A DNA stretch of 64,000 nucleotides from the NCBI RefSeq assembly GCF_009557455.1, contig NZ_CP045651.1:1302001-1366000 (forward strand), read 5' to 3'. This DNA is from Alistipes sp. dk3624 (GTDB taxonomy: Bacteria; Bacteroidota; Bacteroidia; Bacteroidales; Rikenellaceae). This document shows, piece after piece, positions 1-64,000 of this stretch; position 1 is the stretch's first letter; the number at the start of each line of letters is the position of its first letter. A program made the translations under genes and the position numbers. The notes under the pieces are model-generated. The model was not told the origin of the DNA, made no database searches, and saw only the letters and a program-made list of their open reading frames with translations.

Positions 1-1641
1 GTTGTACGCTTTGGCCAATTCGTAAGCGTAATTCGCGATCACCGACGGCGAGAACGTCGCGCCGGCCTGCGCTACGGCGCCCGGATAGTCGGCAAGCATC
101 TTGATCAGGCCGACCTCTTCAGTCGAAAGCGCCGAGCTATGCAGCTCGGAAGCCGGAACGATCCCGCGCTCGGCCGCCTTGCGCAACACCGACTTGATCC
201 GGGCGTGGGTGTATTGGATAAACGGCCCGGTATTGCCGTTGAAGTCGATCGACTCGCGCGGGTCGAACAGCATCGTCTTACGCGGATCGACTTTCAGAAT
301 GAAATATTTCAACGCGCCGAGTCCTACCATCCGGCTGATCCGCATCGCCTCGTCCGGCGTCGCATCGTCGAGTTTGCCGAGCTCCTGCGACATGTCGTAA
401 GCCGTCCGCACCATCTCGTCGATCAGGTCGTCGGCGTCCACCACCGTCCCCTCGCGCGACTTCATTTTTCCTTCGGGCAGCTCGACCATACCGTACGACA
501 GGTGCGTGATATGATCGGCCCAGCCGTAACCGAGCTTACCGAGGATCAGTTTCAATACCTGGAAATGATAGTTTTGCTCGTTGCCGACGACGTAGATCAT
601 GTCGTCCAGGCGTTCCTCTTTGAAACGAGTGTAGGCCGTGCCGAGGTCCTGCGTCATGTAGACCGACGTACCGTCGCCGCGCAGCAACAGCTTCTGGTCG
701 AGACCGTCGGCGGTCAGGTCGCACCAGACCGAGCCGTCCTCCTTACGGAAAAACACCCCTTTATCCAGTCCCTCCTCGACGATCGATTTGCCGAGCAGGT
801 AGGTATTCGATTCGTAATACACCTTGTCGAAGCTGACGCCCATCGCTTCGTACGTCTTGTCGAAACCTTCGTACACCCAGCCGTTCATCGTCTGCCACAA
901 CCCGTAAATCTCCGGGTCTTTGGCCTCCCACTTGCGCAGCATCGCCTGGGCCTCTTTCATAATCGGCGCTTCGCGCTTGGCTGTTTCTTCGTCCATACCG
1001 CCGGCCGTCAGTTCTTTGACTTCGGCCTTATAAGCCTTATCGAAGGCCACGTAGTATTTCCCGACCAGGTGATCGCCCTTCATGCCGGACGAAGCGGGCG
1101 TCTCGCCGCCGCCGAACTTCCGCCACGCGAGCATCGACTTGCAGATATGGATTCCGCGGTCGTTGACCAAATTCACTTTCAGCACCTTATTACCGCCCGC
1201 CTCCAGAATCCGGGCCACCGAGTAGCCGAGCAGGTTGTTGCGAATATGACCCAGGTGCAACGGCTTATTGGTGTTCGGCGAGGAGTATTCGACCATCACC
1301 GTCCGCCCGGTCGGAGCGGCCTGCCCGTAAGCGGGATCGGCGAGGATTTCGTTCACACGTTCGCTCCAGAACAGCTCGCTGAGGGACAAATTCAAAAATC
1401 CTTTGATTACGTTGAAACTTTTGATTTCGGGCGTCGAGGCGACCAGCGCTTCGCCGATCTCCGTTGCGGTGACTTCCGGATTTTTGCGGCTGAGTTTCAG
1501 CAACGGGAAGACCACCAGCGTCATATCGCCGTCGAATTCCTTGCGGGTTTTCTGTATCTGTACCTGTCCGGAGGCGGGTTCGCCGTACAGCGCGGTCACT
1601 GCGGCCCGCACTTTATCCTGCAAAAACTGTTCGATATTCAT
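1..1641 (-). CDS. argS: Arginyl-tRNA synthetase, 3' end cut by the window edge
   Basis: Charges tRNA-Arg with arginine in the cytoplasm. Reading the minus strand from the ATG at 1641 gives an uninterrupted frame to position 1. It has the class I HIGH-type signature HLGH at about residues 129-132, inside the ArgS-typical context VEYSSPNTNKPLHLGH, preceded by an N-terminal tRNA-recognition (Add-1-like) domain of about 110 residues. About 547 residues are visible; the family is usually 550-600, so only the extreme C-terminal anticodon-binding part is missing. A TAnnTTTG element at 1673-1680 sits just upstream, back to back with that of the dihydrouridine synthase gene. Confidence 0.95.
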   Translation of the reverse strand, partial: MNIEQFLQDKVRAAVTALYGEPASGQVQIQKTRKEFDGDMTLVVFPLLKLSRKNPEVTATEIGEALVASTPEIKSFNVIKGFLNLSLSELFWSERVNEILADPAYGQAAPTGRTVMVEYSSPNTNKPLHLGHIRNNLLGYSVARILEAGGNKVLKVNLVNDRGIHICKSMLAWRKFGGGETPASSGMKGDHLVGKYYVAFDKAYKAEVKELTAGGMDEETAKREAPIMKEAQAMLRKWEAKDPEIYGLWQTMNGWVYEGFDKTYEAMGVSFDKVYYESNTYLLGKSIVEEGLDKGVFFRKEDGSVWCDLTADGLDQKLLLRGDGTSVYMTQDLGTAYTRFKEERLDDMIYVVGNEQNYHFQVLKLILGKLGYGWADHITHLSYGMVELPEGKMKSREGTVVDADDLIDEMVRTAYDMSQELGKLDDATPDEAMRISRMVGLGALKYFILKVDPRKTMLFDPRESIDFNGNTGPFIQYTHARIKSVLRKAAERGIVPASELHSSALSTEEVGLIKMLADYPGAVAQAGATFSPSVIANYAYELAKAYN

Positions 1642-1672
1642 GATTTGCGGTTTCGTGATTTCAAAATCAGCA

Positions 1673-1680
1673 CAAAGATA
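1673..1680 (-). promoter_or_regulatory. Bacteroidetes -7 element for argS (TATCTTTG)
   Basis: Minus-strand TATCTTTG matches the Bacteroidetes sigma-ABfr -7 consensus TAnnTTTG and lies 32 nt upstream of the argS ATG. Two bases separate it from the divergent plus-strand element at 1683-1690, so the two polymerases cannot easily bind together. Confidence 0.6.
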
Positions 1681-1682
1681 GC

Positions 1683-1690
1683 TATTTTTG
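1683..1690 (+). promoter_or_regulatory. Bacteroidetes -7 element for dus (TATTTTTG)
   Basis: Plus-strand TATTTTTG matches TAnnTTTG and ends 17 nt before the dus ATG at 1708, leaving a very short leader. It abuts the divergent argS element. Confidence 0.6.
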
Positions 1691-1707
1691 CCGTCAAAAT
1701 ACAACCG

Positions 1708-2730
1708 ATGCGGATAGCCGACATAGATTTAGGGGACAAGCCGCTGTTCCTGGCCCCGATGGAAGACGTGACCGATCCGTCGTTCCGATACGTGTGCAAG
1801 CGGTTCGGAGCGGACATGGTCTACACCGAATTCATATCGAGCGACGGACTGATCCGCGACGCGGCCAAATCGGTCGCCAAACTCCGCACTTACGACTACG
1901 AACGCCCGGTGGGCATCCAGCTCTACGGCAACGAGATCGAACCGATGGTCGAGGCGGCGCGGGTCGCCGAGGCGGCACGGCCCGATCTGATCGACATCAA
2001 TTTCGGCTGCCCGGTACGCAAGATTGCCGCGCGCGGAGCCGGCAGCGGCATGATGCGCGACGTGCCGAAGATGGTCGAAATGACGCGGCGGATCGTCGAT
2101 GCGGTACGCCTGCCGGTAACCGTCAAAACCCGCCTCGGCTGGGACGAAGACTCGAAAAACATCGTCGAGATCGCCGAACGGCTGCAAGACGCGGGAATCG
2201 CCGCGCTGACGATCCACGGCCGGACGCGGGCGCAGCTTTACCGCGGCGAGGCCGACTGGACGCTGATCGGCGAGGTAAAACGCAACCCGCGAATGCATAT
2301 CCCGATCATCGGCAACGGCGACATCGACTCGGCGGAAAAGGCTGCGGCGGCATTCGAACGCTACGACATCGACGGCATCATGATCGGCCGCGCCACTTAC
2401 GGCCGGCCGTGGATATTTAAAGAAATCCGCCATTTTCTGAAGACCGGCGAACAACTCAAGCAGCCTTCCGTGCACGAGCGAGTGGAATTGGCGAAACTCC
2501 ACTTCGCAAAATCGCTCGAATTCAAGGGCGACAAAGTCGGCGTGCTGGAAATGCGGCGCCATTTCTCCTGTTATTTCAAAGGACTGCCCGATTTCAAGCC
2601 TACGCGACTGAAGCTGGTAACGCTGAACGATCCGGCCGAAATCGTCGCTACGCTCGATTACGTCGCCGAACGGTGGGGCGACTTCGACACGTCGGAGATC
2701 GTTCCGCAACCGCTCTCGCACGACGTCTGA
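1708..2730 (+). CDS. dus: tRNA-dihydrouridine synthase (DusB-like)
   Basis: FMN- and NADPH-dependent reduction of uridines in the tRNA D-loop. The 340-residue protein begins MRIADIDLGDKPLFLAPMED, typical of the Dus TIM barrel. It has the catalytic cysteine in NFGCPVRK (about C101), the FMN/RNA-contact motif TIHGRTRAQ, and the GNGDI and MIGRA phosphate-binding segments near the barrel end. The open frame extends far upstream to 139, but that part is the antisense of argS. The ATG at 1708 fits the family N-terminus and sits 17 nt after a -7 element. Bacteroidetes members group with DusB, but the exact target uridine cannot be read from sequence. Confidence 0.93.
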   Translation: MRIADIDLGDKPLFLAPMEDVTDPSFRYVCKRFGADMVYTEFISSDGLIRDAAKSVAKLRTYDYERPVGIQLYGNEIEPMVEAARVAEAARPDLIDINFGCPVRKIAARGAGSGMMRDVPKMVEMTRRIVDAVRLPVTVKTRLGWDEDSKNIVEIAERLQDAGIAALTIHGRTRAQLYRGEADWTLIGEVKRNPRMHIPIIGNGDIDSAEKAAAAFERYDIDGIMIGRATYGRPWIFKEIRHFLKTGEQLKQPSVHERVELAKLHFAKSLEFKGDKVGVLEMRRHFSCYFKGLPDFKPTRLKLVTLNDPAEIVATLDYVAERWGDFDTSEIVPQPLSHDV

Positions 2731-3126
2731 CAGGCTTTTCCGCTCCGGGTCGTTCACGCGCCCAGCAAAAACCTATCGGGAAAAAGACTGCGGGAACGAT
2801 TTTTTCGACAGTATCCATACAATATTTAAAAAATAGGAATCGTTATTTTTACCGGTTCCGAGGAAAGGCCGTGTCCGGAAGCCGGATCAGCCCGCCCGTA
2901 AAACGCCGGAACCGCAAAACCGCATCGTCAGGACAATATTCCGCGAAGTTTCGCAGTTATATAAATAAAATAAAAACCAACGGCAACTGGGTTCCCGTCG
3001 CAGACTCCGCCGAAAAGCGTGCGCGGAGCGCGAAGAGGAACCGCTAAAAAACAGGAAACAGACACAATGAACCAATTCTACCTTTTTTATAACTGACAAA
3101 TTCATTCACTAAAATTTATTGTTTCT
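2731..3126. other. Intergenic region with no gene recognised
   Basis: 396 bases between dus and htrA. Short open frames on both strands here have no recognisable protein character. A loose inverted pair (AACGATT at 2795-2801 and AATCGTT at 2838-2844, followed by ATTTTT) could terminate dus but has a 36-base loop. No exact TAnnTTTG is present; TACCTTTT near 3080 is a one-mismatch candidate for the htrA promoter. Confidence 0.4.
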
Positions 3127-4638
3127 ATGAAAAAGGGTTTTGTATGGGCAGGGGTGCTGGCAGTCTCGATGGTTGCAAGCGGAGTAACTGCTTACACCGT
3201 AACGAAAGCAGCCGACAAGGACAGCTATACGCCCGCTGAATCGTTCGCATCGAACGTCGGCACGCACTTCACCGCCTATGAGGAAGGCGGATATCCAGAC
3301 CTCACCTATGCGGCCGAAAATGCCGTCAAGGGAGTCGTTAACATTGTCAACACGCAGGAAATCTCGTCCCGCGCAGGTTATCGCGGCGGATACGGCGACG
3401 ACGGCGGCTTCGAACAGTTCTTCGACCTGTTCGGCATTCCGAGAGGCCAGTACCGGCAACAGCCGGAGCAACAGCCGCGGCCGCAGGAGCGCAAAAGCGG
3501 CGGATCGGGCGTCATCATCAGTCCGGACGGCTATATCGTAACGAACCACCACGTGGTGGACAACGCGTCGAAACTGAAAGTGACGCTGAACGATAAACGA
3601 ACGTTCGACGCCAAAGTCATCGGCACCGACCCGACGACCGAAGTGGCGCTGATCAAAATCGACGCGAACGACCTGCCGACCATTCCGATCGGAAATTCGG
3701 ACGCTCTGCGTCTCGGCGAGTGGGTGCTGGCCATCGGCAGCCCGTACGGACTGCAGAATACGATCACGGCCGGGATCGTCAGCGCCAAGGGGCGTAGCCT
3801 GCAGGCGTTGCCGACGCAGTACAGCCTCGAATCGTTCATCCAGACCGACGCGGCCGTCAATCCGGGCAACAGCGGAGGCGCGCTGGTGAATACCAAAGGC
3901 GAGTTGGTCGGCATCAACACGCTGATCCAGTCGCAGACCGGAAGTTACATCGGCTATTCGTTCGCCGTGCCGACCTCGATCGTTAAAAAAGTGGTGGTCG
4001 ACCTGAAAGAGTACGGCGTCGTACAGCGGGCCATGCTGGGCATCGGCTACAACGCGATCGACGAAGCGTTCCTCGAAAGCGATAAAGGCAAATCGACCGG
4101 TATCAAGGAACAAGGCGGTATTTACGTCGGCGAAGTATACCCGGGCAGCGCTGCCGAAGCCGCAGGAATCAAGACGGGCGACATCATCACCGAAATAAAC
4201 GGGGTGAAAATCGAAGGATCGGCCCAGGTTTCTGAAGAGATCGCCAAGCACCGACCGAACGATAAGATCACGGTAAGCGTAAAAAGAGGCTCGGACGTGA
4301 AACAAATCGAAGTGGTCTTGCGTAATAAGACTGGTAACACCGACGTGATCACCAAAGACCAAGTTTCGGCCTACGATGCGCTGAACGGCGAGTTCGCCGA
4401 AGTGTCGGAAAAAGCGCTGAAATCGCTTAAGATCAAAGGAGGTGCGGTAGTGACAGGCGTTCACGAAGGAGGATTGCTCGACAAGGCGGGCATCCGCAGA
4501 GGATCGGTCATCACGCGGATCAACAACTCGACCATCAGTTCGGTAAACGACCTGAACCGCATTACGTCGGCAATCGAATCGATCGAATGGATCAACCCGG
4601 ACGGCACGCGCGACCGGTTGCTGATCATGCCGAAATAG
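3127..4638 (+). CDS. htrA: HtrA/DegP family serine endoprotease
   Basis: Periplasmic protease/chaperone degrading misfolded envelope proteins. 503 residues: N-terminal signal anchor (about 1-28, MKKGFVWAGV start), trypsin-like domain about 60-290, and two PDZ domains about 300-390 and 410-495. The catalytic histidine is in TNHHVV (H142) and the serine in NPGNSGGA (S249). The position usually held by the triad aspartate (family pattern DPxxDxAL) reads DPTTEVAL, a glutamate at about 172; this is a direct codon reading (GAA). A Tyr/Gly/Gln-rich stretch at about 84-122 corresponds to the LA loop. It precedes rpoD by about 107 nt with a hairpin between. Confidence 0.94.
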   Translation: MKKGFVWAGVLAVSMVASGVTAYTVTKAADKDSYTPAESFASNVGTHFTAYEEGGYPDLTYAAENAVKGVVNIVNTQEISSRAGYRGGYGDDGGFEQFFDLFGIPRGQYRQQPEQQPRPQERKSGGSGVIISPDGYIVTNHHVVDNASKLKVTLNDKRTFDAKVIGTDPTTEVALIKIDANDLPTIPIGNSDALRLGEWVLAIGSPYGLQNTITAGIVSAKGRSLQALPTQYSLESFIQTDAAVNPGNSGGALVNTKGELVGINTLIQSQTGSYIGYSFAVPTSIVKKVVVDLKEYGVVQRAMLGIGYNAIDEAFLESDKGKSTGIKEQGGIYVGEVYPGSAAEAAGIKTGDIITEINGVKIEGSAQVSEEIAKHRPNDKITVSVKRGSDVKQIEVVLRNKTGNTDVITKDQVSAYDALNGEFAEVSEKALKSLKIKGGAVVTGVHEGGLLDKAGIRRGSVITRINNSTISSVNDLNRITSAIESIEWINPDGTRDRLLIMPK

Positions 4639-4667
4639 GCGGAGAAACTTTCCCCGTTGTTACTTGA

Positions 4668-4707
4668 GAAACGTTGCAGGCTCTTTCACGGAGCGCTGCA
4701 ACGTTTC
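4668..4707 (+). terminator. Inverted repeat between htrA and rpoD
   Basis: GAAACGTTGCAG (4668-4679) and its complement CTGCAACGTTTC (4696-4707) form a perfect 12-bp stem with a 16-nt loop. There is no real T-run after it (ATAAAAG), so it may be a weak terminator of htrA or a structured leader element of rpoD, whose ATG is 38 nt downstream. Confidence 0.45.
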
Positions 4708-4745
4708 ATAAAAGTTTAGTTAGGTATCAACAAGAGAACTATACG

Positions 4746-5606
4746 ATGAGACAATTAAAAATTACCAAATCCATTACCAATCGCGAAAGCGCATCGCTGG
4801 ATAAATACCTGCAGGAGATTGGCAAAGAGGATTTGATTACCGTAGAGGAAGAGGTAGATCTGGCGCAGCGGATCAAAAAGGGCGACAAGGAAGCCCTCGA
4901 AAAACTGACTCGCGCCAACCTTCGGTTCGTGGTTTCCGTTGCGAAACAGTACCAGAACCAGGGCCTGTCGCTGCCTGACCTGATCAACGAGGGGAATTTG
5001 GGACTGATCAAGGCCGCCGAGAAGTTCGACGAAACGCGCGGCTTCAAATTTATTTCTTATGCCGTATGGTGGATCCGCCAGTCGATCCTGCAGGCGCTGG
5101 CCGAACAGAGCCGCATCGTCCGCCTGCCGCTGAACCAGGTGGGATCGCTCAATAAGATCAACAAGGCGTTCGCCCGGTTCGAGCAAGAGCACGAACGGAC
5201 TCCGTCGCCCGAAGAGCTGGCCAACGAGCTGGACTTGCCTAAAGAAAAGGTGACCGACACACTCAGGGTTTCGGGACGCCACGTATCGGTGGACGCTCCG
5301 TTCTCGGACGGCGAGGACAACAGCCTGCTCGACGTGCTGGTCAACAACGATTCGCCGATCGCCGACCGCGGCCTGATCAACGAATCGCTCGGCACGGAAG
5401 TCGAACGCGCCCTGTCGACGCTGACCGACCGCGAACGCGACATCATCAAATATTTCTTCGGGATCGGCTGCTCGGAAATGACGCTCGAAGAGATCGGCGA
5501 GAAATTCGGACTGACCCGCGAACGCGTCCGTCAGATCAAAGAAAAAGCAATCCGCCGACTGCGCCACAGCACCCGGAGCAAATTGCTGAAATCCTATCTC
5601 GGATAA
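4746..5606 (+). CDS. rpoD: RNA polymerase primary sigma factor, sigma-70 (Bacteroidetes short form)
   Basis: Directs core RNA polymerase to the TAnnTTTG promoters seen across this window. 286 residues, the usual length for the primary Bacteroidetes sigma, which lacks the region 1.1 extension of proteobacterial RpoD. Region 1.2 is about 15-45 ([12 protein letters not shown]). Region 2 is about 55-125, with the [13 protein letters not shown] helix and [10 protein letters not shown]. Region 3 is about 135-205, and region 4 about 220-286, with the helix-turn-helix [18 protein letters not shown]. The frame opens earlier at 4674, but [10 protein letters not shown] at 4746 is the conserved family start. 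Confidence 0.95.
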
Positions 5607-5628
5607 TTCGACGCAATCTACCGCAATC

Positions 5629-5662
5629 AAAAAACGCCGGCTAAAAATAGCCGGCGTTTTTT
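5629..5662. terminator. Bidirectional terminator between rpoD and rpsT
   Basis: Perfect stem formed by 5629-5643 and 5648-5662 (core ACGCCGGCTA), 4-nt AAAA loop, with A-run before and T-run after, so it works for rpoD on plus and as a second stop for rpsT on minus. Confidence 0.9.
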
Positions 5663-5694
5663 ATTTCCTCTGGTATCTCGCATCGGACACGTAA

Positions 5695-5723
5695 AAAAGC
5701 CATCCCGGAAAAGGATGGCTTTT
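5695..5723 (-). terminator. Terminator of rpsT
   Basis: AAAAGCCATCC (5695-5705) pairs with GGATGGCTTTT (5713-5723) around a 7-nt loop; on the minus strand the hairpin is followed by a T-run. Confidence 0.85.
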
Positions 5724-5747
5724 ATATTCGACGCCGAAAACGGCAGA

Positions 5748-5999
5748 CTACAACGCGTTGACGTGAAGCTGAACGCTGCTTTTCAGGTTGGCGGCTTTAT
5801 TCTTGTGGATCACATTCGTTTTGGCGAGTTTGTCCAGCATGGCGGTCACCTTCGGAAGCAACGCTACGGCGGCATCCTTCTCAGTCGTATTGCGCAACGC
5901 CTTTACGGCATTACGGGCCGTTTTGTGATAATATTTATTCCGGGCGTTTTTCACCTCGGTCTGGCGTATTCTTTTCTTCGATGACTTGTGATTTGCCAT
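5748..5999 (-). CDS. rpsT: 30S ribosomal protein S20
   Basis: 83-residue basic protein beginning [20 protein letters not shown], the S20 signature, with the helical [10 protein letters not shown] and [15 protein letters not shown] segments that bind 16S rRNA helices 9 and 44. The frame reads through to 6149, but that extension is the tRNA-Glu gene; the ATG at 5999 gives the standard length. It lies 33 nt downstream of tRNA-Glu on the same strand and shares its promoter. Confidence 0.96.
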
Positions 6000-6032
6000 T
6001 TTCGTAAATTTATTTATTTCATCTTTATTTCG

Positions 6033-6104
6033 TAGCCCATAGGAGAATCGAACTCCTCTTTCAAGAATGAAAATCTTGCGTCCTAACCGATAGACGAATG
6101 GGCC
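6033..6104 (-). tRNA. tRNA-Glu (UUC anticodon)
   Basis: Minus-strand cloverleaf. The 7-bp acceptor is GGCCCAT/ATGGGCT (one G-U pair), the D arm contains GTCTATCGGTTAGGAC, the anticodon stem-loop is CAAGATTTTCATTCTTG with TTC in the loop, and the T arm is AGGAGTTCGATTCTCCT with the conserved GTTCGATTC. No CCA is encoded. It is followed directly by rpsT. Confidence 0.95.
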
Positions 6105-6136
6105 ATCGCGCAACCAGATTGACTGATTCAGCGGTG

Positions 6137-6144
6137 CAAAGGTA
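6137..6144 (-). promoter_or_regulatory. -7 element for tRNA-Glu/rpsT (TACCTTTG)
   Basis: Exact TAnnTTTG match on the minus strand, 32 nt upstream of the tRNA-Glu 5' end; no other element separates tRNA and rpsT, so one transcript is likely. Confidence 0.6.
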
Positions 6145-6263
6145 GCCAAAAACTGAATATTTGCAAATTTTTCGACGAAAATTTCATCTTTTATTTCCGA
6201 TTCTTTGGATTCCGGCGAAACCGCCGGCCCGAAAAACCGGCCCCGAACCTCCGCCGGAGCAGG

Positions 6264-6632
6264 CTACAACTCCCCGGCCCCTTTCTCTTTTCCGGCCGAC
6301 GCCCGCTGGCGCTTGTCGTACAAAAAATAATCGAGCCCCAGAGCCAGCAGCAGGAAAAAGTTATAGACCGTGCCGGCGACCAACGCAGCGATCAGCAGAT
6401 AGAGCGTACAGAGCCACGAAACGGCCAGAAACCGTTTCTCGATCCCGCCCGACACGAAATGCAGCAGATAGCACATTCTGCGACGGAAAGTCAGCCCGAG
6501 GTAAAATGCGATGAAACACGCCGACACGACGAGTCCCGCCTTCGGATAATCGCGGCTGAGCAACGCCCCGATTACGACGCCAGAAACGACCGCCTGAATC
6601 GCTGTTTTCGGAGAAATCTTCATTATTTTCAT
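6264..6632 (-). CDS. Small integral membrane protein, unknown function
   Basis: 122 residues from the ATG at 6632 (alternative ATG at 6623). Hydrophobic segments at about 11-26, 35-50 and 75-105 suggest three to four membrane helices; the tail KRQRASAGKEKGAGEL is basic and polar. The frame opens further upstream, but that part overlaps the divergent aminotransferase. A TACCTTTG element on the minus strand ends only 6 nt before 6632, so the message would be nearly leaderless, or start at 6623. I do not recognise the family. The ORF is supported by its position, strong hydrophobicity and promoter. Confidence 0.7.
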   Translation of the reverse strand: MKIMKISPKTAIQAVVSGVVIGALLSRDYPKAGLVVSACFIAFYLGLTFRRRMCYLLHFVSGGIEKRFLAVSWLCTLYLLIAALVAGTVYNFFLLLALGLDYFLYDKRQRASAGKEKGAGEL

Positions 6633-6638
6633 CAACGG

Positions 6639-6646
6639 CAAAGGTA
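6639..6646 (-). promoter_or_regulatory. -7 element (TACCTTTG) of the small membrane protein gene
   Basis: Exact minus-strand TAnnTTTG match immediately upstream of the 6632/6623 start codons, 17 bases from the divergent plus-strand element. Confidence 0.55.
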
Positions 6647-6663
6647 CTATAAAAATATATTTA

Positions 6664-6671
6664 TAGCTTTG
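6664..6671 (+). promoter_or_regulatory. -7 element (TAGCTTTG) of the aminotransferase gene
   Basis: Exact plus-strand TAnnTTTG match 22 nt before the ATG at 6694, divergent from the element at 6639-6646. Confidence 0.6.
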
Positions 6672-6693
6672 CGGTGTTTTAAAATATTTTTTC

Positions 6694-7899
6694 ATGCCTA
6701 ACTTATCCGATAAGGGGGTATACCTGCCCCCCTCGCCGATCCGTAAATTGGTACCGTATGCCGAAAAAGCAAAAAGCCGCGGAATCAAAGTCTACCACCT
6801 GAACATCGGGCAGCCCGACATCTGCACGCCGCAGGTCGCCGTGGACGCCGTCAAGAATATTTCCGATCACGTCTTCGAATACGGCCATTCGGCGGGTAAC
6901 GAAAGTTACCGCCGCAAACTGGTCAAATACTACGAAAGCGTCGGCATCGACGTGACGGCCGACGACCTGATGATCACCGTCGGGGGGTCGGAAGCGATTT
7001 TCATGGCCATGACCATCTGCCTGAACCCGGGCGACGAGGTACTGGTACCCGAACCGTTCTACGCCAATTACAACGGCTTCGCGATGGAAGCGGGCGTGAA
7101 TATCAAGCCGATCTCGTCGACCATCGCCAACGACTTCGCACTGCCTCCGATGGAAGATTTCGAACGGCTGATTACGCCGCGCACCAAAGCGATTCTGATC
7201 TGCAACCCGAACAACCCGACCGGATACGTCTATTCCGAAGAGGAGTACGCGCAACTGCGCGATATCGTGCTGAGGCACGACCTGTACCTGATGGCGGACG
7301 AAGTATACCGCGAATTCTGCTACGACGGGACGCAATGCATCTCGGTAATGAACCTCAAGGGAATCGAACAGAACGTGGTAATGATCGACTCGGTGTCGAA
7401 ACGTTACAGCATGTGCGGCGTACGGCTCGGAACGCTCGTATCGCGCAACAAGGCGATCATCGCCGCCGCGCTGCGGATGGGACAAGCGCGGCTGTGCCCG
7501 CCCTATCTGGCCCAGGTGGCGGCCGAAGCGGCGCTGGACACTCCGGCGAGTTATTTCCGGGAAGTGCACGACGAATACGCCGCGCGCCGCAACTGCATCG
7601 TCGAGGCACTGAACAAAATCGAAGGGGTCTACTGCCCGATGCCGAAAGGATCGTTCTACTCGATCGTGAAGCTTCCGATCGACAGCAGCGAGCGTTTCGC
7701 CCAATGGCTACTCGAAGAGTTCGAATACAAAGGACAAACCGTCATGCTGGCCCCGGCGACCGGATTCTACGCCTCGTGTTACCTCGGACACGACGAGGTG
7801 CGCATCGCCTACGTCATCAAACGCGAAGACCTGCTGGCCGCCGCCGAATGCTTGCGCGAAGCGCTAAAAGTATATCCGGGCCGCAAAACGACCCGCTAA
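6694..7899 (+). CDS. PLP-dependent class I/II aminotransferase (aspartate aminotransferase-like)
   Basis: Fold type I aminotransferase of 401 residues. The PLP-binding features are NPNNPTG at 171-177, DEVYREF at about 202-208 and the Schiff-base lysine in SVSKRYSMCGVRLG (K236). The C-terminal arginine that grips the substrate carboxylate is in DEVRIAYV. The N-terminus SPIRKLVPYAEKAKSRG resembles aspartate/tyrosine aminotransferases of the I-gamma group. The amino donor cannot be settled from sequence. It converges on pepD, with a terminator overlapping the pepD 3' end. Confidence 0.9.
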   Translation: MPNLSDKGVYLPPSPIRKLVPYAEKAKSRGIKVYHLNIGQPDICTPQVAVDAVKNISDHVFEYGHSAGNESYRRKLVKYYESVGIDVTADDLMITVGGSEAIFMAMTICLNPGDEVLVPEPFYANYNGFAMEAGVNIKPISSTIANDFALPPMEDFERLITPRTKAILICNPNNPTGYVYSEEEYAQLRDIVLRHDLYLMADEVYREFCYDGTQCISVMNLKGIEQNVVMIDSVSKRYSMCGVRLGTLVSRNKAIIAAALRMGQARLCPPYLAQVAAEAALDTPASYFREVHDEYAARRNCIVEALNKIEGVYCPMPKGSFYSIVKLPIDSSERFAQWLLEEFEYKGQTVMLAPATGFYASCYLGHDEVRIAYVIKREDLLAAAECLREALKVYPGRKTTR

Positions 7900-7922
7900 C
7901 CCGGTTATCGGAAAATCTGCGG

Positions 7923-7955
7923 AAAACGCCTGCGGTCACCGATCGCCGGCGTTTT
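7923..7955 (+). terminator. Terminator of the aminotransferase gene, inside the pepD 3' end
   Basis: AAAACGCC-T-GCG (7923-7934) pairs with CGC-C-GGCGTTTT (from 7944 to 7955) with one mismatch, followed by TTC. The hairpin overlaps the last codons of pepD (stop at 7936), so the two convergent messages share these bases. Confidence 0.65.
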
Positions 7956-9408
7956 TCAACGCGCCGAGTATTCCGGTCAGAAACTGCCAGAACCGTCCGA
8001 CGGAAGCGATCTCCAGCTTCTCGTCCGGCGAATGTACGCCGCGAAGGGTCGGACCGATGGATATCATCTCCAGATCGGGATATTTTTGCAAGAACAGACC
8101 GCACTCCAGTCCGGCATGGATCGACCGCACCTGCGGTTGCGCGCCGAACAGCTTGTCGTAAACACTGCGGGCCACCTCCAGCAGCCTGGAATCCGGATCG
8201 GGATTCCAGCCCGGATAGCCGTCCGAACGACTTACGTCGGCGCCGGCCAGCCGCAGCACCGATTCGACCGATGCCGACGCGGCATCCCGCGCGCTCTGTA
8301 TCGCAGAACGCTGCGAAGTCGTGATTTCGACCAACAGTTCGCCGACGAATTTAACGGAAGCCAGGTTCGTCGACGTTTCGACCATGCCCGGCATCACCGG
8401 ACTCATCGCCAGCACGCCGTTCGGCACGCCGCACACGGCGTCCAGCAGACTACGCTGCGCTTCGACATCCATTACCGTATCCGGCGCGGGCATATCGGTC
8501 AGCGCCAGATCCATTCCGGTTTCGATCGTCCCGTATTCGCGTTTCAGGTCGTCCCGAAACTCCTCAAAAAAACGCCTGACCCGTTTCACCTCGCGGGACG
8601 GAACGCCGAAAACGGCAAACGCCTCGCGCGGGATCGCATTACGCAGGTTCCCGCCGTCGAAATAGGCGAGCCGCAGGTCGATATCGCTCGCGTCGATCCT
8701 CCACAAAAAACGGTTCAACACTTTGTTCGAATTGGCCCTGCCCTTTTCGATATCGTCGCCGGAATGACCGCCGAGCAGACCGGAAACGTCGATCCGGAAA
8801 AATTCGTAATTCTTGACCGGTTCTTCCTGCCGGTAATTCAGCGTAGCCACCGTATCGATCCCGCCGGCGCAGCCGATAAAAATCTGCCCTTCATCCTCCG
8901 AATCGAGGTTGATCAGATACTTGCCGGAAAGCATATCCTCGCCCAGCCCGAAGGCCCCGGTCAGTCCGGTCTCCTCGTCTACCGTGAACAGGCATTCCAG
9001 CGGTCCGTGCGGAACGTCCGCCGAAGCCAGCACCGCCAGCTCGGCCGCCATGCCGATGCCGCAGTCGGCGCCGAGCGTCGTGCCGGTCGCCGTAACCCAA
9101 CCGTCCGCGATGCGCGTCTGGATCGGATCTTTCTCGAAATCGAAATTCACGCTACTGTTTTTCTCGCACACCATATCCACGTGGCTCTGCAAGACGACGG
9201 TCGAACGGTCTTCCATCCCTTCGGTCGCCGGTTTGCGGATCACGAGGTTGCCCACGCCGTCGCGCCGGTACTCCAACCCGTGACTTTTGGCGAAATCGAC
9301 CAGGTAAGCCATGATCTTCTCCTCTTTCTTGGACGGACGGGGAATCCGGGTTATCTGGTCGAAATAGTCCCACACGATCCGAGGGGTCAATTGTGCAATT
9401 TCTGACAT
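7936..9408 (-). CDS. pepD: Aminoacyl-histidine dipeptidase (cytosol non-specific dipeptidase, M20)
   Basis: Zinc dipeptidase cleaving Xaa-His and other dipeptides in the cytoplasm. 490 residues, the standard PepD length. The start MSEIAQLTPRIVWDYFDQIT is typical. Metal ligands include H76 and D78 in LQSHVDMV; the next metal loop is GTTLGADCGIGMA, and VDEETGLTGA carries the catalytic glutamate pair. The lid (dimerisation) domain is about 215-385. Divergent from ispF across a 69-nt gap with no exact -7 match. Confidence 0.95.
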   Translation of the reverse strand: MSEIAQLTPRIVWDYFDQITRIPRPSKKEEKIMAYLVDFAKSHGLEYRRDGVGNLVIRKPATEGMEDRSTVVLQSHVDMVCEKNSSVNFDFEKDPIQTRIADGWVTATGTTLGADCGIGMAAELAVLASADVPHGPLECLFTVDEETGLTGAFGLGEDMLSGKYLINLDSEDEGQIFIGCAGGIDTVATLNYRQEEPVKNYEFFRIDVSGLLGGHSGDDIEKGRANSNKVLNRFLWRIDASDIDLRLAYFDGGNLRNAIPREAFAVFGVPSREVKRVRRFFEEFRDDLKREYGTIETGMDLALTDMPAPDTVMDVEAQRSLLDAVCGVPNGVLAMSPVMPGMVETSTNLASVKFVGELLVEITTSQRSAIQSARDAASASVESVLRLAGADVSRSDGYPGWNPDPDSRLLEVARSVYDKLFGAQPQVRSIHAGLECGLFLQKYPDLEMISIGPTLRGVHSPDEKLEIASVGRFWQFLTGILGALKNAGDR

Positions 9409-9477
9409 TTCCTTAAAAATTTAATCTTCCTTGTAAATGTAATCATAATTTCGTTAGTTTGTACAAAACTTCGGCCA

Positions 9478-9960
9478 ATGATGAATTTCAGAATCGGGCA
9501 CGGATACGACGTGCACGCATTAGCGCAGGGGCTCCCGTTGTGGCTGGGAGGCATACGTATCGAACACGCCCTCGGCTGCGTCGCCCACTCGGACGGAGAC
9601 GTACTGATCCATGCGCTGTGCGACGCGTTGCTCGGAGCCGCCGCGATCGGCGACATCGGATTGCATTTTCCGGATACTTCCGAAGCGTACAAAGGCATCG
9701 ACAGCAAGATCCTGCTGCGCCGTACCGTGGAACTGATCGGACGGCAGGGCTACGCAATCGGGAATGTCGACTGCACGCTCTGTCTGCAACGTCCCAAAAT
9801 CAAACCGCACATTCCAGCCATGCGCGAAACGCTGGCCTCCGCGATGGGAATCGCTCCGGAAGCCGTATCGGTCAAGGCGACCACCACCGAACGCCTCGGT
9901 TTCGTCGGACGCGAAGAGGGGATCGAAGCTCACGCGGTAGCGCTGATCTTCAAACCATAG
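9478..9960 (+). CDS. ispF: 2-C-methyl-D-erythritol 2,4-cyclodiphosphate synthase
   Basis: Converts CDP-methylerythritol 2-phosphate to the cyclic diphosphate in the non-mevalonate isoprenoid pathway. 160 residues; RIGHGYDVHAL carries metal ligands D11 and H13, then AHSDGDVLIHALCDALLGAA, DIGLHFPDT, and the ATTTERLGFVGREEGIEAHAV C-terminus. Two adjacent ATGs (9478, 9481) are possible; the second gives the more usual MNFRIG start. A near-match TTAGTTTG sits about 20 nt upstream. It ends at a strong terminator. Confidence 0.96.
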   Translation: MMNFRIGHGYDVHALAQGLPLWLGGIRIEHALGCVAHSDGDVLIHALCDALLGAAAIGDIGLHFPDTSEAYKGIDSKILLRRTVELIGRQGYAIGNVDCTLCLQRPKIKPHIPAMRETLASAMGIAPEAVSVKATTTERLGFVGREEGIEAHAVALIFKP

Positions 9961-9979
9961 CCTCCGCTCGCGCCGAAAA

Positions 9980-10020
9980 GACGAAAAGCCCCGCATCGAA
10001 CCGATGCGGGGCTTTTCGTC
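9980..10020. terminator. Bidirectional terminator between ispF and topA
   Basis: Perfect 19-bp stem (9980-9998 with 10002-10020, core AAAAGCCCCGCATCG) and a 3-nt loop AAC, in the gap between convergent ispF and topA. Confidence 0.92.
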
Positions 10021-10032
10021 GGAAGCAATCCG

Positions 10033-12336
10033 TTATTTTTTTGATTTTGCGATGATCTCGCGGCACTGTTCGAGCGTCAGGTCGGCAGGCACGTACCCTT
10101 TCGGGATGCGGTAATTTTTCCCCTGCCAAGCGATATAAGGGCCATAACGGCCGTTCAGTACCTGCAATCCGTCGTCCTCGGGATAAGTGCGGATCGGCTC
10201 CTTCGCCTTGGCGTCCTTCTCGCGCTTGTCCCGGATCAGCGATACGGCACGATCCAATTCGATCGTATAAGGATCGTCTGTCTTGCCCAACGAGACGAAC
10301 TTGCCGTCGTGCCGCACATAAGGCCCGAACCGGCCGATGCCGATCACCACCTCTTTCTCCTCGAACTCGCCGACGGTACGCGGCAGCGTAAACAGGTCGA
10401 GCGCCTCTTCGAGCGTGATCGAAGCGATCAACTGCCCTTTTCTCAGGCTCGCGAAACGCGGTTTCTCCGCATCGTCGGCATCGCCGATCTGGGCGACCGG
10501 GCCGAAACGTCCGATTTTGACGTAAACCGGCTTGCCGCTCTTCGGATCGGTTCCGAGCAGATGGGGCTGACTGCTTCTGACCGGTTGGCTTTCGAGCGCC
10601 CGATCCACCGTCGAATGGAACTTTTCGTAGAACTTACGGATCATATCGACCCAACTTTTATCCCCTTCGGCAATTTCGTCGAACTCCTTTTCGACCATCG
10701 CCGTAAAATTATAGTCCATCACATCGGTAAACTGCTGGTCGAGATAATCGGTCACCAACATGCCGATATCGGTCGGAGAAAGCTTGTTTTTCTCTTTCCC
10801 TACATGCTCGCTGAGCTCTTTGCGGACAATCTCCCCTTTTTCGAGTTTCAACTGGACATACCCCCGTTTGCCGCCCTCGCGGTTCTCTTTAACCACATAG
10901 CCGCGCGTGATGATCGTCGAAATCGTCGGCGCATAGGTGGACGGGCGACCGATCCCCAGCTCTTCAAGCCTTTTGACCAGCGACGCCTCGCTGTAACGCG
11001 GCGGACTCTGCGTGAAACGCTGCAACGCCGTAACGCTTTTCGCCTCCGGCCGATCCCCCTGTTTCAACGGGGGCAGCAGCGCCTCTTCGCCCTCCTGCGC
11101 CTCGTCTTCGGTCGATTCGGAATACAATTTCAGGAAACCGTCGAACAGCACGGTCTCGCCCGTAGCGACGAAACGCTCCTCCGCATTGCTGATCTCGATA
11201 TCGACCACCGTCCGTTCGGTCTGGGCCGCCGCCATCTGCGAGGCGATCGTCCGTTTCCAGATCAAATCGTACAGCCTTTTTTCGGCCGGAGCGGCGTCGA
11301 TCACGGTCTTATCCATGTAAGACGGGCGGATCGCTTCGTGCGCTTCCTGTGCTCCTTTCGTTTTGGTTTTATAGTTGCGGACTTCCGAATATTTTTCACC
11401 GAAAAGCTTGACGATCTCCGCTTTCGCCGCAGCGATCGCCTGTCCGGACAAGTTCACCGAATCGGTACGCATATAAGTGATATACCCCGCCTCGTACAAC
11501 CGCTGCGCTACCGACATCGTCTGGCTCACCGACATACCGAGTTTGCGCCCGGCTTCCTGCTGCAACGTGGACGTGGTGAACGGCGCGGCCGGAGATTTTT
11601 TCGACGGCTTGCGCTCGACGTTCCGTACGGTAAAGACGGCGGTCTTGCACTTTTCGAGCAGCGCGAGCGCCTCCTGTTCGGTCGCATAGCGTTTACTGAG
11701 TTCGGCCCGGAACGCGGATTTCTTCCCGTCCGCATCGGTAACCGTAAAATCGGCCAGCACCCGGTAATAGGCCGCGGCCTTGAAATCCATGATCTCGCGC
11801 TCGCGCTCGACGATCAGCCGTACGGCCACGCTCTGAACGCGTCCGGCCGACAACGACGGCTTGATCTTTTTCCACAGAACCGGCGACAGTTCGAATCCCA
11901 CCAGACGATCCAGAATCCGGCGCGCCTGCTGGGCATTGACCAGATTCAGGTCGATCGTGCGCGGATTTTCGATGGCATGTAAAATGGCATTTTTCGTGAT
12001 CTCATGGAAAACGATCCTCTTGGTCTTGTCGTCTTTCAGCCCGAGCACCTGGGACAGGTGCCACGCGATGGCCTCCCCCTCGCGGTCTTCATCGGACGCC
12101 AGCCAAACCGTGCCGGCCTCCTTGGCGAGTTTTTCCAACTCCGCTACCGTCTTCTTCTTATCGGGAGATATTTCGTAATGCGGTGTAAAATCATTTTGGA
12201 TGTCGATTCCCAACTCTTTCTTCGATAGGTCCCGGATATGCCCGAAACTGGATTTTACCACATAGCCCTTACCCAAAAATTTTTCGATAGTCTTTGCTTT
12301 GGCCGGAGACTCCACGATCACCAGATTTTCCTGCAT
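10033..12336 (-). CDS. topA: DNA topoisomerase I (type IA)
   Basis: Relaxes negative supercoils via a 5'-phosphotyrosine. 767 residues: TOPRIM domain with VESPAKAKTI (E9) and SDEDREGEA (about 81-89), catalytic tyrosine in YITYMRTDS (Y288), and the DNA-gate motif SPPRYSEASLVKRLEELGIGRPSTYA. Instead of C4 zinc fingers, the C-terminus carries repeated GRFGPYV/KxG...FVSLGKTDD modules (about 600-767) without cysteine clusters, as is normal in this phylum. A separate terminator ends the DUF4270 gene just upstream. Confidence 0.96.
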   Translation of the reverse strand: MQENLVIVESPAKAKTIEKFLGKGYVVKSSFGHIRDLSKKELGIDIQNDFTPHYEISPDKKKTVAELEKLAKEAGTVWLASDEDREGEAIAWHLSQVLGLKDDKTKRIVFHEITKNAILHAIENPRTIDLNLVNAQQARRILDRLVGFELSPVLWKKIKPSLSAGRVQSVAVRLIVEREREIMDFKAAAYYRVLADFTVTDADGKKSAFRAELSKRYATEQEALALLEKCKTAVFTVRNVERKPSKKSPAAPFTTSTLQQEAGRKLGMSVSQTMSVAQRLYEAGYITYMRTDSVNLSGQAIAAAKAEIVKLFGEKYSEVRNYKTKTKGAQEAHEAIRPSYMDKTVIDAAPAEKRLYDLIWKRTIASQMAAAQTERTVVDIEISNAEERFVATGETVLFDGFLKLYSESTEDEAQEGEEALLPPLKQGDRPEAKSVTALQRFTQSPPRYSEASLVKRLEELGIGRPSTYAPTISTIITRGYVVKENREGGKRGYVQLKLEKGEIVRKELSEHVGKEKNKLSPTDIGMLVTDYLDQQFTDVMDYNFTAMVEKEFDEIAEGDKSWVDMIRKFYEKFHSTVDRALESQPVRSSQPHLLGTDPKSGKPVYVKIGRFGPVAQIGDADDAEKPRFASLRKGQLIASITLEEALDLFTLPRTVGEFEEKEVVIGIGRFGPYVRHDGKFVSLGKTDDPYTIELDRAVSLIRDKREKDAKAKEPIRTYPEDDGLQVLNGRYGPYIAWQGKNYRIPKGYVPADLTLEQCREIIAKSKK

Positions 12337-12404
12337 AAATATTTTCGTTTTTCGGCGGTCCGGTTGCCCGATACCGCGACTTTCATTATTGTATTATAAA
12401 GAGA

Positions 12405-12432
12405 AAACCTAAAGTTCTACTCCTTTAGGTTT
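12405..12432 (-). terminator. Terminator of the DUF4270 gene
   Basis: AAACCTAAAG (12405-12414) pairs with CTTTAGGTTT (12423-12432); on the minus strand TTTTCTC follows the hairpin. Confidence 0.75.
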
Positions 12433-12450
12433 CGTTGATTTGTTTCCGAA

Positions 12451-13818
12451 TCATTTTACCAACGTATAAGCGACGATCACCCGCAACGGCGGATCGCTCG
12501 CCCCGGTCTTCAGCTTCACCTGTTTGAATTCGGCGAGTAGGTCTCCGCCGGGGCCCAGCGTCATCGTCCGAGGAGCGCTGTCGGGCTTGGCGATCAGTTT
12601 TTGCAGAAAGATCGTGATGTCGGTAGCGTAATTGCCGTTCGTCCGATCCAGATAACCTCCGTATATCAGGCTCGTGCCGGAACTCGTTTCGTAAGTATAG
12701 TCGTAGTCCGGAATCCCGGTAAACTTCCTATAATCCGAATAGGAACCGATCCGCGAAGGCGCCTGATTGAAATTCTCTGCGGTAGGATCGGCCAGCGACC
12801 AGACCAGCGACGCTTTGTTGATAACCATCGAATTGTACGGAGCGACGACCTTCCCGAGCAACTGATCGACGAAATCGTCGGTAAACCGCACGAACGTAGC
12901 CACCCCGCCCAGCGTCTGCACATAACCGTACGGCAGCGGCGTCGAAGTCGTCAGCGTATCGTTGATCCCCTGAATCGGAGTTCCCGTGTAATCATGACTG
13001 ATCATGCTGACATGGGCCTGATTGAACAGCGTATTGTCGAACGAATAATAAGTAATGACCGTATCTTTGGGAGTCGTCGCCGTCGCATCGGTAAAGTTGC
13101 GAGTATAGAGCCCCATCTCCATCGACGCCAGGGCGAGCCGGTAAACGCACGCATCGGGGTCGGACGAAGGATCCGGAGCAAAACAGAATCCCTTATACGC
13201 ATCGTGGAACAGGGAATCGCTGGTATAAGTCCCCCCCGTGGTATCCATCAGCCGGTGGGCGAACTCGATAGCGGCTTCGCTGTCCAGCTTCAGCATCACT
13301 TCTTCGGACGGGACGCCGGTTATCTCGAAACTGAACAACACCTTGTCGCTCACGATGGAAGACGGGTCGAAATCGGCATAATAAGTCGTATCGCTGTCCA
13401 AGTACCCGGTCAGTTCGTAGATATTGAATTTCTGGGTTTTGCTCGAGTCGCCGTAAAACGAACCGTTGAACGTCAGCCACAACATCAACGAGTCGAACAC
13501 CGGCGCGATACCGAACATTTCGCTGCCCGTCGTAAAATAATTCATGTTGTACTGGGCGCAAAAAGAGGCTTTCGTCCGGCCGAAAACCGGATCCCAACCC
13601 GATCCCATATAACCGTAGACCATTCCGCTCGTCGGGAACGAATCCGACTCGGTCAGGTAAGTGTCGATACCGCGCAAAGTGTCCAGACAGACCTTCATCT
13701 GCTCGTCGTCGGGAATGAAATCGTCCCCGAACTGATTATCCACTTTCGTACAAGAAAACAAGATGGCTGCCGTGAGCAACAGTGTCGCTGCGATCCCTCT
13801 TCGATTCGGCCTATTCAT
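12451..13818 (-). CDS. DUF4270 lipoprotein
   Basis: 455 residues from the ATG at 13818. A lipoprotein signal peptide ends in the lipobox LLTAAILFSC. After it comes TKVDNQFGDDFIPDDEQM, the typical start of DUF4270, a Bacteroidetes outer-surface or periplasmic family of unknown function. The rest is beta-rich with repeated LWLTFNGSFYGDSSKT-like and SLVWSLA segments. The frame opens earlier (13911), but the start at 13818 lies in ATGAATAG, overlapping the upstream gene stop by 8 nt, so translation is probably coupled to the glycogen-synthase-like gene. That pairing is common in the phylum as I recall it; the reason is unknown. Confidence 0.88.
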   Translation of the reverse strand: MNRPNRRGIAATLLLTAAILFSCTKVDNQFGDDFIPDDEQMKVCLDTLRGIDTYLTESDSFPTSGMVYGYMGSGWDPVFGRTKASFCAQYNMNYFTTGSEMFGIAPVFDSLMLWLTFNGSFYGDSSKTQKFNIYELTGYLDSDTTYYADFDPSSIVSDKVLFSFEITGVPSEEVMLKLDSEAAIEFAHRLMDTTGGTYTSDSLFHDAYKGFCFAPDPSSDPDACVYRLALASMEMGLYTRNFTDATATTPKDTVITYYSFDNTLFNQAHVSMISHDYTGTPIQGINDTLTTSTPLPYGYVQTLGGVATFVRFTDDFVDQLLGKVVAPYNSMVINKASLVWSLADPTAENFNQAPSRIGSYSDYRKFTGIPDYDYTYETSSGTSLIYGGYLDRTNGNYATDITIFLQKLIAKPDSAPRTMTLGPGGDLLAEFKQVKLKTGASDPPLRVIVAYTLVK

Positions 13819-14629
13819 TTGCGAGTATTTTGTTGTAAAACGCCTGATAATGATCCAGATATTCTGCCGTCGTTTTATCCTGGAACTCCAGAAAAGGCTT
13901 TTTCTTTTCATGCAGGAAATCCACGATCGGCGCAGCAGGCTCCGGCGTCTCGAAAATTACGCCGTCCGCATAGTTGATAACGAACTTCATCAGGTTTTCG
14001 TATGTGGGATCGTCCAGATAATCGAGATATTTTTTAGGCACGCCCTCGCCCTGTATCTTGGCTTTGAACTTTTTGTCCAGCTCTCCTTCGAACGCATCGT
14101 CGTAAAGCGAAACGACGATCTTCACTTTTTTGAATATCGGATCGTCTGCGAACAGATTGCGCAGGTAAACCGGCACGATCGAAGAGAACCATCCGTGGCA
14201 GTGCACCACGTCCGGCGTCCAGCGCAGTTTTTTGACCGTCTCCAGCACCCCCCTGGCAAAAAAGATGGCCCGCTCGTCGTTGTCCGGGAACAAAACGCCG
14301 TTCTCGTCGCGGACGATCGCCTTGCGGTGAAAATAATCTTCGTTGTCGATAAAATAGATCTGCACCCTCGCCGCAGGAATCGAAGCGACCTTAATGATCA
14401 GCTGATGGTCGTTGTTATCGATGATCAGGTTCATTCCCGACAGGCGGATCACCTCGTGCAACTGGTTGCGCCGTTCGTTGATCAAACCGTAACGCGGCAT
14501 GAAGGTTCGAATCTCATTTCCTCGTTCCTGCATATTTTGGGAGAGCGTTCTGCATAAAACGGACATATCGCTTTCAGGGAGATACGGAGTTATTTCCTGA
14601 CAGACATAAAGAATTTTGCAGTTACTCAT
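13811..14629 (-). CDS. Glycogen/starch synthase-like protein, catalytic N-domain only (GT5-like)
   Basis: 272 residues from the ATG at 14629. MSNCKILYVCQEITPYLPES matches the start of GT5 glycogen synthases (KVLFVxxExxPfxKxGGL), though the ADP-glucose-binding KxGGL is replaced by PESDM. PDVVHCHGWFSSIVP matches the conserved DIVHxHDW helix. Full synthases have about 480 residues; this one stops after the first Rossmann domain and lacks the C-terminal nucleotide-sugar domain. Whether it synthesises glucan is therefore doubtful. A TATCTTTG -7 element lies 40 nt upstream and the gene overlaps DUF4270 by 8 nt. Confidence 0.8.
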   Translation of the reverse strand: MSNCKILYVCQEITPYLPESDMSVLCRTLSQNMQERGNEIRTFMPRYGLINERRNQLHEVIRLSGMNLIIDNNDHQLIIKVASIPAARVQIYFIDNEDYFHRKAIVRDENGVLFPDNDERAIFFARGVLETVKKLRWTPDVVHCHGWFSSIVPVYLRNLFADDPIFKKVKIVVSLYDDAFEGELDKKFKAKIQGEGVPKKYLDYLDDPTYENLMKFVINYADGVIFETPEPAAPIVDFLHEKKKPFLEFQDKTTAEYLDHYQAFYNKILANE

Positions 14630-14668
14630 TGGTACGAATTTTTCATCAATAGGATTTGAGACCTGATA

Positions 14669-14676
14669 CAAAGATA
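14669..14676 (-). promoter_or_regulatory. -7 element (TATCTTTG) for the GT5-like/DUF4270 operon
   Basis: Exact minus-strand TAnnTTTG match, 39 nt upstream of the start codon at 14629. Confidence 0.6.
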
Positions 14677-14723
14677 CTATTTTTTTTACGATTACCGTGC
14701 TGCGCAACGGCTTTTTTGCCCGT

Positions 14724-15773
14724 TTACAGGATCAGCATGGCATCGCCGTAGGTCCCGAAACGGTATTCCTCCGTACGGGCCACTTCGTAAGCGTCCATCA
14801 ACAGGTCGTAACCGGCAAAAGCCGCCACCATCATCAACTGCGTCGAATAGGGCAGGTGGAAATTGGTGATCATGCAGTTGGCCACGCTGAATTCGTACGG
14901 TTCGAATATAAACTTGTTGGTCCAGCCTTCGAACGGCTTCAGCCGGCCGTCGGTAGACACGGAACTCTCGATCGAACGCATCACCGTCGTACCGACCGCG
15001 CAAACCTTGCCGCCCGCATCCTTGACTTCGTTCACCCGTTCGGCAGTCTGCTGCGGAATAATCACCTGTTCCGAATCCATTTTGTGCTTGGTCAAATCCT
15101 CTACGTCCACCGTCCGGAAATTTCCGAGGCCGACGTGCAATGTCAGGAAAGCCATATGGATTCCTTTGATTTCCATTCGCTTGAGCAGGTGCTTACTGAA
15201 GTGCAAGCCGGCTGTCGGCGCAGCTACGGCTCCTTCGTTTTTGGCGAATATGGTCTGGTAACGCTCGTCGTCGATCGGCTCAACCTTCGTACGGATCCAC
15301 TTGGGCAGCGGCGTCTCGCCCAGTTTGAACAGGGCGGCCTTGAATTCGTCGTAATCGCCGTCGAATAGGAAACGCAACGTCCGTCCACGGGAAGTCGTAT
15401 TGTCGATCACCTCGGCCACCAGCAGGTCGTCGTCGCCGAAATAGAGTTTGTTTCCGATCCTGATCTTGCGGGCCGGATCCACCAGAACATCCCACAACCG
15501 GAGTTCCCGGTTCAGCTCGCGCAACAGGAAGATCTCGATCTCGGCGCCCGTTTTCTCTTTGTTGCCGTACAGGCGGGCCGGAAACACCTTGGTATCGTTG
15601 AAAGTGAAAATATCCCCCGGCTTGAAATAATCGACTACGTCTTTGAAAACCCGATGCTCGATTTTTCCGGTTTTGCGGTTCAGCACCATCAGCCGGGATT
15701 CGTCCCGGCACTCGGCCGGATATTTGGCCAACATATCGGCCGTGAAATTGTAATTATACTGAGATAATTTCAT
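14724..15773 (-). CDS. queA: S-adenosylmethionine:tRNA ribosyltransferase-isomerase
   Basis: Transfers the ribosyl moiety of SAM to preQ1 in tRNA, forming epoxyqueuosine. 349 residues, normal length: [20 protein letters not shown] start, [38 protein letters not shown] and the THVGLGNFR-equivalent [13 protein letters not shown]. It is the last gene of the minus-strand run ftsX-DUF3098-uppP-truB-queA, an order conserved in Bacteroidetes. Confidence 0.95.
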
Positions 15774-15891
15774 TATTTATTGAAATGAACTTTGGAATCT
15801 GCAAATTCAAACGGGACAATACTATTTATACGCAAAATTTTGGCTTTTGTTTCACTGCGCCGATCTTTTTCGCACGAACGGAGCCTCCGGC

Positions 15892-16623
15892 CTACCGGCG
15901 CACGTCCTCCGTTCCATCCGGATCGGGAAACAGCAGCCCCTGCACCTGCGGAAGCGTATAGGCGTCTTCCAGCGTGAAATCGCCGCTACGGGTACGGCAA
16001 AGCGCCGTCAAGTAGGCCCCGCTGCCCAGCTTTTCACCGAGATCGCGGGCGATCGAACGAATATAAGTTCCCTTGCTGCACCGGATACGGAGCGTCGCCC
16101 GGGGCGGTTCGAAAGACTCGAGCCGCATCCCGTACACGGTAACCGGCGCGCGGCGCATCTCCACTTCCGTCCCCTGCCGGGCGTATTCGTAGGCCCGTTT
16201 GCCATCGATCGACTTGGCCGAATAGACCGGAGGCAACTGCATCTGTTCGCCCTCCATCGTGCGCAGGGCTTCTTCGAGCATCTGCCGCGTAATATGTTCG
16301 TAGGGGAAAGTCCGGTCGACCGGGTGTTCCATATCGAAACTGGGCGTAGTCGCCCCCAACGCCAGCGTCGTCAGGTACTCTTTCGGCTGCGCCTGCAACG
16401 CTTCGGCCTGTTTGGTCGCGCGTCCCAGACACACGATCAGGATGCCGGTGGCCAGCGGATCGAGCGTGCCGGCATGTCCGACCTTGATCTTGCGATGTCC
16501 CAGCCGGCGCATCATTACCTTGATTTTTCGGACGACGTCCGAAGAGGTCCACCCAAGGGGTTTGTCGATAGGAAGCACATACCCTTCGGCAAAGGGCAGA
16601 TCGGCAGAAAGCGGTTGTTTCAA
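15892..16623 (-). CDS. truB: tRNA pseudouridine(55) synthase
   Basis: Makes pseudouridine 55 in the T-loop of tRNAs. 243 residues. IDKPLGWTSSDVV is motif I, and the catalytic aspartate is in GHAGTLDPLATG (D55). Further segments are the KEYL and RAYEYARQG stretches and the C-terminal GTYIRSIARDLGEKLG. It lies 33 nt downstream of uppP and 118 nt upstream of queA, all on the minus strand. Confidence 0.95.
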   Translation of the reverse strand: MKQPLSADLPFAEGYVLPIDKPLGWTSSDVVRKIKVMMRRLGHRKIKVGHAGTLDPLATGILIVCLGRATKQAEALQAQPKEYLTTLALGATTPSFDMEHPVDRTFPYEHITRQMLEEALRTMEGEQMQLPPVYSAKSIDGKRAYEYARQGTEVEMRRAPVTVYGMRLESFEPPRATLRIRCSKGTYIRSIARDLGEKLGSGAYLTALCRTRSGDFTLEDAYTLPQVQGLLFPDPDGTEDVRR

Positions 16624-16656
16624 AACGAAATTTTTTTAAGACTGTTCAATTCGGAT

Positions 16657-17454
16657 TCAGACCAGCGAATAGACGATGGACGCCGCGCCGACCAACAGGC
16701 AGTACACGGCAAAATAGATCAGCTTGCCCCGCTTCACGATCCCGATCATCCAGCGGCAGGCAATGAATCCCGACACGAAGGCCGTAACGAAACCGGCCAG
16801 CAGCGCAACGGCCGAAATTCCGCTCTCGGAAGGGTGGAACCCGCCCTTCATCGCATCGAGGAATGCCTCGCCGAGAATCGGGATCAGCACCATCAGGAAC
16901 GAAAACCGGGCTACTTCTTCCTTGCGGTCGCCGAGCATCAGTCCGGTCGAAATAGTCGATCCGGAACGCGAAAGACCGGGCAGGATCGCCGCGAAAGCCT
17001 GCGCGAGCCCGATTACGAAAGCATCCTTGAACGAAATTTCCGCTTTCTGCCGGGGACGGGCGTAATAGGCGAAAGACAACAGCGCAGCCGTAATCAGCAA
17101 CGAAATCCCCACGACCAACAATCCGGATGCGAAAAGTTCCTCCACATAATCCTTAAAGAAAAATCCGACGATCGCCACCGGTACCATCGAAAGCATTATT
17201 TTGCAAATATAGATCGTTTCGTCGTTCCACTGGAAACGAAAAAATCCGGCGATCAACCGGGCCAGTTCGTTGCGGAAAACCACAATCGTGCTGCATACCG
17301 TAGCGGCGTGCACCGCGACGGCGAAAGTCAGGTTCTCTTCGCCCTGAAGACCGAACAACGTATTGAAAATCTGTAAATGGCCGGAACTGCTCACCGGCAA
17401 AAACTCCGTAAGTCCCTGTACCAGCCCCAAGACGACCGCTTCCCACACCTCCAT
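16657..17454 (-). CDS. uppP: Undecaprenyl-diphosphatase
   Basis: Membrane enzyme recycling undecaprenyl pyrophosphate to the monophosphate carrier for cell-wall synthesis; loss gives bacitracin sensitivity in other bacteria. 265 residues and about eight membrane helices. Signature [13 protein letters not shown] is near residue 14 and the second motif [11 protein letters not shown] near 160. Three bases separate it from the DUF3098 gene. Confidence 0.95.
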
Positions 17455-17457
17455 CGG

Positions 17458-17724
17458 TTACTCCTCCTTTTTCGGTTTCTTCATAATAGCGTAAATCTCG
17501 AAGGCGAAACCGCCCAGCACCAACAGCGGAGCGAGCGTAATGCGCCGGAAACTGAACATATCCTCGTTGAACACGTTCGGATCGTCGCTGCCGCCGCCGC
17601 TCATCAGGATAAATCCGAGGACGATCACGGCAAAGCCGATCAGCATCAACTTATAATTGGTAAAAGTCAACGGCATCCGGTTCGATTTTCCGGCGTCCGT
17701 CGTGTTTTTCTCATTTTTTTTCAT
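17458..17724 (-). CDS. DUF3098 small membrane protein
   Basis: 88 residues from the ATG at 17724. A polar lysine-rich N-terminus is followed by a membrane helix (LMLIGFAVIVLGFILM), the conserved segment SGGGSDDPNVFNEDMFSFRRITLAP that identifies DUF3098, and a second helix (LLVLGGFAFEIYAIM) ending KKPKKEE. It always sits between ftsX and uppP in related genomes as I recall, which suggests an envelope or division role; no function is established. Confidence 0.88.
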   Translation of the reverse strand: MKKNEKNTTDAGKSNRMPLTFTNYKLMLIGFAVIVLGFILMSGGGSDDPNVFNEDMFSFRRITLAPLLVLGGFAFEIYAIMKKPKKEE

Positions 17725-17827
17725 CCGTTCTCCGTGTTTATGACGGCAGGCCCGCCGCCTGTTATGCTCTAAAATATAACGCAACCGGCCGGCAATCATT
17801 GTAAAACCGGGCCGGATTCCGAAAAAA

Positions 17828-18709
17828 TCAATACAAATACAACTTATCGGTCCGCATCCGCAGGAATTTACGAACGGCGAAAGCGGTGAACACCAGCGAA
17901 ATGAGGATACCCCCCACCATCATCGCCCCGAAAATGAACAGCAGTTGCAACTGATCCGAAACGAACTTCACCTCCGGCAGCCCTTCGTGCAGCCCGGCGA
18001 TCATCACGGCCAGCATCGCCCACGAGATCAGCCCGGCATAGATTCCCTGCAAGATACTGCCGCCCAGGAACGGCTTCGTAATAAACCAGCGCGTGGCCCC
18101 GACCAGCTTCATCGTATGGATCAGGTAACGTTTCGAGAAAATCGTAACGCGGATCGTATTGTTCAGCAGGATCAGCGAAATAATCAGCAGCGCGCCGCCG
18201 AACAGCAACAGCACCAGGTTGAATTTATTGATGTTGGACGTAACCTGCTCGATCACGTTCCGCTGGTAGACCACCTCGTCGACCCCGTCCCACGACATGA
18301 CCTGCTTCTCGAGGGCCGACAGCGCCCCTGTTTCGGCCGAACGTCCGTCCAGTTTCACCTCGTAGGAATCCGGCAGCGGATTCGTCTGCAGAAATTCGAC
18401 GAAATCGCTTCCCAGATAGGCCTGGAAATCGGCCGCCGCCTGGTCTTTCGGAATGAATTTCACTTCCCGGATCGCGGGGTTCGTCTCCAACTGCCGCTTT
18501 ACCGCAGCGGAAGTCTCCTCCGGAATGCCGTCTTTCAGCATCACGAACACCGACACGTTCTCTTTCAGCCGGTTCGAAGCGTTCAGCGCGCCGAGGATCA
18601 GGTATCCCACCGCGCCGAGCAGAAAGAGCACCAGCGCGATGCTGACCGTCGAAATAATGTAGGCATTCCGAACCTTGCGTTTGATTTTCCTGTTATTGTT
18701 TACAGCCAT
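17828..18709 (-). CDS. ftsX: Cell division protein FtsX (permease-like)
   Basis: Partner of the ATPase FtsE, transmitting ATP hydrolysis to periplasmic peptidoglycan hydrolases. 293 residues: a first membrane helix (about 16-40), the extracellular domain (about 45-165, SVFVMLKDGIP...LPDSYEVKL), then three further helices with the FtsX/MacB-type loop TIFSKRYLIHTMKLVGATRWFI and the conserved FLGGSILQGIYAG. ftsE is not adjacent. The YfhO gene ends 7 nt upstream. Confidence 0.94.
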   Translation of the reverse strand: MAVNNNRKIKRKVRNAYIISTVSIALVLFLLGAVGYLILGALNASNRLKENVSVFVMLKDGIPEETSAAVKRQLETNPAIREVKFIPKDQAAADFQAYLGSDFVEFLQTNPLPDSYEVKLDGRSAETGALSALEKQVMSWDGVDEVVYQRNVIEQVTSNINKFNLVLLLFGGALLIISLILLNNTIRVTIFSKRYLIHTMKLVGATRWFITKPFLGGSILQGIYAGLISWAMLAVMIAGLHEGLPEVKFVSDQLQLLFIFGAMMVGGILISLVFTAFAVRKFLRMRTDKLYLY

Positions 18710-18716
18710 AACCTAA

Positions 18717-21128
18717 TCAGCTATTTTCCGTTTGTTTGCGTTTGCGTACCGCCGCGACGGAGACGGCTGCGACCAGCCCGGCCAAAAGCAACAGCGAACA
18801 GGCGCGCGTAACGGCCGTCAGCGCCGCATAGTGCGGAGCGCGGAAACGGAACTCGACCGTATGGTTTCCCGCCGGCAACGCCATCGCCCGCAGCACGTAA
18901 TCGGCACGAAAATAGGGCGCCTCTTCGCCGTCGACATAGGCCGTCCATCCGTGCGGATAATAAATTTCGGAGAATACGGCGACCCCTTCCGCCGGGGCCG
19001 TATATTCGTAACGTTGCAGATTGACCCTGTATTCGGTCATCCGGATCGACGCAGTCGAGTCGGCCGCCGGCACGACTCCCTGCAACGCATCGGCGAAGCG
19101 CTCGTCGACTACGGCCACCCGTTTGGTATCGGTCGTCGTCAGCGCATCGATCTCCAGATCGGGGGTTTCGACGAAAGCTACCGAATCGACGAACCAGGCG
19201 GCGCCGTTGGCTTCCGGATTATGCTGCACGGATAACCGGCCCGTCTGTTGATCCGGCACGATGACGTAGCGCGTATTGAGCATATTGTACACGTTCATAT
19301 TCATCTTCGACAGATGGCGGTCGATCAGATCCTGGTAGCGGTGCAGCTTGGCTCCGTGGTAGCCGCCGACCGAACGGTGGAAATAGGAAGTCGAAGCGTC
19401 GTTGAACGTGCTGACCGAAAGATTCAGCACCCGGTATCCGGGCTCGCCGGTCGAGTCGGCCAGGATCTGCCGGTCGGCCTCCGTCGGACGGATTTCGGCC
19501 CGGTTCGGCAAAACGAATGTGTCGCCGTTCAGATAGCGCAGGTTGACGGGCACCATATCGGCCGTCACCAACACGCCGAGCAGCAGCACGAAAGCCGTCT
19601 TCTTGATCTTTTCCGCCGCGAACGCCCAGACTACGCCGGCCGCCAACAGCACGAACAGCAACGAACGGAACGCATCGGCCCGCATCATCGAGGCGCGCTC
19701 GGAACGCATCGCCGAAGCCACCTCCTGCGGAAGCTGATCTTCGCCCTGACCGGAAAACGACATCAGCGCGCCGCCGAACACGAGGAACAGCAACGCGATT
19801 CCTCCGACCGTCAGCACCGCCGATCGAAGTCCTTTCATCAACCGCTGCCGGTCGAGTTCGCCGCACCAGAGCCGCTGCAACACGACGGCCATCAGAAACG
19901 GCACGCTCCATTCGGCGATCACCAAGATCATCGACACGGTGCGGAACTTATTGTACATCGGGAAATAGTTGAAAAACAACTCGGTGAATCCCATAAAATT
20001 ACTTCCCCAGGACAACAGCACCGCGAGCAGAGTCACGACGAACACCCACCATTTCGAACGCCCGCGCAGCACGAACATGCCGAGCACGGCCAGCAACAAC
20101 GCCACGGCCCCCAGGTAAACGGGGCCGCTGGTCATCGGCTGGGGCCCCCAGTACGCGGGAACCTGCGAAACGTCGGCGCGGTAATTCCTCAGCACCCCGG
20201 CGACCTCCCCGTCCTGCGAAAACCCGCCTTGCGAAGTTCCCCCGTACAGGTTCGGAATCAGCATGTTGAAAGTCTCCGCCTTACCGTAACTCCACGCCGT
20301 AGCGTACTGCAGGCCGAGTCCGTCCTGCTTCTTCCCGTCAGCGGAAGTCAGTTCGCTACCGCCGCGCATCGTCTCGGACGAATGGCTGTCGATATAATAA
20401 AGCATTCCCGCATTACTCCCTACGGCCAGCACGGCCGCCAGCGCCAGCAGTCCGGTCGCTTTGGCAAAATGCGGCAATATCCTTTCCCGGATCGAAAGCA
20501 CCAACTCGTTGACCCAGAAAGCAATCAAAATAAATAAGAAATAATAGGTAATCTGCGGGTGATTGACCCCGATTTCGATCGTGGCGAAAACACCGGTCAG
20601 CGCGGCGCCAATCCACATATTCCGCCGGAACGCGTAATACACGCCGCCGAACAGCATCGGAGCGAAGGCCAGCGCGAGCATCTTTGTAATGTGTCCGGCC
20701 CCTATAATGATGAAGAAATAGGTCGAAAAACCGTAAGCGAGAGCCGGAACGATTCCGATCCACGGATTGAACCGCATACACAACAGCATGAAGAAAAACA
20801 TCGCCATCGCAATGAAAATCAGCGAAGCGGGCTGTCCGAGGAAATAAAATACGCGGGCCAGCGTCTTGATGATCGTGCCTTCGTACTGTACGTTGATCAG
20901 GTAGGCCGGCATCCCGCTGAACATATTGCCTTCCCATTGCGGATCTTCGCCATACTTCGCACGGTGCTGCATAATGTCTTCGACACTGCCCTTATATTGC
21001 AGAATATCGTGCTGAGCCAGCACTTTCCCGTCGAACTGCGGGGCGAAATAGAACAGGTTGATCACGACGAAAACGACCAGCGCCACCAATATCGGCATCC
21101 ATCGTTTGAGGGCTTGTTTAGACTCCAT
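18717..21128 (-). CDS. YfhO family multi-spanning membrane protein
   Basis: 803 residues with about 12-13 membrane helices, a long extracellular region at about 560-760 and a last helix near 775-795. YfhO proteins are GT-C-like and in Gram-positives help glycosylate lipoteichoic acid. The N-terminal half matches the family (QHDILQYKG, GAGHITKMLALAFAPM, GVNHPQITYY), including acidic and histidine residues in extracytoplasmic loops. In Bacteroidetes the substrate is unknown. It leads the minus-strand run into ftsX; TTACTTTG upstream is a one-mismatch -7 candidate. Confidence 0.88.
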   Translation of the reverse strand: MESKQALKRWMPILVALVVFVVINLFYFAPQFDGKVLAQHDILQYKGSVEDIMQHRAKYGEDPQWEGNMFSGMPAYLINVQYEGTIIKTLARVFYFLGQPASLIFIAMAMFFFMLLCMRFNPWIGIVPALAYGFSTYFFIIIGAGHITKMLALAFAPMLFGGVYYAFRRNMWIGAALTGVFATIEIGVNHPQITYYFLFILIAFWVNELVLSIRERILPHFAKATGLLALAAVLAVGSNAGMLYYIDSHSSETMRGGSELTSADGKKQDGLGLQYATAWSYGKAETFNMLIPNLYGGTSQGGFSQDGEVAGVLRNYRADVSQVPAYWGPQPMTSGPVYLGAVALLLAVLGMFVLRGRSKWWVFVVTLLAVLLSWGSNFMGFTELFFNYFPMYNKFRTVSMILVIAEWSVPFLMAVVLQRLWCGELDRQRLMKGLRSAVLTVGGIALLFLVFGGALMSFSGQGEDQLPQEVASAMRSERASMMRADAFRSLLFVLLAAGVVWAFAAEKIKKTAFVLLLGVLVTADMVPVNLRYLNGDTFVLPNRAEIRPTEADRQILADSTGEPGYRVLNLSVSTFNDASTSYFHRSVGGYHGAKLHRYQDLIDRHLSKMNMNVYNMLNTRYVIVPDQQTGRLSVQHNPEANGAAWFVDSVAFVETPDLEIDALTTTDTKRVAVVDERFADALQGVVPAADSTASIRMTEYRVNLQRYEYTAPAEGVAVFSEIYYPHGWTAYVDGEEAPYFRADYVLRAMALPAGNHTVEFRFRAPHYAALTAVTRACSLLLLAGLVAAVSVAAVRKRKQTENS

Positions 21129-21195
21129 GCGGATAAGCTAATAAATGTCAGTCTGCAAAGTAACGAAAAAATGTTGAGAATTCCCCACCCGCGCT

Positions 21196-22047
21196 CTAAT
21201 TCCCGGCCGGGAATCCGTCGATCCGCTCCGGCAGCCGGTCGAAACCGTAATAGACGGTTTCGATCTTCTCCGGGAAAACTTTTACGACCCGGAATCCGGA
21301 ACGGTCGTTGCCCAGCGGCCGACCGGCGGCCCCGGCGGTATGGAATCGCACGCCCCCAAACGAACCCGAAGCGCAGAAATGCAGGTGCCCGGACAGGTAA
21401 CAGTCCACGCCGTACCGCGCGAACAGGTCGAGGTACTTTCCGCGGCGAACGGACGGGATATTTTCGTAACGGTCCTTCTCATCGGCCGATTCGAGAAAAA
21501 ACGGATGATGTCCCAGCACGATCGTACGGCCATATCTCCGGGAGCGTTTCAGTTTCGCCGCGAGCCATCTCCACTGCTTCCGCTCGCGGTCGGGACAATC
21601 GGCCCAGACGACCGGCGTATTCAACCCGATCAGGTAAGCGCCGCGGTGTGCGAATGCGAAACGGTCGTAACCGTACTTTTTAATATAAGCCTCGACCAGC
21701 CGATCTCTTGCCTCGTTGCCCACGTCGTGGTTGCCCGGCGTAAAATAGACCGGGATCGCCGGATCGATCCGGGCGATCAACCGGTCGAATTCGGCCACTT
21801 GTCCGGCGTCGTTCAGGTCGTGCACCATATCGCCCGTCACGACCACGAACGCGGGCCGCAGCCGGTTGATCGCATCGGTAAAAAGCTCCATCAACTCCGT
21901 CTCGCGGGCGTAGGAGCGGTTGTCGTCGATAAATCCCAACTGCGGATCGCTCAGTTGGATAAAAAAGAACGGATCGCTGCGCTTTTGCGCGGCGACGGAG
22001 GAGGCGACGCTTCCCAGAATCATAATCCAAACCAGCAGTTTTCCCAT
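21196..22047 (-). CDS. Exported calcineurin-like metallophosphoesterase
   Basis: 283 residues with a cleavable signal peptide (LLVWIMILGSVASSVAAQ). The binuclear-metal motifs are in order: LSDPQLG, VVTGDMVHD, TPGNHDVG, LGHHPFF and LSGHLHF. The order and spacing resemble CPPED1-like phosphatases, though the first motif is SDPQ rather than DxH. It lies 28 nt downstream of the EEP-family gene, so both are probably cotranscribed, giving two periplasmic phosphoester hydrolases. The substrate is unknown. Confidence 0.87.
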   Translation of the reverse strand: MGKLLVWIMILGSVASSVAAQKRSDPFFFIQLSDPQLGFIDDNRSYARETELMELFTDAINRLRPAFVVVTGDMVHDLNDAGQVAEFDRLIARIDPAIPVYFTPGNHDVGNEARDRLVEAYIKKYGYDRFAFAHRGAYLIGLNTPVVWADCPDRERKQWRWLAAKLKRSRRYGRTIVLGHHPFFLESADEKDRYENIPSVRRGKYLDLFARYGVDCYLSGHLHFCASGSFGGVRFHTAGAAGRPLGNDRSGFRVVKVFPEKIETVYYGFDRLPERIDGFPAGN

Positions 22048-22075
22048 TTTTACAGTTCCCCGTTCGCCGCCGTGA

Positions 22076-22930
22076 TTATTTCAACAACGCTTCGACAAAG
22101 ACGGGAAAGTGGTCGGACGGATGATTGCGCCCGTCCGAATCGGTCAGGATGCCGAATTTCAGCACCGTCACGCGGTCGTTGACGAACAGGAAGTCGATCT
22201 TGCCTTTTTTCATCAACCGCTCCGGAACCTTCACCCCGAAATCGGTGTAACTCCAACCCGGCGTATAGGGCGGCGTCTGCGACACGGCTTCCGCATCGGA
22301 AAAAGCGCTCAGCATCACCTCGACCGGATCGCTCCCGGCCCCCGAGTTGAAATCGCCGGAACAAAAGACCGGATACTTCTCCCCGACCGTCTCGCGGATC
22401 CGGGCGACCAGCAGTTCGGCCGACTTATGCCGCGCCACGGGACCGATATGGTCGAAATGCGTGTTGAAAAAGTAAAACACCCGACGCGTGGCGCGGTCCT
22501 TCATCTTGGCCCACGTACAGATCCGGTTCAAAGCGGCGTCCCAGCCTTTCGACACCTTTTCGGGCGTTTCGGAGAGCCAGAATGTTCCGCTGTCGAGTAC
22601 CTGAATCCGGTCGACGCGGTAGAAAATCGCTGAGAACTCGCCTCCCGCCTCCCCGTCGCGGCCGACGCCGACCGACGCGAAACCGGGCATTTGTTGCAGG
22701 TCTTCCATCTGCTCGGGACGGGCCTCCTGCACGCCGACAACATCGTACTCATGAAATAAAATCAGCGCTTTAACCCGTTCCTTACGGTTCGGCCACGCAT
22801 TTTCGCCGTCGCCGGGGTTGTTGCAACGGATGTTGTAGGAACCTATGTTCAGCGGACGGTTGCGGGCAACGAGACTATCGGCGCCGAACAACAGGATCAG
22901 CGCCGACAGATACAAGATCAATCTGTTCAT
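22076..22930 (-). CDS. Exported endonuclease/exonuclease/phosphatase (EEP) family hydrolase
   Basis: 284 residues from the ATG at 22930; the frame runs upstream to 23221, but that part overlaps the small winged-helix gene in another frame. Signal peptide MNRLILYLSALILLFGADSLVA is followed by the EEP motifs IGSYNIRCNN, VVGVQEARPEQ, NTHFDHIG, SGDFNSG, KIDFLFVND and SDHFPV. In Bacteroidetes such secreted proteins act on phosphodiesters of unknown identity. Start lies 4 nt after the stop of the small upstream gene, so coupling is likely. Confidence 0.87.
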   Translation of the reverse strand: MNRLILYLSALILLFGADSLVARNRPLNIGSYNIRCNNPGDGENAWPNRKERVKALILFHEYDVVGVQEARPEQMEDLQQMPGFASVGVGRDGEAGGEFSAIFYRVDRIQVLDSGTFWLSETPEKVSKGWDAALNRICTWAKMKDRATRRVFYFFNTHFDHIGPVARHKSAELLVARIRETVGEKYPVFCSGDFNSGAGSDPVEVMLSAFSDAEAVSQTPPYTPGWSYTDFGVKVPERLMKKGKIDFLFVNDRVTVLKFGILTDSDGRNHPSDHFPVFVEALLK

Positions 22931-22934
22931 GCCG

Positions 22935-23105
22935 CTACTTCTGAATGTCGTAAAAGCAGCGTTTCGGAGAGTAGACCTTGCCCTCTTTGACCAGTTTTTT
23001 GATCGCTTTGTCGGCTTCGGCTTTTTCGACGCCGGCAGCAGCCGCGATGTCGCCGGGACGCATCGCACCCTTTTCCTGAAGGGCTTTGAGAATTTTTTCT
23101 TCCAT
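22935..23105 (-). CDS. Small winged-helix-type DNA-binding protein (56 aa)
   Basis: A 56-residue frame from the ATG at 23105: MEEKILKALQEKG start, then GDIAAAAGVEKAEADKAIKKL, which reads as the recognition part of a winged helix (MarR/ArsR-like), and a C-terminal KVYSPKRCFYDIQ hairpin. It is a well-formed minimal winged helix with no extra domain. It is followed 4 nt later by the EEP hydrolase. A near-match -7 element (TATTTTTA) is at 23133-23140. Similar short proteins are often annotated as transcriptional regulators; no target is evident. Confidence 0.75.
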   Translation of the reverse strand: MEEKILKALQEKGAMRPGDIAAAAGVEKAEADKAIKKLVKEGKVYSPKRCFYDIQK

Positions 23106-23319
23106 GACTCGATTCCGATTTGGTTGGTGACGTAAAAATAAGCATTTCGCCCGGTTCTTGCAAATCGGAAATTTTTATCGGGCGATCGGAAAATACGATA
23201 CCGGAACAACGACGGAGCCATCCCTCATAAACATCTGATTAAAATAACTTTAATTAAAAATCACTCAAGTCGAAAAATATTTCGTAAAAACGGGATTTTT
23301 TTATTCCGGGATTAATTCC

Positions 23320-23327
23320 TACCTTTG
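23320..23327 (+). promoter_or_regulatory. -7 element (TACCTTTG) for rpmI-rplT
   Basis: Exact TAnnTTTG match 31 nt upstream of the rpmI ATG. Confidence 0.65.
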
Positions 23328-23358
23328 AAGGCTGTTTAACATTAAAATTTTTAGTAGA

Positions 23359-23553
23359 ATGCCGAAAATGAAAACCAATTCCGGTGCCAAGAAGCGTTTC
23401 GACTTCACCGGATCAGGAAAGATCAAAAGAAAGCATGCTTTCAAAAGTCACATCCTGACGAAGAAAACGAAAAAACAAAAACGGAATCTCACCTACTCGG
23501 GACTGATCTCGAAGGTCGATGAAGCCAACGTAAAACTGCTGCTGGTTAAATAA
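23359..23553 (+). CDS. rpmI: 50S ribosomal protein L35
   Basis: 64-residue basic protein with the L35 signature [20 protein letters not shown] and [22 protein letters not shown]. It is transcribed with rplT, 98 nt downstream. infC, the usual first gene of this cluster, is not present upstream; the preceding genes are divergent. Confidence 0.96.
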
Positions 23554-23651
23554 ACCGCCGCGCGTTTTACACCAATGTCAAACAAAGAGTGACTTAGCCC
23601 CGAAGAGTGTGGGAGAACCATGCCGCTAACCGCTCGTAAAACTTTACAATT

Positions 23652-23996
23652 ATGCCAAGGTCAGTAAATGCAGTTGCATCCAGAGCCCGAAGAAAAAAAG
23701 TTTTGAAACTTGCCAAAGGTAACTTTGGTTCAAGGGGAAATGTATGGACGGTCGCCAAAAACACCGTAGAAAAAGGTCTCACCTATGCGTACAGAGACCG
23801 CAAGAACAAAAAACGTCAGTTCCGCAGCCTGTGGATTCAGCGTATCAACGCCGCTGTCCGCGGTCAGGGAATGACCTACTCGGAATTCATGGGTAAGATG
23901 AACGCCAAAGGAATCCGGCTCAACCGGAAAGTCCTGGCCGATCTGGCTATGAACAACGCCGCAGCATTCGAAAAAATCGTTAAAACAGTGAAATAG
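23652..23996 (+). CDS. rplT: 50S ribosomal protein L20
   Basis: 114 residues: [23 protein letters not shown] start, [31 protein letters not shown] and the conserved [21 protein letters not shown]. It binds 23S rRNA early in large-subunit assembly. The gene is followed by a strong terminator, after which the base composition becomes AT-rich. Confidence 0.97.
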
Positions 23997-24033
23997 CGCT
24001 TTCTCCGGGCCTCCCGGACAAACCAGCTAAATA

Positions 24034-24063
24034 AAAAGTGTCGGAAACAATTTCGGCACTTTT
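24034..24063 (+). terminator. Terminator of rpmI-rplT
   Basis: AAAAGTGTCGGAA (24034-24046) pairs with TTTCGGCACTTTT (24051-24063) with two G-U pairs, followed by TTTG. Confidence 0.85.
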
Positions 24064-24210
24064 TTGTTGGTTACTACTTACTACATTCAGTCATTATGCT
24101 TATTTTAGTCTAAATTACAGCATAAAACAATTCAAACAATAATAATTACAAAAAAAATTATAACTTAGTAAATCAAAATCACATTTTAGTAAATTAACAA
24201 AAAGGAGGCG

Positions 24211-24486
24211 TATAGCAAGCAAACAGTCAGACGGAGAAATGCGGCAGTAACTTTTTACAACGTTTCCACACCGGCAAATACTAAATATGATCTACTGGTG
24301 GGAGATATAGAGGCTCTAAGTCAAGATGAATCATCTTCAGACAAAGGAGCTCCTATGAGTTTTACTTGCGGCGCTCTTATCGGCTATGACAAAAAAGGGA
24401 AACCAATCTATTGCCAGACAACGGTTGTAACCTGTCAAGGAACGGGTACACATTGCGAACGCCGTCCATGCAATTTACACGGTTAA
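24211..24486 (+). CDS. NVEALA-like small cysteine-rich exported peptide, start codon not intact
   Basis: The open frame reads YSKQTVRRRNAAVTFYNV, then KYDLLVGDIEALSQDE, then a tail with five cysteines (FTCGA, IYCQ, VTCQ, HCE, PCN). The leader plus DIEALS motif followed by a short Cys-rich tail is the plan of NVEALA-family peptides of Bacteroidales. There is no ATG in frame: AAAGGAGG at 24201-24208 is followed by CGTATAGC, and the only listed start codon in frame is GTG at 24298, inside the motif. A lost G from ATGAGC would explain this. It ends at a 16-bp inverted repeat and is followed by a beta-propeller lipoprotein. Function unknown. Confidence 0.6.
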   Translation, partial: YSKQTVRRRNAAVTFYNVSTPANTKYDLLVGDIEALSQDESSSDKGAPMSFTCGALIGYDKKGKPIYCQTTVVTCQGTGTHCERRPCNLHG

Positions 24487-24495
24487 TCGAATATA

Positions 24496-24533
24496 AACAA
24501 CAGAGACAGATATAAAAATCTGTCTCTGTTGTT
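24496..24533 (+). terminator. Inverted repeat between the peptide and the propeller gene
   Basis: AACAACAGAGACAGAT (24496-24511) and ATCTGTCTCTGTTGTT (24518-24533) form a perfect 16-bp stem with a 6-nt loop. The stem itself ends in TTGTT and is followed by AAAGC, so it probably terminates or attenuates transcription between the abundant small peptide and the lipoprotein genes. Confidence 0.7.
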
Positions 24534-24555
24534 AAAGCATAAATAATATTATCTC

Positions 24556-25680
24556 ATGATGAACTATTTTATAAAGACAATTTTACCCTGCATAATTTTA
24601 TCCAGCATCTCTGCCTGTACTCAACAACCAAATACGATATCGCAAAACGATCAAAAAAATCTTTCCTGGATCGAACAAGAGGATAGTACCGCAGCGAACT
24701 ATATCGACACCGTAGAATATATTTTATTGGAAGCCCATCCGGACGGTCTTTTTAGAGAAATCGATAAATTAATCGTAAAAAACGATAAAATCTTTATTTT
24801 TGATTTTATAGGCCGAAACCAAGTACTGGTTTTTGACAGAAACGGGAAATTTCTATACAAAACAGGGAACAGGGGGCGCGGGCCGAAAGAGTATATCCAA
24901 CTTCGCAATTTTACCGTAGACGACAAATTTATTTACCTGATCGACAATATTAAACACGAATTGTTGCTACATGACATCCAAAACGGGAACTTCATCACAA
25001 AGAAAACTCTACCGTTTGTTGTTTATGATATGGCTGTTTTCGATAACGGAAATTACATTTTTTCATGGGCTGTAGTCGACGGCGCCATCCTTTCTCCCGG
25101 CCAACAACCTTACCGCATATATATTACCGATTCGGATATGAATATCAAAAACAGCATTTTCCCGACAAATGAAAACGACTGTAGCGTCTTATCCCGATTC
25201 TCGTATTTAACTCATTCCAAGGGATATTTCGTCTTTAATACGCTGGTTTCAGATTCCATAGCCGTTTTCGACAGAAAAGCGCCGGATTCAGTGAAAGTTT
25301 ATCACATCGATTTCAAAAACAGAAAAGCCCCACTAGAGGCAAAAAACGACCCGGAAAGACTATCCGGATTTCATTATCTGAGCGAAACACCGATCATGAC
25401 ACCCAAATATATGATCGGACAATTCAATGAAGATAAATACGGAGGACAGCCTTTCATATACGATCTGAATCGCCAAACGGTGGTGGGCACGAACATAATC
25501 AAAGATACATCCCGCTTTTTGCAAAAACCACTGGCTTATTTCGACAATCAGATTTTTTCACTTTATGATTATTCGACTTATATTTTTCAGATGAAAAACG
25601 GATTATGTACATTACCGGATTCAGTAAAAAAACATATGGACAAAGGCGACGGAGTCCTGATAACCTATCATTTGAAATGA
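24556..25680 (+). CDS. Six-bladed beta-propeller lipoprotein
   Basis: 374 residues (second ATG at 24559 possible). Lipobox SSISAC gives a lipidated cysteine near residue 21. The body has repeated beta-propeller blade motifs such as KIFIFDFIGRNQVLVFDRNGKFLYKTGNRGRGPKEY, FIYLIDNIKHELLLHD and MAVFDNGNYIFSW, typical of the Bacteroidales six-bladed propeller (DUF5128/BF3164-like) family. These are often found next to NVEALA peptides. The AT-rich composition differs from flanking genes, suggesting acquisition. Its TGA stop overlaps the next start (ATGA). Confidence 0.85.
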   Translation: MMNYFIKTILPCIILSSISACTQQPNTISQNDQKNLSWIEQEDSTAANYIDTVEYILLEAHPDGLFREIDKLIVKNDKIFIFDFIGRNQVLVFDRNGKFLYKTGNRGRGPKEYIQLRNFTVDDKFIYLIDNIKHELLLHDIQNGNFITKKTLPFVVYDMAVFDNGNYIFSWAVVDGAILSPGQQPYRIYITDSDMNIKNSIFPTNENDCSVLSRFSYLTHSKGYFVFNTLVSDSIAVFDRKAPDSVKVYHIDFKNRKAPLEAKNDPERLSGFHYLSETPIMTPKYMIGQFNEDKYGGQPFIYDLNRQTVVGTNIIKDTSRFLQKPLAYFDNQIFSLYDYSTYIFQMKNGLCTLPDSVKKHMDKGDGVLITYHLK

Positions 25681-26207
25681 AAATAATTTTTGTCGTATTA
25701 ACCAACATACTTCTTTTTGCCTGCGTAAATAATAATCGCACAGATGCGCCTGAATTACTCGACAAGATTCTCGACAAGCAAATTTTAATTAAAAACCATT
25801 CCTATTGCATCAATGGGAAAGATACGCTAATCTCCGACATGATGGATACATCCCATTTTAAAATCGTAATATTCGCCGAATCATCAGATTGTGAGCGCTG
25901 TTCCTGGAGGCTGGAAGAATGGTTCCTGAAAAAGAAAGAATTGTCACTACTCGATAAAAATCCGTCTTTTATATTTATCGTACAGAGCAAAAACAGAAAT
26001 TTAACTGAACATTACATCCGTGAAGCTTTGCCGGATATTCCTGTAATTTACGATTCAACCTCTAATTTTATTTCAGCAAACGGATTACCTCAAGAATCCG
26101 CTTATCATACGTTACTTTTAGATAAAAACAATCGTGTACGTCTAATCGGATCGCCCATCAACAACGACAAATTGTGGGAGTTATACAAAAAAGAAATCGA
26201 CAATTAA
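25677..26207 (+). CDS. Thioredoxin-fold-like lipoprotein with a CxxC motif
   Basis: 176 residues from the ATG at 25677, overlapping the propeller stop by 4 nt. Lipobox TNILLFAC. After a short linker, KIVIFAESSDCERCSWRLEEWF places a CERC pair at the N-terminus of a helix, as in thioredoxin-like proteins. FIFIVQSKNRN, IPVIYDSTSNFISANGLPQ and YHTLLLDKNNRVRLIG follow the peroxiredoxin/TlpA strand order, including the cis-Pro-like region. It is likely a periplasmic-face redox protein acting on disulfides, perhaps of the Cys-rich peptide upstream. The specific family is not certain. Confidence 0.78.
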   Translation: MKIIFVVLTNILLFACVNNNRTDAPELLDKILDKQILIKNHSYCINGKDTLISDMMDTSHFKIVIFAESSDCERCSWRLEEWFLKKKELSLLDKNPSFIFIVQSKNRNLTEHYIREALPDIPVIYDSTSNFISANGLPQESAYHTLLLDKNNRVRLIGSPINNDKLWELYKKEIDN

Positions 26208-26284
26208 TTTAACAGGCAACAAACAGGACGGTTATCTCGGACAACGGGCCATCCCTAAAAGACAGATTATAAATTAATTAAAAA

Positions 26285-26312
26285 CGGATCCGGTCGAAAT
26301 CGACCGGATCCG
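26285..26312. terminator. Bidirectional terminator, accessory operon versus greA
   Basis: CGGATCCGGTCG (26285-26296), loop AAAT, CGACCGGATCCG (26301-26312). On the minus strand it is followed by TTTTTAATTAATTT, so it is a good greA terminator; on plus the tail is TAAATATA. Confidence 0.85.
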
Positions 26313-26338
26313 TAAATATATTCAGGAAACCCAACCGG

Positions 26339-26815
26339 TCAGATCGAAATATTCAGTATCTCGAAACGCAGCACGCCCGACGGAACGGTAACGTCGACCT
26401 CTTCGCCCTTTTTGTGTCCGAGCAGCGCCTGTGCGATCGGGGTACCGATCGACAACTTGCCCTCTTTCAGGTTGGCCTCGTTTTCGGAAACCAGGGTGTA
26501 CTCCACGACCTTCCCGGTGGTTATATTTTTAAGAGTTACGCGGTTCAGAATCTGAACGGTACTGGTGTCAATACGCGATTCGTCGAGCACCCTTGCATTG
26601 GCAACGGTATCCTCCAACTTGGCAATACGCATCTCAAGCATGCCCTGAGCCTCTTTGGCCGCATCATACTCTGCATTCTCCGACAGATCGCCTTTGTCGC
26701 GGGCTTCTGCGATCGCGGCGGAAATAGCAGGACGCTCGACCGAACGGAGGTGATCCAGTTCGTCTTTCAGCTTTTGTAAACCCGCTTCGGTTAAATAAAC
26801 AACGTTTGATGCCAT
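26339..26815 (-). CDS. greA: Transcription elongation factor GreA
   Basis: Stimulates transcript cleavage by backtracked RNA polymerase. 158 residues: N-terminal coiled-coil with the acidic tip ARDKGDLSENAEYDAAKEAQG (tip residues D and E near 41-44), and a C-terminal FKBP-like domain with TPIAQALLGHKKGEEV. It is preceded by a 64-residue membrane protein and by a leader with a promoter and a terminator-like hairpin. Confidence 0.96.
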   Translation of the reverse strand: MASNVVYLTEAGLQKLKDELDHLRSVERPAISAAIAEARDKGDLSENAEYDAAKEAQGMLEMRIAKLEDTVANARVLDESRIDTSTVQILNRVTLKNITTGKVVEYTLVSENEANLKEGKLSIGTPIAQALLGHKKGEEVDVTVPSGVLRFEILNISI

Positions 26816-26865
26816 AATAATAATGATTGAGTTTAAATGTTTTCAGGAATTCACGCCGCGGCTTT

Positions 26866-27060
26866 TCAACCTTTATCGTTCAGATTGAGCATCTGCCGCA
26901 GCAGGTAAAGAAAAGTTACCGCACAACACGACAGGATCAGCACGGTCAGGTAATTGCGCATCTCCCCGTCGAACAGACACAACACCACGCTTCCCCCGAG
27001 GCAAAACACCGAGAGCAGCAGGAATGCCACATAAACATAAAATCGTGTCTTCGGTTTCAT
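26866..27060 (-). CDS. Small two-helix membrane protein
   Basis: 64 residues: MKPKTRFYVYVAFLLLSVFCLGGSV is a first membrane helix, EMRNYLTVLILSCCAVTFLYLL a second, with a short acidic loop between and a polar tail. 50 nt separate it from greA on the same strand with no promoter between, so they likely share a transcript. No family recognised. Confidence 0.65.
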   Translation of the reverse strand: MKPKTRFYVYVAFLLLSVFCLGGSVVLCLFDGEMRNYLTVLILSCCAVTFLYLLRQMLNLNDKG

Positions 27061-27084
27061 CGATTCGTTTGCGTTAACAAAAAG

Positions 27085-27107
27085 AAAAAATCCCGACCCC
27101 TGTCGGG
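27085..27107 (-). promoter_or_regulatory. Terminator-like hairpin in the greA-operon leader
   Basis: CCCGAC (27092-27097), loop CCCT, GTCGGG (27102-27107); on the minus strand a run ATTTTTT follows at 27091-27085. It lies only about 20-40 nt after the predicted transcription start at about 27125 and before the first start codon (27060), so it would release an RNA of about 40 nt unless read through. Confidence 0.6.
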
Positions 27108-27130
27108 GGGTCAGAACCTTTTCGATAAGA

Positions 27131-27138
27131 CAAATGTA
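27131..27138 (-). promoter_or_regulatory. -7 element (TACATTTG) of the greA operon
   Basis: Exact minus-strand TAnnTTTG match, 70 nt upstream of the 64-residue ORF. No other exact match lies between here and greA. Confidence 0.55.
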
Positions 27139-27326
27139 AACAAAGATTTTCGATTTTCCAAGTTTACCGCATTTTTTGCGAAAACTCGGAAAATCCCGAT
27201 TCCGTTCGGCCGCTGTCCGGCGCGGACGCCTCCGGCATTACCCGCTGAAACGGCAGACGTAATCGAAATCGCCGGTCTAAGAACCATACCGGTCGGCATT
27301 ACAATCCGCAAAACGGCCGTTCTCCG

Positions 27327-28247
27327 CTACCGAGAAAGTTTCGGACAGGCGGTATCGGCCGCCGCGGCTTTCTTTCGCAATTGCTTTAGCCAGCGGGACA
27401 GCGACGCATGGTACTCGTCCCAATAGACGAAGTCGCCGATCCAACCGTGACGACCGGTGGGATAAACGTGCAGTTCGGCGGGAACGCCTTTCGAGCACAG
27501 CGAATCGTAGAACATCGTACTGTTGCGCGTCGGAACCACTTCGTCGTCGCTGCTCAGCGCGATGAAACACGGAGAAGTGGCGGGAGTATGTTCCGTGGCG
27601 GCAACGATGTGCCGCTCGGTCGAAAACCTCCGGATCAGATCTTCGGACGGATCTTTGCCCATCAGGTTATCGCGGCTTCCCCCGTGAGAGAATCCGTCCT
27701 GCATCGTAATCACCGGATAGATCAGTATCCCGAAATCGGGACGCGCGTAACTGAATTCGAACAGCGTCAGAGCCGAGGCCGCCAGATGCCCCCCCGCCGA
27801 AAAGCCCATGACGCCGACCTGGCACGGGTCGATTCCCCATTCGGCGGCATTTTCGCGCACGGTGCGAAACATTCGGCGCACATCGGTCAGCGGTATTTCG
27901 CTGTGTCCGTTCGGCATCCGGTAGCGCAGGACGACGGCCGTAATTCCGTTTTCGTTCAGCCAGCGGGCTACGTCGATCCCCTCGCGCTGGTAGCAAACAC
28001 AACCGTAACCGCCCCCGGGCAGGACGACGACGCACTGTCCGTTCGCCTTGTCCGGCGCAGGACGGAACAGGAAATAATCCGGGACGGCAACGCCAAAACG
28101 GACGCCGTCGCGATCGGCCGTGACCGAAGAGTCGAGTCCGTTGTCGCCGTCGAACTTCCCGTCCGGATACAACGGCTGCGGCGTCTGAGCGGATGCTTCG
28201 GCGCAGCACAAAACGACCAGCGACAAAAAAGCAAGTATTCTTTTCAT
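27327..28247 (-). CDS. Exported alpha/beta-hydrolase (BD-FAE-like esterase)
   Basis: 306 residues with a signal peptide (MKRILAFLSLVVLCCAEASAQ). The oxyanion-hole segment is VVLPGGGYGCVCYQREG, the nucleophile elbow GVMGFSAGGHLAA (Ser about 150), the acid near SSDDEVVP, and the histidine in TGRHGWIG. The layout fits the acetyl-xylan/feruloyl-esterase-like group of Bacteroidetes, active on acylated polysaccharides. The start is divergent from the nitroreductase gene, with the near-match element TACCTTTA at 28316-28323. No polysaccharide-utilisation genes are adjacent. Confidence 0.85.
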   Translation of the reverse strand: MKRILAFLSLVVLCCAEASAQTPQPLYPDGKFDGDNGLDSSVTADRDGVRFGVAVPDYFLFRPAPDKANGQCVVVLPGGGYGCVCYQREGIDVARWLNENGITAVVLRYRMPNGHSEIPLTDVRRMFRTVRENAAEWGIDPCQVGVMGFSAGGHLAASALTLFEFSYARPDFGILIYPVITMQDGFSHGGSRDNLMGKDPSEDLIRRFSTERHIVAATEHTPATSPCFIALSSDDEVVPTRNSTMFYDSLCSKGVPAELHVYPTGRHGWIGDFVYWDEYHASLSRWLKQLRKKAAAADTACPKLSR

Positions 28248-28335
28248 GGAAAAACAATTTATAAAATTTACGGAAGACGAACGCGTCCAACGCCGTCCGT
28301 TCGTTTTAGCATTAGTAAAGGTAAAAAAAATAAAT

Positions 28336-28343
28336 TAAATTTG
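28336..28343 (+). promoter_or_regulatory. -7 element (TAAATTTG) for the nitroreductase-recQ operon
   Basis: Exact TAnnTTTG match 23 nt upstream of the ATG at 28367. Confidence 0.6.
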
Positions 28344-28366
28344 TAGGAACAAAACGTCCGAATCCG

Positions 28367-29005
28367 ATGAGAAAAGCAATTTTGACACTTACGACACTGT
28401 TATTAACTTCATGGGCTATGGCACAGAACAATATCATCAAACTTCCGGCTCCGTCCAAAACCGGAGGAATGCCTTTGATGGAGGCGTTGTCGAAACGTGC
28501 GACGAACCGCACGATGGACGGCGAAAAATCGCTTTCGCAGCAACAACTCTCCGACCTGCTGTGGGCAGCTTGGGGAATCAACCGCGAAGACGGCCGCCGC
28601 ACGGCGCCGTCGGCGCTGAACCGCCAGGAGATCGACCTCTACCTGATCGGTCGTAAGGGGGCTTACCGCTACGACGCCGAAGCGCACGCGTTGGTTCCGG
28701 TCGCCGAAGGCGATCTGCGCGGCAAGGTCAACAGCCAGGAGTACACCCGCACCGGGGACTGGATCCTGATCTTCGTGGCCGACTACATGCGGATGACGCA
28801 GGGCGACATGCAGGGCAACGCCGTCACCGCCGGTATCGACGCCGGACTGATCGCGCAAAACGTCTACCTGTACGGGGCTTCCGAAGGGCTGGCCGTGGTG
28901 GTTCACTCGACGGTCAACCGCGAAGAGGTCGCCAAAACGCTCGGATTGAAATCGTCGCAGCATATCGCACTGGGGCAGACCGTAGGAATCCCGGCCCGCC
29001 GATGA
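28367..29005 (+). CDS. Exported nitroreductase-family protein (SagB/ThcOx-like)
   Basis: 212 residues with a signal peptide (MRKAILTLTTLLLTSWAMAQ). The flavin-binding pattern of the family follows: LSKRATNRTM, LSDLLWAAWGINREDGRRTAPSALNRQEIDLYLI, IDAGLIAQNVYLYGASEGL and a C-terminal IALGQTVGIP. This version with the SALN motif is close to SagB-type oxidoreductases, but an exported copy is common in Bacteroidetes. Its TGA overlaps the recQ ATG by 4 nt, so translation is coupled; a functional link with DNA repair is not obvious. Confidence 0.86.
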   Translation: MRKAILTLTTLLLTSWAMAQNNIIKLPAPSKTGGMPLMEALSKRATNRTMDGEKSLSQQQLSDLLWAAWGINREDGRRTAPSALNRQEIDLYLIGRKGAYRYDAEAHALVPVAEGDLRGKVNSQEYTRTGDWILIFVADYMRMTQGDMQGNAVTAGIDAGLIAQNVYLYGASEGLAVVVHSTVNREEVAKTLGLKSSQHIALGQTVGIPARR

Positions 29006-30909
29006 CCGAACGGCTGCGCCAAATACTGAAACGATACTGGGGGTACGACGATTTCCGTCCGTTACAGCTCGAAACGATCGAATCGGTCTGCGCAGGTCGG
29101 GATACGTTAGTGCTGATGCCTACCGGAGGCGGGAAATCGGTCATCTACCAGGTACCGGGCCTTGCTTTGGACGGGGTGTGCATCGTCGTGACACCGCTGA
29201 TCGCGCTGATGAAAGATCAGATCGACCAACTGCGCCGCCGGCGCATCCTCGCCGAGTCGATTCATTCGGGTATGCAGCCGCGCGACATCGACCGGATTCT
29301 CGACAACTGCGTCTACGGCGACGTGAAATTCCTGTACATTGCGCCGGAACGCATCGACAGCGAATTGTTCCGGACGCGTTTCGCCAAAATGCGGGTATCG
29401 CTGCTGGCCGTCGACGAAGCCCACTGCATCTCGCAGTGGGGATACGACTTCCGCCCGTCTTACCTGCGGATCGCCCGGCTGAGGGAGTTGCAGCCCGAAA
29501 TACCGGTGCTGGCGCTGACCGCGTCGGCAACGCCGGAAGTGGCCGAAGACATCATGCAACAACTGAAATTCAGCGAACCGCACGTCCTGCGGACGAGTTT
29601 CGCGCGCAGCAACCTTTGTTACGTAGTGCGCAACACAGAAGACAAACACGAGCACCTGCTGCGCATTCTGAACAACGTTCCGGGAACGGGCATCGTCTAC
29701 GTACGCACCCGCGAAAAGACGGAAACCATCGCCGGATTCCTGAACGAAAACGGCATAACGGCCGGATTCTACCACGGCGGCATGGGATACCTGATGCGGG
29801 CAGCGCGGCAGGACGACTGGATACGGGGACGGCTGCGGGTCATGGTCGCTACCAATGCGTTCGGTATGGGCATCGACAAGGCGGACGTCCGGATCGTCGT
29901 GCACTACGACCCGTGCGATTCGTTGGAAGCCTATTATCAGGAAGCCGGACGGGCCGGACGGGACGGTAAAAAGGCTTATGCGGTGCTGTTGCTGTCCGAG
30001 GGAGATACCCCGCTGGCGACGCGCCGGATGCAACTCGACTTTCCGCCCGTAAAAACGATCCTGAACGTATACGAAGCGCTGTTCAACTACCTCTCCGTCG
30101 CCGTAGGGGACGGCAAGGGAACCGTCCACCCGTTCAACGTCTACGAATTCGCCGCGCGATTCCGCTTTTTCGTCCCGACAGCGCTCAACGCCATCAAAAT
30201 CCTACAGACGAACGGCTACCTGATCCTGACCGACGAGTCGGATAACCCGCCGCGGATCCGGTTCGTCGTGCCGCGCGACGAACTCTACCGGATCCGCGTC
30301 GACCGCAAGGAACTCGACCACCTGATCACCGTGCTGCTGCGCCGTTACACGGGACTTTTCAGCGACTTCGCCGCGATCGACGAGGACGAACTGGCGCATC
30401 TGTCGGGATACACCGTGGCCCGTCTGCACGAACTTTTTAAGAAATTGTGGCAGTTGCACATCATCCGCTACATTCCGGGCGGAAGAAGTCCGATGCTGAT
30501 CCTTTCCGAAGAGCGTTTGCCGGTGGCCAACGTCCGGATCTCGCCGGAAAGCTACGCCCGGCGCAAAGCCGTGGCCGAAAAACGGCTCGACAGCATGTTC
30601 CGTTACGCCACCGAGCCGGCGGAGTGCCGCAGCGTATTGATACAGCGTTATTTCGGAGAAACGGATGCAGTCCCGTGCGGCGCGTGCGACCGTTGCCTGG
30701 AACAGAAAAAAAGGGGGACGGATACACCCGGACAACAGGCCCTGCAACGGGAAATCCTCTCCCGGCTGTCCGGCGGGCCGGCCGACGTGCGGTCGCTCGC
30801 AGCGCAGATACGCCGCGACATCCGTCATATCCTGGAGTGCGTGACCGTCCTGCTCCGGGAAAAGAAAATAATCGAAGAAAGTGACGGGAAACTTCGGATA
30901 AATCCGTAA
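29002..30909 (+). CDS. recQ: ATP-dependent DNA helicase RecQ
   Basis: 3'-5' helicase of recombination and repair. 635 residues. Motif 0 is FRPLQLETIESV, Walker A MPTGGGKS (about 39-46), Walker B DEAH (138-141) followed by CISQWGYDFRPSY, and motif VI QEAGRAGRDG. The RecQ zinc cluster has C542, C559, C562 and C565, followed by a winged-helix-like region. There is no separate HRDC domain. A DEDDy exonuclease gene starts 11 nt downstream, resembling the WRN helicase-exonuclease pair in split form. Confidence 0.94.
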   Translation: MTERLRQILKRYWGYDDFRPLQLETIESVCAGRDTLVLMPTGGGKSVIYQVPGLALDGVCIVVTPLIALMKDQIDQLRRRRILAESIHSGMQPRDIDRILDNCVYGDVKFLYIAPERIDSELFRTRFAKMRVSLLAVDEAHCISQWGYDFRPSYLRIARLRELQPEIPVLALTASATPEVAEDIMQQLKFSEPHVLRTSFARSNLCYVVRNTEDKHEHLLRILNNVPGTGIVYVRTREKTETIAGFLNENGITAGFYHGGMGYLMRAARQDDWIRGRLRVMVATNAFGMGIDKADVRIVVHYDPCDSLEAYYQEAGRAGRDGKKAYAVLLLSEGDTPLATRRMQLDFPPVKTILNVYEALFNYLSVAVGDGKGTVHPFNVYEFAARFRFFVPTALNAIKILQTNGYLILTDESDNPPRIRFVVPRDELYRIRVDRKELDHLITVLLRRYTGLFSDFAAIDEDELAHLSGYTVARLHELFKKLWQLHIIRYIPGGRSPMLILSEERLPVANVRISPESYARRKAVAEKRLDSMFRYATEPAECRSVLIQRYFGETDAVPCGACDRCLEQKKRGTDTPGQQALQREILSRLSGGPADVRSLAAQIRRDIRHILECVTVLLREKKIIEESDGKLRINP

Positions 30910-30914
30910 ATTTG
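30907..30914 (+). promoter_or_regulatory. -7 element (TAAATTTG) spanning the recQ stop codon
   Basis: Exact TAnnTTTG match using the TAA stop of recQ. The downstream ATG (30921) is only 6 nt away, so a transcript from here would be leaderless. It may be coincidental. Confidence 0.4.
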
Positions 30915-30920
30915 CGGCCG

Positions 30921-31541
30921 ATGGGAAAAATTTACGCGGAAAGCATAACCAACGAAGCGATCAACCAACTGTCGATAGGGGCATTCCCCGGGGAAATCGT
31001 CGTCGTCGATACTCCGGAAGCGGCGGAGGCTGCCTGCGAATACCTGAGCCGCTTCCCGTTGATCGGATTCGATACGGAGACCCGGCCGTCGTTCACGAAA
31101 GGACATTTCAACAAGGTGGCGCTGCTACAACTCTCGGCCGACGACAAAGCCTTCTTGTTCCGGCTGAACCTGATCGGGCTGCCCGAATCCGTACAGCGCG
31201 TACTCTCTTCCGACCGGATCGCCAAAGTCGGCGTCGCCGTATACGAAGACGTCCGGATGCTGCGTTCGTGGCACCGGTTTCCTCCAAAAAAATTCGTGGA
31301 ATTGCAGAACATAGCCCCGCGGTACGGGATTACCGACAAAAGTCTACGCAAACTGGCCGCCATCACGCTGAACATCCGCATCTCGAAAGCCCAGCGTCTC
31401 AGCAACTGGGAAGCACAGCAACTGACGCCCGCACAGCAACTTTACGCGGCGACCGACGCATGGGTCGGACGCGAGATTTTCAAAAAACTTTCGCAGAGCG
31501 AACCCGAAAAACCGGAGGAACCGGTTTCGGAGAAGGGCTGA
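30921..31541 (+). CDS. DEDDy 3'-5' exonuclease domain protein
   Basis: 206 residues from the ATG at 30921 (a TTG at 30912 is also in frame). Exo I is GFDTETRPSF (D51, E53), Exo II VGVAVYEDVRM (D110) and Exo III YAATDAWVGREIF (Y175, D179), the DEDDy set of the WRN/RNase D superfamily. No HRDC domain follows. The position directly after recQ suggests a joint role in DNA end processing, as in WRN where both activities are fused; that link is inference. Confidence 0.88.
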   Translation: MGKIYAESITNEAINQLSIGAFPGEIVVVDTPEAAEAACEYLSRFPLIGFDTETRPSFTKGHFNKVALLQLSADDKAFLFRLNLIGLPESVQRVLSSDRIAKVGVAVYEDVRMLRSWHRFPPKKFVELQNIAPRYGITDKSLRKLAAITLNIRISKAQRLSNWEAQQLTPAQQLYAATDAWVGREIFKKLSQSEPEKPEEPVSEKG

Positions 31542-31584
31542 CCGCCCGACTCGTTTCGACGGCGCGGCAGGCGCGCTTCGCATA

Positions 31585-32121
31585 TCAATCGTTCAGATCG
31601 ATCAGTCCTTCGGGCAGTTGCATCCGGATTTTCCGCCCGGCAACGTCGATCTCGGTAATAAACTCGTCGGCGACGGGAACGTAAACGGACTTTCCGTCCA
31701 GCGACAGCAGGAACAGCGGATTCTCCCCGTCAATAAATCCGGTCACGATCCCCTCCCCGGCCTCATCGACCATTACGCCGAATCCGACCAAGTCTTCCGG
31801 ATAAAATTCATCGGCATCCGGATCCAGCGGTTCTCCGTCCGGCGCATCCTCCTCCCCCTCCAGGAAAAGTTCGCAGCCAATCAACTCGTCCGTGCGTTTC
31901 TCGGAATAGAAATCGGAAAATACGACCAGCGCGCTACGCCTTCCGCGGCGCTCGAAACGGTCGCAAAAAAGAGGAACCGCCAGTTTGTCGATCACGACAA
32001 AAAGCGGTTCCTTCGTATCAAAATCGGCAGGAAACGTATCGAACAGACTGACCATCAACTCGCCCGAAAGTCCGAAAGACTTGGCGATACGGCCGACCGC
32101 CGTTTTACGTCGCTCCTGCAT
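31585..32121 (-). CDS. rimM: Ribosome maturation factor RimM
   Basis: 178 residues from the ATG at 32121; upstream codons belong to the rpsP antisense context. VGRIAKSFGLSGELMV is the RimM N-domain start, FVVIDKLAVPLFCDRFE follows, and the PRC-barrel C-domain includes ELIGCELFL and LLSLDGKSVYVPVADEFITEIDV. It helps mature the 16S 3' domain with S19. It lies 10 nt downstream of rpsP; trmD and rplS of the usual cluster are absent. Confidence 0.93.
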   Translation of the reverse strand: MQERRKTAVGRIAKSFGLSGELMVSLFDTFPADFDTKEPLFVVIDKLAVPLFCDRFERRGRRSALVVFSDFYSEKRTDELIGCELFLEGEEDAPDGEPLDPDADEFYPEDLVGFGVMVDEAGEGIVTGFIDGENPLFLLSLDGKSVYVPVADEFITEIDVAGRKIRMQLPEGLIDLND

Positions 32122-32131
32122 CGGGCAAAAA

Positions 32132-32677
32132 TCAGGCTTCGGCAGCCGGTTCTTCGGCAGACGCTTCGGTCTCGGCCTCGGTCGACTCGGCAGCAGCGGC
32201 AGCAGCAGCAGCGGCGATTTCCGCTTTCTTGGCGGCAACGGCTTCGGCACGGGCTTCCTTCACTTTCTTTTCCGCTTCTAACCGGGCTTTCTTATCGGCT
32301 ACTTTGTCTCCGCTGAGTTTGGACTCCTTAGCTGCGATCTTTTCGGCTTTCTGTTCCATCCACTGGGCAAAACGGGCATCGGCCACTTCGGCGCTGAACG
32401 CACCTTTGCTGACGCCTCCCAGCAAATGTTTCTTGTACATGACCCCTTTGTAAGAAAGAATCGCCCTACAGGTGTCGGTAGGTTGAGCGCCCTTCTGCAA
32501 CCATGCCAATGCTTGGTCAAAGTTGAGTGTGATTGTGGCAGGATTGGTATTGGGATTATACGACCCAATATTCTCAATGAATTTACCATCACGTGGCGCC
32601 CTGCTGTCGGCAACGACAATGTGGTAGAAAGGATAACCCTTTTTACCGCGGCGTGCTAATCTGATTTTTACAGGCAT
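32132..32677 (-). CDS. rpsP: 30S ribosomal protein S16 with a long C-terminal extension
   Basis: 181 residues. The first 80 ([53 protein letters not shown]) are canonical S16. Most S16 proteins end near residue 80-90; here a Lys/Ala/Glu-rich helical extension of about 100 residues follows, ending in a run of nine alanines and an acidic tail. Such extensions occur in Bacteroidetes. Promoter TACTTTTG is upstream, and rimM follows. Confidence 0.95.
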
Positions 32678-32705
32678 TTTGTAATTTTTAATTGGTTTTA
32701 CACAA

Positions 32706-32734
32706 CCTACTGAAGTAAGTAGGGTGCAAAAGTA
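32706..32734 (-). promoter_or_regulatory. rpsP promoter -7 and leader hairpin
   Basis: Exact minus-strand TAnnTTTG (TACTTTTG) at 32727-32734. Immediately downstream the leader holds CCTACT-6 nt-AGTAGG (32706-32723), a short hairpin at the predicted 5' end of the rpsP message. Confidence 0.5.
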
Positions 32735-32741
32735 CCGTTTT

Positions 32742-33122
32742 TTATCGATTCTGCAAAGGATCGCGCTCTTTTTTATTCTGATCGATCAGTTTTTGCAGCA
32801 ATTTCAACTGGCGCAACTGCAATTCCGTATAATTGGTCAGGTTGGACACCATGCTGTCGATCACCAGCGGCAAGTCTTCGTCCTCGCAGTTCGTTTTGCC
32901 GCCGGCGTCGGAAGCGTCCCGGAAAATATTCCCCCGCCCGGTCAACAGCCAGTACAGGTCGATGCTCGGGAAACGCTGGATAATCTTCGACAACTTGTCC
33001 GACCCCAGAGCGCCTGTCATGTTGGAAATATTCCCCCGTTTCAATCCGCACTCGCGTTCAAATTCCCGGATGGATAGTCCCAAATGCACACTCAGTATTT
33101 TAATCCGCCCTTTTAAATCCAT
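32742..33122 (-). CDS. Helix-turn-helix regulator (phage-repressor type)
   Basis: 126 residues from the ATG at 33122. [35 protein letters not shown] is an XRE-like helix-turn-helix in which [20 protein letters not shown] supplies the two DNA-binding helices, followed by [13 protein letters not shown], the WLLTGxG motif of Bacteroidetes CI-like HTH proteins. The C-terminal half is a helical, likely coiled-coil dimerisation part ([19 protein letters not shown]). It is divergent from a second small HTH gene across a 97-nt region with promoter elements and a TTGACA/TGTCAA pair. Confidence 0.82.
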
Positions 33123-33139
33123 CGTGGTGACACAAATAA

Positions 33140-33164
33140 TTGACAATATTGTTTTTTATGTCAA
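33140..33164. promoter_or_regulatory. Candidate operator between the two HTH genes
   Basis: TTGACA (33140-33145) and TGTCAA (33159-33164) are inverted half-sites with a 13-bp spacer, placed downstream of the minus-strand -7 element and upstream of the plus-strand one. A dimeric HTH protein from either flanking gene could bind here. Confidence 0.4.
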
Positions 33165-33174
33165 AAAAATTGGG

Positions 33175-33182
33175 TATTTTTG
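33175..33182 (+). promoter_or_regulatory. -7 element (TATTTTTG) of the small plus-strand HTH gene
   Basis: Exact TAnnTTTG match 37 nt before the ATG at 33220; it points toward the minus-strand element at 33196-33203, so the two promoters face each other. Confidence 0.5.
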
Positions 33183-33195
33183 CGTATTACTACAA

Positions 33196-33203
33196 CAAAG
33201 GTA
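33196..33203 (-). promoter_or_regulatory. -7 element (TACCTTTG) of the minus-strand HTH gene
   Basis: Exact minus-strand TAnnTTTG match 73 nt before the start at 33122. Confidence 0.5.
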
Positions 33204-33219
33204 TCAAATATTGCCGATT

Positions 33220-33438
33220 ATGAAAAAAAGAATTGAACGAAAAGAGGAGCGTATTGCGGCTATTCGTTCGGAAGCCGCACGCCATCGGGGAGTCTATGCC
33301 GAAGTCGCACGCGAAAACGGTTGGGGAAGAGATTACGTATGCAGCGTCATGGCGGGACGCAACAGCAGCGAGAACGTACTCTTCGCCCTTGAAAAAAAAC
33401 TTCGCCTGAATATTCCGAATACGAAACAAACATCGTAA
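33220..33438 (+). CDS. Small HTH-like protein (72 aa)
   Basis: MKKRIERKEERIAAIRSEA start, then VYAEVARENGWGRDYVCSVMAGRNSSENVLFALEKKL, which reads as a single helix-turn-helix unit (YAEVARENGWGRDYVCSVM) with an XRE-like continuation. Start at 33220 is supported by a -7 element 37 nt upstream; the frame also runs further left but without a credible start. Divergent partner of the 126-residue HTH gene. Confidence 0.65.
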   Translation: MKKRIERKEERIAAIRSEAARHRGVYAEVARENGWGRDYVCSVMAGRNSSENVLFALEKKLRLNIPNTKQTS

Positions 33439-33530
33439 ACCGACGCTCGATTATAATTCATAACTTCCTAACCGATTAAGATAATCGGTCGCTTTTCCGG
33501 GAAAGAAAACATCAAGACAACCTGCTCGGA

Positions 33531-33538
33531 TAATTTTG
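33531..33538 (+). promoter_or_regulatory. -7 element (TAATTTTG) of the glycosyltransferase gene
   Basis: Exact TAnnTTTG match 45 nt upstream of the ATG at 33584. Confidence 0.55.
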
Positions 33539-33583
33539 TTCCGAACAGAGAAATGCCTACCTTTATCACAACCAAACAACTTT

Positions 33584-34717
33584 ATGAATCCGACTTTGTT
33601 TTATTTAATCGCCGGCGCATGCATTAGTTTTATGATCGGGCGGGTCGCTATCCCCCGCATCATACTAATCGCCAAAAGAAAGCGCATCTTCGATACGCCG
33701 AATCCGCGTAAGATCCATACGCAGCAGATTCCGCGGCTCGGGGGCGTGTCGTTCCTACCGGGTATGCTGATCGCCTACTTTCTGATCCGGGGCATACAAT
33801 GCACCATAGGCGGAAACGGAATGCCGGACGTCGAAACCATTTACCAGGAAACCATTTTCTATTTCTTCACGGGACTGATCACAATCGCCGCCGTAGGACT
33901 CTGGGACGACATCATCGGCCTGACTTACAAATACAAACTGCTCGTACAACTGTTCGTCGCGCTGCTATTGGTATTGCCGGCGGGACGCATCGTCAACCTG
34001 GAAGGAATTTTCGGAATATACGCCATACCGGACTGGATGTCGACGCCGCTGACCGTACTCATCGTCATGGTCGTTATCAACGCCTTCAACCTGATCGACG
34101 GGATGGACGGGCTTTGCTCGGGGCTGAGCATCGTAACCCTACTGACGCTGACCGTACTGCTGGTGCACAGCGGCAACCCGATGCTGGCGCTGCTGTCCGC
34201 GTCCACCGTCGGAGTGGTCGCCGCGTTTTTCCGGTACAACTACTTCGGCAAAAGGCTGAAAGTGTTCATGGGCGACTGCGGGTCGCTGACGCTCGGCTAC
34301 ATCACGGCATTCCTGCTGTTGCAACTGGCTTCCGCGAACAACGGCACGGGAAATTCGCAGCTGACCCTGGTAACGCTGATGAGCATTATCTTCATCCCGC
34401 TGTTCGACACGACCCGGCTGTTCATCCAACGAATCTGTCTCGGGCACTCCCCGTTCTGTCCCGACAAAAATCACATTCATCATAAATTCCTGCAAATCGG
34501 ATGTTCCCAGCGGCAAAGTTTCTGGCTCATCCTGTGCATCCAGATCGTCTATATCATCGCCAATTTTCTGCTGGCCCCGATTGTCAACATCAATGTGTTA
34601 TTGTTCGTCGATATCCTGTCGGCCCTCGCGCTGATCTTCTTTCTGGACAGCAAAAAAAGCAGGGAAAAGTCGCAGCGTTTCGCGGAAAGAAAGAAAGTAA
34701 CCAAAACAGTCAGATAA
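33584..34717 (+). CDS. MraY/WecA-family undecaprenyl-phosphate sugar-1-phosphate transferase
   Basis: 377 residues from the ATG at 33584, with about 11 membrane helices. It transfers a HexNAc-1-phosphate from a UDP-sugar onto undecaprenyl phosphate, starting glycan synthesis. Visible family motifs are PRLGGVSF, LWDDIIGL (DD loop), NAFNLIDGMDGLCSG (catalytic Asp), FMGDCGSLTLG, and DKNHIHHKFL (the HIHH loop of the WecA branch). The last feature favours a WecA-type GlcNAc transferase over MraY. No polysaccharide genes are adjacent. Confidence 0.9.
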   Translation: MNPTLFYLIAGACISFMIGRVAIPRIILIAKRKRIFDTPNPRKIHTQQIPRLGGVSFLPGMLIAYFLIRGIQCTIGGNGMPDVETIYQETIFYFFTGLITIAAVGLWDDIIGLTYKYKLLVQLFVALLLVLPAGRIVNLEGIFGIYAIPDWMSTPLTVLIVMVVINAFNLIDGMDGLCSGLSIVTLLTLTVLLVHSGNPMLALLSASTVGVVAAFFRYNYFGKRLKVFMGDCGSLTLGYITAFLLLQLASANNGTGNSQLTLVTLMSIIFIPLFDTTRLFIQRICLGHSPFCPDKNHIHHKFLQIGCSQRQSFWLILCIQIVYIIANFLLAPIVNINVLLFVDILSALALIFFLDSKKSREKSQRFAERKKVTKTVR

Positions 34718-34934
34718 AATCGGACCAAGCTGAATCCGGACAAGCGCATCCGCCATTCTATCGAATACAGAACGCTTTAATTCAATGCATTAACAGCTAT
34801 CGACATTCTACAAATCGGCGGATTACGGCCCGAAAAACGGCGGGGAAGCAACGCGGCGACGGGAGTACGGGATTCCCGCAAACCGGCCCGGTCTCTTTCA
34901 AATACGGCATGAACCGATCCGCCGTATAAAACCG

Positions 34935-34968
34935 ATTCGGCCGACGCAAGAAACAGCGCCGGCCGAAT
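34935..34968. terminator. Hairpin between the WecA-like and MltF-like genes
   Basis: ATTCGGCCG (34935-34943) pairs with CGGCCGAAT (34960-34968), with partial pairing inside. It lies in the 283-base gap between convergent genes; T-tracts are short (TTTAAAC on plus, GGTTTTAT on minus). Nothing else was recognised in 34718-35000. Confidence 0.6.
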
Positions 34969-35000
34969 TTAAACAAGCCATAACCCGGCAGTACGGGACG

Positions 35001-36374
35001 CTACCGCGAGACGTTCCGGCAATAGACCGAATAACGGCTGATCACGTCGCGGACGAATGCGAGCGTCTGCCGGCCGACGAAACGACCGTTGCGCACCACT
35101 TCGTCGCGGGCATACTGCGGATCGGACTTCAAGGTCAGGTACTCCGAAACATCGTTCCACGAATCGGGATTCGCGCCGTATTTCCGGGCCAGATTCCGCG
35201 CATCGGTCACATGGCCGATCCCGCCGTTGTAACACGCCAGAACGATTTTCATCCGATCCATTTCGGATGTTCCGGGAGCGAAACGCAGCGACTTCTCGAT
35301 CTTTCCCAATATCTTCACCGCCAGCAGCACATTGTTTTCCGGATCCATCACATTGCCCTGCACGTCGAACTGCCTGGCCACCCGCGGCATGATCTGCATC
35401 AGGCCCTGCGCGCCGCGGCTCGACACCAGGAACGGATTGAAACGGGATTCGTTGTAAGCGATCGCCGCGACGAAACGCCAGTCGTAGCCCTCTTTCTCGC
35501 AAATCTCCTTGAAAAGTTTGTCGAAGGCCGAAATTCCGCCGGCGCGGGACGAAGCCAGCCCGCGGCCCACCACCTGACGGACGATCCCTTTTTCGAAATA
35601 GAGGTAGTTCAGCATGGCGTACTCCTCGCTGTTGCGGAAACGGTTCAGCCACGCTTCGAAATCCTGCCGCAACCCTTCATCCCGCGACGAAACGACCGCG
35701 CTCAGCGAAACCGGCTCGGCGAAAGTATAGACCTGCTCGACGTTTTTGGACAGCGCGCATCCGAGCTGGGCTTCGCTCATTTCGCAGATCAGGTAGTCGT
35801 ACTGTCCGTCGCCGAGCGCCTCGAGCATTTCGAAACTGTTGCGGGACGATACGTAAATCGCAGCCGACGAAAGGGAATCGAGCAACATGCCGTACGTTTT
35901 CGATTTTTTAAAACCCGAGGAGATCAGCACCCGTCCGTCGCCGACGAAAGACGAGAGGTTGAAATGTTTCGCCTTGCGCGCCGCGGCAGCGCGGGACTTA
36001 TCGGCCAGCAAAACATAGGATGTGTTGTAAATAGGAACCGAGGCGGGGACTTCCGCCGCAGCGATTCGAGCCGTAAGCGCGGTCACGAAATCCAACTCGC
36101 CGAGCGCCAGCTTTTCCGAACGCTCGGATGCGGAAAGACCTTGCACAACCTGCAATTCAAGCCCCCGGTAATCGGCATAAGCCTTGAACAGATCGTACTG
36201 GTAACCGTAATTTTCCCCGCCGAACACGAAGTAGCCGGGCATGTCGTCGTCCATAGCGACCGTCAGCCGTACCCGTTCGGGGAGTTCGGCCTGCCGCTGT
36301 TCGCCGCAGGCGGTAAGGATCAATAAACTGAAGAACAAAAATAACTTACACGATACAATCGATTTGTAAATCAT
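35001..36374 (-). CDS. mltF: MltF-like membrane-bound lytic transglycosylase
   Basis: 457 residues. A lipoprotein signal ends in LLILTAC (Cys about 23). Residues about 35-265 form a periplasmic solute-binding-like (SBP_bac_3) domain (VAMDDDMPGYFVFGGENYGYQYDLFKAYADYRG, ELDFVTALT). Residues about 280-440 form an SLT transglycosylase domain with the catalytic glutamate in AIAYNESRFNPFLVSSRGAQGLMQIMP, and ACYNGGIGHVTDA. This two-domain order defines MltF, which cleaves peptidoglycan to anhydromuropeptides. It is 31 nt downstream of the putative porin gene on the same strand. Confidence 0.92.
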   Translation of the reverse strand: MIYKSIVSCKLFLFFSLLILTACGEQRQAELPERVRLTVAMDDDMPGYFVFGGENYGYQYDLFKAYADYRGLELQVVQGLSASERSEKLALGELDFVTALTARIAAAEVPASVPIYNTSYVLLADKSRAAAARKAKHFNLSSFVGDGRVLISSGFKKSKTYGMLLDSLSSAAIYVSSRNSFEMLEALGDGQYDYLICEMSEAQLGCALSKNVEQVYTFAEPVSLSAVVSSRDEGLRQDFEAWLNRFRNSEEYAMLNYLYFEKGIVRQVVGRGLASSRAGGISAFDKLFKEICEKEGYDWRFVAAIAYNESRFNPFLVSSRGAQGLMQIMPRVARQFDVQGNVMDPENNVLLAVKILGKIEKSLRFAPGTSEMDRMKIVLACYNGGIGHVTDARNLARKYGANPDSWNDVSEYLTLKSDPQYARDEVVRNGRFVGRQTLAFVRDVISRYSVYCRNVSR

Positions 36375-36405
36375 AAAAACTGTTTTCGGGGGCAGCTCTT
36401 ACGCA

Positions 36406-38511
36406 TCAGTCGTAGAAGCTCCAGGAAAATCCCATTTTGAAGACCCGTTTGTTCTGCGGATAATGGAGCACCGTAAAATAGTTACGGTCTCCGAACAAAT
36501 TGTCGTTCAGATGCTGCATCTTGGCCAAAATCCGCATGCGTTTCCACTTGGCAGCGACAAACACATCAATCATCGGATAATTTCCCAGTTTCTTTTCACG
36601 CTGGTTGTAAAACTGCGCCGTCGCAGGATTGTAACCGAACGCATAATACTCCGTATTGTAACGTCCGTCCAAACCGATCTGCAGCCGCAGCACGTTTTTC
36701 ACCACGTTGAATTCGTAAAAATAACTGAGATAAGCACTGGCCAGAGGCACCGGGACAACTTCCTGAACTGTACTAAACTGAAGCAATACCCTGTGGTTCA
36801 AATGGAGTCCGCCGATGCGGAAATCCTTTCTGGCATACAAACCCGAAACGCTGACGTTGCCCCCGTGCTGGGCAGGGAGCGCCTGAGCGTCGTAATAGAT
36901 CCTGTCTTTCAAAAGGCTCTGATAAGCGCCCAGTTCGAGTCCTACGGACGGGACGCTCAGGGTCGCAGAGATTCGGGTTTCAGACTCTTTCGCAAAAGAG
37001 TTGTTCCACGCATAGTGGTTAGAGAAATAGTTCTCCGTCCAGTAGTCGGGCGTACTGATCGTATGCCCGATGCTGCCTTTCAGAGTGATTGGCTTGCCTG
37101 CTATGTAAACCGAGAACGCCACGTCGCCGCCCAGCTCGAGATCCTGGCTGCGGTATCCGAACAGGTGGTACTTGATATTGGCGTCCCAACTGAAATATTT
37201 CCTGAATTTTCCTTCGACGGAACCGTATACGAAAGTCCCGTTCTTGTTGACCCCCTTATTCCTGTTGGTCAGGTAGTCCTCCATGCTGAACTGGTAATAA
37301 TGGTGGGCGTCGTTGCCGATCCCGGCGTTGATCACCCCGACGGGGCCGTCCCGATCCCACGGCTGGATCTGAACGAAAATCCGGTTCGACAGCACGCGCT
37401 CGTACATCGAGTCGACGCTCTGGGTGGGACTGATATACCAGTTCTCGTAGAAATCGCCGCTTTTCGCCTTCGTATCGGTGTACTTCTTATAGAATTTGCT
37501 CAGTTCCAGCGAATGGCCGATAAAAAACGAAGAATTCTGAGCGATCGAAAAATCCTCGTCGGTCAGTTTCCGCAACGGCACCCCGTAAGACTGCACGATA
37601 TAAAAAGTATTGTTTTTAAGCTGATTGCGGGCATCCTGCAAACGCACTTCAATCAACTCGGGCATTTCAAAGACCGTATCGGTAATGTCCTCGTCGCGCA
37701 TGATACCGCCATTCTCTTTAACGTTCTGCATGTTGTAAATATAGCCCGCATGAACGCTGTACTTTTTGCCGGTATGCGAAAAGGCGAGCGACAGATTGCG
37801 CTCGCGCGTACCCTGCCACGTATAGATCCCGCGCGTACCGCGGCTGCGGTAATCGACGTTGAACCCCGTCGAAGGCGAAACGTTCTGCGCATGGGCCCCC
37901 CAAAAACTCTCTTCGAGACGGCGGGTCTGCCCGGACATAAAATAGGACAAATGCGTAAACGGCTTCTTGACATTAAAATAACGCACCCGTCGCGGAGTGA
38001 ACAGGTAGGCATCGAAAGATTGGGCGAAACTGAAGTTGCGGTACTGCGGACGAAGGAAATAGTCGAGCGGCACGGAGGCGGCGCCCAAGTTGCCCAGGTA
38101 GGCCGAGCCCACGTTGTTCTGGAGGTAAGGATACTCGTTCTGGAAACCGACCAGCGCAGTGTCCACGTCGATGATATCGATATCGTTTCGCTCGAGGTTC
38201 ACGTTCCACGCGAAACTCTGCCGGGCGCGGATCGAATCGTTGAAAAAATAGGATTCCAGCGGCTTGCGGATCTTGGGCGGTTTTTTGGTGGTATCGGCCT
38301 CCTCTTCGGGGGCGTCGTTGTCCTGTACCCCGCCGATGCTGCCGTACTGCATCTGGTTCTGATTTTGGTTATTAAGTCCGGGAAGAGTCCCGTACTGATT
38401 GCGGTTCTGGTTCGAAGTAATCGGCCGTTGCGCCGATGCGACACAAATGTTCAGAACAAAAACCGTCCCGAATAACACTTTTAACGCATACCCTTTTGAT
38501 ATTCCAAACAT
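36406..38511 (-). CDS. Putative outer membrane porin (Bacteroidetes family)
   Basis: 701 residues from the ATG at 38511. Signal peptide ending VASAQ, then an Asn/Gln-rich linker (SNQNRNQYGTLPGLNNQNQNQMQ), then a large beta-barrel with alternating patterns, ending in MGFSWSFYD, an outer-membrane-type terminal strand. This matches the Bacteroidetes putative porin family (PF14121) as I know it. A TACCTTTG -7 element lies 32 nt upstream. Cotranscription with the transglycosylase gene is likely (31-nt gap). The substrate is unknown. Confidence 0.85.
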   Translation of the reverse strand: MFGISKGYALKVLFGTVFVLNICVASAQRPITSNQNRNQYGTLPGLNNQNQNQMQYGSIGGVQDNDAPEEEADTTKKPPKIRKPLESYFFNDSIRARQSFAWNVNLERNDIDIIDVDTALVGFQNEYPYLQNNVGSAYLGNLGAASVPLDYFLRPQYRNFSFAQSFDAYLFTPRRVRYFNVKKPFTHLSYFMSGQTRRLEESFWGAHAQNVSPSTGFNVDYRSRGTRGIYTWQGTRERNLSLAFSHTGKKYSVHAGYIYNMQNVKENGGIMRDEDITDTVFEMPELIEVRLQDARNQLKNNTFYIVQSYGVPLRKLTDEDFSIAQNSSFFIGHSLELSKFYKKYTDTKAKSGDFYENWYISPTQSVDSMYERVLSNRIFVQIQPWDRDGPVGVINAGIGNDAHHYYQFSMEDYLTNRNKGVNKNGTFVYGSVEGKFRKYFSWDANIKYHLFGYRSQDLELGGDVAFSVYIAGKPITLKGSIGHTISTPDYWTENYFSNHYAWNNSFAKESETRISATLSVPSVGLELGAYQSLLKDRIYYDAQALPAQHGGNVSVSGLYARKDFRIGGLHLNHRVLLQFSTVQEVVPVPLASAYLSYFYEFNVVKNVLRLQIGLDGRYNTEYYAFGYNPATAQFYNQREKKLGNYPMIDVFVAAKWKRMRILAKMQHLNDNLFGDRNYFTVLHYPQNKRVFKMGFSWSFYD

Positions 38512-38543
38512 CAGTCGCAGGCAATTACCTCCCGAAATAACGG

Positions 38544-38551
38544 CAAAGGTA
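38544..38551 (-). promoter_or_regulatory. -7 element (TACCTTTG) of the porin-mltF operon
   Basis: Exact minus-strand TAnnTTTG match 32 nt before the start at 38511. Confidence 0.6.
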
Positions 38552-38598
38552 GCAAAAATATTACACATGCAAATTTCATGCAATCCGAAGACGGTCGC

Positions 38599-39297
38599 TT
38601 ACCGCTGCGTCCGGAACGCATACACCGATACGGAAACGACGATATAAGCCAGAATGATAAACGGAATCGCCGCAATCCCCGCTGCGCACAGAGCCGCCAA
38701 CGAACACAGTGCGAATACGTAGCGCACCCGGTTGCCGGCGAAACGGTAATGGGTGAATTTAAGGGCGAACATCGGCACGTTGCATACCAGCAGACCCGCA
38801 AAAACGACTGCGGCGGCGATCATCACCCAGGCCGGAGCCGTAAAAGCCCCCGCCTGCATCAGATAGCCGGCCGACACGAAAAACAAGGCGCAGGCGGGCG
38901 TCGGCAGGCCGATGAACTGGGTGGTCTGATTCTCGTCCAGGTTGAACTTCGCCAGACGCAGGGCCGAAAAGGCCGCCACGACGAACACGGCGAAACCCCA
39001 GACGTCGCTACCGCCGGTCATCGCATACATCGTATACAATACGGCAGCGGGAGCGAACCCGAAACTCACCATATCGGCCAGCGAATCGAGTTCCTTGCCG
39101 ATCGCCGAATGGGATTTCAAAAGACGCGCCACGAAACCGTCCAGAAAATCGAACACGGCCGCGACAACCACGCACCAGAAAGCCCACTGCAGGTCGTTCA
39201 CGCACAGCGCGAAAACCGCCGCGGCACATCCCGACAGCAAATTACAAAGCGTCAGGATATTGGGTATCGTAAACAGTTTTATTTTCATCTTTTCCAC
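38599..39297 (-). CDS. pssA: CDP-diacylglycerol-serine O-phosphatidyltransferase
   Basis: 232 residues (alternative ATG at 39288). Membrane enzyme making phosphatidylserine, the precursor of phosphatidylethanolamine. The CDP-alcohol phosphatidyltransferase signature D(x2)DG(x2)AR(x8)G(x3)D(x3)D is complete in DFLDGFVARLL...GKELDSLAD (about residues 50-75). About seven to eight membrane helices. The N-terminal FTIPNILTLCNLLSGC is typical of the PssA II type. Confidence 0.93.
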   Translation of the reverse strand: MEKMKIKLFTIPNILTLCNLLSGCAAAVFALCVNDLQWAFWCVVVAAVFDFLDGFVARLLKSHSAIGKELDSLADMVSFGFAPAAVLYTMYAMTGGSDVWGFAVFVVAAFSALRLAKFNLDENQTTQFIGLPTPACALFFVSAGYLMQAGAFTAPAWVMIAAAVVFAGLLVCNVPMFALKFTHYRFAGNRVRYVFALCSLAALCAAGIAAIPFIILAYIVVSVSVYAFRTQR

Positions 39298-39343
39298 TTA
39301 AAATCGGTTAAAGTCTATCGCAAATACGGCGAAAACGGACGAT

Positions 39344-39622
39344 TCATTCCCGGATATCGGGAACCGAATCTTCCCAATTGCATTCATACTCGACGGACTG
39401 GTAACCGCCGAAACGCTGACCCGGAAAAATTTCCAGATACTTTATTCCCAATTCACAGATTTTGTCCATGGCTTGTTCGAGCGTAAAACGTTGAAAAGTA
39501 TAAGATTGCATACACAGCCGAAACCCTTTTCCCGGCCGGAGCCGCGAAGAAGCCCGCATACCGGCAAACAGCAGTACGACCAGACAGACCATCCAAACGA
39601 TCTTCGTATGTTTTCCGCTCAT
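39344..39622 (-). pseudogene. Truncated sugar phosphate isomerase/epimerase
   Basis: 92 codons. An N-terminal membrane/signal segment (IVWMVCLVVLLFAGM) is followed by GFRLCMQSYTFQRFTLEQAMDKICELGIKYLEIFPGQRF, which matches the first beta-alpha unit of xylose-isomerase-like TIM-barrel proteins. Full members have about 280-300 residues; here a stop comes after only about 60 residues of the domain. It is therefore a truncated remnant, 46 nt upstream of pssA on the same strand. Confidence 0.7.
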
Positions 39623-39884
39623 AACCGCAATGTCCTTCAGATTCGACCACTGTGCGAAGGTAGCGATTATTTTGTAAAAACAAACCGCTGCCCCGCAAAG
39701 CGAAAACCCACGAAATAGAACGTCTTTAAATCAATGTAACAGTCTGTAAAATCGGACTGTTACCTTCTTATAATTAGGTCGATGTAACGAAAAGGCAACG
39801 GTTCTGTTTTCTGTTTCTTACGTCGGCTTTCAATGTCAAACAACTGATCCGACGTTAATTAATTCTTTCATAAGGTATACTCTT
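39623..39884. other. Intergenic region with one hairpin
   Basis: Holds GTAACAGTC (39736-39744) paired with GACTGTTAC (39755-39763), a 9-bp stem with a 10-nt loop, possibly a terminator remnant. No protein-coding frame was recognised. The AT content rises here, marking the left side of the accessory segment. Confidence 0.4.
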
Positions 39885-40020
39885 GAAGGATTTTATTTCG
39901 TCCCTATACGAGAATCCTTCGAATAATCCGATCTCCTAACGAGGATCGAAACGATCCATTCGGCAGACATTGTATGAGCTGTTAAAGATGGCGACCAAAA
40001 AATTTTAGTCGCCCTCTTTT
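39885..40020 (+). ncRNA. Candidate structured RNA ending at an orphan terminator
   Basis: Three hairpins in a row without a coding frame: GAAGGATT/AATCCTTC (39885-39892 with 39913-39920, enclosing CGT/ACG), GGATCG-AAA-CGATCC (39943-39957), and GGCGAC/GTCGCC (39990-40013) followed by CTCTTTTTG, a Rho-independent terminator on the plus strand. No plus-strand gene lies upstream to use that terminator. TACTCTTG at 39878-39885 is a one-mismatch -7 candidate. The family is not recognised. Confidence 0.4.
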
Positions 40021-40241
40021 TGTTTGTACTCTTCATGGAGATTTCTTTTGGATTTTCAATTTTCAGAGAATTTTTTTACTGTTTAGCCTCTTCCTTTAAT
40101 TTTATTTATCGGTACCAGGTGGAGTTCATCATCACAGAGATGTTCAACCTATACGTAAAGCCCACGGGCATTTACACAATCAGTTCCGATCTGGAGAAAT
40201 TTGCATTTGTTCCGGGAATGGGGGTAAAACTCTATTTCTAA
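40020..40241 (+). pseudogene. Fragment of an outer membrane beta-barrel protein, C-terminus
   Basis: The end of this frame, VEFIITEMFNLYVKPTGIYTISSDLEKFAFVPGMGVKLYF, alternates like a last pair of barrel strands and ends in a phenylalanine, as outer membrane proteins do. The first 30 residues look random. It is probably the 3' remnant of a larger gene at the edge of a mobile element. Confidence 0.4.
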
Positions 40242-40261
40242 CGGAGATTAGGTAGTGTAGG

Positions 40262-40600
40262 TTACAGGCGGAGGCGGGACGGGAAACAGCCGTCGCAGAA
40301 ATGGAGAAGGCGAGGACTGAGACTGAATGGCTCGACATCGAGAACCGCGCCCAAGAGCGCACTCGCGCGAAACTTGACGAGGAGATTGCCGGGAAGGGCA
40401 GCTGGGCTGACAGGGAAAGCGGCAACACCATACTGTCGGGGCTTGCCAACATCGCAGGGCGCGGCAGATATGCAGAAATCAAGAACCGGAATCGGAAATT
40501 GGAAGCATCCTTGCCAAAGGAGAAAGAACGGCTGCAGAATCCGTTTACCAAACAGGCGGAAGCTGAAATAAGGAAACTGGCTTGTGAACTTTGCCCGTGA
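40262..40600 (+). pseudogene. Fragment of a mobilization (Mob/relaxase-type) protein
   Basis: The frame gives LQAEAGRETAVAEMEKARTETEW, a charged coiled coil, then RTRAKLDEEIAGKGSWADRE and ILSGLANIAGRGRYAEIKNRNRKL, which resembles the C-terminal tail of Bacteroides mobilization relaxases. There is no N-terminal relaxase domain. After the stop another frame continues (FARDKGKQTELQTDRAYKKI from about 40588), suggesting a frameshift. A terminator follows at 40767-40790. Identification is from pattern memory only. Confidence 0.45.
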
Positions 40601-40766
40601 CAAGGGAAAGCAGACCGAATTACAGACAGACCGCGCCTATAAGAAAATTGGCGATGTGGCTGAAGGTCGCTACGACTGGCGGATAAGACTAAGTAGGCGA
40701 CGGGATGAAAAGACGATTCCATATCACATCGGACACACGTCCCGAACAGAACTACTTCGCCAACCT

Positions 40767-40790
40767 CACCGTGCTTTCGGTGGTTTTTTT
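40767..40790 (+). terminator. Terminator after the mobilization fragment
   Basis: CACCG (40767-40771), loop TGCTTT... to CGGTG (40778-40782), followed by GTTTTTTT. Confidence 0.65.
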
Positions 40791-40846
40791 ACTCTGCCGC
40801 TTAAATTTCATCACTTTTGGGTATTTCATTCCTTGTTTTCCCTGTA

Positions 40847-40854
40847 TAACTTTG
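40847..40854 (+). promoter_or_regulatory. -7 element (TAACTTTG) for the membrane protein/methyltransferase pair
   Basis: Exact TAnnTTTG match 22 nt before the ATG at 40877. Confidence 0.6.
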
Positions 40855-40876
40855 AATTTACTAACAAATCATTACA

Positions 40877-41302
40877 ATGGAAGATAAAAACATCATCAAT
40901 CGGACAGGCCGCCATACCAAAATCGCTATCCTGTGGGTGGCCGTCATGTGTGGCCTGACTCTACATTCGCTTGCCGATCTCATGCCGCTTTTCTGGAATG
41001 AGGCCATTGCCATAAGCGAAACGGGGCATGCTCCCGAAGGACTGCTTACATTCATGATGTCGATAAGCTATCTTGTCCCTGTATGCGGTATTCTGTTATC
41101 CCTATATGGGAAAACCCGCTCATGGAACATTCTGAACGGCTTGCTCGCCACCTTCATTCTGTTGTTCAACCTGTTCCACACCTGTGAACTGTTCACGGAT
41201 TTTTCCATCGTACAGCTTCCCTTGCTGCCGGTTATTCTAATCGTCAGCGCCATTCTCTGTGTAATGTCTTGGAAACTGACAAAACAAGGACAAAAAGAAT
41301 GA
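40877..41302 (+). CDS. Four-helix membrane protein, unknown function
   Basis: 141 residues with four predicted membrane helices (about 15-38, 58-77, 85-105 and 113-133). The sequence LHSLADLMPLFWNEAIAI after helix one and FHTCELF between helices three and four are distinctive. The ATG at 40877 follows a -7 element. Its TGA overlaps the ATG of the methyltransferase by 4 nt, so the two act together. I do not recognise the family; DoxX-like and DUF6796-like small membrane proteins are possible. Confidence 0.75.
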   Translation: MEDKNIINRTGRHTKIAILWVAVMCGLTLHSLADLMPLFWNEAIAISETGHAPEGLLTFMMSISYLVPVCGILLSLYGKTRSWNILNGLLATFILLFNLFHTCELFTDFSIVQLPLLPVILIVSAILCVMSWKLTKQGQKE

Positions 41303-42114
41303 ACAGCACATTTTTCGCAGACACCGTTTCTGAAACGCTCCTTATTCCGCTATATATGCGGGCCAAAGAAAGCCGTCGCGGAGAAAAGGCTATCATCCGC
41401 GACCCTGTCGCTGAAAGACTGGTTGAGCAGATACCATACGACTATTCAAAGTTCGACGGTGCAGTCCTCAGCGAAGTAGGGTGCAATGTCCGTGCCTGGT
41501 ATCTCGACAATGTGGTTCGCGATTATGTGAAATCACACGTCAATCCGATCATTGTCAATCTTGGGTGTGGATTTGATGCCCGTACACAACGTACAACAAT
41601 AGAATCTTCTGCAAGGTATTACAGTCTTGACCTTCCCGAAGTAATCGCTGCCCGTGACAGACTTTTGCCTCCGGCAGAGAATGAAACGTATGTCCCCGGT
41701 TCAATGTTTGACGAAAAGTGGATGGCGGAACTGAAATCCGCGAATCCGGAGGCTGAATTTCTTTTTATTGCCGAGGGTGTGGTAATGTATTTCCGGGAGG
41801 ACGAAATCAAATCCCTGTTTCAAAAACTGCTGAAACACTTTCCCGGCTGCGAGATATGGTTTGACCTGTGCGGGACATTATCGGTTAAGAATCAGAACAA
41901 GCATGATACCGTCAAAAAAATTTCGGCACGTTTCAACTGGGGGCTTGACAATGGCCGCGACATCGAGAAATGGGATAGCCGTATTCAACTGATACGCCAA
42001 TCTTCTCAGGGGCTGTTTTTCAGAAACCGCTATCCTTTCTTTATGCGGGTTATGACAATTTCCCACAGATTGATGTTCCGGTTCTGTTCCATAGTCGGGT
42101 ACAGATTATCTTAA
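41299..42114 (+). CDS. SAM-dependent O-methyltransferase (LCMT/TcmP-like, COG3315)
   Basis: 271 residues from the ATG at 41299. DTVSETLLIPLYMRAKES and the conserved RDPVAERLVEQIPYDYSKF lead into the SAM-binding VNLGCGFDARTQRTTI (motif I, GxGxxxR type). YSLDLPEVIAARDRLL (motif II), FLFIAEGVVMYF and the C-terminal segments complete the fold. This is the leucine-carboxyl-methyltransferase-like family that methylates carboxyl or hydroxyl groups of small molecules or peptides. Substrate unknown; coupled to the membrane protein upstream. Confidence 0.85.
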   Translation: MNSTFFADTVSETLLIPLYMRAKESRRGEKAIIRDPVAERLVEQIPYDYSKFDGAVLSEVGCNVRAWYLDNVVRDYVKSHVNPIIVNLGCGFDARTQRTTIESSARYYSLDLPEVIAARDRLLPPAENETYVPGSMFDEKWMAELKSANPEAEFLFIAEGVVMYFREDEIKSLFQKLLKHFPGCEIWFDLCGTLSVKNQNKHDTVKKISARFNWGLDNGRDIEKWDSRIQLIRQSSQGLFFRNRYPFFMRVMTISHRLMFRFCSIVGYRLS

Positions 42115-42280
42115 AACCCTGTTTTTTCGTCATACTGGGCTTTACCGTACTTTCGCAGCACGATAAAGCCCGTTCCATTATGAAGACAACATCAATCAAC
42201 TTTCAGTTGCCCGAAGCATGGCCGTGGCACGAACGCTATGGGACATGGTGCAGATTCCCCGGATTAGGTAATAATTCTTG

Positions 42281-42541
42281 TCAAATACGTTTAAGCAGTT
42301 TCATCACGACATTCGACATGCTTTCGCTGAAAACACCCGAAGGGCAGCTTTTCATACACTTTTTACAGCCGATGCAATTATCGGCATTTCGGATGACAAT
42401 GTGTTTGTGCCACAAGAAACCGACTTTGCCAATAACATCGCGCGGGCAGTTGTCGATACATTTCCAGCAGGCAGCACACGCTCTGGGGTTCACCCATATG
42501 TATGGAGTATGGATACGTTGTAGCTTATTCATCTTACTCAT
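42281..42541 (-). CDS. Two-cluster 4Fe-4S ferredoxin
   Basis: 86 residues with two complete CxxCxxCxxxCP motifs: C22, C25, C28 and C32 in CAACWKCIDNCP, and C56, C59, C62 and C66 in CIGCKKCMKSCP. The N-terminus KLQRIHTPYIWVNP and the C-terminus are specific to this context. Its start overlaps the DUF4405 stop by 4 nt (start 42541, stop from 42538). It likely passes electrons to or from the membrane DUF4405 protein. Confidence 0.88.
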   Translation of the reverse strand: MSKMNKLQRIHTPYIWVNPRACAACWKCIDNCPRDVIGKVGFLWHKHIVIRNADNCIGCKKCMKSCPSGVFSESMSNVVMKLLKRI

Positions 42542-42891
42542 GGCGTATTTTGGTTATTGGTAGTTATATATGTGTAACGCGTATCGTATGCCGTTTTCAG
42601 CCAGCAGACAATCAGGAGAACAAGCAGGAGAATACAGCAGACGATAAATTCACGGCTTATCTTCCCTGCGGCTTTACCTTTTATATATGCTCTAATGGCT
42701 CTCCAATTTTTCAGGATGTGGAGTATCGAGAATACCAGAAAGAAGATTGCCGAGACATTGTGCAAGACTGTAAAGAACACTTTTGCAGGAGTGTACGGCT
42801 GGTGGTTCGTCATCTGCAAGGCTACACCGGAAACCGCCAGACAAAGAAAAGTGGCGAAAGTCGCAAGGGATACGAATGGACGCGCGGTCAT
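42538..42891 (-). CDS. DUF4405 membrane protein (cytochrome b-like)
   Basis: 117 residues. Three membrane helices: LATFATFLCLAVSGVALQM, FFTVLHNVSAIFFLVFSILHIL and FIVCCILLLVLLIVCWL. Histidines in LHNVSA and ILHILKNW occupy helix positions used for haem in DUF4405/cytochrome b561-like proteins. It is in an operon with MarR (4 nt upstream) and the ferredoxin (overlapping), so a small membrane electron-transfer module is likely. Confidence 0.82.
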   Translation of the reverse strand: MTARPFVSLATFATFLCLAVSGVALQMTNHQPYTPAKVFFTVLHNVSAIFFLVFSILHILKNWRAIRAYIKGKAAGKISREFIVCCILLLVLLIVCWLKTAYDTRYTYITTNNQNTP

Positions 42892-42895
42892 TTTG

Positions 42896-43324
42896 TTATT
42901 TTTTTTGACTGATGGCCTCGATTTTGTTTTTCAGATGTGTCAGCACCTTGCCGTATATATCCAGGTCGGATTTGCTCACTCCGTCAAACAAAAAGTTCGA
43001 CAGGCTGTCCAATTCGGCATCTGCCGACACCAATAGCTGCCTTCCCCTTTCCGTTATCTGTATGACATTCATACGCTTGTCATTCGCCGTATTTGAACGG
43101 GTTATCAATCCCTGACTTTCAAACAGATTGATATGGCGTAAAATTGCGGACTTGTCCTTTTTTAATGTGTCTGCGATTTCCTGTTGAATCATGCTTGCTT
43201 TATGCCGTATAGCCATAAGGACACCTAAAGACTCGACCGGAATCTCCAGCTTCCCGGATATCCGTTTCTTAAACGTGAACTGTAATTCTTTGGCGACCAG
43301 TACAAAGAATAGAATGTCATTCAT
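42896..43324 (-). CDS. MarR-family transcriptional regulator
   Basis: 142 residues. Winged helix-turn-helix at about 40-100: MIQQEIADTLKKDKSAILRHINLFESQGLITRS, then the wing TANDKRMNVIQITERGRQLL with the conserved DxRxxxxxxTxxG pattern. N- and C-terminal helices for dimerisation flank it. It probably represses its own operon (MarR-DUF4405-ferredoxin) via the perfect palindrome at 43360-43384. Confidence 0.9.
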   Translation of the reverse strand: MNDILFFVLVAKELQFTFKKRISGKLEIPVESLGVLMAIRHKASMIQQEIADTLKKDKSAILRHINLFESQGLITRSNTANDKRMNVIQITERGRQLLVSADAELDSLSNFLFDGVSKSDLDIYGKVLTHLKNKIEAISQKK

Positions 43325-43347
43325 GCTTCACTCTCTTTTTATGGGCA

Positions 43348-43355
43348 CAAAAGCA
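43348..43355 (-). promoter_or_regulatory. Probable -7 element (TGCTTTTG) of the MarR operon
   Basis: One mismatch from TAnnTTTG, 23 nt upstream of the MarR start and directly adjoining the palindromic operator. Confidence 0.45.
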
Positions 43356-43359
43356 GCAA

Positions 43360-43384
43360 TATTAGTTGATAATATCAACTAATA
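43360..43384. promoter_or_regulatory. Palindromic operator for the MarR regulator
   Basis: TATTAGTTGAT (43360-43370), spacer AAT, ATCAACTAATA (43374-43384): a perfect 11-bp inverted repeat, the size and symmetry of a MarR dimer site, lying between -10 and -40 of the marR promoter. Confidence 0.7.
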
Positions 43385-43475
43385 GATAGATTGGCGATTT
43401 AGCCAATCTTAACAGTTCCCCCTCACACTCTTTTGTGCTGTAAAGCGTCGCGGTTCTACGGTGCAACGCTTTTAC

Positions 43476-43871
43476 TCAACAGTTCACGTTACCGCAATCA
43501 ATGCATTTTCCAGTATGGACGCAAAGGACGCCGCCGCAATGTGAGCAACGTCATTTCGCGTTTTCGTTTCCCCAAAACACATCCATCCCCAATCGGCGCA
43601 TTTCGGAAAGGTTGTTCATAAGTGATTCCTTCATCGGATACTCATGCTGATATTTTTCTTCCATTCCGAGGATATGTCCGCATGGATAATGCCGACATTT
43701 GTCGCAATAGCCGTCATCCAAGTTCCGGCGATGTTCATAGAACGCAATTTTGCATAACCGGGCGCAATGTTCGGGTTTGCCTTCTCCATCGCTCCAACAA
43801 CCCGGATAAGGCGGATTTTTCCCCAGTCGGGCGATACAGACACTGCAATCCAGTCCGCAGGGGGCTATCAT
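43476..43871 (-). pseudogene. DUF3795 cysteine-rich protein interrupted by an in-frame TGA
   Basis: From the ATG at 43871 (a TTG at 43886 is also in frame) MIAPCGLDCSVCIARLGKNPPYPGCW begins a DUF3795 protein, with further cysteine pairs in HCARLCK and YCDKCRHYPCG. The frame stops at TGA 43551-43553 after residue 106. The same frame then continues for 24 codons, RCSHCGGVLCVH...KCIDCGNVNC, a zinc-ribbon tail, to a second TGA at 43476. Family members I know end in this kind of ribbon, often preceded by Trp, so a TGG-to-TGA nonsense change is the simplest reading. The truncated form may still be made. Confidence 0.7.
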
Positions 43872-43946
43872 TTCTTTTGTGAACAAAACCTAAGTCAATC
43901 TTATCACAGTTATTAATCCCGTTATTCATAGCACAAAATAATGCAT

Positions 43947-44176
43947 TTAGATAATCCGCGTTTCTGTTCTAATAAAAATGCCAGGCAATTCCGAAACCCG
44001 GCTTACTGCCTCTATCTTGGTTCCCATTACCACATCCGCATACACCTGTGTTGAATGAATATCGGAATGTCCGAGCAGCTTGCCAACCGTATATAGATCG
44101 CCCTCGGCTGCCAGCGCAAGCACGGCAAAGGCGTCGTTGTCCGTTTGCCGTGCGCCGACATGCAGCAACCGATCCG
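43947..44176 (-). pseudogene. C-terminal fragment of a tyrosine recombinase (integrase)
   Basis: The frame has LALAAEGDLYTVGKLLGHSDIHSTQVYADVVMGTKIEAVSRV, matching the end of Bacteroides phage-type integrases: the GH box (KLLGHSDIHSTQ) and the catalytic tyrosine (QVYADV). The preceding Arg box and the N-terminal domains are missing; GARQTDNDAFAVL looks like a corrupted HxLRHTFA box. It ends against the MFS gene and marks the right border of the eroded element. Confidence 0.75.
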
Positions 44177-44185
44177 CCGGCGTAA

Positions 44186-45619
44186 TTACCGGTCGGCGAT
44201 CGGTTTGTATTTCGGAACCAACGCCTTCATCACGCACCACGCCACGACATAGGCTACGGCGCAAAAGATAAATGCGATCGCATATCCGGCCGGTTTGCCC
44301 TCGAATCCCATGAACGCGAGGTTCGCGTCGCCGCTGTAAGTGAACAGCATCCCGGCTCCTTTCTGAATAAATACCGAGCCGAGGCCGCCCGCCATACCGC
44401 CGATACCGGTAATCGTGGCGATCGCGCTACGCGGAAACATATCGCCGACCGTCGAAAAAATGTTTGCCGACCAAGCCTGGTGCGCCGAGGCCCCGACCGA
44501 AATCAGCAGGATCGGCACCCAATAGCTAAGGTATCCCAGCGGCTGCGCCAACAGTACCACGAGCGGAAAAAACGCGATAATCAGCATCGCCCGCATACGT
44601 CCGGCATAAGGGTTCATACCCCGGTTGATGAAATAGGTCGGAAATTTTCCGCCGAACACCGAACCGAACACCGTGATCGTGTAGAGCACCGCGATCGGCC
44701 ATGCGATCTGCGTGCCGACCATGCCGTACTGCGCCTTCAGGTAGGCGGGCGTCCAGAACAGAAAGAACCACCACACGCCGTCGGTCATGAACTTGCCGAA
44801 CGCGAACGCCCAGGTCTGACGGTATTTCATGCATTCGACGAACGACATTTTGCGCGCCGGAGCTTCGGCCGCGACCAGACCGGCGGCGGCGTCCGCCTCG
44901 ATATCCTGATTGATATAGGCGCGCTCGGCGGCGTTCATTTTCGTATTTTCTTCCGGCCTCTTGTAAACGAACTGCCAGATCCCGAGCCAGACGAACCCGA
45001 CCAGGCCGACGACGATGAACGCCGTCTCCCACCCCCACAGTTCGGCCATTACCGGCACGGTCAGCGGGGCCACGATGGCTCCGACGTTCGCCCCGGAATT
45101 AAAGATCCCGGTCGCGAAAGCCCGGTCCTTTTTCGGGAAATATTCGGCCGTCGCCTTGATCGCCGCCGGGAAGTTGCCCGCTTCGCCGAGCGCCAGTACG
45201 CAGCGGCAGACGACGAAGGCCGTCACGCTGACCATCGAGATCTGCGCGACGAGATCGGCCCCCTGCGCCAGGCGCAACGCCTCGGCGTTTTCGAGACCTA
45301 CCCACCGCTCGGTCACGACGCCGCACACGGCGTGCAGCGCCGCGCCCAGCGACCAGACGGCAATCGACCACGCATACCCTTTTTTCGTTCCTACCCGGTC
45401 TACGAAACGGCCGGCGAACAGCATCGATACGGCGTAGAATAACGAAAACACAGCCGTTATGGAACCGTAGTCGTTATCCGTCCAGTGAAACTCCTCCTCA
45501 AGGATCGGCTGCAGCAACGACAGCACCTGGCGGTCGAGGTAGTTGACCGTCGTCGCAAAAAACAGCATCGAGCAGATCACCCACCGGTAATTGGTCATTT
45601 TTTCGTTCAGTTTGCTCAT
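44186..45619 (-). CDS. MFS transporter, hexuronate type (ExuT-like)
   Basis: 477 residues, twelve membrane helices. It starts MTNYRWVICSMLFFATTVNYLDRQVLSLLQPIL, typical of the anion:cation symporter MFS group that imports glucuronate and galacturonate. GEAGNFPAAIKATAEYFPKKDRAFATGIFNSGANVGAI is the conserved helix 4-5 region. It is the last gene of the minus-strand operon uxaC-kdgK-eda-MFS, 31 nt after eda, so it supplies the substrate. Confidence 0.9.
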   Translation of the reverse strand: MSKLNEKMTNYRWVICSMLFFATTVNYLDRQVLSLLQPILEEEFHWTDNDYGSITAVFSLFYAVSMLFAGRFVDRVGTKKGYAWSIAVWSLGAALHAVCGVVTERWVGLENAEALRLAQGADLVAQISMVSVTAFVVCRCVLALGEAGNFPAAIKATAEYFPKKDRAFATGIFNSGANVGAIVAPLTVPVMAELWGWETAFIVVGLVGFVWLGIWQFVYKRPEENTKMNAAERAYINQDIEADAAAGLVAAEAPARKMSFVECMKYRQTWAFAFGKFMTDGVWWFFLFWTPAYLKAQYGMVGTQIAWPIAVLYTITVFGSVFGGKFPTYFINRGMNPYAGRMRAMLIIAFFPLVVLLAQPLGYLSYWVPILLISVGASAHQAWSANIFSTVGDMFPRSAIATITGIGGMAGGLGSVFIQKGAGMLFTYSGDANLAFMGFEGKPAGYAIAFIFCAVAYVVAWCVMKALVPKYKPIADR

Positions 45620-45650
45620 CGTAGGTTGAAGTTTGGTTAGTTAGTTTCGG

Positions 45651-46322
45651 TTATTTCCGGTATTTGGCGACGATCGACAGCGCCTCGCGGCATTTGCCGG
45701 CGATCGAATCCCAATCCCCGGCGGCGATCGCCTCGGCTGGGAATAGTTTCGAGCCCATGCCGACGCAAGTGATCCCCGCACGGAACCAACCGGACAGATT
45801 TTCTTCGGTCGGCTCGACTGCGCCGGTAGCCATCAACATGCTCCACGGCATCGGGGCCTTGATGTTTTTGACGAACGACGGACCGCCGACGCACCCCGCC
45901 GGGAAAATTTTACACAGGTCGCAGCCGGCCTCCTGCGCCGCGCTGATCTCGGTGACCGAACCGCAACCCGGCGTGTAGGGAACGAGCCGCCGGTTGCAGA
46001 CCTTCGCGACGTCCGGGTTGTACATCGGGCCAACGATGAAATTCGCGCCGAGCTGGATGTACAGCGCCGCCGTCGGGCCGTCGACGACCGAACCCGCGCC
46101 CAGCACCATGCCGGGACATTCGGCGGCTGCGAATTTCGACAGTTCGGCGAACACCTCGTGGGCGAATTCGCCGCGGTTCGTAAATTCGAACGCACGGATC
46201 CCGCCGTCGTAGCACGCTTTCAGCACGTCTTTGGCCGTTTGCGAACATTGGTGGTAAAATACCGGGACGATGCCGGTCGAAACGATCGCCGACAATGTCT
46301 CTATTTTTGAAAATCTTGCCAT
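45651..46322 (-). CDS. eda: KDPG/KHG aldolase
   Basis: Cleaves 2-keto-3-deoxy-6-phosphogluconate to pyruvate and glyceraldehyde 3-phosphate. 223 residues, class I TIM barrel. Catalytic glutamate is in FEFTNRG (E46), the phosphate/substrate contact in GAGSV, the CPGCG-like loop reads [10 protein letters not shown], and the Schiff-base lysine is in CDLCKIFPA (K138). It follows kdgK, whose product it uses. Confidence 0.95.
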
Positions 46323-46356
46323 TTTTCCGTGTTTTTAAGGTTGAACGATACGCGAG

Positions 46357-47394
46357 TCAGCGGACAACGCGGCCCGATCCGTCTCCTTTCATCAGGTTTT
46401 CCACTTCCGCAACCGTTACCAGATTGAAATCTCCGTAAATCGTATGTTTCAGCGCCGAAGCCGCCACCGCGAAGTTCAGCGCGCGGCGGTCGTCGCCGTA
46501 GGCCAGCAGCCCGTAGATCAGGCCGCCCATGAACGAATCGCCTCCGCCGACCCGGTCGACGATGTCGGTGATATCGTAGGTCGGAGCCTGCAACAGTTCC
46601 CGGCCGTTCCACAACACGCCGCTCCAGGTGTTATGATCGGCGTTCACCGCGCCGCGCAACGTAATGACCACGCGTTTGGCCCGCGGAAAACGCGCCGTGA
46701 GCTGGCGGCAGACCGATTCGAAACGCGCGCCGTCGACGCGCCCGCCGGTCGATGCGGCATCGAAGCCTTCAGGTTTGATGCCGAACACTTTTTCGGCATC
46801 TTCCTCGTTGCCGAGAATCAGGTCGCACCCTTCGACCAGCGCCGGCATCACTTCGGCCGCCGTCTTGCCGTATTTCCACAGGTTTTTGCGGTAGTTCAGG
46901 TCGGTCGACACCGGAATGCCAAGCCGGTTGGCCGTGCGGATCGCTTCGAGGCAGGCGTCGGCAGCCCCCTGGCTAATTGCCGGCGTAATGCCCGTCCAAT
47001 GGAACCACGATGCGTCCTGCAACGCTTTTTCCCAATCGACCATGCCCGGAGCGATCTCCGAAACGGACGAATGCGCGCGGTCGTAAACCACTTTGCTCGG
47101 CCGCGCTACGGCCCCGGTTTCGAGGAAATAAATCCCCAGCCGGTCGCCGCCGTACACGACATGCGACGTGCCTACGCCGTATTTGCGCAACTCGCGCAGG
47201 CAGCTATCCGCAATATCGTTTTTCGGCACGCGCGTTACGAATTCGACCGGCAGGCCGTAATTGGCCAGCGAAACGGCTACGTTCGCCTCGCCGCCGCCGA
47301 ACGTGGCGGTGAACGAACCGGCCTGTCCGAAGCGCAGGCGATCCGGAGTCGCCAGACGCAGCATCACCTCCCCGAAAGTTACAACTTTTGACAT
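46357..47394 (-). CDS. kdgK: 2-keto-3-deoxygluconate kinase (PfkB family)
   Basis: 345 residues. PfkB-type fold: substrate loop GEVMLRLATPD and FGGGEANVAVSLANYG at the N-terminus, and the catalytic DRVGGGDSFMGGLIYGLL near residue 280 (base Asp in GGGDSF). It phosphorylates 2-keto-3-deoxygluconate for Eda. Placed between uxaC (86 nt upstream) and eda (34 nt downstream), so its role in hexuronate breakdown is well supported. Confidence 0.93.
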   Translation of the reverse strand: MSKVVTFGEVMLRLATPDRLRFGQAGSFTATFGGGEANVAVSLANYGLPVEFVTRVPKNDIADSCLRELRKYGVGTSHVVYGGDRLGIYFLETGAVARPSKVVYDRAHSSVSEIAPGMVDWEKALQDASWFHWTGITPAISQGAADACLEAIRTANRLGIPVSTDLNYRKNLWKYGKTAAEVMPALVEGCDLILGNEEDAEKVFGIKPEGFDAASTGGRVDGARFESVCRQLTARFPRAKRVVITLRGAVNADHNTWSGVLWNGRELLQAPTYDITDIVDRVGGGDSFMGGLIYGLLAYGDDRRALNFAVAASALKHTIYGDFNLVTVAEVENLMKGDGSGRVVR

Positions 47395-47479
47395 ATTTTT
47401 AGCGTTTTTAACAATTCCGAACTATGAGAGTCGCATCGCGGGCATCGGTTTCGAGGTAGCCCGCCCGTAAAACGTTTTC

Positions 47480-48907
47480 CTATTGTCGCTTATCATCGTT
47501 TTCGAAAAAACCGAAATAACGCTCGGCGTTGCCGTAGCAGATATCCTCGACCAACTGCCCGATAAACGCCGTCTCGCTGCGCGGCAATCGCCCGCTCTCG
47601 ATGTCGGCGCCGATCACGTCGCACAGGATACGGCGGAAATATTCGTGACGCGGGTACGACAGAAAACTGCGCGAATCGGTCAGCATCCCGACGAAACGCC
47701 CCAGCAACCCGAAGGCCGACAGCGTATCGATCTGGTGGCGCATACCCCGCTCCTGGTCGAGGAACCACCACGCCGAACCCAACTGCATCTTACCCGGCAC
47801 CGATCCGTCGTTGAACGAATAGGCCATCGCGGCCAGCACTTCGAAATCTTTCGGATTCAGGTTATACAGAATGGTTTTGGCCAGCGCGCCGCGCGACTCG
47901 AGCCGGTCGAAGAAACGGTGTCCCGCTTCGGCGCAGGGCTTATCGCCGATGGCGTCGTAGCCGGTATCGGGGCCGAGCCTGCGGAACATCCGGGTGTTCG
48001 GATTGCGGATCGGCCCGATGTGGAACTGCTGCGTCCACCCCTTTTCGCTGTCCATCACGGCCAGTTCGAACAACAGACCGCCCTGCAACTGCGCGACTTC
48101 TTGCGGATGGAGCGTGCTGCCGCCGCGCACTTTATCGAAAATGCGACGCAAGTCGTTTTCGGTATAATCGTCCGTCGGGAAGGTATCCATCCCGTGATCG
48201 GAAAGGCGGCATCCCGCCGCTGCGAAGCAGTCGTGCCGCCTACGCAACGCGTCCAACAACTGAGCATACGAGCCGATCGAAACGTCCGACGCCTCTTCGA
48301 GCCGTGCGAGGTATCCGTTGTAGTCCGCCGCATCGGCTACGGCCAACGCCCGGTCGGGACGCCACGTAGGCAACACCCGGACGGCAAAATCGCCGGCAGC
48401 CAACTCGCGGTGGTATTCCAGCGAATCGACCGGATCGTCGGTCGTACAGACCGCCCGAACGTTGCACCGCCGCATCAACGCCTGCGCCGTAAACGCGTCG
48501 GTCGCCAGCGCGGCGTTGCAGGCGTCGTAAATTTCACGCGCCGTAGCGGGCGACAGCACCCGGTCGATCCCGAACAGCCGGGCCAGTTCGAGGTGCGTCC
48601 AGTGGTACAACGGATTCCGCATCGTATACGGAACCGTTTCGGCCCACTTCCCGAACTTCTCGTAATCGCTTCGGGAGCCGGTTATATACTCTTCCGAAAC
48701 GCCGTTGGCCCGCATCGCGCGCCATTTATAATGGTCGCCGCCGAGCCATGCCTCGGTAATACCACTGAAACGGTGGTTGCGGGCGATCATTTTCGGATCG
48801 AGATGACAGTGATAGTCGATGATCGGCATCTTCGCAGCATACCTGTGATAGAGTTCGACGGCCGCATCGGTCGTCAGCATGAAATTTTCTCCTATGAACG
48901 GGCCCAT
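47480..48907 (-). CDS. uxaC: Glucuronate (uronate) isomerase
   Basis: Interconverts glucuronate/fructuronate and galacturonate/tagaturonate. 475 residues from the ATG at 48907, matching the family start (xxPFIGENFML...AAKMPIIDYHCHLDPK). HCHLDP holds metal-binding histidines of the amidohydrolase barrel. Further motifs are NPLYHWTHLELARLFGI, CTTDDPVDSLEYH, and the DSRSFLSYPRHEYFRRILCD C-terminus. It is first in the operon, with TACTTTTG -7 and the palindromic operator upstream. Confidence 0.95.
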   Translation of the reverse strand: MGPFIGENFMLTTDAAVELYHRYAAKMPIIDYHCHLDPKMIARNHRFSGITEAWLGGDHYKWRAMRANGVSEEYITGSRSDYEKFGKWAETVPYTMRNPLYHWTHLELARLFGIDRVLSPATAREIYDACNAALATDAFTAQALMRRCNVRAVCTTDDPVDSLEYHRELAAGDFAVRVLPTWRPDRALAVADAADYNGYLARLEEASDVSIGSYAQLLDALRRRHDCFAAAGCRLSDHGMDTFPTDDYTENDLRRIFDKVRGGSTLHPQEVAQLQGGLLFELAVMDSEKGWTQQFHIGPIRNPNTRMFRRLGPDTGYDAIGDKPCAEAGHRFFDRLESRGALAKTILYNLNPKDFEVLAAMAYSFNDGSVPGKMQLGSAWWFLDQERGMRHQIDTLSAFGLLGRFVGMLTDSRSFLSYPRHEYFRRILCDVIGADIESGRLPRSETAFIGQLVEDICYGNAERYFGFFENDDKRQ

Positions 48908-48962
48908 GTGATTTTCAGATTTTATCGGTCGTTCCCCAGGGGGCCTTCCGATATACCGAAGC

Positions 48963-48970
48963 CAAAAGTA
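48963..48970 (-). promoter_or_regulatory. -7 element (TACTTTTG) of the uxaC operon
   Basis: Exact minus-strand TAnnTTTG match 55 nt upstream of uxaC. The palindrome at 48986-49005 covers the place where its -33 region would be. Confidence 0.65.
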
Positions 48971-48985
48971 ATCAATTTTCCGGAG

Positions 48986-49005
48986 TTTCGTGCACGTGCA
49001 CGAAA
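48986..49005. promoter_or_regulatory. Perfect 20-bp palindromic operator (LacI type)
   Basis: TTTCGTGCACGTGCACGAAA is identical to its reverse complement, with a central CG step as in LacI/GalR operators. It sits between the divergent uxaC operon and lacI-type gene, over the -33 region of the uxaC promoter, and so should repress the operon when bound. Confidence 0.75.
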
Positions 49006-49118
49006 TAAAATTCAGCACTCTGGAAAATATTCGCTATTTTTACCGGGAGTTTTGCTACCGGTACGGACATCCGACGACCGGCCGCAAACCACGGCAAACA
49101 GACAAAACACGACAAGGC

Positions 49119-50192
49119 ATGAGCAAACCGGATAAAAAAGTTACGATAAAAGACGTCGCCCAGCTCGCGGGAGTTTCGAAAGGCACCGTAGACCGGGTGA
49201 TCCACAACCGCGGCGAAGTGTCGGCCGAAAGTTTCCGGAAAGTACAGGAAGTGGTGCGGAAAATCGACTACAAACCGAACGCGTACGCCTCGCTGCTCGC
49301 CTCCCGGCGTCATTACCGGATCACCTGCCTGATGCCCGACTTCGAAGGAGGAGACTTCTGGGAGATCGCGCACCGGGGCGTCCTGCGAGCTTATGAAGAG
49401 TGCCGCGATTTCAATATCGGAGTGCAGGTAGTACGTTACGACCAGTTTCGAGTCGAATCGTTCCGGCAGGCTTGCAGCGACACGCTGGCCGACCTGCCGG
49501 ACGCCGTGCTGATCGTCCCGATGTTCCGCGAAGCCGCGACGGAGTTCGTTACGGAGTTGGCCGGGAAAAAAGTGCCGTTCGTTTTCATCGAATCGAAACT
49601 GCCCGGCACGCCCTACCTGGCCTATTACGGGATGCCGGTCTTCGAAAGCGGCTACCTGGGAGCGAGCCTGCTGTTGCGGAATTCGGCCCCGGCGGAGGTC
49701 GCCTGTTTCCGGTTCCACCGCAGCGGAGACGCGCTCAGCAACACGGCATCGATCCGCCAGGACGGTTTCCTGCATTTCATAAAACAGGAAAAGCAGGCAT
49801 GCCGGCTATGGGTCGACTACTTGTATCCGTCCGACTGTGCGCAAAATACCGAAATCCTCGACCGTTTTTTCGAAGCGCATCCCGACATCCGGCACATCAT
49901 CATCTTCAACTCGCGCGCCTACATCGTAGCCGAATACCTGCAGGCGCACGGCATGGGCTATCGCATCCTGCTCGGTTTCGACCCGCTGGAGCGGAATGTG
50001 AAGTGCATGAAATCGGGCTACCTCGACTATATCATCGCCCAAAAATGCGAAACCCAGGCCTACCGGGGCGTCAGAGCGCTGTGCAACCTGTTCGTTTTCA
50101 AAACCACGCCGGCCAGTGCCGACAACTACATGTCGATGGACATCCTGACCGCCGAAAACGTGAACTACTACATCGACCTGCCCAACGAATAA
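49119..50192 (+). CDS. LacI-family transcriptional regulator of the hexuronate operon
   Basis: 357 residues from the ATG at 49119. HTH at about 8-28 (VTIKDVAQLAGVSKGTVDRVIHNRG) and hinge helix near 45-60 (DYKPNAYASLLASRR). The periplasmic-binding-like sensor domain covers 62-340, with DAVLIVPMF and a C-terminal ILLGFDPLERNV. The HTH is followed by RVIHNRGEVS instead of RVLN, the variant seen in Bacteroidetes sugar regulators. Divergent from uxaC, with an operator between, so it most likely senses a hexuronate or ketodeoxygluconate intermediate. TATTTTTA at 49035-49042 is a near-match -7. Confidence 0.92.
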   Translation: MSKPDKKVTIKDVAQLAGVSKGTVDRVIHNRGEVSAESFRKVQEVVRKIDYKPNAYASLLASRRHYRITCLMPDFEGGDFWEIAHRGVLRAYEECRDFNIGVQVVRYDQFRVESFRQACSDTLADLPDAVLIVPMFREAATEFVTELAGKKVPFVFIESKLPGTPYLAYYGMPVFESGYLGASLLLRNSAPAEVACFRFHRSGDALSNTASIRQDGFLHFIKQEKQACRLWVDYLYPSDCAQNTEILDRFFEAHPDIRHIIIFNSRAYIVAEYLQAHGMGYRILLGFDPLERNVKCMKSGYLDYIIAQKCETQAYRGVRALCNLFVFKTTPASADNYMSMDILTAENVNYYIDLPNE

Positions 50193-50738
50193 CGCACGGC
50201 ATCCGGCTCCGCTTCTATCCGCAGGAGCGGGCCGATTCCGCGACGGCCGTTGGCAGCAAGAACGGCTTCCCGACCGACGATCCGCTCCGGAACACCCGTT
50301 CGGTAAGCGTCTCTTTACCATATACTTATCACATCTGCCGCAAATGAAGAAATCGTCTCCGCCGGGGTATAAAAATATCGGCAGCTTCGTTCGGAAGCTG
50401 CCGATATTCATAAAAGGTTAGTTAGCTTTGATCAATTAGGTAGTGTAAATGTAAGAACTATTTTTCAATTCCCCAAATTTTTAATATACTTTTTCGTCGC
50501 CAACAGAAATAAAGTATGCGGCAAAACCGGAAAACCCGGTCGCCGCATACCCGATAAAAAACCGAACGAAGGAGGTACTCTATTCCAAAACTTCGCTTTT
50601 TTTTATAATTTCTTTTATAACTTCTTACTAAAAATAGATTCTTGAATCAATATATAAATACCTGCCATTCAATACGACTTATAAATCTTCACAACCATTC
50701 ATACGCTCCGTTCGCCCGGTGTCCATACGATATTCAGA
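50193..50738. other. Intergenic region, terminator inside, otherwise nothing recognised
   Basis: 546 bases between the LacI-type and AraC-type genes. Apart from the terminator at 50374-50408 no gene or RNA was recognised; the second half is AT-rich with short unrelated frames. Confidence 0.4.
50374..50408 (+). terminator. Terminator downstream of the LacI-type gene
   Basis: AATATCGGCAGCTTC (50374-50388), loop GTTCG, GAAGCTGCCGATATT (50394-50408), a perfect 15-bp stem. The T-tract is poor (CATAAAAGG). Confidence 0.7.
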
Positions 50739-51668
50739 TCAAAGCTGAGGAACAGCCGGAGTGCCGTGTGGAACGAAACCTTTGGTTTCCGACGCGACCC
50801 CGGAATCGCTCTGTGCATGGCGATGGCGGTAGTTCGCAGGCGTGAAACCGTATTCTTTTTTGAATAGTTTGATAAAGTGGGACGTATTCGGAAAGTTACA
50901 TTCGTTTCCTATTTCGGAGATCGACTTGTTGGTCGATATCAGCAGCAGCCGCGAATGCATCAGGCGCTGGCGGATGAACCATTTGTGAGGCGGTTCGTAA
51001 AAATGCTTCCGGAACTCTTTCTTGAACGAAGTGAGGCTGCGGTTGCACTTTTCGGCCAGCTCTTCGACTGAAATATCGGAGAAGATATAATCCTGGATCG
51101 TCTGCTCGAAACTCTCTTTCATCAGGTCCATATTGCTCAGGATCTTGCTCTTCAGGCAACATTCCTTTTGCGTGAGGATCAGATAGACCAGTTCGGTGAT
51201 TTTGATCATTTCCGCCGTCGTATCCTGACTGAACAAGTCGTCCTTAAGGTACTGGCTGACCGTTCCGAAGAAATTCTTGATGGCGCTCGTCGCAGGGTAG
51301 CTTACATGCGTCTGTTGCTCGCAATCGGGACAGCTGTGATCGTTGGTTATGTGCAGTTGATAAACCACGCTCAGGTTATTCAACACTTTGGAAAGTTGAG
51401 CGGAAGTATAATAAAACACGATCTGCTCGAAATTCTTACCGGCCTCCGGAATGTCCTCCGTGTAATGACTGCCGGTTCCCATATAGAATAATGTTCCCTG
51501 AGGTATTTCGTGGCACAAATCGCCGTAGTAAATGCATTTCTTCCCGCGCACTACGTAACCGATGCTGTGACGGGCATAATTGTTTGCCTGAATTCCACTG
51601 CGGTTGGGTTGCACATACCTTACAATCATAGGCTGCTGTGCCGGAATCGGAGAAGATAAACGTGCCAT
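50739..51668 (-). CDS. AraC-family transcriptional regulator
   Basis: 309 residues. N-terminal cupin-like sensor (RHSIGYVVRGKKCIYYGDLCHEIPQGTLFYMGTGSHY) and C-terminal double HTH at about 195-290: DISVEELAEKCNRSLTSFKKEFRKHF, then SISEIGNECNFPNTSHFIKLFKKEYGFTPANYR. A paired CPDC motif (about 113-116) in the middle could bind a metal or sense redox. No target gene is obvious; bioA lies divergent across 299 bases. Confidence 0.9.
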   Translation of the reverse strand: MARLSSPIPAQQPMIVRYVQPNRSGIQANNYARHSIGYVVRGKKCIYYGDLCHEIPQGTLFYMGTGSHYTEDIPEAGKNFEQIVFYYTSAQLSKVLNNLSVVYQLHITNDHSCPDCEQQTHVSYPATSAIKNFFGTVSQYLKDDLFSQDTTAEMIKITELVYLILTQKECCLKSKILSNMDLMKESFEQTIQDYIFSDISVEELAEKCNRSLTSFKKEFRKHFYEPPHKWFIRQRLMHSRLLLISTNKSISEIGNECNFPNTSHFIKLFKKEYGFTPANYRHRHAQSDSGVASETKGFVPHGTPAVPQL

Positions 51669-51967
51669 AATTCAATAATTTTAAAAGTTAACGATTCGAT
51701 AAATATTTTGATTTGCCTATATATAATCAGCACTACATCTATTTCACATTACAAATATACAAGATAAAATTTAAAATGCAATGGATTATTCTAATTTTTC
51801 CAATATTTTTTCATATTTTTTCTCATGGCCCTATGTACAAACCCCTTTGAAGCGTATCATACATAACGGCTCCGGCCGCATTCGATACAATCTTTCCTTC
51901 AAACGTCCGGCGCTGCCACAAACTCTTCCGCAAAAAGTCTGTTAAATTTACTATTTTTACAACAAAG
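51669..51967. other. AT-rich gap upstream of bioA, nothing else recognised
   Basis: Holds the near-match element TATTTTTA at 51952-51959, nine bases before the bioA ATG, and no recognised gene. Confidence 0.35.
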
Positions 51968-53272
51968 ATGGGCTTTAAGATGAAAGACAGAGAGACAAAA
52001 GAGATACTCGACTACGACAGAACGCACCTGTGGCATCCGTACACGTCGATGAAACAGCCGTTGAGCGTTTTCCACGCCGTCCGGGCCGACGGAGTGCACA
52101 TCGAACTTTCGGACGGACGGCGGATCGTGGACGGCATGTCGTCCTGGTGGTCGGTGATCCACGGATACAATAATCCGAAACTGAACGAAGCCGTCGAGGC
52201 GCAGCTTCAGCACATGGCTCACGTCATGTTCGGCGGACTGACGCACACTCCCGCCGTCGAACTGGCCCGCAAGCTGGTAAGCCTGACCCCCGACGGGCTG
52301 GAGAAGATTTTCTACTGCGACAGCGGGTCGGTGGCCGTCGAGGTCGCCGTGAAAATGGCGATGCAGTACATGTATGCGCAGGGCACGCCGCGCAAAAATA
52401 CGCTGGCGACGATCCGCAGCGGCTATCACGGCGACACGTGGCACGCCATGTCGGTATGCGATCCGGTCACCGGAATGCATTCGGTCTTTACCGGACGGCT
52501 GCCGGTACAATTTTTCGCGCCGCAACCGGCTGTCCGGTTCGGAGAGGAGTGGGACGACCGCGATTTCGCGCCGATGGCCGAAATCATCGAACAGCATCAC
52601 GAAGAGTTGGCCGCCGTGATCGTCGAACCGATCGTGCAGGGAGCCGGCGGCATGTGGTTCTACCACCCCGAATACCTGCGCCGGTTGCGGGAAATGTGCA
52701 CGCGGTACGACATCCTGCTGATCGCCGACGAGATCGCCACCGGCTTCGGCCGCACCGGACGGATGTTCGCATCGGAATGGGCCGGTATCGCGCCCGACAT
52801 CCTGTGCGTGGGCAAAGCGCTGACCGGAGGTTACATGAGTTTTGCCGCCGTGCTGACGACCGAACGGGTCGCCGACGTCATCTCTTCGGGCAATCCGCCG
52901 GAATTCATGCACGGGCCGACGTTTATGGGCAATCCGCTCGCCTGCGCCGTAGCGAACGCATCGCTGGACATCCTGATAAACAACTCCCCGTTGCAACGGA
53001 TCGCCGAAATCGAAAATCTGCTCCGCGCGCAACTGGCTCCGGCTGCCGGCATGAAACAGGTGACCGACGTGCGCGTCCTCGGCGCGATCGGAGTGCTCGA
53101 ACTCCGCAAACCGGTCGATATGGCGACGATGCAGCGCCGGTTCGTCGAAGAGGGCGTCTGGATCCGGCCGTTCGGCAGGTTGGCATACGTCATGCCGCCA
53201 TATATAATAAAGGACCACGACCTGGAGAAACTGACCCGCGCGCTGATCGAAGTGGTCGGCGAAACCGATTAG
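51968..53272 (+). CDS. bioA: Adenosylmethionine-8-amino-7-oxononanoate aminotransferase
   Basis: Biotin synthesis: converts KAPA to DAPA using SAM as amino donor. 434 residues (ATG at 51980, [10 protein letters not shown], is an alternative). [14 protein letters not shown] is the BioA start, then [50 protein letters not shown], the PLP contact [14 protein letters not shown] and the Schiff-base lysine in [11 protein letters not shown]. The other biotin genes are not in the window. Confidence 0.95.
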
Positions 53273-53299
53273 CCGATTGCACGATCCGGATTCATTTCG

Positions 53300-53307
53300 T
53301 ATCTTTG
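53300..53307 (+). promoter_or_regulatory. -7 element (TATCTTTG) of the radical SAM gene
   Basis: Exact TAnnTTTG match 22 nt upstream of the ATG at 53330. Confidence 0.6.
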
Positions 53308-53329
53308 GCCGGATAAAAGACCAGACGCC

Positions 53330-54103
53330 ATGAGCACTTCGCTGTACGATCAAGTGATTTTCGGCCCTGTACACAGTCGCAGGCTCGGCTTGTCGCTGGG
53401 GGTCAACCTGTTGCCGCTCGACAACAAACTGTGCAGTTTCGACTGCATTTACTGCGAATGCGGATGGGCCGGCCGCGGTGCGAAACCTCGTTTCAACGAC
53501 CGTGCGACCGTACGCGAACTACTGCGGGCCAAACTGCTCGAAATGACCGGAGCGGGAACTCCGCCCGACGTCATCACCTTCGCAGGCAACGGCGAACCCA
53601 CGATGCATCCCGAGTTCGGCGCCATCATCGACGATACGATCGCCGCGCGCGACGAACTCTGCCCGAAAGCCAAAATATCGGTGCTCAGCAACGCTACGAT
53701 GATCGGGCGGGAAGAGGTGCGCGAAGCCCTGCTGAAGGTGGACAACAACATCCTGAAACTCGATTCGGCATTCGACGCCACGGTGCGGCAGATCGATCTT
53801 CCGCGCGGGGACTATTCGGTAGCCCGCACGGTCGAGAACATGAAACGCTTCGACGGACGGCTGATTATCCAGACGATGTTCCTGCGCGGCGAGTACGGCG
53901 GGCGGACGGTGGACAACACCACCGAAGAAGAAGTATCGGCCTGGCTGGCACGAATCGCCGAAATCGCTCCGCGTCAGGTAATGGTCTACACGATCGACCG
54001 GGATACCCCGGCCGAGAACCTTCGCAAAGTATCCGTTCCCGAACTCCGGGCGATCGCCGCGCGCGTCGAAGCGCTCGGTATCCCATGCTCGGTCGCCGGC
54101 TGA
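53330..54103 (+). CDS. Radical SAM protein
   Basis: 257 residues. FGPVHSRRLGLSLGVNLLP is followed by the iron-sulfur motif CSFDCIYCEC (CxxxCxxC), and FAGNGEPTMHPEF is the GGEP-like SAM-binding segment. This short type, with FGPVxSRRLGxSLGVN, is the YgiQ-unrelated COG0731-like group (wyosine/TYW1-like relatives) of unknown substrate. It starts after a -7 element, 57 nt beyond bioA; the GT87-like gene follows after 27 nt. Confidence 0.87.
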   Translation: MSTSLYDQVIFGPVHSRRLGLSLGVNLLPLDNKLCSFDCIYCECGWAGRGAKPRFNDRATVRELLRAKLLEMTGAGTPPDVITFAGNGEPTMHPEFGAIIDDTIAARDELCPKAKISVLSNATMIGREEVREALLKVDNNILKLDSAFDATVRQIDLPRGDYSVARTVENMKRFDGRLIIQTMFLRGEYGGRTVDNTTEEEVSAWLARIAEIAPRQVMVYTIDRDTPAENLRKVSVPELRAIAARVEALGIPCSVAG

Positions 54104-54130
54104 TTTTCCCACGAAACCCAAACCAACGCC

Positions 54131-55288
54131 ATGTCCCGATTTACCGAAAACATCAGTCGTTTTTTTCTGAACCGCCGCAATATCTTCATCCTCGGCTTTG
54201 TACTGACTTTCGTACTGACGCTGCTGGAAGTGTCGCACGGCAAACAATACAACTTTTTTACGTTCCAGAACGGCACGTTCGATTTCTGGAAAGGGGAAGA
54301 CCCTTACGGCGTCGAAAAGTACGACTTCCTGTACGGCCCACTGTTCGCAATCCTGTTCGCGCCGTTCGCCTACCTCGGCATGACGGTCGGCCCGTTCGTA
54401 TGGAACCTGTTCAACTTCTCGATGTTCTTCTGCGCCATTTTCACGCTGCCCCGGCTTACGGAGAATCAGAAATGCCAGACTTACCTCTACACGGCGATGA
54501 TCCTCGCGACGACGCAGATGTCGATGCAGTTCAACCCGGTAGTAGCCTACCTGTTCCTGTTCGCCTTCACGCTGCTGGAGCGCGGGAAACCTTTCTGGGC
54601 GATCACGCTGATCCTGATCTCCGGGTTCTGCAAGATATACGGCATTTTCGAACTGGCGCTGTTGCTGTGCTACCCGAAGTTCTGGCGTAACATCCTGTTC
54701 ACGGTCGCGCTGGCGGCGGTTTTCGTCTTCCTGCCGTTGGTCAGCATCGAGCCGTCGGGCCTGATGCCGTTCTACGCCCGCTGGGCCGAGGTGCTGGCGC
54801 TGCATGTCGATCAGTTCCAGTTTTACGCGCTGTTCAACCTTTACCCGATCCACGACCTGCTGACCCCGGTCATGACCTACGTACAGATGGGATCGATCGC
54901 CCTGCTGGCCGTCCTGTTCGTAGTGAATCGCAAACAGTTCGACCGGTTCGACTTCCGGGCCGGCTCGCTCGGCATCCTGATGGGCTGGGTGATCCTGTTC
55001 AGCCTCTCGACCGAAAAACACACTTATGTCATCGCTTTGGCAGGCTATCTGCTCTGGTATTGGGTACAGGCCCGCAAAACCCGGCTCGATAGGACGCTCT
55101 TCTGGGCGAACTTCGTCTTGTTGGTCGCCGTACCGGTCGATCTGGTCTGCCCGACGCCGGTCATGCGGTTCCTGTGCGACACGCTGCAACTGAACATCTA
55201 CTGCTTCACGTTCACCTGGCTGCGGATGATCTACCTGACGTTCCTGAAACCGATGGCCTGTCCGAAAACGATCGAGGCGGAAGTTTAA
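54131..55288 (+). CDS. Multi-spanning membrane protein, GT87/DUF2029-like glycosyltransferase
   Basis: 385 residues with about 10 membrane helices. A DFWKGEDPYG motif after helix one places an acidic residue in the first extracytoplasmic loop, as in GT-C mannosyltransferases of family 87. YDFLYGPLFAILFAPFAYLG and FNPVVAYLFLFAFTLLERGKPFWAITLILISGFCKIYG are characteristic. The polyprenyl-phosphate sugar donor is expected but not visible in sequence. It lies 33 nt upstream of prfB. Confidence 0.8.
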   Translation: MSRFTENISRFFLNRRNIFILGFVLTFVLTLLEVSHGKQYNFFTFQNGTFDFWKGEDPYGVEKYDFLYGPLFAILFAPFAYLGMTVGPFVWNLFNFSMFFCAIFTLPRLTENQKCQTYLYTAMILATTQMSMQFNPVVAYLFLFAFTLLERGKPFWAITLILISGFCKIYGIFELALLLCYPKFWRNILFTVALAAVFVFLPLVSIEPSGLMPFYARWAEVLALHVDQFQFYALFNLYPIHDLLTPVMTYVQMGSIALLAVLFVVNRKQFDRFDFRAGSLGILMGWVILFSLSTEKHTYVIALAGYLLWYWVQARKTRLDRTLFWANFVLLVAVPVDLVCPTPVMRFLCDTLQLNIYCFTFTWLRMIYLTFLKPMACPKTIEAEV

Positions 55289-55321
55289 CTCTTTTCGAAT
55301 TTACACCTTAAATATTATAGT

Positions 55322-56411
55322 ATGATAACCACGGAACAAATTAAAGAGCTTATAAGACGACAGGATTCGTTGAGGAGGCATCTTTGACGTCGATAACCGA
55401 CGCATCGAATTAGAAGAAGAGGAGAGCCGCACGCAGGCTCCCGATTTCTGGGACGATCCCGAAAAGGCCGAGAAACAACTGAAAAAGGTCGCCGGGATCA
55501 AATACTGGATCACGGCCTACGACGAAATCGCGTCGGCCGCGGACGATCTGTCGCTGATGCCCGATTTCGTCCGGGAAGGGCTTACCTCCGCCGAAGAGCT
55601 GGACGCCCATTACCGGGCGACGCTCGAAAAGATCGAAGCGCTCGAAATGCGCAACATGCTCGGCGGCGAGGAGGATCACCTGGGCGCGATCATGGAAATC
55701 AACTCCGGGGCCGGAGGCACCGAGAGCCTCGATTGGGCGGCCATGCTGCTGCGCATGTACACCCGCTGGGGCGAAGCGAACGGATACCAGGTAAAAATCG
55801 TCGACCTGCAGGAAGGCGATGAAGTGGGCGTCAAATCGGCGACGCTGGAATTTGTCGGCGAGTTCGCCTACGGCTACCTAAAAAGCGAAAACGGAGTCCA
55901 CCGGCTGGTACGCCTGTCGCCGTTCAACGCCAACAACAAGCGGCAGACGACTTTCGCGTCGGTGTTCGTTTCGCCGGCGGTAGACGACACGATCGAAATC
56001 GTCGTCAACCCGGCCGACATCGAATGGGACACCTACCGCAGCGGCGGCAAGGGCGGCCAGAACGTCAACAAGGTCGAAACGGGCGTACGCCTGCGTCACC
56101 TGCCGTCGGGCATCGTGGTCGAGAACACCGAAACCCGCTCGCAGATCATGAACAAAGAGAACGCGCTGCGCATCCTGAAGTCCAAACTCTACCAGCGCGA
56201 GCTGGAAAAACGGATGGAATTGCAGAACGAACTGGAAGGACAGAAGAAAAAGATCGAATGGGGTTCGCAGATCCGCAGCTATACGCTCCATCCCTACAAG
56301 CTGGTAAAAGACCACCGCACCGGACAGGAAACCTCCGACACGCAAGCCGTGCTGGACGGCGACCTGAACGAGTTTATCAAAGCGTTCCTGATGAGCAACG
56401 GAGTTTCCTGA
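55322..56411 (+). CDS. prfB: Peptide chain release factor 2, programmed +1 frameshift
   Basis: Recognises UGA and UAA stops. The gene begins at ATG 55322 in frame 1 (MITTEQIKELIRRQDSLRRHL), meets TGA at 55385-55387, and continues in the +1 frame from GAC at 55386 to 56411, giving about 362 residues. The shift site CTTTGAC is preceded by the internal Shine-Dalgarno AGGAGG at 55373-55378, as in the E. coli prfB autoregulation site. SPF (RLSPFNAN) shows it is RF2, and GGQ is in SGGKGGQNVNK. RF2 shortage slows termination at the TGA and promotes the shift. Confidence 0.95.
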
Positions 56412-56438
56412 CCGATACGCGTACGAACGCAACCGACG

Positions 56439-56480
56439 AACTTTCCGGAATTTCCCCGTACGGGGAAATTCCGGAAAGTT
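56439..56480 (+). terminator. Terminator of prfB, 42-bp perfect palindrome
   Basis: 56439-56460 and 56461-56480 are fully self-complementary around CGTACG (arms AACTTTCCGGAATTTCCCCG and its complement), followed by TTTTTT. Confidence 0.85.
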
Positions 56481-56673
56481 TTTTCACGACACGGTTTTTC
56501 GTATCTTCCCGGCACGCCTCTGCGAACCAAGCCGGCCGCACATTGCGTATTTATCCGGCAACCGATTGCATTTTCGAATTTTATCGTTAAATTAGCGAAC
56601 GGCGTTCTATAAAAACGCCACTTACCGTCCGGCGACACCCGGACATCCGAATCCACCTAAAACTTTACCGTTT

Positions 56674-58488
56674 ATGAAAAAACAGCTACTCCTTTTCGCC
56701 ACATGCGTCGCGCTGCTGTCAGGCTGCAAAGACAACGACGAAAACGGCCGGCCCGACTCGCCGGCCACCCAACCGGCGATTACCGCCTTCGTATTCGAAG
56801 CCGCCCGGAATCCGCAAACGCTGATCATGGACATCAAATGCGCGATCGACGGGAACGAAATTTCGGGGCTGATCCCCTACGCGACCGACCTCGACAAGCT
56901 CGTTCCGTCCTTCAAAGGCCGGTTCGCTCAGATCTCGGTAAACCATACGGTTCAGCAATCGGGCGTTTCGGAAAACGATTTCACGAAAGAGGTCGTCTAT
57001 ACGGTCATGGATAGCATCGGACAAACGGTCGACTATAAAGTCAACATATCCTGTTTCGAAGGGGCGGAGTCCGGCCCGGCGATCACGTCGTTCGTTTTCG
57101 AAGCGGCCAAAAACCCGCTGTACCTACTGTCGGATGTCGAATGCACGATCGACGGAACATCGATTTCGGGCCTGATACCCTACGTGACGGACATCGACAA
57201 ACTCGTTCCGACCTTCTTGGGCCGTTTCGACCGGATCTCCGTCGGCAAGGTTTCGCAGCAGTCGGGCGTCACGGCGAACGACTTCACGAAAGAGGTCGTC
57301 TATACGGTTACGGACAGCAAGGGAACGTCCGCCGAATACAAAGTCAACCTGTTCAATTTCACCGGTCTGCCGGTCGTTACGGTCGAAACCGACCAGCGTG
57401 CGGCAATCACGTCGAAAGAGAACTACGTCAACGGAACGCTGACGATTAGCAAAACCGCCGATTTCAAAGCCGGATACGAAGGCGCCATGCGTATCCGGGG
57501 CCGGGGCAACGCCACGTTCGGGTATCCGAAAAAGCCGTACAAGATCAAGCTGGACGAAAAATCCGAGATTCTGGGTATGCCGTCCGACAAAGAGTGGGTA
57601 TTGCTGGCCAACTACTGCGACAAATCGCTGCTGCGCACCAGCATCGCATTCAAATTGAGCGAGCTGATGTCGATGCCGTGGACGCCCCGCACCGAATTCG
57701 TGGAACTGTTCCTGAACGGGCGTTACGAGGGCAACTACCTGCTCGGCGAACACGTGAAAGTTTCCAAAAACCGGCTGAACGCCGATGACGACGGCTACCT
57801 GATCGAACGGGACGGCTATTACCAGCAGGAACCGTTGTACTTTATGACCGACCGCGGCAACCCGTTCACGTTCAAGCATCCCGATACGGACGACATCACG
57901 CAGCAACAGGTCGCCTACATCAAAGATTACGTCAATAAATTCGAATATGTGCTCTATTCGCAGAATTTCATGGACCCGGAAGAGGGATACCGCAAATACA
58001 TCGACGTAGACAGTTGGGTGAACTGGTACTTGGTACAGGAAACCCTGTGCAACAAAGATACGAACTACTACTTCTTCAAAAAGAACGCGCAGCCGGACAC
58101 CAAACTCGGCATGTCGCCGGTCTGGGACTTCGAGTGGTCGCTCGGCATCGGCTGGAACTACACCGAACCGGCCCGCCACGACGTCCTGGTACAACGTTCG
58201 CTCTATTTCGACCGGCTGATGCAGGATCCCTACTTCGCAGGACTGGTCAAAGAGCGCTGGAAAACGCTTAAAAGCGAATACCTGCCGCAGCTCTACGCCT
58301 ACATCAACGAGACGGCTCAGAAGATCTCCGTATCGCAACGGGCCAACTTCACGAAGTGGAACATCCTCAACACGCCGGTCAGCGTCGAAGTCATCACGCT
58401 GGGAACCTGGGAAAACGAAGTGCAGTACGCCAAGGACTTCCTAACCCGCCGCGTGCAGTGGCTGGACTCGGCGATTCCGACCTGGTAA
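56674..58488 (+). CDS. CotH-kinase family lipoprotein with duplicated N-terminal domain
   Basis: 604 residues. Lipobox ALLSGC. Two tandem copies of an about 95-residue module follow, roughly 35-128 (ITAFVFEAARNP...FTKEVVYTVMDS...VDYKVNIS) and 132-225 (ITSFVFEAAKNP...FTKEVVYTVTDS...AEYKVNLF). The CotH-kinase domain is about 235-600, with MRIRGRGNATFGYPKKPYKIKLDEK, FLNGRYEGNYLLGEHV and the catalytic-region SPVWDFEWSLG. CotH proteins can be atypical protein kinases in Bacillus spores; in Bacteroidetes surface lipoproteins the substrate is unknown. Confidence 0.88.
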   Translation: MKKQLLLFATCVALLSGCKDNDENGRPDSPATQPAITAFVFEAARNPQTLIMDIKCAIDGNEISGLIPYATDLDKLVPSFKGRFAQISVNHTVQQSGVSENDFTKEVVYTVMDSIGQTVDYKVNISCFEGAESGPAITSFVFEAAKNPLYLLSDVECTIDGTSISGLIPYVTDIDKLVPTFLGRFDRISVGKVSQQSGVTANDFTKEVVYTVTDSKGTSAEYKVNLFNFTGLPVVTVETDQRAAITSKENYVNGTLTISKTADFKAGYEGAMRIRGRGNATFGYPKKPYKIKLDEKSEILGMPSDKEWVLLANYCDKSLLRTSIAFKLSELMSMPWTPRTEFVELFLNGRYEGNYLLGEHVKVSKNRLNADDDGYLIERDGYYQQEPLYFMTDRGNPFTFKHPDTDDITQQQVAYIKDYVNKFEYVLYSQNFMDPEEGYRKYIDVDSWVNWYLVQETLCNKDTNYYFFKKNAQPDTKLGMSPVWDFEWSLGIGWNYTEPARHDVLVQRSLYFDRLMQDPYFAGLVKERWKTLKSEYLPQLYAYINETAQKISVSQRANFTKWNILNTPVSVEVITLGTWENEVQYAKDFLTRRVQWLDSAIPTW

Positions 58489-58782
58489 GTATTTTCCGGC
58501 CAATTACGCAAAAGGCACCAGGGTTCCGTAAACGACATTTCGCATTCTTACCAATATTCGCAAGGTTCGGGAAACGTCTATCTCGTGGCAACCAAGATGG
58601 CGAATTCGGGAGGACATGCAGCCCCGGCGGTCAAAGCCGACATTAATTGGGTTTACATAAAAGATACCCAAAATACAAACGACGGAACTCCTATCATGGT
58701 TCACAGAAAAGAGGTCACCGACGTTTTCGAAGCCAACAGCGTACGAGCGTACGGTAGGGTACGATCCGAAAGTCGAAATTAA
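58489..58782 (+). pseudogene. Open frame continuing past the CotH stop, likely remnant
   Basis: The same frame as cotH stays open after its TAA for 97 codons, with a protein-like stretch HQGSVNDISHSYQYSQGSGNVYLVATKMANSGG and ADINWVYIKDTQN. An in-frame ATG is at 58597 but there is no promoter or ribosome site. It may be a decayed reading frame or a real separate small gene. I do not recognise the family. Confidence 0.25.
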
Positions 58783-58794
58783 AACACTGCTTTT

Positions 58795-59574
58795 ATGAAA
58801 CGCCTAACGATACTCGCCCTATTTCTGTTCCCGTCGGTAGTTTGTGCACAGCAGCGAACGGCAGCGATATCCCCGGAATCTTTTGAGAAAAGAGCCGAAT
58901 TCAGTGCCGCTGCATTCGATATCGTCTGGGCCCGGCCCAGGCATATGATCGATTTGGATACGCTGGCGGGACAGTGGATCCGAAGAGGACACCGCTCGGG
59001 AACTGCATATGCTCCCGTACTCGAATCCGAGAACGGGGAGTTCATTTTGATGTACCTGAGCTTTTTAATTTACAGAACCGAGGGCGAGATCGAGATAGAC
59101 CAAACCATGAGAAAGTTAGAAAAGTCGCCGCCAACGAACGAGCTGCTCACGAACGACAACTATCCCCGCCTCTTGATAACCGGCGAATTGAAAGCGGCCT
59201 ACGGCTATACGGAAGGCTTTTTCAACCCGGTGGAAGGGAAAGTGTTCACCCGGGAAGATTTCGAAACCTACGTAACGATCGTTTCGGGCGGCAAAGCCCG
59301 GAGGTGGTTCAATGCCGACTCGGTGTTCCTGTACACCCTGCCGGTGGACGATCCGTTCAAAAAGGGCTACACGCATTGCACGGGTATGATCGTCTCTAAA
59401 AAAGGCAGGGCCAGCATAGGACTGAAGCTCTGGTTCACCAACGCAGGAAAGAAAAAAGAGCAACAATATCTCCGTTCGCTCCGCTGGAAGATACGGTACC
59501 GCAACGACGACTGGAAATACGACCGGGAAGTATTCGAACGTGCAGTCAGGAACCGCGAAGGAGACCGAAAATAG
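58795..59574 (+). CDS. Exported protein of unknown function
   Basis: 259 residues. Signal peptide MKRLTILALFLFPSVVCAQQ. The mature part has an alpha/beta pattern with conserved-looking GYTHCTGMIVSKKGRASIGLKLWFTNAG near the C-terminus and a basic end (EVFERAVRNREGDRK). An inverted repeat ends the transcript at 59638-59681. No known domain recognised. Confidence 0.75.
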   Translation: MKRLTILALFLFPSVVCAQQRTAAISPESFEKRAEFSAAAFDIVWARPRHMIDLDTLAGQWIRRGHRSGTAYAPVLESENGEFILMYLSFLIYRTEGEIEIDQTMRKLEKSPPTNELLTNDNYPRLLITGELKAAYGYTEGFFNPVEGKVFTREDFETYVTIVSGGKARRWFNADSVFLYTLPVDDPFKKGYTHCTGMIVSKKGRASIGLKLWFTNAGKKKEQQYLRSLRWKIRYRNDDWKYDREVFERAVRNREGDRK

Positions 59575-60009
59575 ACGGCCTATCCGCCTTAAGGAATAAA
59601 ACGGCGGCAGGTCTGCCTCCCCCGGCCGATTTCAACATAGACGGAAGCACTTACATGTCGGCATATAAGCGCTTCCGTCTACGACTGTTACGATTTACAA
59701 CGCAAAAAGCGGGAAAATTCCTGAACGGAATCATAAAAAACATCCGCACGATCGACCGGATCATGCGGAGTCTCTGTTTATCGATAAATCATACTGCGGA
59801 GAGATAGGGTTATGAACCAACACCCCACAGATCCCTTATTATCAAGGTGATAATTATTTCAAAAAGTACGTTTGTAACGAATTAGTAACGGTATCTTGTC
59901 TGTCATAGTCGCCTAATGGCTTCTTCTTGTCTGCCCGTTTTTTCATCACGTTACAAAGATAACAAAAATATTTGATTGACACATATTCTTCTCATTCAAA
60001 AAAGATTTT
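59575..60009. other. Intergenic region with two inverted repeats
   Basis: 435 bases. Contains the terminator at 59638-59681 and a second imperfect hairpin at 59743-59769 (TCCGCA-C-GATC / GATC-A-TGCGGA). No gene recognised. AT content increases toward the right. Confidence 0.4.
59638..59681 (+). terminator. Terminator of the exported-protein gene
   Basis: TAGACGGAAGC (59638-59648) pairs with GCTTCCGTCTA (59671-59681), with further pairing of CTTA/TAAG inside. Confidence 0.65.
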
Positions 60010-60228
60010 TTATAGTATTCTATGAATATCTTCTCTCATTATGGGGGATATATCCAATGCTTCCAAGTCTAACTGTCTAAGCCATGTCAAGCTTTCACTT
60101 GGAGACATATGCGTATTCGTAATATATTTCTCAGATAGGGTTATTACTGTATTACGACTTAAACCTAAAGCTAATAATGATAAATGTGTTTTGATTGGTA
60201 CATTAAAGTATATAGATGCGTTTTTCAT
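60010..60228 (-). pseudogene. Gene fragment, C-terminal 72 codons
   Basis: From about 60228 the minus strand reads IYFNVPIKTHLSLLALGLSRNTVITLSEKYITNTHMSPSESLTWLRQLDLEALDISPI..., clearly protein-like and AT-rich, ending at 60010. It looks like the C-terminus of a larger protein (possibly a DEAD/DEAH helicase; not certain). Upstream of 60228 the same frame becomes the antisense of the plus-strand fragment, so the gene was broken here. Confidence 0.45.
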
Positions 60229-60240
60229 TGCGAAATCGTC

Positions 60241-60453
60241 GAGGATGCCGAAAAGGTGAAGCAGGAGGAGAAAGCCTACAAGAAGATTCCCATCATTACC
60301 GATTTTACGGACGAGGAGGGCAACGACCGCATGAAAGAGATGATACAGGAAAACTACAATCGCATCAAAGCCGACGTGCGGCAAATCGTCGCCGACGAAC
60401 TGGAACGCATCAAGAGCGATCCGGCGCTGGCGCACCTGTTACAACAGACGTAA
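60241..60453 (+). pseudogene. Gene fragment, C-terminal 70 codons
   Basis: VEDAEKVKQEEKAYKKIPIITDFTDEEGN...ADELERIKSDPALAHLLQQT is a well-formed helical protein end with no proper start. It is followed by a strong terminator (60457-60498), so it is the genuine 3' end of a gene whose 5' part is missing. Family not recognised. Confidence 0.45.
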
Positions 60454-60456
60454 TTT

Positions 60457-60498
60457 ATAAAAGAATCCTCGCTGCTAACTCAGCGAGGATTCTTTTAT
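60457..60498. terminator. Bidirectional terminator next to the DUF6236 gene
   Basis: ATAAAAGAATCCTCGCTG (60457-60474), loop CTAACT, CAGCGAGGATTCTTTTAT (60481-60498), a perfect 18-bp stem that overlaps the stop codon of the minus-strand gene. Confidence 0.9.
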
Positions 60499-61577
60499 AT
60501 TCCGTTATTCATTGATAGTAAATACGAATATGGACTATTTCTCAAAACGTCTTGTTTATCTATATTATAGGAAATTAATGTAGATATGACAGAAATGCCT
60601 GCACCTGCTAATAATGCAGAGGGGATAGATATTCCCAACAAAGCTGCAGGTATAGTAGTTGCACCTGTTGAGAAAAACGATATTTTCATAAGATTATTGA
60701 CAAACGTTTTTATACCTGCTCCATTCAGAGACTTTTTTAGATTATTATATCCCGGCAAAAATTGATTTACATATATATCACTGACTTGTTGCCGTATCTG
60801 TTCTATTGTTGCATCGACTGGAATATTTCTGGTAAGACTTTCGATATTCATTCTAAACAATCCTAATTCATCTTGATGTTGTCTTTTAAATTTAATAATA
60901 TCATCAATCGAAACCTCATCCGATATAGTTATTCCATTAAAGGATAAATCCATAAGAATACCTTGAGCTAATTGATGCCCTCTATTACGAATATGACGAT
61001 CTCTCCACTGATAATCCCAATGATTGTATATTGCTACTTGGTTATCAAGCCTTGCTAAATTACTAAAATTAGAGGTGTGAGTATTGTCTGTTAGAGGTGC
61101 AATGCTATGCTGCTCGCATAGTCGATTTGTGAGTAATGTCATATAAAAATTGGCAAAACCTCCACTTACATGAAGCCAACCATCTTTATCCATATACTCT
61201 CGTAGTTGATACCATATTTCATGAGCCATTTTCTCCGGATGAATTCGATGAATTTCTCGAATTTCTCTCGGCAATTTTTGGAGATGCATTGCAATTCCAT
61301 TTTCGGGATGAGTCAAAACTTGGTATCCCTCATTACTATTTAAGTAATTTAATACATCATTCGTTAATCCCTCTATTAAATCCATGTCGGAATTAACGAA
61401 AAGAGGTTTTATCACCCCTTCATCTGCTAAAAATTGGGTGGTACATTGTTTATATGGATGGTCTATTGATGATGGTACAATAGTATTAATTTCATCCCAA
61501 TACAAGATAGCTGTTTTAAGCCATGCCTCATTGGAAATATCAATTGTAGGATAATAAAGTGCACGAGTAAATGCCAT
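60495..61577 (-). CDS. DUF6236 family protein
   Basis: 360 residues. ALYYPTIDISNEAWLKTAILYWDEINTIVPSS at the N-terminus is the DUF6236 signature as I know it. The middle is helical. A hydrophobic C-terminal pair of segments (STGATTIPAALLGISIPSALLAGAGISVISTLISY) may insert into the membrane. The gene is much more AT-rich than its neighbours. It starts 34 nt after the DUF1016 nuclease, with which it probably shares a transcript. Function unknown; the accessory setting suggests defence or element maintenance. Confidence 0.75.
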   Translation of the reverse strand: MAFTRALYYPTIDISNEAWLKTAILYWDEINTIVPSSIDHPYKQCTTQFLADEGVIKPLFVNSDMDLIEGLTNDVLNYLNSNEGYQVLTHPENGIAMHLQKLPREIREIHRIHPEKMAHEIWYQLREYMDKDGWLHVSGGFANFYMTLLTNRLCEQHSIAPLTDNTHTSNFSNLARLDNQVAIYNHWDYQWRDRHIRNRGHQLAQGILMDLSFNGITISDEVSIDDIIKFKRQHQDELGLFRMNIESLTRNIPVDATIEQIRQQVSDIYVNQFLPGYNNLKKSLNGAGIKTFVNNLMKISFFSTGATTIPAALLGISIPSALLAGAGISVISTLISYNIDKQDVLRNSPYSYLLSMNNGI

Positions 61578-61610
61578 GATAAATATTATTTAATATGTTA
61601 TAATCCGATT

Positions 61611-62645
61611 TTAGTGTTGTAACCGATAGAACTCCTTTTGCCGTTCGATCTCCTCGCGTAGCTCCTCTTCGGTCGGCATATAGAGCATGTATTTCGAGGC
61701 GAACAGCCGGTCGTTGTCGTGCAACACGGAATAGCGTGCGATGTCCTCATCCGTTTCCGAGCAGAGAACGATGCCGATGGTCGGGTTGTCGCCCTCGCCG
61801 CGCACCCGTTCGTCGTACATCCGCACATACATATCCATCTGTCCTACGTCTTGGTGCGTGATGGTCGTCGTCTTGAGGTCGATCAGTACGAACGATTTGA
61901 GTATGTAGTTGTAGAAAACGAGGTCGATGAAGTAGTCTTTCTTTTCGGTGCGGACTAATTTCTGCCGTGCGACGAACGAGAAGCCCTTACCCAATTCGAG
62001 CAGGAATTTTTGCAGATTGCCGATGATGGCTCCCTCCAGCTCCGTTTCCGAAAAGTCGCTGTTGGGCGTAAGGCCTATGAACTCCGCGACGGTCGGGTTC
62101 TTGATGAACTCCATCCGGTCATGCTCGAACGGTTTTGTCAGCGTCCGCATTTCGGCTGTTACGTTTTCCTTATGCTGCGAGAGCAGCAACCGCTCGTAAT
62201 ACTGCGACCCTATATTGCGGTCGAGCGTGCGGTAGCTCCACATCTGTTCGGCGGCCTCTTTCAGATACCATGCGCGGGCATCGGCATTGGAAACGCTCAA
62301 CAGACGCTTGTAATGTGACCACGTCAAAATTCCCCACGCTGTGGGGAGTTTTTCGGGAAAGGCAAGATAGAACTGACGGAAATAGTACAACGTGTTGACG
62401 GAAAACCCCTTGCCGAACTCTGCCGTAAGCTCTTTCGACAGGGATTTTAACAACTGCGAGCCGTAATCCGCGCGGTCTTTTCCCTGCTGTTCCTGCTCCA
62501 CGATCCGCTTGCCCATCTGCCAATAAGCCTCGACCATCGCCGAGTTGATCGCGGCGTATGCCTTTTGGCGGGCATTGGTTACGATCCGCTTGATCTCTTG
62601 TATGAAATCAGGGGTATATAAAGCGGTAATATCGTCTTTTTTCAT
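61611..62645 (-). CDS. DUF1016 (YhcG-type) PD-(D/E)xK nuclease-family protein
   Basis: 344 residues. The N-terminal DUF1016_N part (INSAMVEAYWQMGKRIVEQEQQGKDRADYG) is followed by FSVNTLYYFRQFYLAFPE and LTWSHYKRLLSV. The C-terminal nuclease core has FIGLTPNSDFSETELEGAIIGNLQKFLLELGKGFSFVARQ and DYFIDLVFYNYILKSFVLIDLKT with the D...DxK set. The family is spread by mobile elements. Its own promoter TATTTTTG lies 22 nt upstream. Confidence 0.92.
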   Translation of the reverse strand: MKKDDITALYTPDFIQEIKRIVTNARQKAYAAINSAMVEAYWQMGKRIVEQEQQGKDRADYGSQLLKSLSKELTAEFGKGFSVNTLYYFRQFYLAFPEKLPTAWGILTWSHYKRLLSVSNADARAWYLKEAAEQMWSYRTLDRNIGSQYYERLLLSQHKENVTAEMRTLTKPFEHDRMEFIKNPTVAEFIGLTPNSDFSETELEGAIIGNLQKFLLELGKGFSFVARQKLVRTEKKDYFIDLVFYNYILKSFVLIDLKTTTITHQDVGQMDMYVRMYDERVRGEGDNPTIGIVLCSETDEDIARYSVLHDNDRLFASKYMLYMPTEEELREEIERQKEFYRLQH

Positions 62646-62666
62646 TGTTGCCGAATGATTTTACGA

Positions 62667-62674
62667 CAAAAATA
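62667..62674 (-). promoter_or_regulatory. -7 element (TATTTTTG) of the DUF1016-DUF6236 operon
   Basis: Exact minus-strand TAnnTTTG match 21 nt before the start at 62645. Confidence 0.6.
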
Positions 62675-62722
62675 CATAAATTAACGGAAGAACGCCGTAT
62701 GTTCTCCCGTTTATCGGTAAGG

Positions 62723-63328
62723 TTACCGCCTCGCCCGTTCTTTCTCCTCATCGCGCTGCATGCGCAGGTTCAGCCGCTCACGCAGCTTGTCGAGGAAATA
62801 GGTGCGGCTCTCGCTCTTGCAGCGTTTGATGTCCGTATAGGCGTTATAGCAATGGCTGTCCTTTATTTCCAGCCCGAATATCTGACCGAAAAACGCAGCC
62901 AGCTCCTTGATGTCGTTCTCTCCGTCGTTGATACAGCCGATCTCGTCGAACGCATAGATGATCTCCACCAACTCGACGAGACTACCCGTCCAGCGGAAAG
63001 GCGTGTCCGGAATATCGGATTTTTGCGCCGACAGCGGAGGCGTCTGGGTTTGGAGGTATCGAAACATCCGACGCACGAACGTCAGGGCTTTGCGGATAGG
63101 AATTGTATGGGAAGATTCCGCCTTGTGAATCTCGTGCAGACAGCCCAGTTCCTTTTCGATATAGGCGAGCGTGAAGATAAGGTGATGCCGCTGGGATGGC
63201 GGAGCGCAGCATACGGTGCAAACCTCTTTGATGAACTCGTTATATACCGACGGCGTTATGGTGCGGGCGTCGGCTCCGTCATTGATCAGACGGAAAAATT
63301 CGTTTTTTGTAAGTATGAGGAAATCCAT
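62723..63328 (-). CDS. RteC-like protein (conjugative-element regulation)
   Basis: 201 residues. The second half, RWTGSLVELVEIIYAFDEIGCINDGENDIKELAAFFGQIFGLEIKD and DIKRCKSESRTYFLDKLRERLNLRMQRDEEKERA, is the conserved RteC core. In CTnDOT, RteC activates excision-gene transcription. Here the neighbours are not a full conjugative element, so it is likely a leftover or orphan. The N-terminal half is less typical. No exact promoter match. Confidence 0.83.
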   Translation of the reverse strand: MDFLILTKNEFFRLINDGADARTITPSVYNEFIKEVCTVCCAPPSQRHHLIFTLAYIEKELGCLHEIHKAESSHTIPIRKALTFVRRMFRYLQTQTPPLSAQKSDIPDTPFRWTGSLVELVEIIYAFDEIGCINDGENDIKELAAFFGQIFGLEIKDSHCYNAYTDIKRCKSESRTYFLDKLRERLNLRMQRDEEKERARR

Positions 63329-63489
63329 TCAGTTTCTGTTTTTCGGGTTGTTGTACTCCGTGACTAATTACGTGTTGCGCACGCTTCACATAAGAACAAC
63401 CCCCTTTCCTGTGGAATGGATCGTATCGGATTGATAATTTATAAGTTATTGGATTGATTTTCGTATGACGAGCCGTTTCCACCCCGCAA

Positions 63490-63591
63490 GGGTCATAGGG
63501 TCATCCCTGCGATTGCGTATGCGAAAATACTATTATACCCCCTGCGGCTTGCAGCCGCAGGGGGTACAACGAAAACGGATAGCCCTGCCGC
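63490..63591 (+). repeat. Left arm of a ~100-bp inverted repeat
   Basis: Positions 63507-63571 (65 bases) are identical to the reverse complement of 63900-63964, and the flanks are similar to 63490 and 63591. The arm contains a 14-bp hairpin (TACCCCCTGCGGCT-TGC-AGCCGCAGGGGGTA). Confidence 0.9.
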
Positions 63592-63598
63592 AGAGCGG

Positions 63599-63805
63599 CT
63601 ATTCTTTCACGGGCCGGACGGAGAAGCCCCAGCTTTTCCCACTTGAAGGGCTCGGGCTGATTCCATTTTTGCTTATCATGAACTGACGCCCAGAATGGGT
63701 CGCAGTCGCTTGTCCCGTCCAGTAACCGTATGTATATCCGTCGTAATATATTACGTGGCCATCCGTATAGTACCGTATTCCTTGGCCTGGAATAAAGATC
63801 GTGCT
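63599..63805 (-). pseudogene. FISUMP-type C-terminal cassette without a gene
   Basis: The minus-strand frame 63805-63599 reads PGQGIRYYTDGHVIYYDGYTYGYWTGQ and SGRQFMISKNGISPSPSSGKSWGFSVRPVKE, the end of a FISUMP/fimbrillin-like surface protein (usual ending GFSVRPV/RC). No signal peptide or N-terminal part exists; the open frame upstream runs into the right repeat arm. It lies entirely between the two inverted repeats. Confidence 0.65.
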
Positions 63806-63880
63806 TCGCCGTTGAGTGATACACGCTTGCGCGGCGAGAGTTTCGACGTCCGCCCCGTTCGAGAATAACAAGAGAGCGGA

Positions 63881-63981
63881 GCGGCCGGGCATCCGTTTCC
63901 GTTGTACCCCCTGCGGCTGCAAGCCGCAGGGGGTATAATAGTATTTTCGCATACGCAATCGCAGAGACGGCCCTATGACCC
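63881..63981 (-). repeat. Right arm of the ~100-bp inverted repeat
   Basis: Reverse-complement copy of the left arm, about 290 bases away. The 65-base core is identical, with scattered differences in the flanks. The window ends 19 bases later, so any further copies or a recombinase are out of view. Confidence 0.9.
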
Positions 63982-64000
63982 CTCATTTGTGTCCTTAACG

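Follow-up and report, generated by a model that had tools for sequence, protein, structure and literature searches.

An AT-rich cassette of Alistipes sp. dk3624 represents a recurrent Bacteroidales unit of peptide, propeller and thioredoxin-like genes

Background

What is the role of a short AT-rich gene cassette lying between rplT and greA in Alistipes sp. dk3624, and does it stand alone? The window considered here is a stretch of 64,000 nucleotides from this genome, which is assembled as a single 3.02-Mb contig. Positions 24064-26284 of the window displayed 36.8 % G+C versus 53.3 % window-wide, and their content was read directly: a peptide frame with a DIEALS motif and five cysteines, a 16-nt hairpin, and two lipoproteins, one a propeller and the other thioredoxin-like with a CERC motif. 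The initial annotation, made from the sequence alone, had viewed these parts as an inserted three-gene unit for export and maturation of the peptide. The names rplT and greA were assigned from sequence. The features are listed below in window positions.

23652-23996, + strand: rplT, flank 5' of the cassette
24033-24064, + strand: terminator-like stem past rplT, in the flank and outside the unit
24193-24486, + strand: open frame of the Cys-rich NVEALA-like peptide; stop at 24484-24486, no ATG, GTG or TTG before 24298
24203-24208, + strand: AGGAGG, resembling a ribosome-binding site, with no in-frame start codon at the usual spacing
24298-24486, + strand: the same ORF as listed from GTG, 62 aa, without signal peptide
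24304-24321, + strand: DIEALS, counterpart of the NVEALA motif, with a putative cut site inferred after S
24496-24533, + strand: in the peptide-propeller gap, a perfect 16-nt inverted repeat with a 6-nt loop and no T-run past the stem
24556-25680, + strand: six-bladed beta-propeller lipoprotein of 374 aa, PF17170 (Pfam match and model)
25677-26207, + strand: thioredoxin-like lipoprotein with CERC, 176 aa; its ATG at 25677 overlaps the propeller stop as ATGA
26284-26313, - strand: terminator-like stem past greA, in the flank and outside the unit
26339-26815, - strand: greA, flank 3' of the cassette

Results

Genomic setting of the cassette

Composition and parts of the cassette agreed with the initial annotation, but its description as inserted could not be retained. 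In six genomes of the same genus greA was absent from the ~6.5 kb read downstream of rplT, so that no empty rplT-greA site was available for comparison; gene order differed in the six relatives, and a horizontal insertion is not demonstrable. Among nine genomes of the genus, P0001, with which the cassette was looked for elsewhere, displayed matches in the host genome only (E <= 1e-20), as did the peptide (E <= 1e-3), and P0001 as query gave no confirmed relative in the contig search. The nearest relatives of both peptide and propeller belonged to one and the same pair of the host genome (1217462/1216267). A defence system was also considered and rejected, five proteins being without a match in PADLOC.

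A probably decayed peptide gene

The DIEALS motif and the five cysteines following it were confirmed, but the features expected upstream of them were not. The first in-frame ATG, GTG or TTG is the GTG at 24298, only two codons upstream of DIEALS, and a hydrophobic leader was found in none of the three frames. The maximal 15-residue hydropathy of the leader region was 0.02 versus a median of 2.25 in the relatives measured, which include three with truncated starts and values below zero. The Pfam NVEALA model (PF14055) did not match the window peptide at E <= 1; its link to this family relies on the DIEALS motif and on a paralogue at 1217471-1217686, which is 35 % identical and passes the PF14055 cut-off. 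Five further peptide frames of the host genome (967701, 1447059, 1803149, 2057986 and 2251310) lacked a usable start or leader, one of them with its ATG in another frame, on the far side of a run of A. Fifteen others looked intact.

Having neither a usable start nor a hydrophobic leader, the window gene has probably decayed by loss of its leader, beside propeller and thioredoxin-like genes that are still open. This state bears on the second condition set against the initial annotation, an unexpressed peptide frame. A gene that functions through a non-standard start codon or an unrecognised leader appears quite improbable. Such a gene would account for the AGGAGG in place, the open frame, the Cys-rich end resembling that of the paralogue and the intact hairpin downstream, and the in-frame start missing from other peptides of the host genome makes an unusual start conceivable; against it stand the low hydropathy in all three frames and the out-of-frame ATGs of other broken leaders, which are what decay would give.

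The two lipoproteins

Both lipoproteins displayed a hydrophobic N-terminal stretch and, by eye, a lipobox-like ISAC or LFAC. The propeller matched PF17170 (DUF5128) with E 7.6e-33 and 114.5 bits, for a cut-off of 22.9, and its structure model (pLDDT 88) adopted a propeller fold; 60 of 163 candidates were used for the propeller alignment. The closest solved structure was 4raa, BF0058 of Bacteroides fragilis (profile E 2.8e-52; Foldseek E 8.2e-20 and TM 0.75 for the model), whose title says only putative exported protein. It was followed by NHL propellers, BamB and the surface lipoproteins BtuG (8blw, 8ptf) and XusB (9hqe).

The thioredoxin-like protein matched Redoxin with E 4.4e-4, which is below Pfam's own cut-off. 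Its active site reads CERC, and both cysteines of the CxxC were invariant in 33 aligned sequences, an alignment from which truncated ORFs and a relative without CxxC (L075) were left out. Oxidoreductases of the TlpA/ResA/StoA type carry a cis-proline opposite the active site. A proline aligned with that of StoA was absent from the CERC family, IPTSFLL of StoA aligning with rfhtfLL of the profile.

Recurrence of peptide, propeller and thioredoxin-like genes

Pairing of peptide and propeller is the rule. Among 99 distinct NVEALA-like ORFs, 82 were followed by a propeller as the next labelled gene on the same strand within 600 nt (median gap 59); in the remaining cases a propeller came after a second peptide (three), at 600-4000 nt (six) or not at all (eight). 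A peptide match was the reason for fetching most of these loci, whereas those of the host genome and L136-L148 were chosen with an eye to propellers. In an independent set of 80 named loci, retrieved through a different gene, a propeller followed 59 of 75 peptides. A propeller lay immediately upstream of 36 of 44 thioredoxin-like genes, two others having an S26 gene there and six nothing labelled. The co-occurrence of the three families, set as a check of the initial annotation, was thus found, and the window cassette is one of many copies of this three-gene unit.

The same association appeared at the level of genomes. NVEALA was present in 17 and PF17170 in 25 of 112 genomes of the family (Rikenellaceae), and 15 displayed both (Fisher 2e-10); in the two genomes with NVEALA and no PF17170 match (G014 and G063), a propeller recognised by a custom profile nevertheless adjoined the peptide. 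The host genome had the largest repertoire, with 16 PF14055 matches at E <= 1e-3 versus five in the next of the 112. Among 85 NVEALA-like peptides, the residue after EAL was A, S, T or G in ~95 %, a hydrophobic segment preceded the motif by 16-27 residues in 79, and the mature part contained cysteine in all 85, in even number in 68.

The propellers were less strictly tied to peptides. In the host loci that were read, 29 propellers were open: 13 after an intact peptide, four after a broken one (the window's included) and 12 without peptide. PF17170 propellers also formed tandem arrays in genomes G003 and G005. Propellers thus outlast broken or lost peptides, as immunity genes do, which slightly favours immunity over a receptor role in our analysis.

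Related propellers within a genome tended to accompany related peptides: seven such pairs were found at a similarity of 0.15, a number attained in 5 of 5000 permutations, the similarity thresholds being chosen afterwards and other thresholds giving 13, 43 and 34 of 5000. The pattern is consistent with peptide and propeller descending together as a unit; binding is not thereby proven. Global co-evolution of peptide and propeller was rejected. Over all within-genome pairs (83 of the 85 plus the window pair) the correlation of similarities was not significant (rho 0.11, 146 of 2000 permutations), nor was it in the host genome alone (536 of 2000).

A recurrent hairpin in the peptide-propeller gap

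The arms of the window hairpin, at 24496-24511 and 24518-24533, gave an RNA fold of -24.9 kcal/mol (z -8.92), which none of 200 dinucleotide shuffles equalled. The hairpin noted initially turned out to be recurrent. The comparison set 48 distinct gaps separating peptide from propeller (30-250 nt, from 85 pairs) against 204 control gaps between other co-directional ORFs of the same loci. Values of z < -2 against dinucleotide shuffles were displayed by 38 of the former versus 46 of the latter (Fisher 4e-13), and values of z < -3 by 30 versus 30 (Fisher 9e-11). Hairpin sequences varied among loci, and their position was common. Since no T-run follows the window stem, termination and a stabilising or attenuating role are equally likely; the hairpin is compatible with a higher output of peptide over lipoproteins, as was initially proposed.

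A larger set of core genes

The initial reading of the cassette as an export and maturation unit was partly supported, its three families recurring together; the unit itself, however, turned out to be a satellite of a larger system. Related units lie beside, or share the genome with, a fixed set: an S26 signal peptidase, a WaaL-like (Wzy_C) protein with TPR repeats, a transglutaminase-like protein and an MFP/RND/TolC/RND pump. In the family, the first two were found to adjoin peptide units, and so was the third, a lipoprotein of ~650 residues with weak similarity to transglutaminase and, in its C-terminal part, a carbohydrate-binding-like character. The Wzy_C/TPR protein was detected in 18 of the 112 family genomes, in 14 of them by close copies, and the transglutaminase-like protein in 21, including all 18 Wzy_C/TPR genomes (Fisher 5e-18). 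NVEALA (17 genomes) and close Wzy_C/TPR copies (14) were found together in 13 (Fisher 9e-13); four NVEALA genomes displayed no Wzy_C/TPR match (G021, G032, G044 and G063) and one genome (G007) a close copy without NVEALA.

The Wzy_C/TPR alignment was also used to scan named genomes, and the 80 best of the 374 relatives detected were retained. Thirty of these 80 loci exceeded 20 kb; picked by Wzy_C/TPR alone, they included a propeller in 28, S26 in 27, a thioredoxin-like gene in 25, NVEALA in 23, a transglutaminase-like gene in 23, RND in 21, MFP in 21 and a TolC-like gene in 20. The query alignment came from peptide-linked loci, and the 80 relatives retained are those that resemble such loci most. 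This synteny is partly selected for, since the first finds of four of the six core genes lay near peptides and their profiles were built from them. Bacteroides faecis displayed the full row on one strand within 18 kb, in the order NVEALA, propeller, thioredoxin-like, transglutaminase-like, glutaminase-A-like, S26, Wzy_C/TPR, MFP, RND, TolC-like and RND.

The host genome has its own core locus, with transglutaminase-like genes elsewhere and none adjacent to it. It is composed as follows (genome positions).

263445-265325: Wzy_C/TPR protein
265483-266367: S26 signal peptidase
266393-266950: thioredoxin-like protein
267116-268615: TolC-like protein
268660-269736: MFP
next in the row: ORF of 1023 residues
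272898-276116: AcrB-family protein
276220-277866, opposite strand: peptide-propeller pair, at the end of the locus

This locus sits 1.05 Mb away from the window cassette, which is why the latter is called a satellite.

The S26 family, examined in relatives and in the host core copy, matched TIGR02227 (114 bits for a cut-off of 47), and its serine and lysine aligned with the active site of a solved signal peptidase I. The Wzy_C/TPR protein displayed a WaaL fold and a C-terminal TPR domain of the O-GlcNAc-transferase type; its matches were mostly to TPR, so that the list is uninformative on other ligases or oligosaccharyltransferases. In WaaL, the histidine of the HN motif has a catalytic role. 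In the WaaL-like proteins Phe350, invariant in all 18 sequences aligned (the nineteenth, a truncated one of G007, being left out), aligned to the H of EHAHND in WaaL 7tpg, and this replacement makes glycan transfer doubtful. With a cut-off of 23 bits for Transglut_core, L076 scored above it (28.2 bits) and L117 below it (17.7 bits), the other members scanned giving no match; a cysteine and a histidine were invariant in the ten aligned transglutaminase-like sequences.

Discussion

A candidate pathway and its alternatives

On balance, we interpret the window cassette as a satellite unit of a Bacteroidales system making and exporting disulfide-rich peptides; the gene system is observed, and the mechanism below is conjectural. 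The precursor would enter the inner membrane via its N-terminal hydrophobic segment, and the S26 enzyme would cut it after NVEALA (A-x-A/S/T at -3/-1), ~20 residues past that segment, where an ordinary signal peptidase would not be expected to act. Thioredoxin-like lipoproteins would set the disulfides of the peptide, the WaaL-like protein would modify or deliver it, possibly binding it by its TPR domain, and the RND pump with TolC would export it from the periplasm. The propeller lipoprotein would be the cognate outer-membrane partner of the peptide and would most likely bind it, either for self-protection or for uptake. The apparent state of the window copy, with a decayed leader beside open propeller and thioredoxin-like genes, would be expected if a propeller keeps its value, for instance as immunity, when the peptide is gone. 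Weighing against this reading are the non-significant whole-set correlation of peptide and propeller similarities, the phenylalanine of the WaaL-like proteins, the proline missing from the CERC family, the genomes with only one of NVEALA and Wzy_C/TPR, the partly selected synteny, the propellers without peptide and, in the host core locus, the opposite strand of the pair and the lack of an adjacent transglutaminase-like gene. A more specific version is possible and is put forward tentatively: a dedicated Bacteroidales secretion pathway in which a specialised signal peptidase cuts at NVEALA, a WaaL-derived TPR protein hands over to the RND-TolC pump, and the propellers form a peptide-specific repertoire for immunity or capture, giving arsenals of matched and fast-turning pairs.

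The peptides could instead be pheromones, or chelators of nutrients or metals, each captured by its own propeller in the way of BtuG and XusB beside TonB-dependent transporters. One-to-one pairing and the presence of BtuG and XusB among the structural neighbours agree with such a signal and receptor, but these matches were far below 4raa and also below NHL propellers, and the labelled ORFs of the gene strings included no TonB-dependent transporter or regulator as a fixed neighbour, which leaves this explanation somewhat unlikely. Assembly at the surface would make use of other parts of the set: the WaaL-like/TPR and transglutaminase-like proteins would couple the peptides with glycan or with one another, yielding a layer or matrix with the propeller and no diffusible product. 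The WaaL fold with its O-GlcNAc-transferase-type TPR domain, the invariant cysteine and histidine and the carbohydrate-binding-like part would suit this role. It is nonetheless unlikely, given the phenylalanine at the aligned catalytic position in 18 of 18 sequences, the match to Transglut_core in only two of the proteins scanned, one of them below cut-off, and a pump that would have no use.

Finally, the genes might be co-located without joint function, as expanded lipoprotein families and small decaying ORFs gathered in AT-rich, unstable parts of the chromosome. The outlying number of NVEALA matches in the host genome, its six broken peptide leaders and the G+C of its propeller genes (mostly 0.37-0.50) could be read in this way. 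The order and strand of the genes, their short gaps and hairpins, and their joint presence in different Bacteroidales families speak against it, and we regard it as highly improbable.

Comparison with known systems

MacAB-TolC exports heat-stable enterotoxin II, and Gram-negative microcins also have exporters. Both resemble the proposed path in a small Cys-rich peptide, periplasmic disulfides and a tripartite pump with a TolC-type channel. MacB, however, is an ABC protein, whereas here the operon includes two AcrB-family RND proteins, a dedicated S26 protease and a WaaL-like/TPR protein, with one propeller lipoprotein per peptide. Bacteriocin/immunity and RiPP clusters combine a precursor with a conserved leader, a dedicated leader protease, an exporter and a partner gene, and partners outlive lost precursors. 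The present system follows this logic of leader, protease, exporter and partner gene; an ABC peptidase transporter, a radical SAM protein and a lanthipeptide enzyme, as found in such clusters, were unmatched among the proteins scanned. The core S26 protein shares family and aligned active-site residues with signal peptidase I (E. coli LepB) and differs in belonging to a conserved operon and in the distance of its putative site from the hydrophobic segment. The Wzy_C/TPR protein differs from the O-antigen ligase WaaL (7tpg) in its C-terminal TPR domain and in the phenylalanine at the aligned histidine.

The same gene kinds can be recognised in the laboratory strain Bacteroides thetaiotaomicron VPI-5482, where the table entries consulted include BT0662 (O-antigen ligase family), BT0663 (hypothetical), BT0664 (6-bladed beta-propeller), BT0667 (signal peptidase I) and BT0669 (RND adaptor), with expression changes of P 0.11-0.44 for BT0662-BT0669 (PMC10434189); that they form one cluster is judged from the locus numbers alone. 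In the open-licence PubMed Central literature searched, the word NVEALA occurred in no paper and the gene combination was not described, and the initial statement that the peptide and propeller families are functionally uncharacterised holds there. What is new is the gene combination and the proposed path, every part being a member of a known family.

Conclusion

NVEALA and DUF5128, two Pfam families without described function, are placed in a shared genetic setting and given a role open to testing. The system leads us to predict a dedicated signal peptidase that recognises its site in a new geometry. It also suggests that Cys-rich peptide families are exported by common gut Bacteroides, Parabacteroides and relatives of Alistipes. 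Should the propellers serve in immunity or capture, the peptides would add a level of competition or signalling among gut bacteria.

Related and divergent loci

A second class of Wzy_C/TPR protein, with scores of 111 to 257, was encoded at sites without NVEALA, namely L174, L175 and L176 and the following positions of the genome's own contig:

G000:C1:615258-617012, second-class Wzy_C/TPR site
G000:C1:2096177-2099974, second-class Wzy_C/TPR site
G000:C1:2817842-2819533, second-class Wzy_C/TPR site

The gene was often adjoined by a transglutaminase-like gene, and small secreted proteins nearby displayed TPVFSY or TPVFSW (L170, L174). These loci perhaps handle a different substrate class than NVEALA.

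Wzy_C/TPR genes were also present in L195 and L241, labelled Tissierellia and Lachnospiraceae, the latter together with peptide, propeller and S26; both are probably misbinned Bacteroidales contigs. A MauE/DoxX-family membrane protein, a possible electron donor, was flanked by Wzy_C/TPR and thioredoxin-like genes (L076:14551-15633), and the Bacteroides faecis operon included a Glutaminase-A-like protein (L226:7021-8901; GtaA hairpin, DUF5127, DUF4964).

The ATG and leader of the peptide at G000:C1:2251310-2251600 lay in different frames on either side of a run of eight A, which could reflect phase variation, decay or sequencing error.

Two genomes of the same genus as the window's genome, G005 and G003, each carried a tandem array of four propellers (L136 and L139, respectively) and gave no NVEALA match. 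Propellers at L140, L141 and L178 (G110) were preceded by a non-NVEALA secreted Cys-rich protein of CBM14-like pattern (PF01607, 22.0 bits, slightly below the cut-off of 22.1), as if the peptide family upstream of the propeller had been exchanged.
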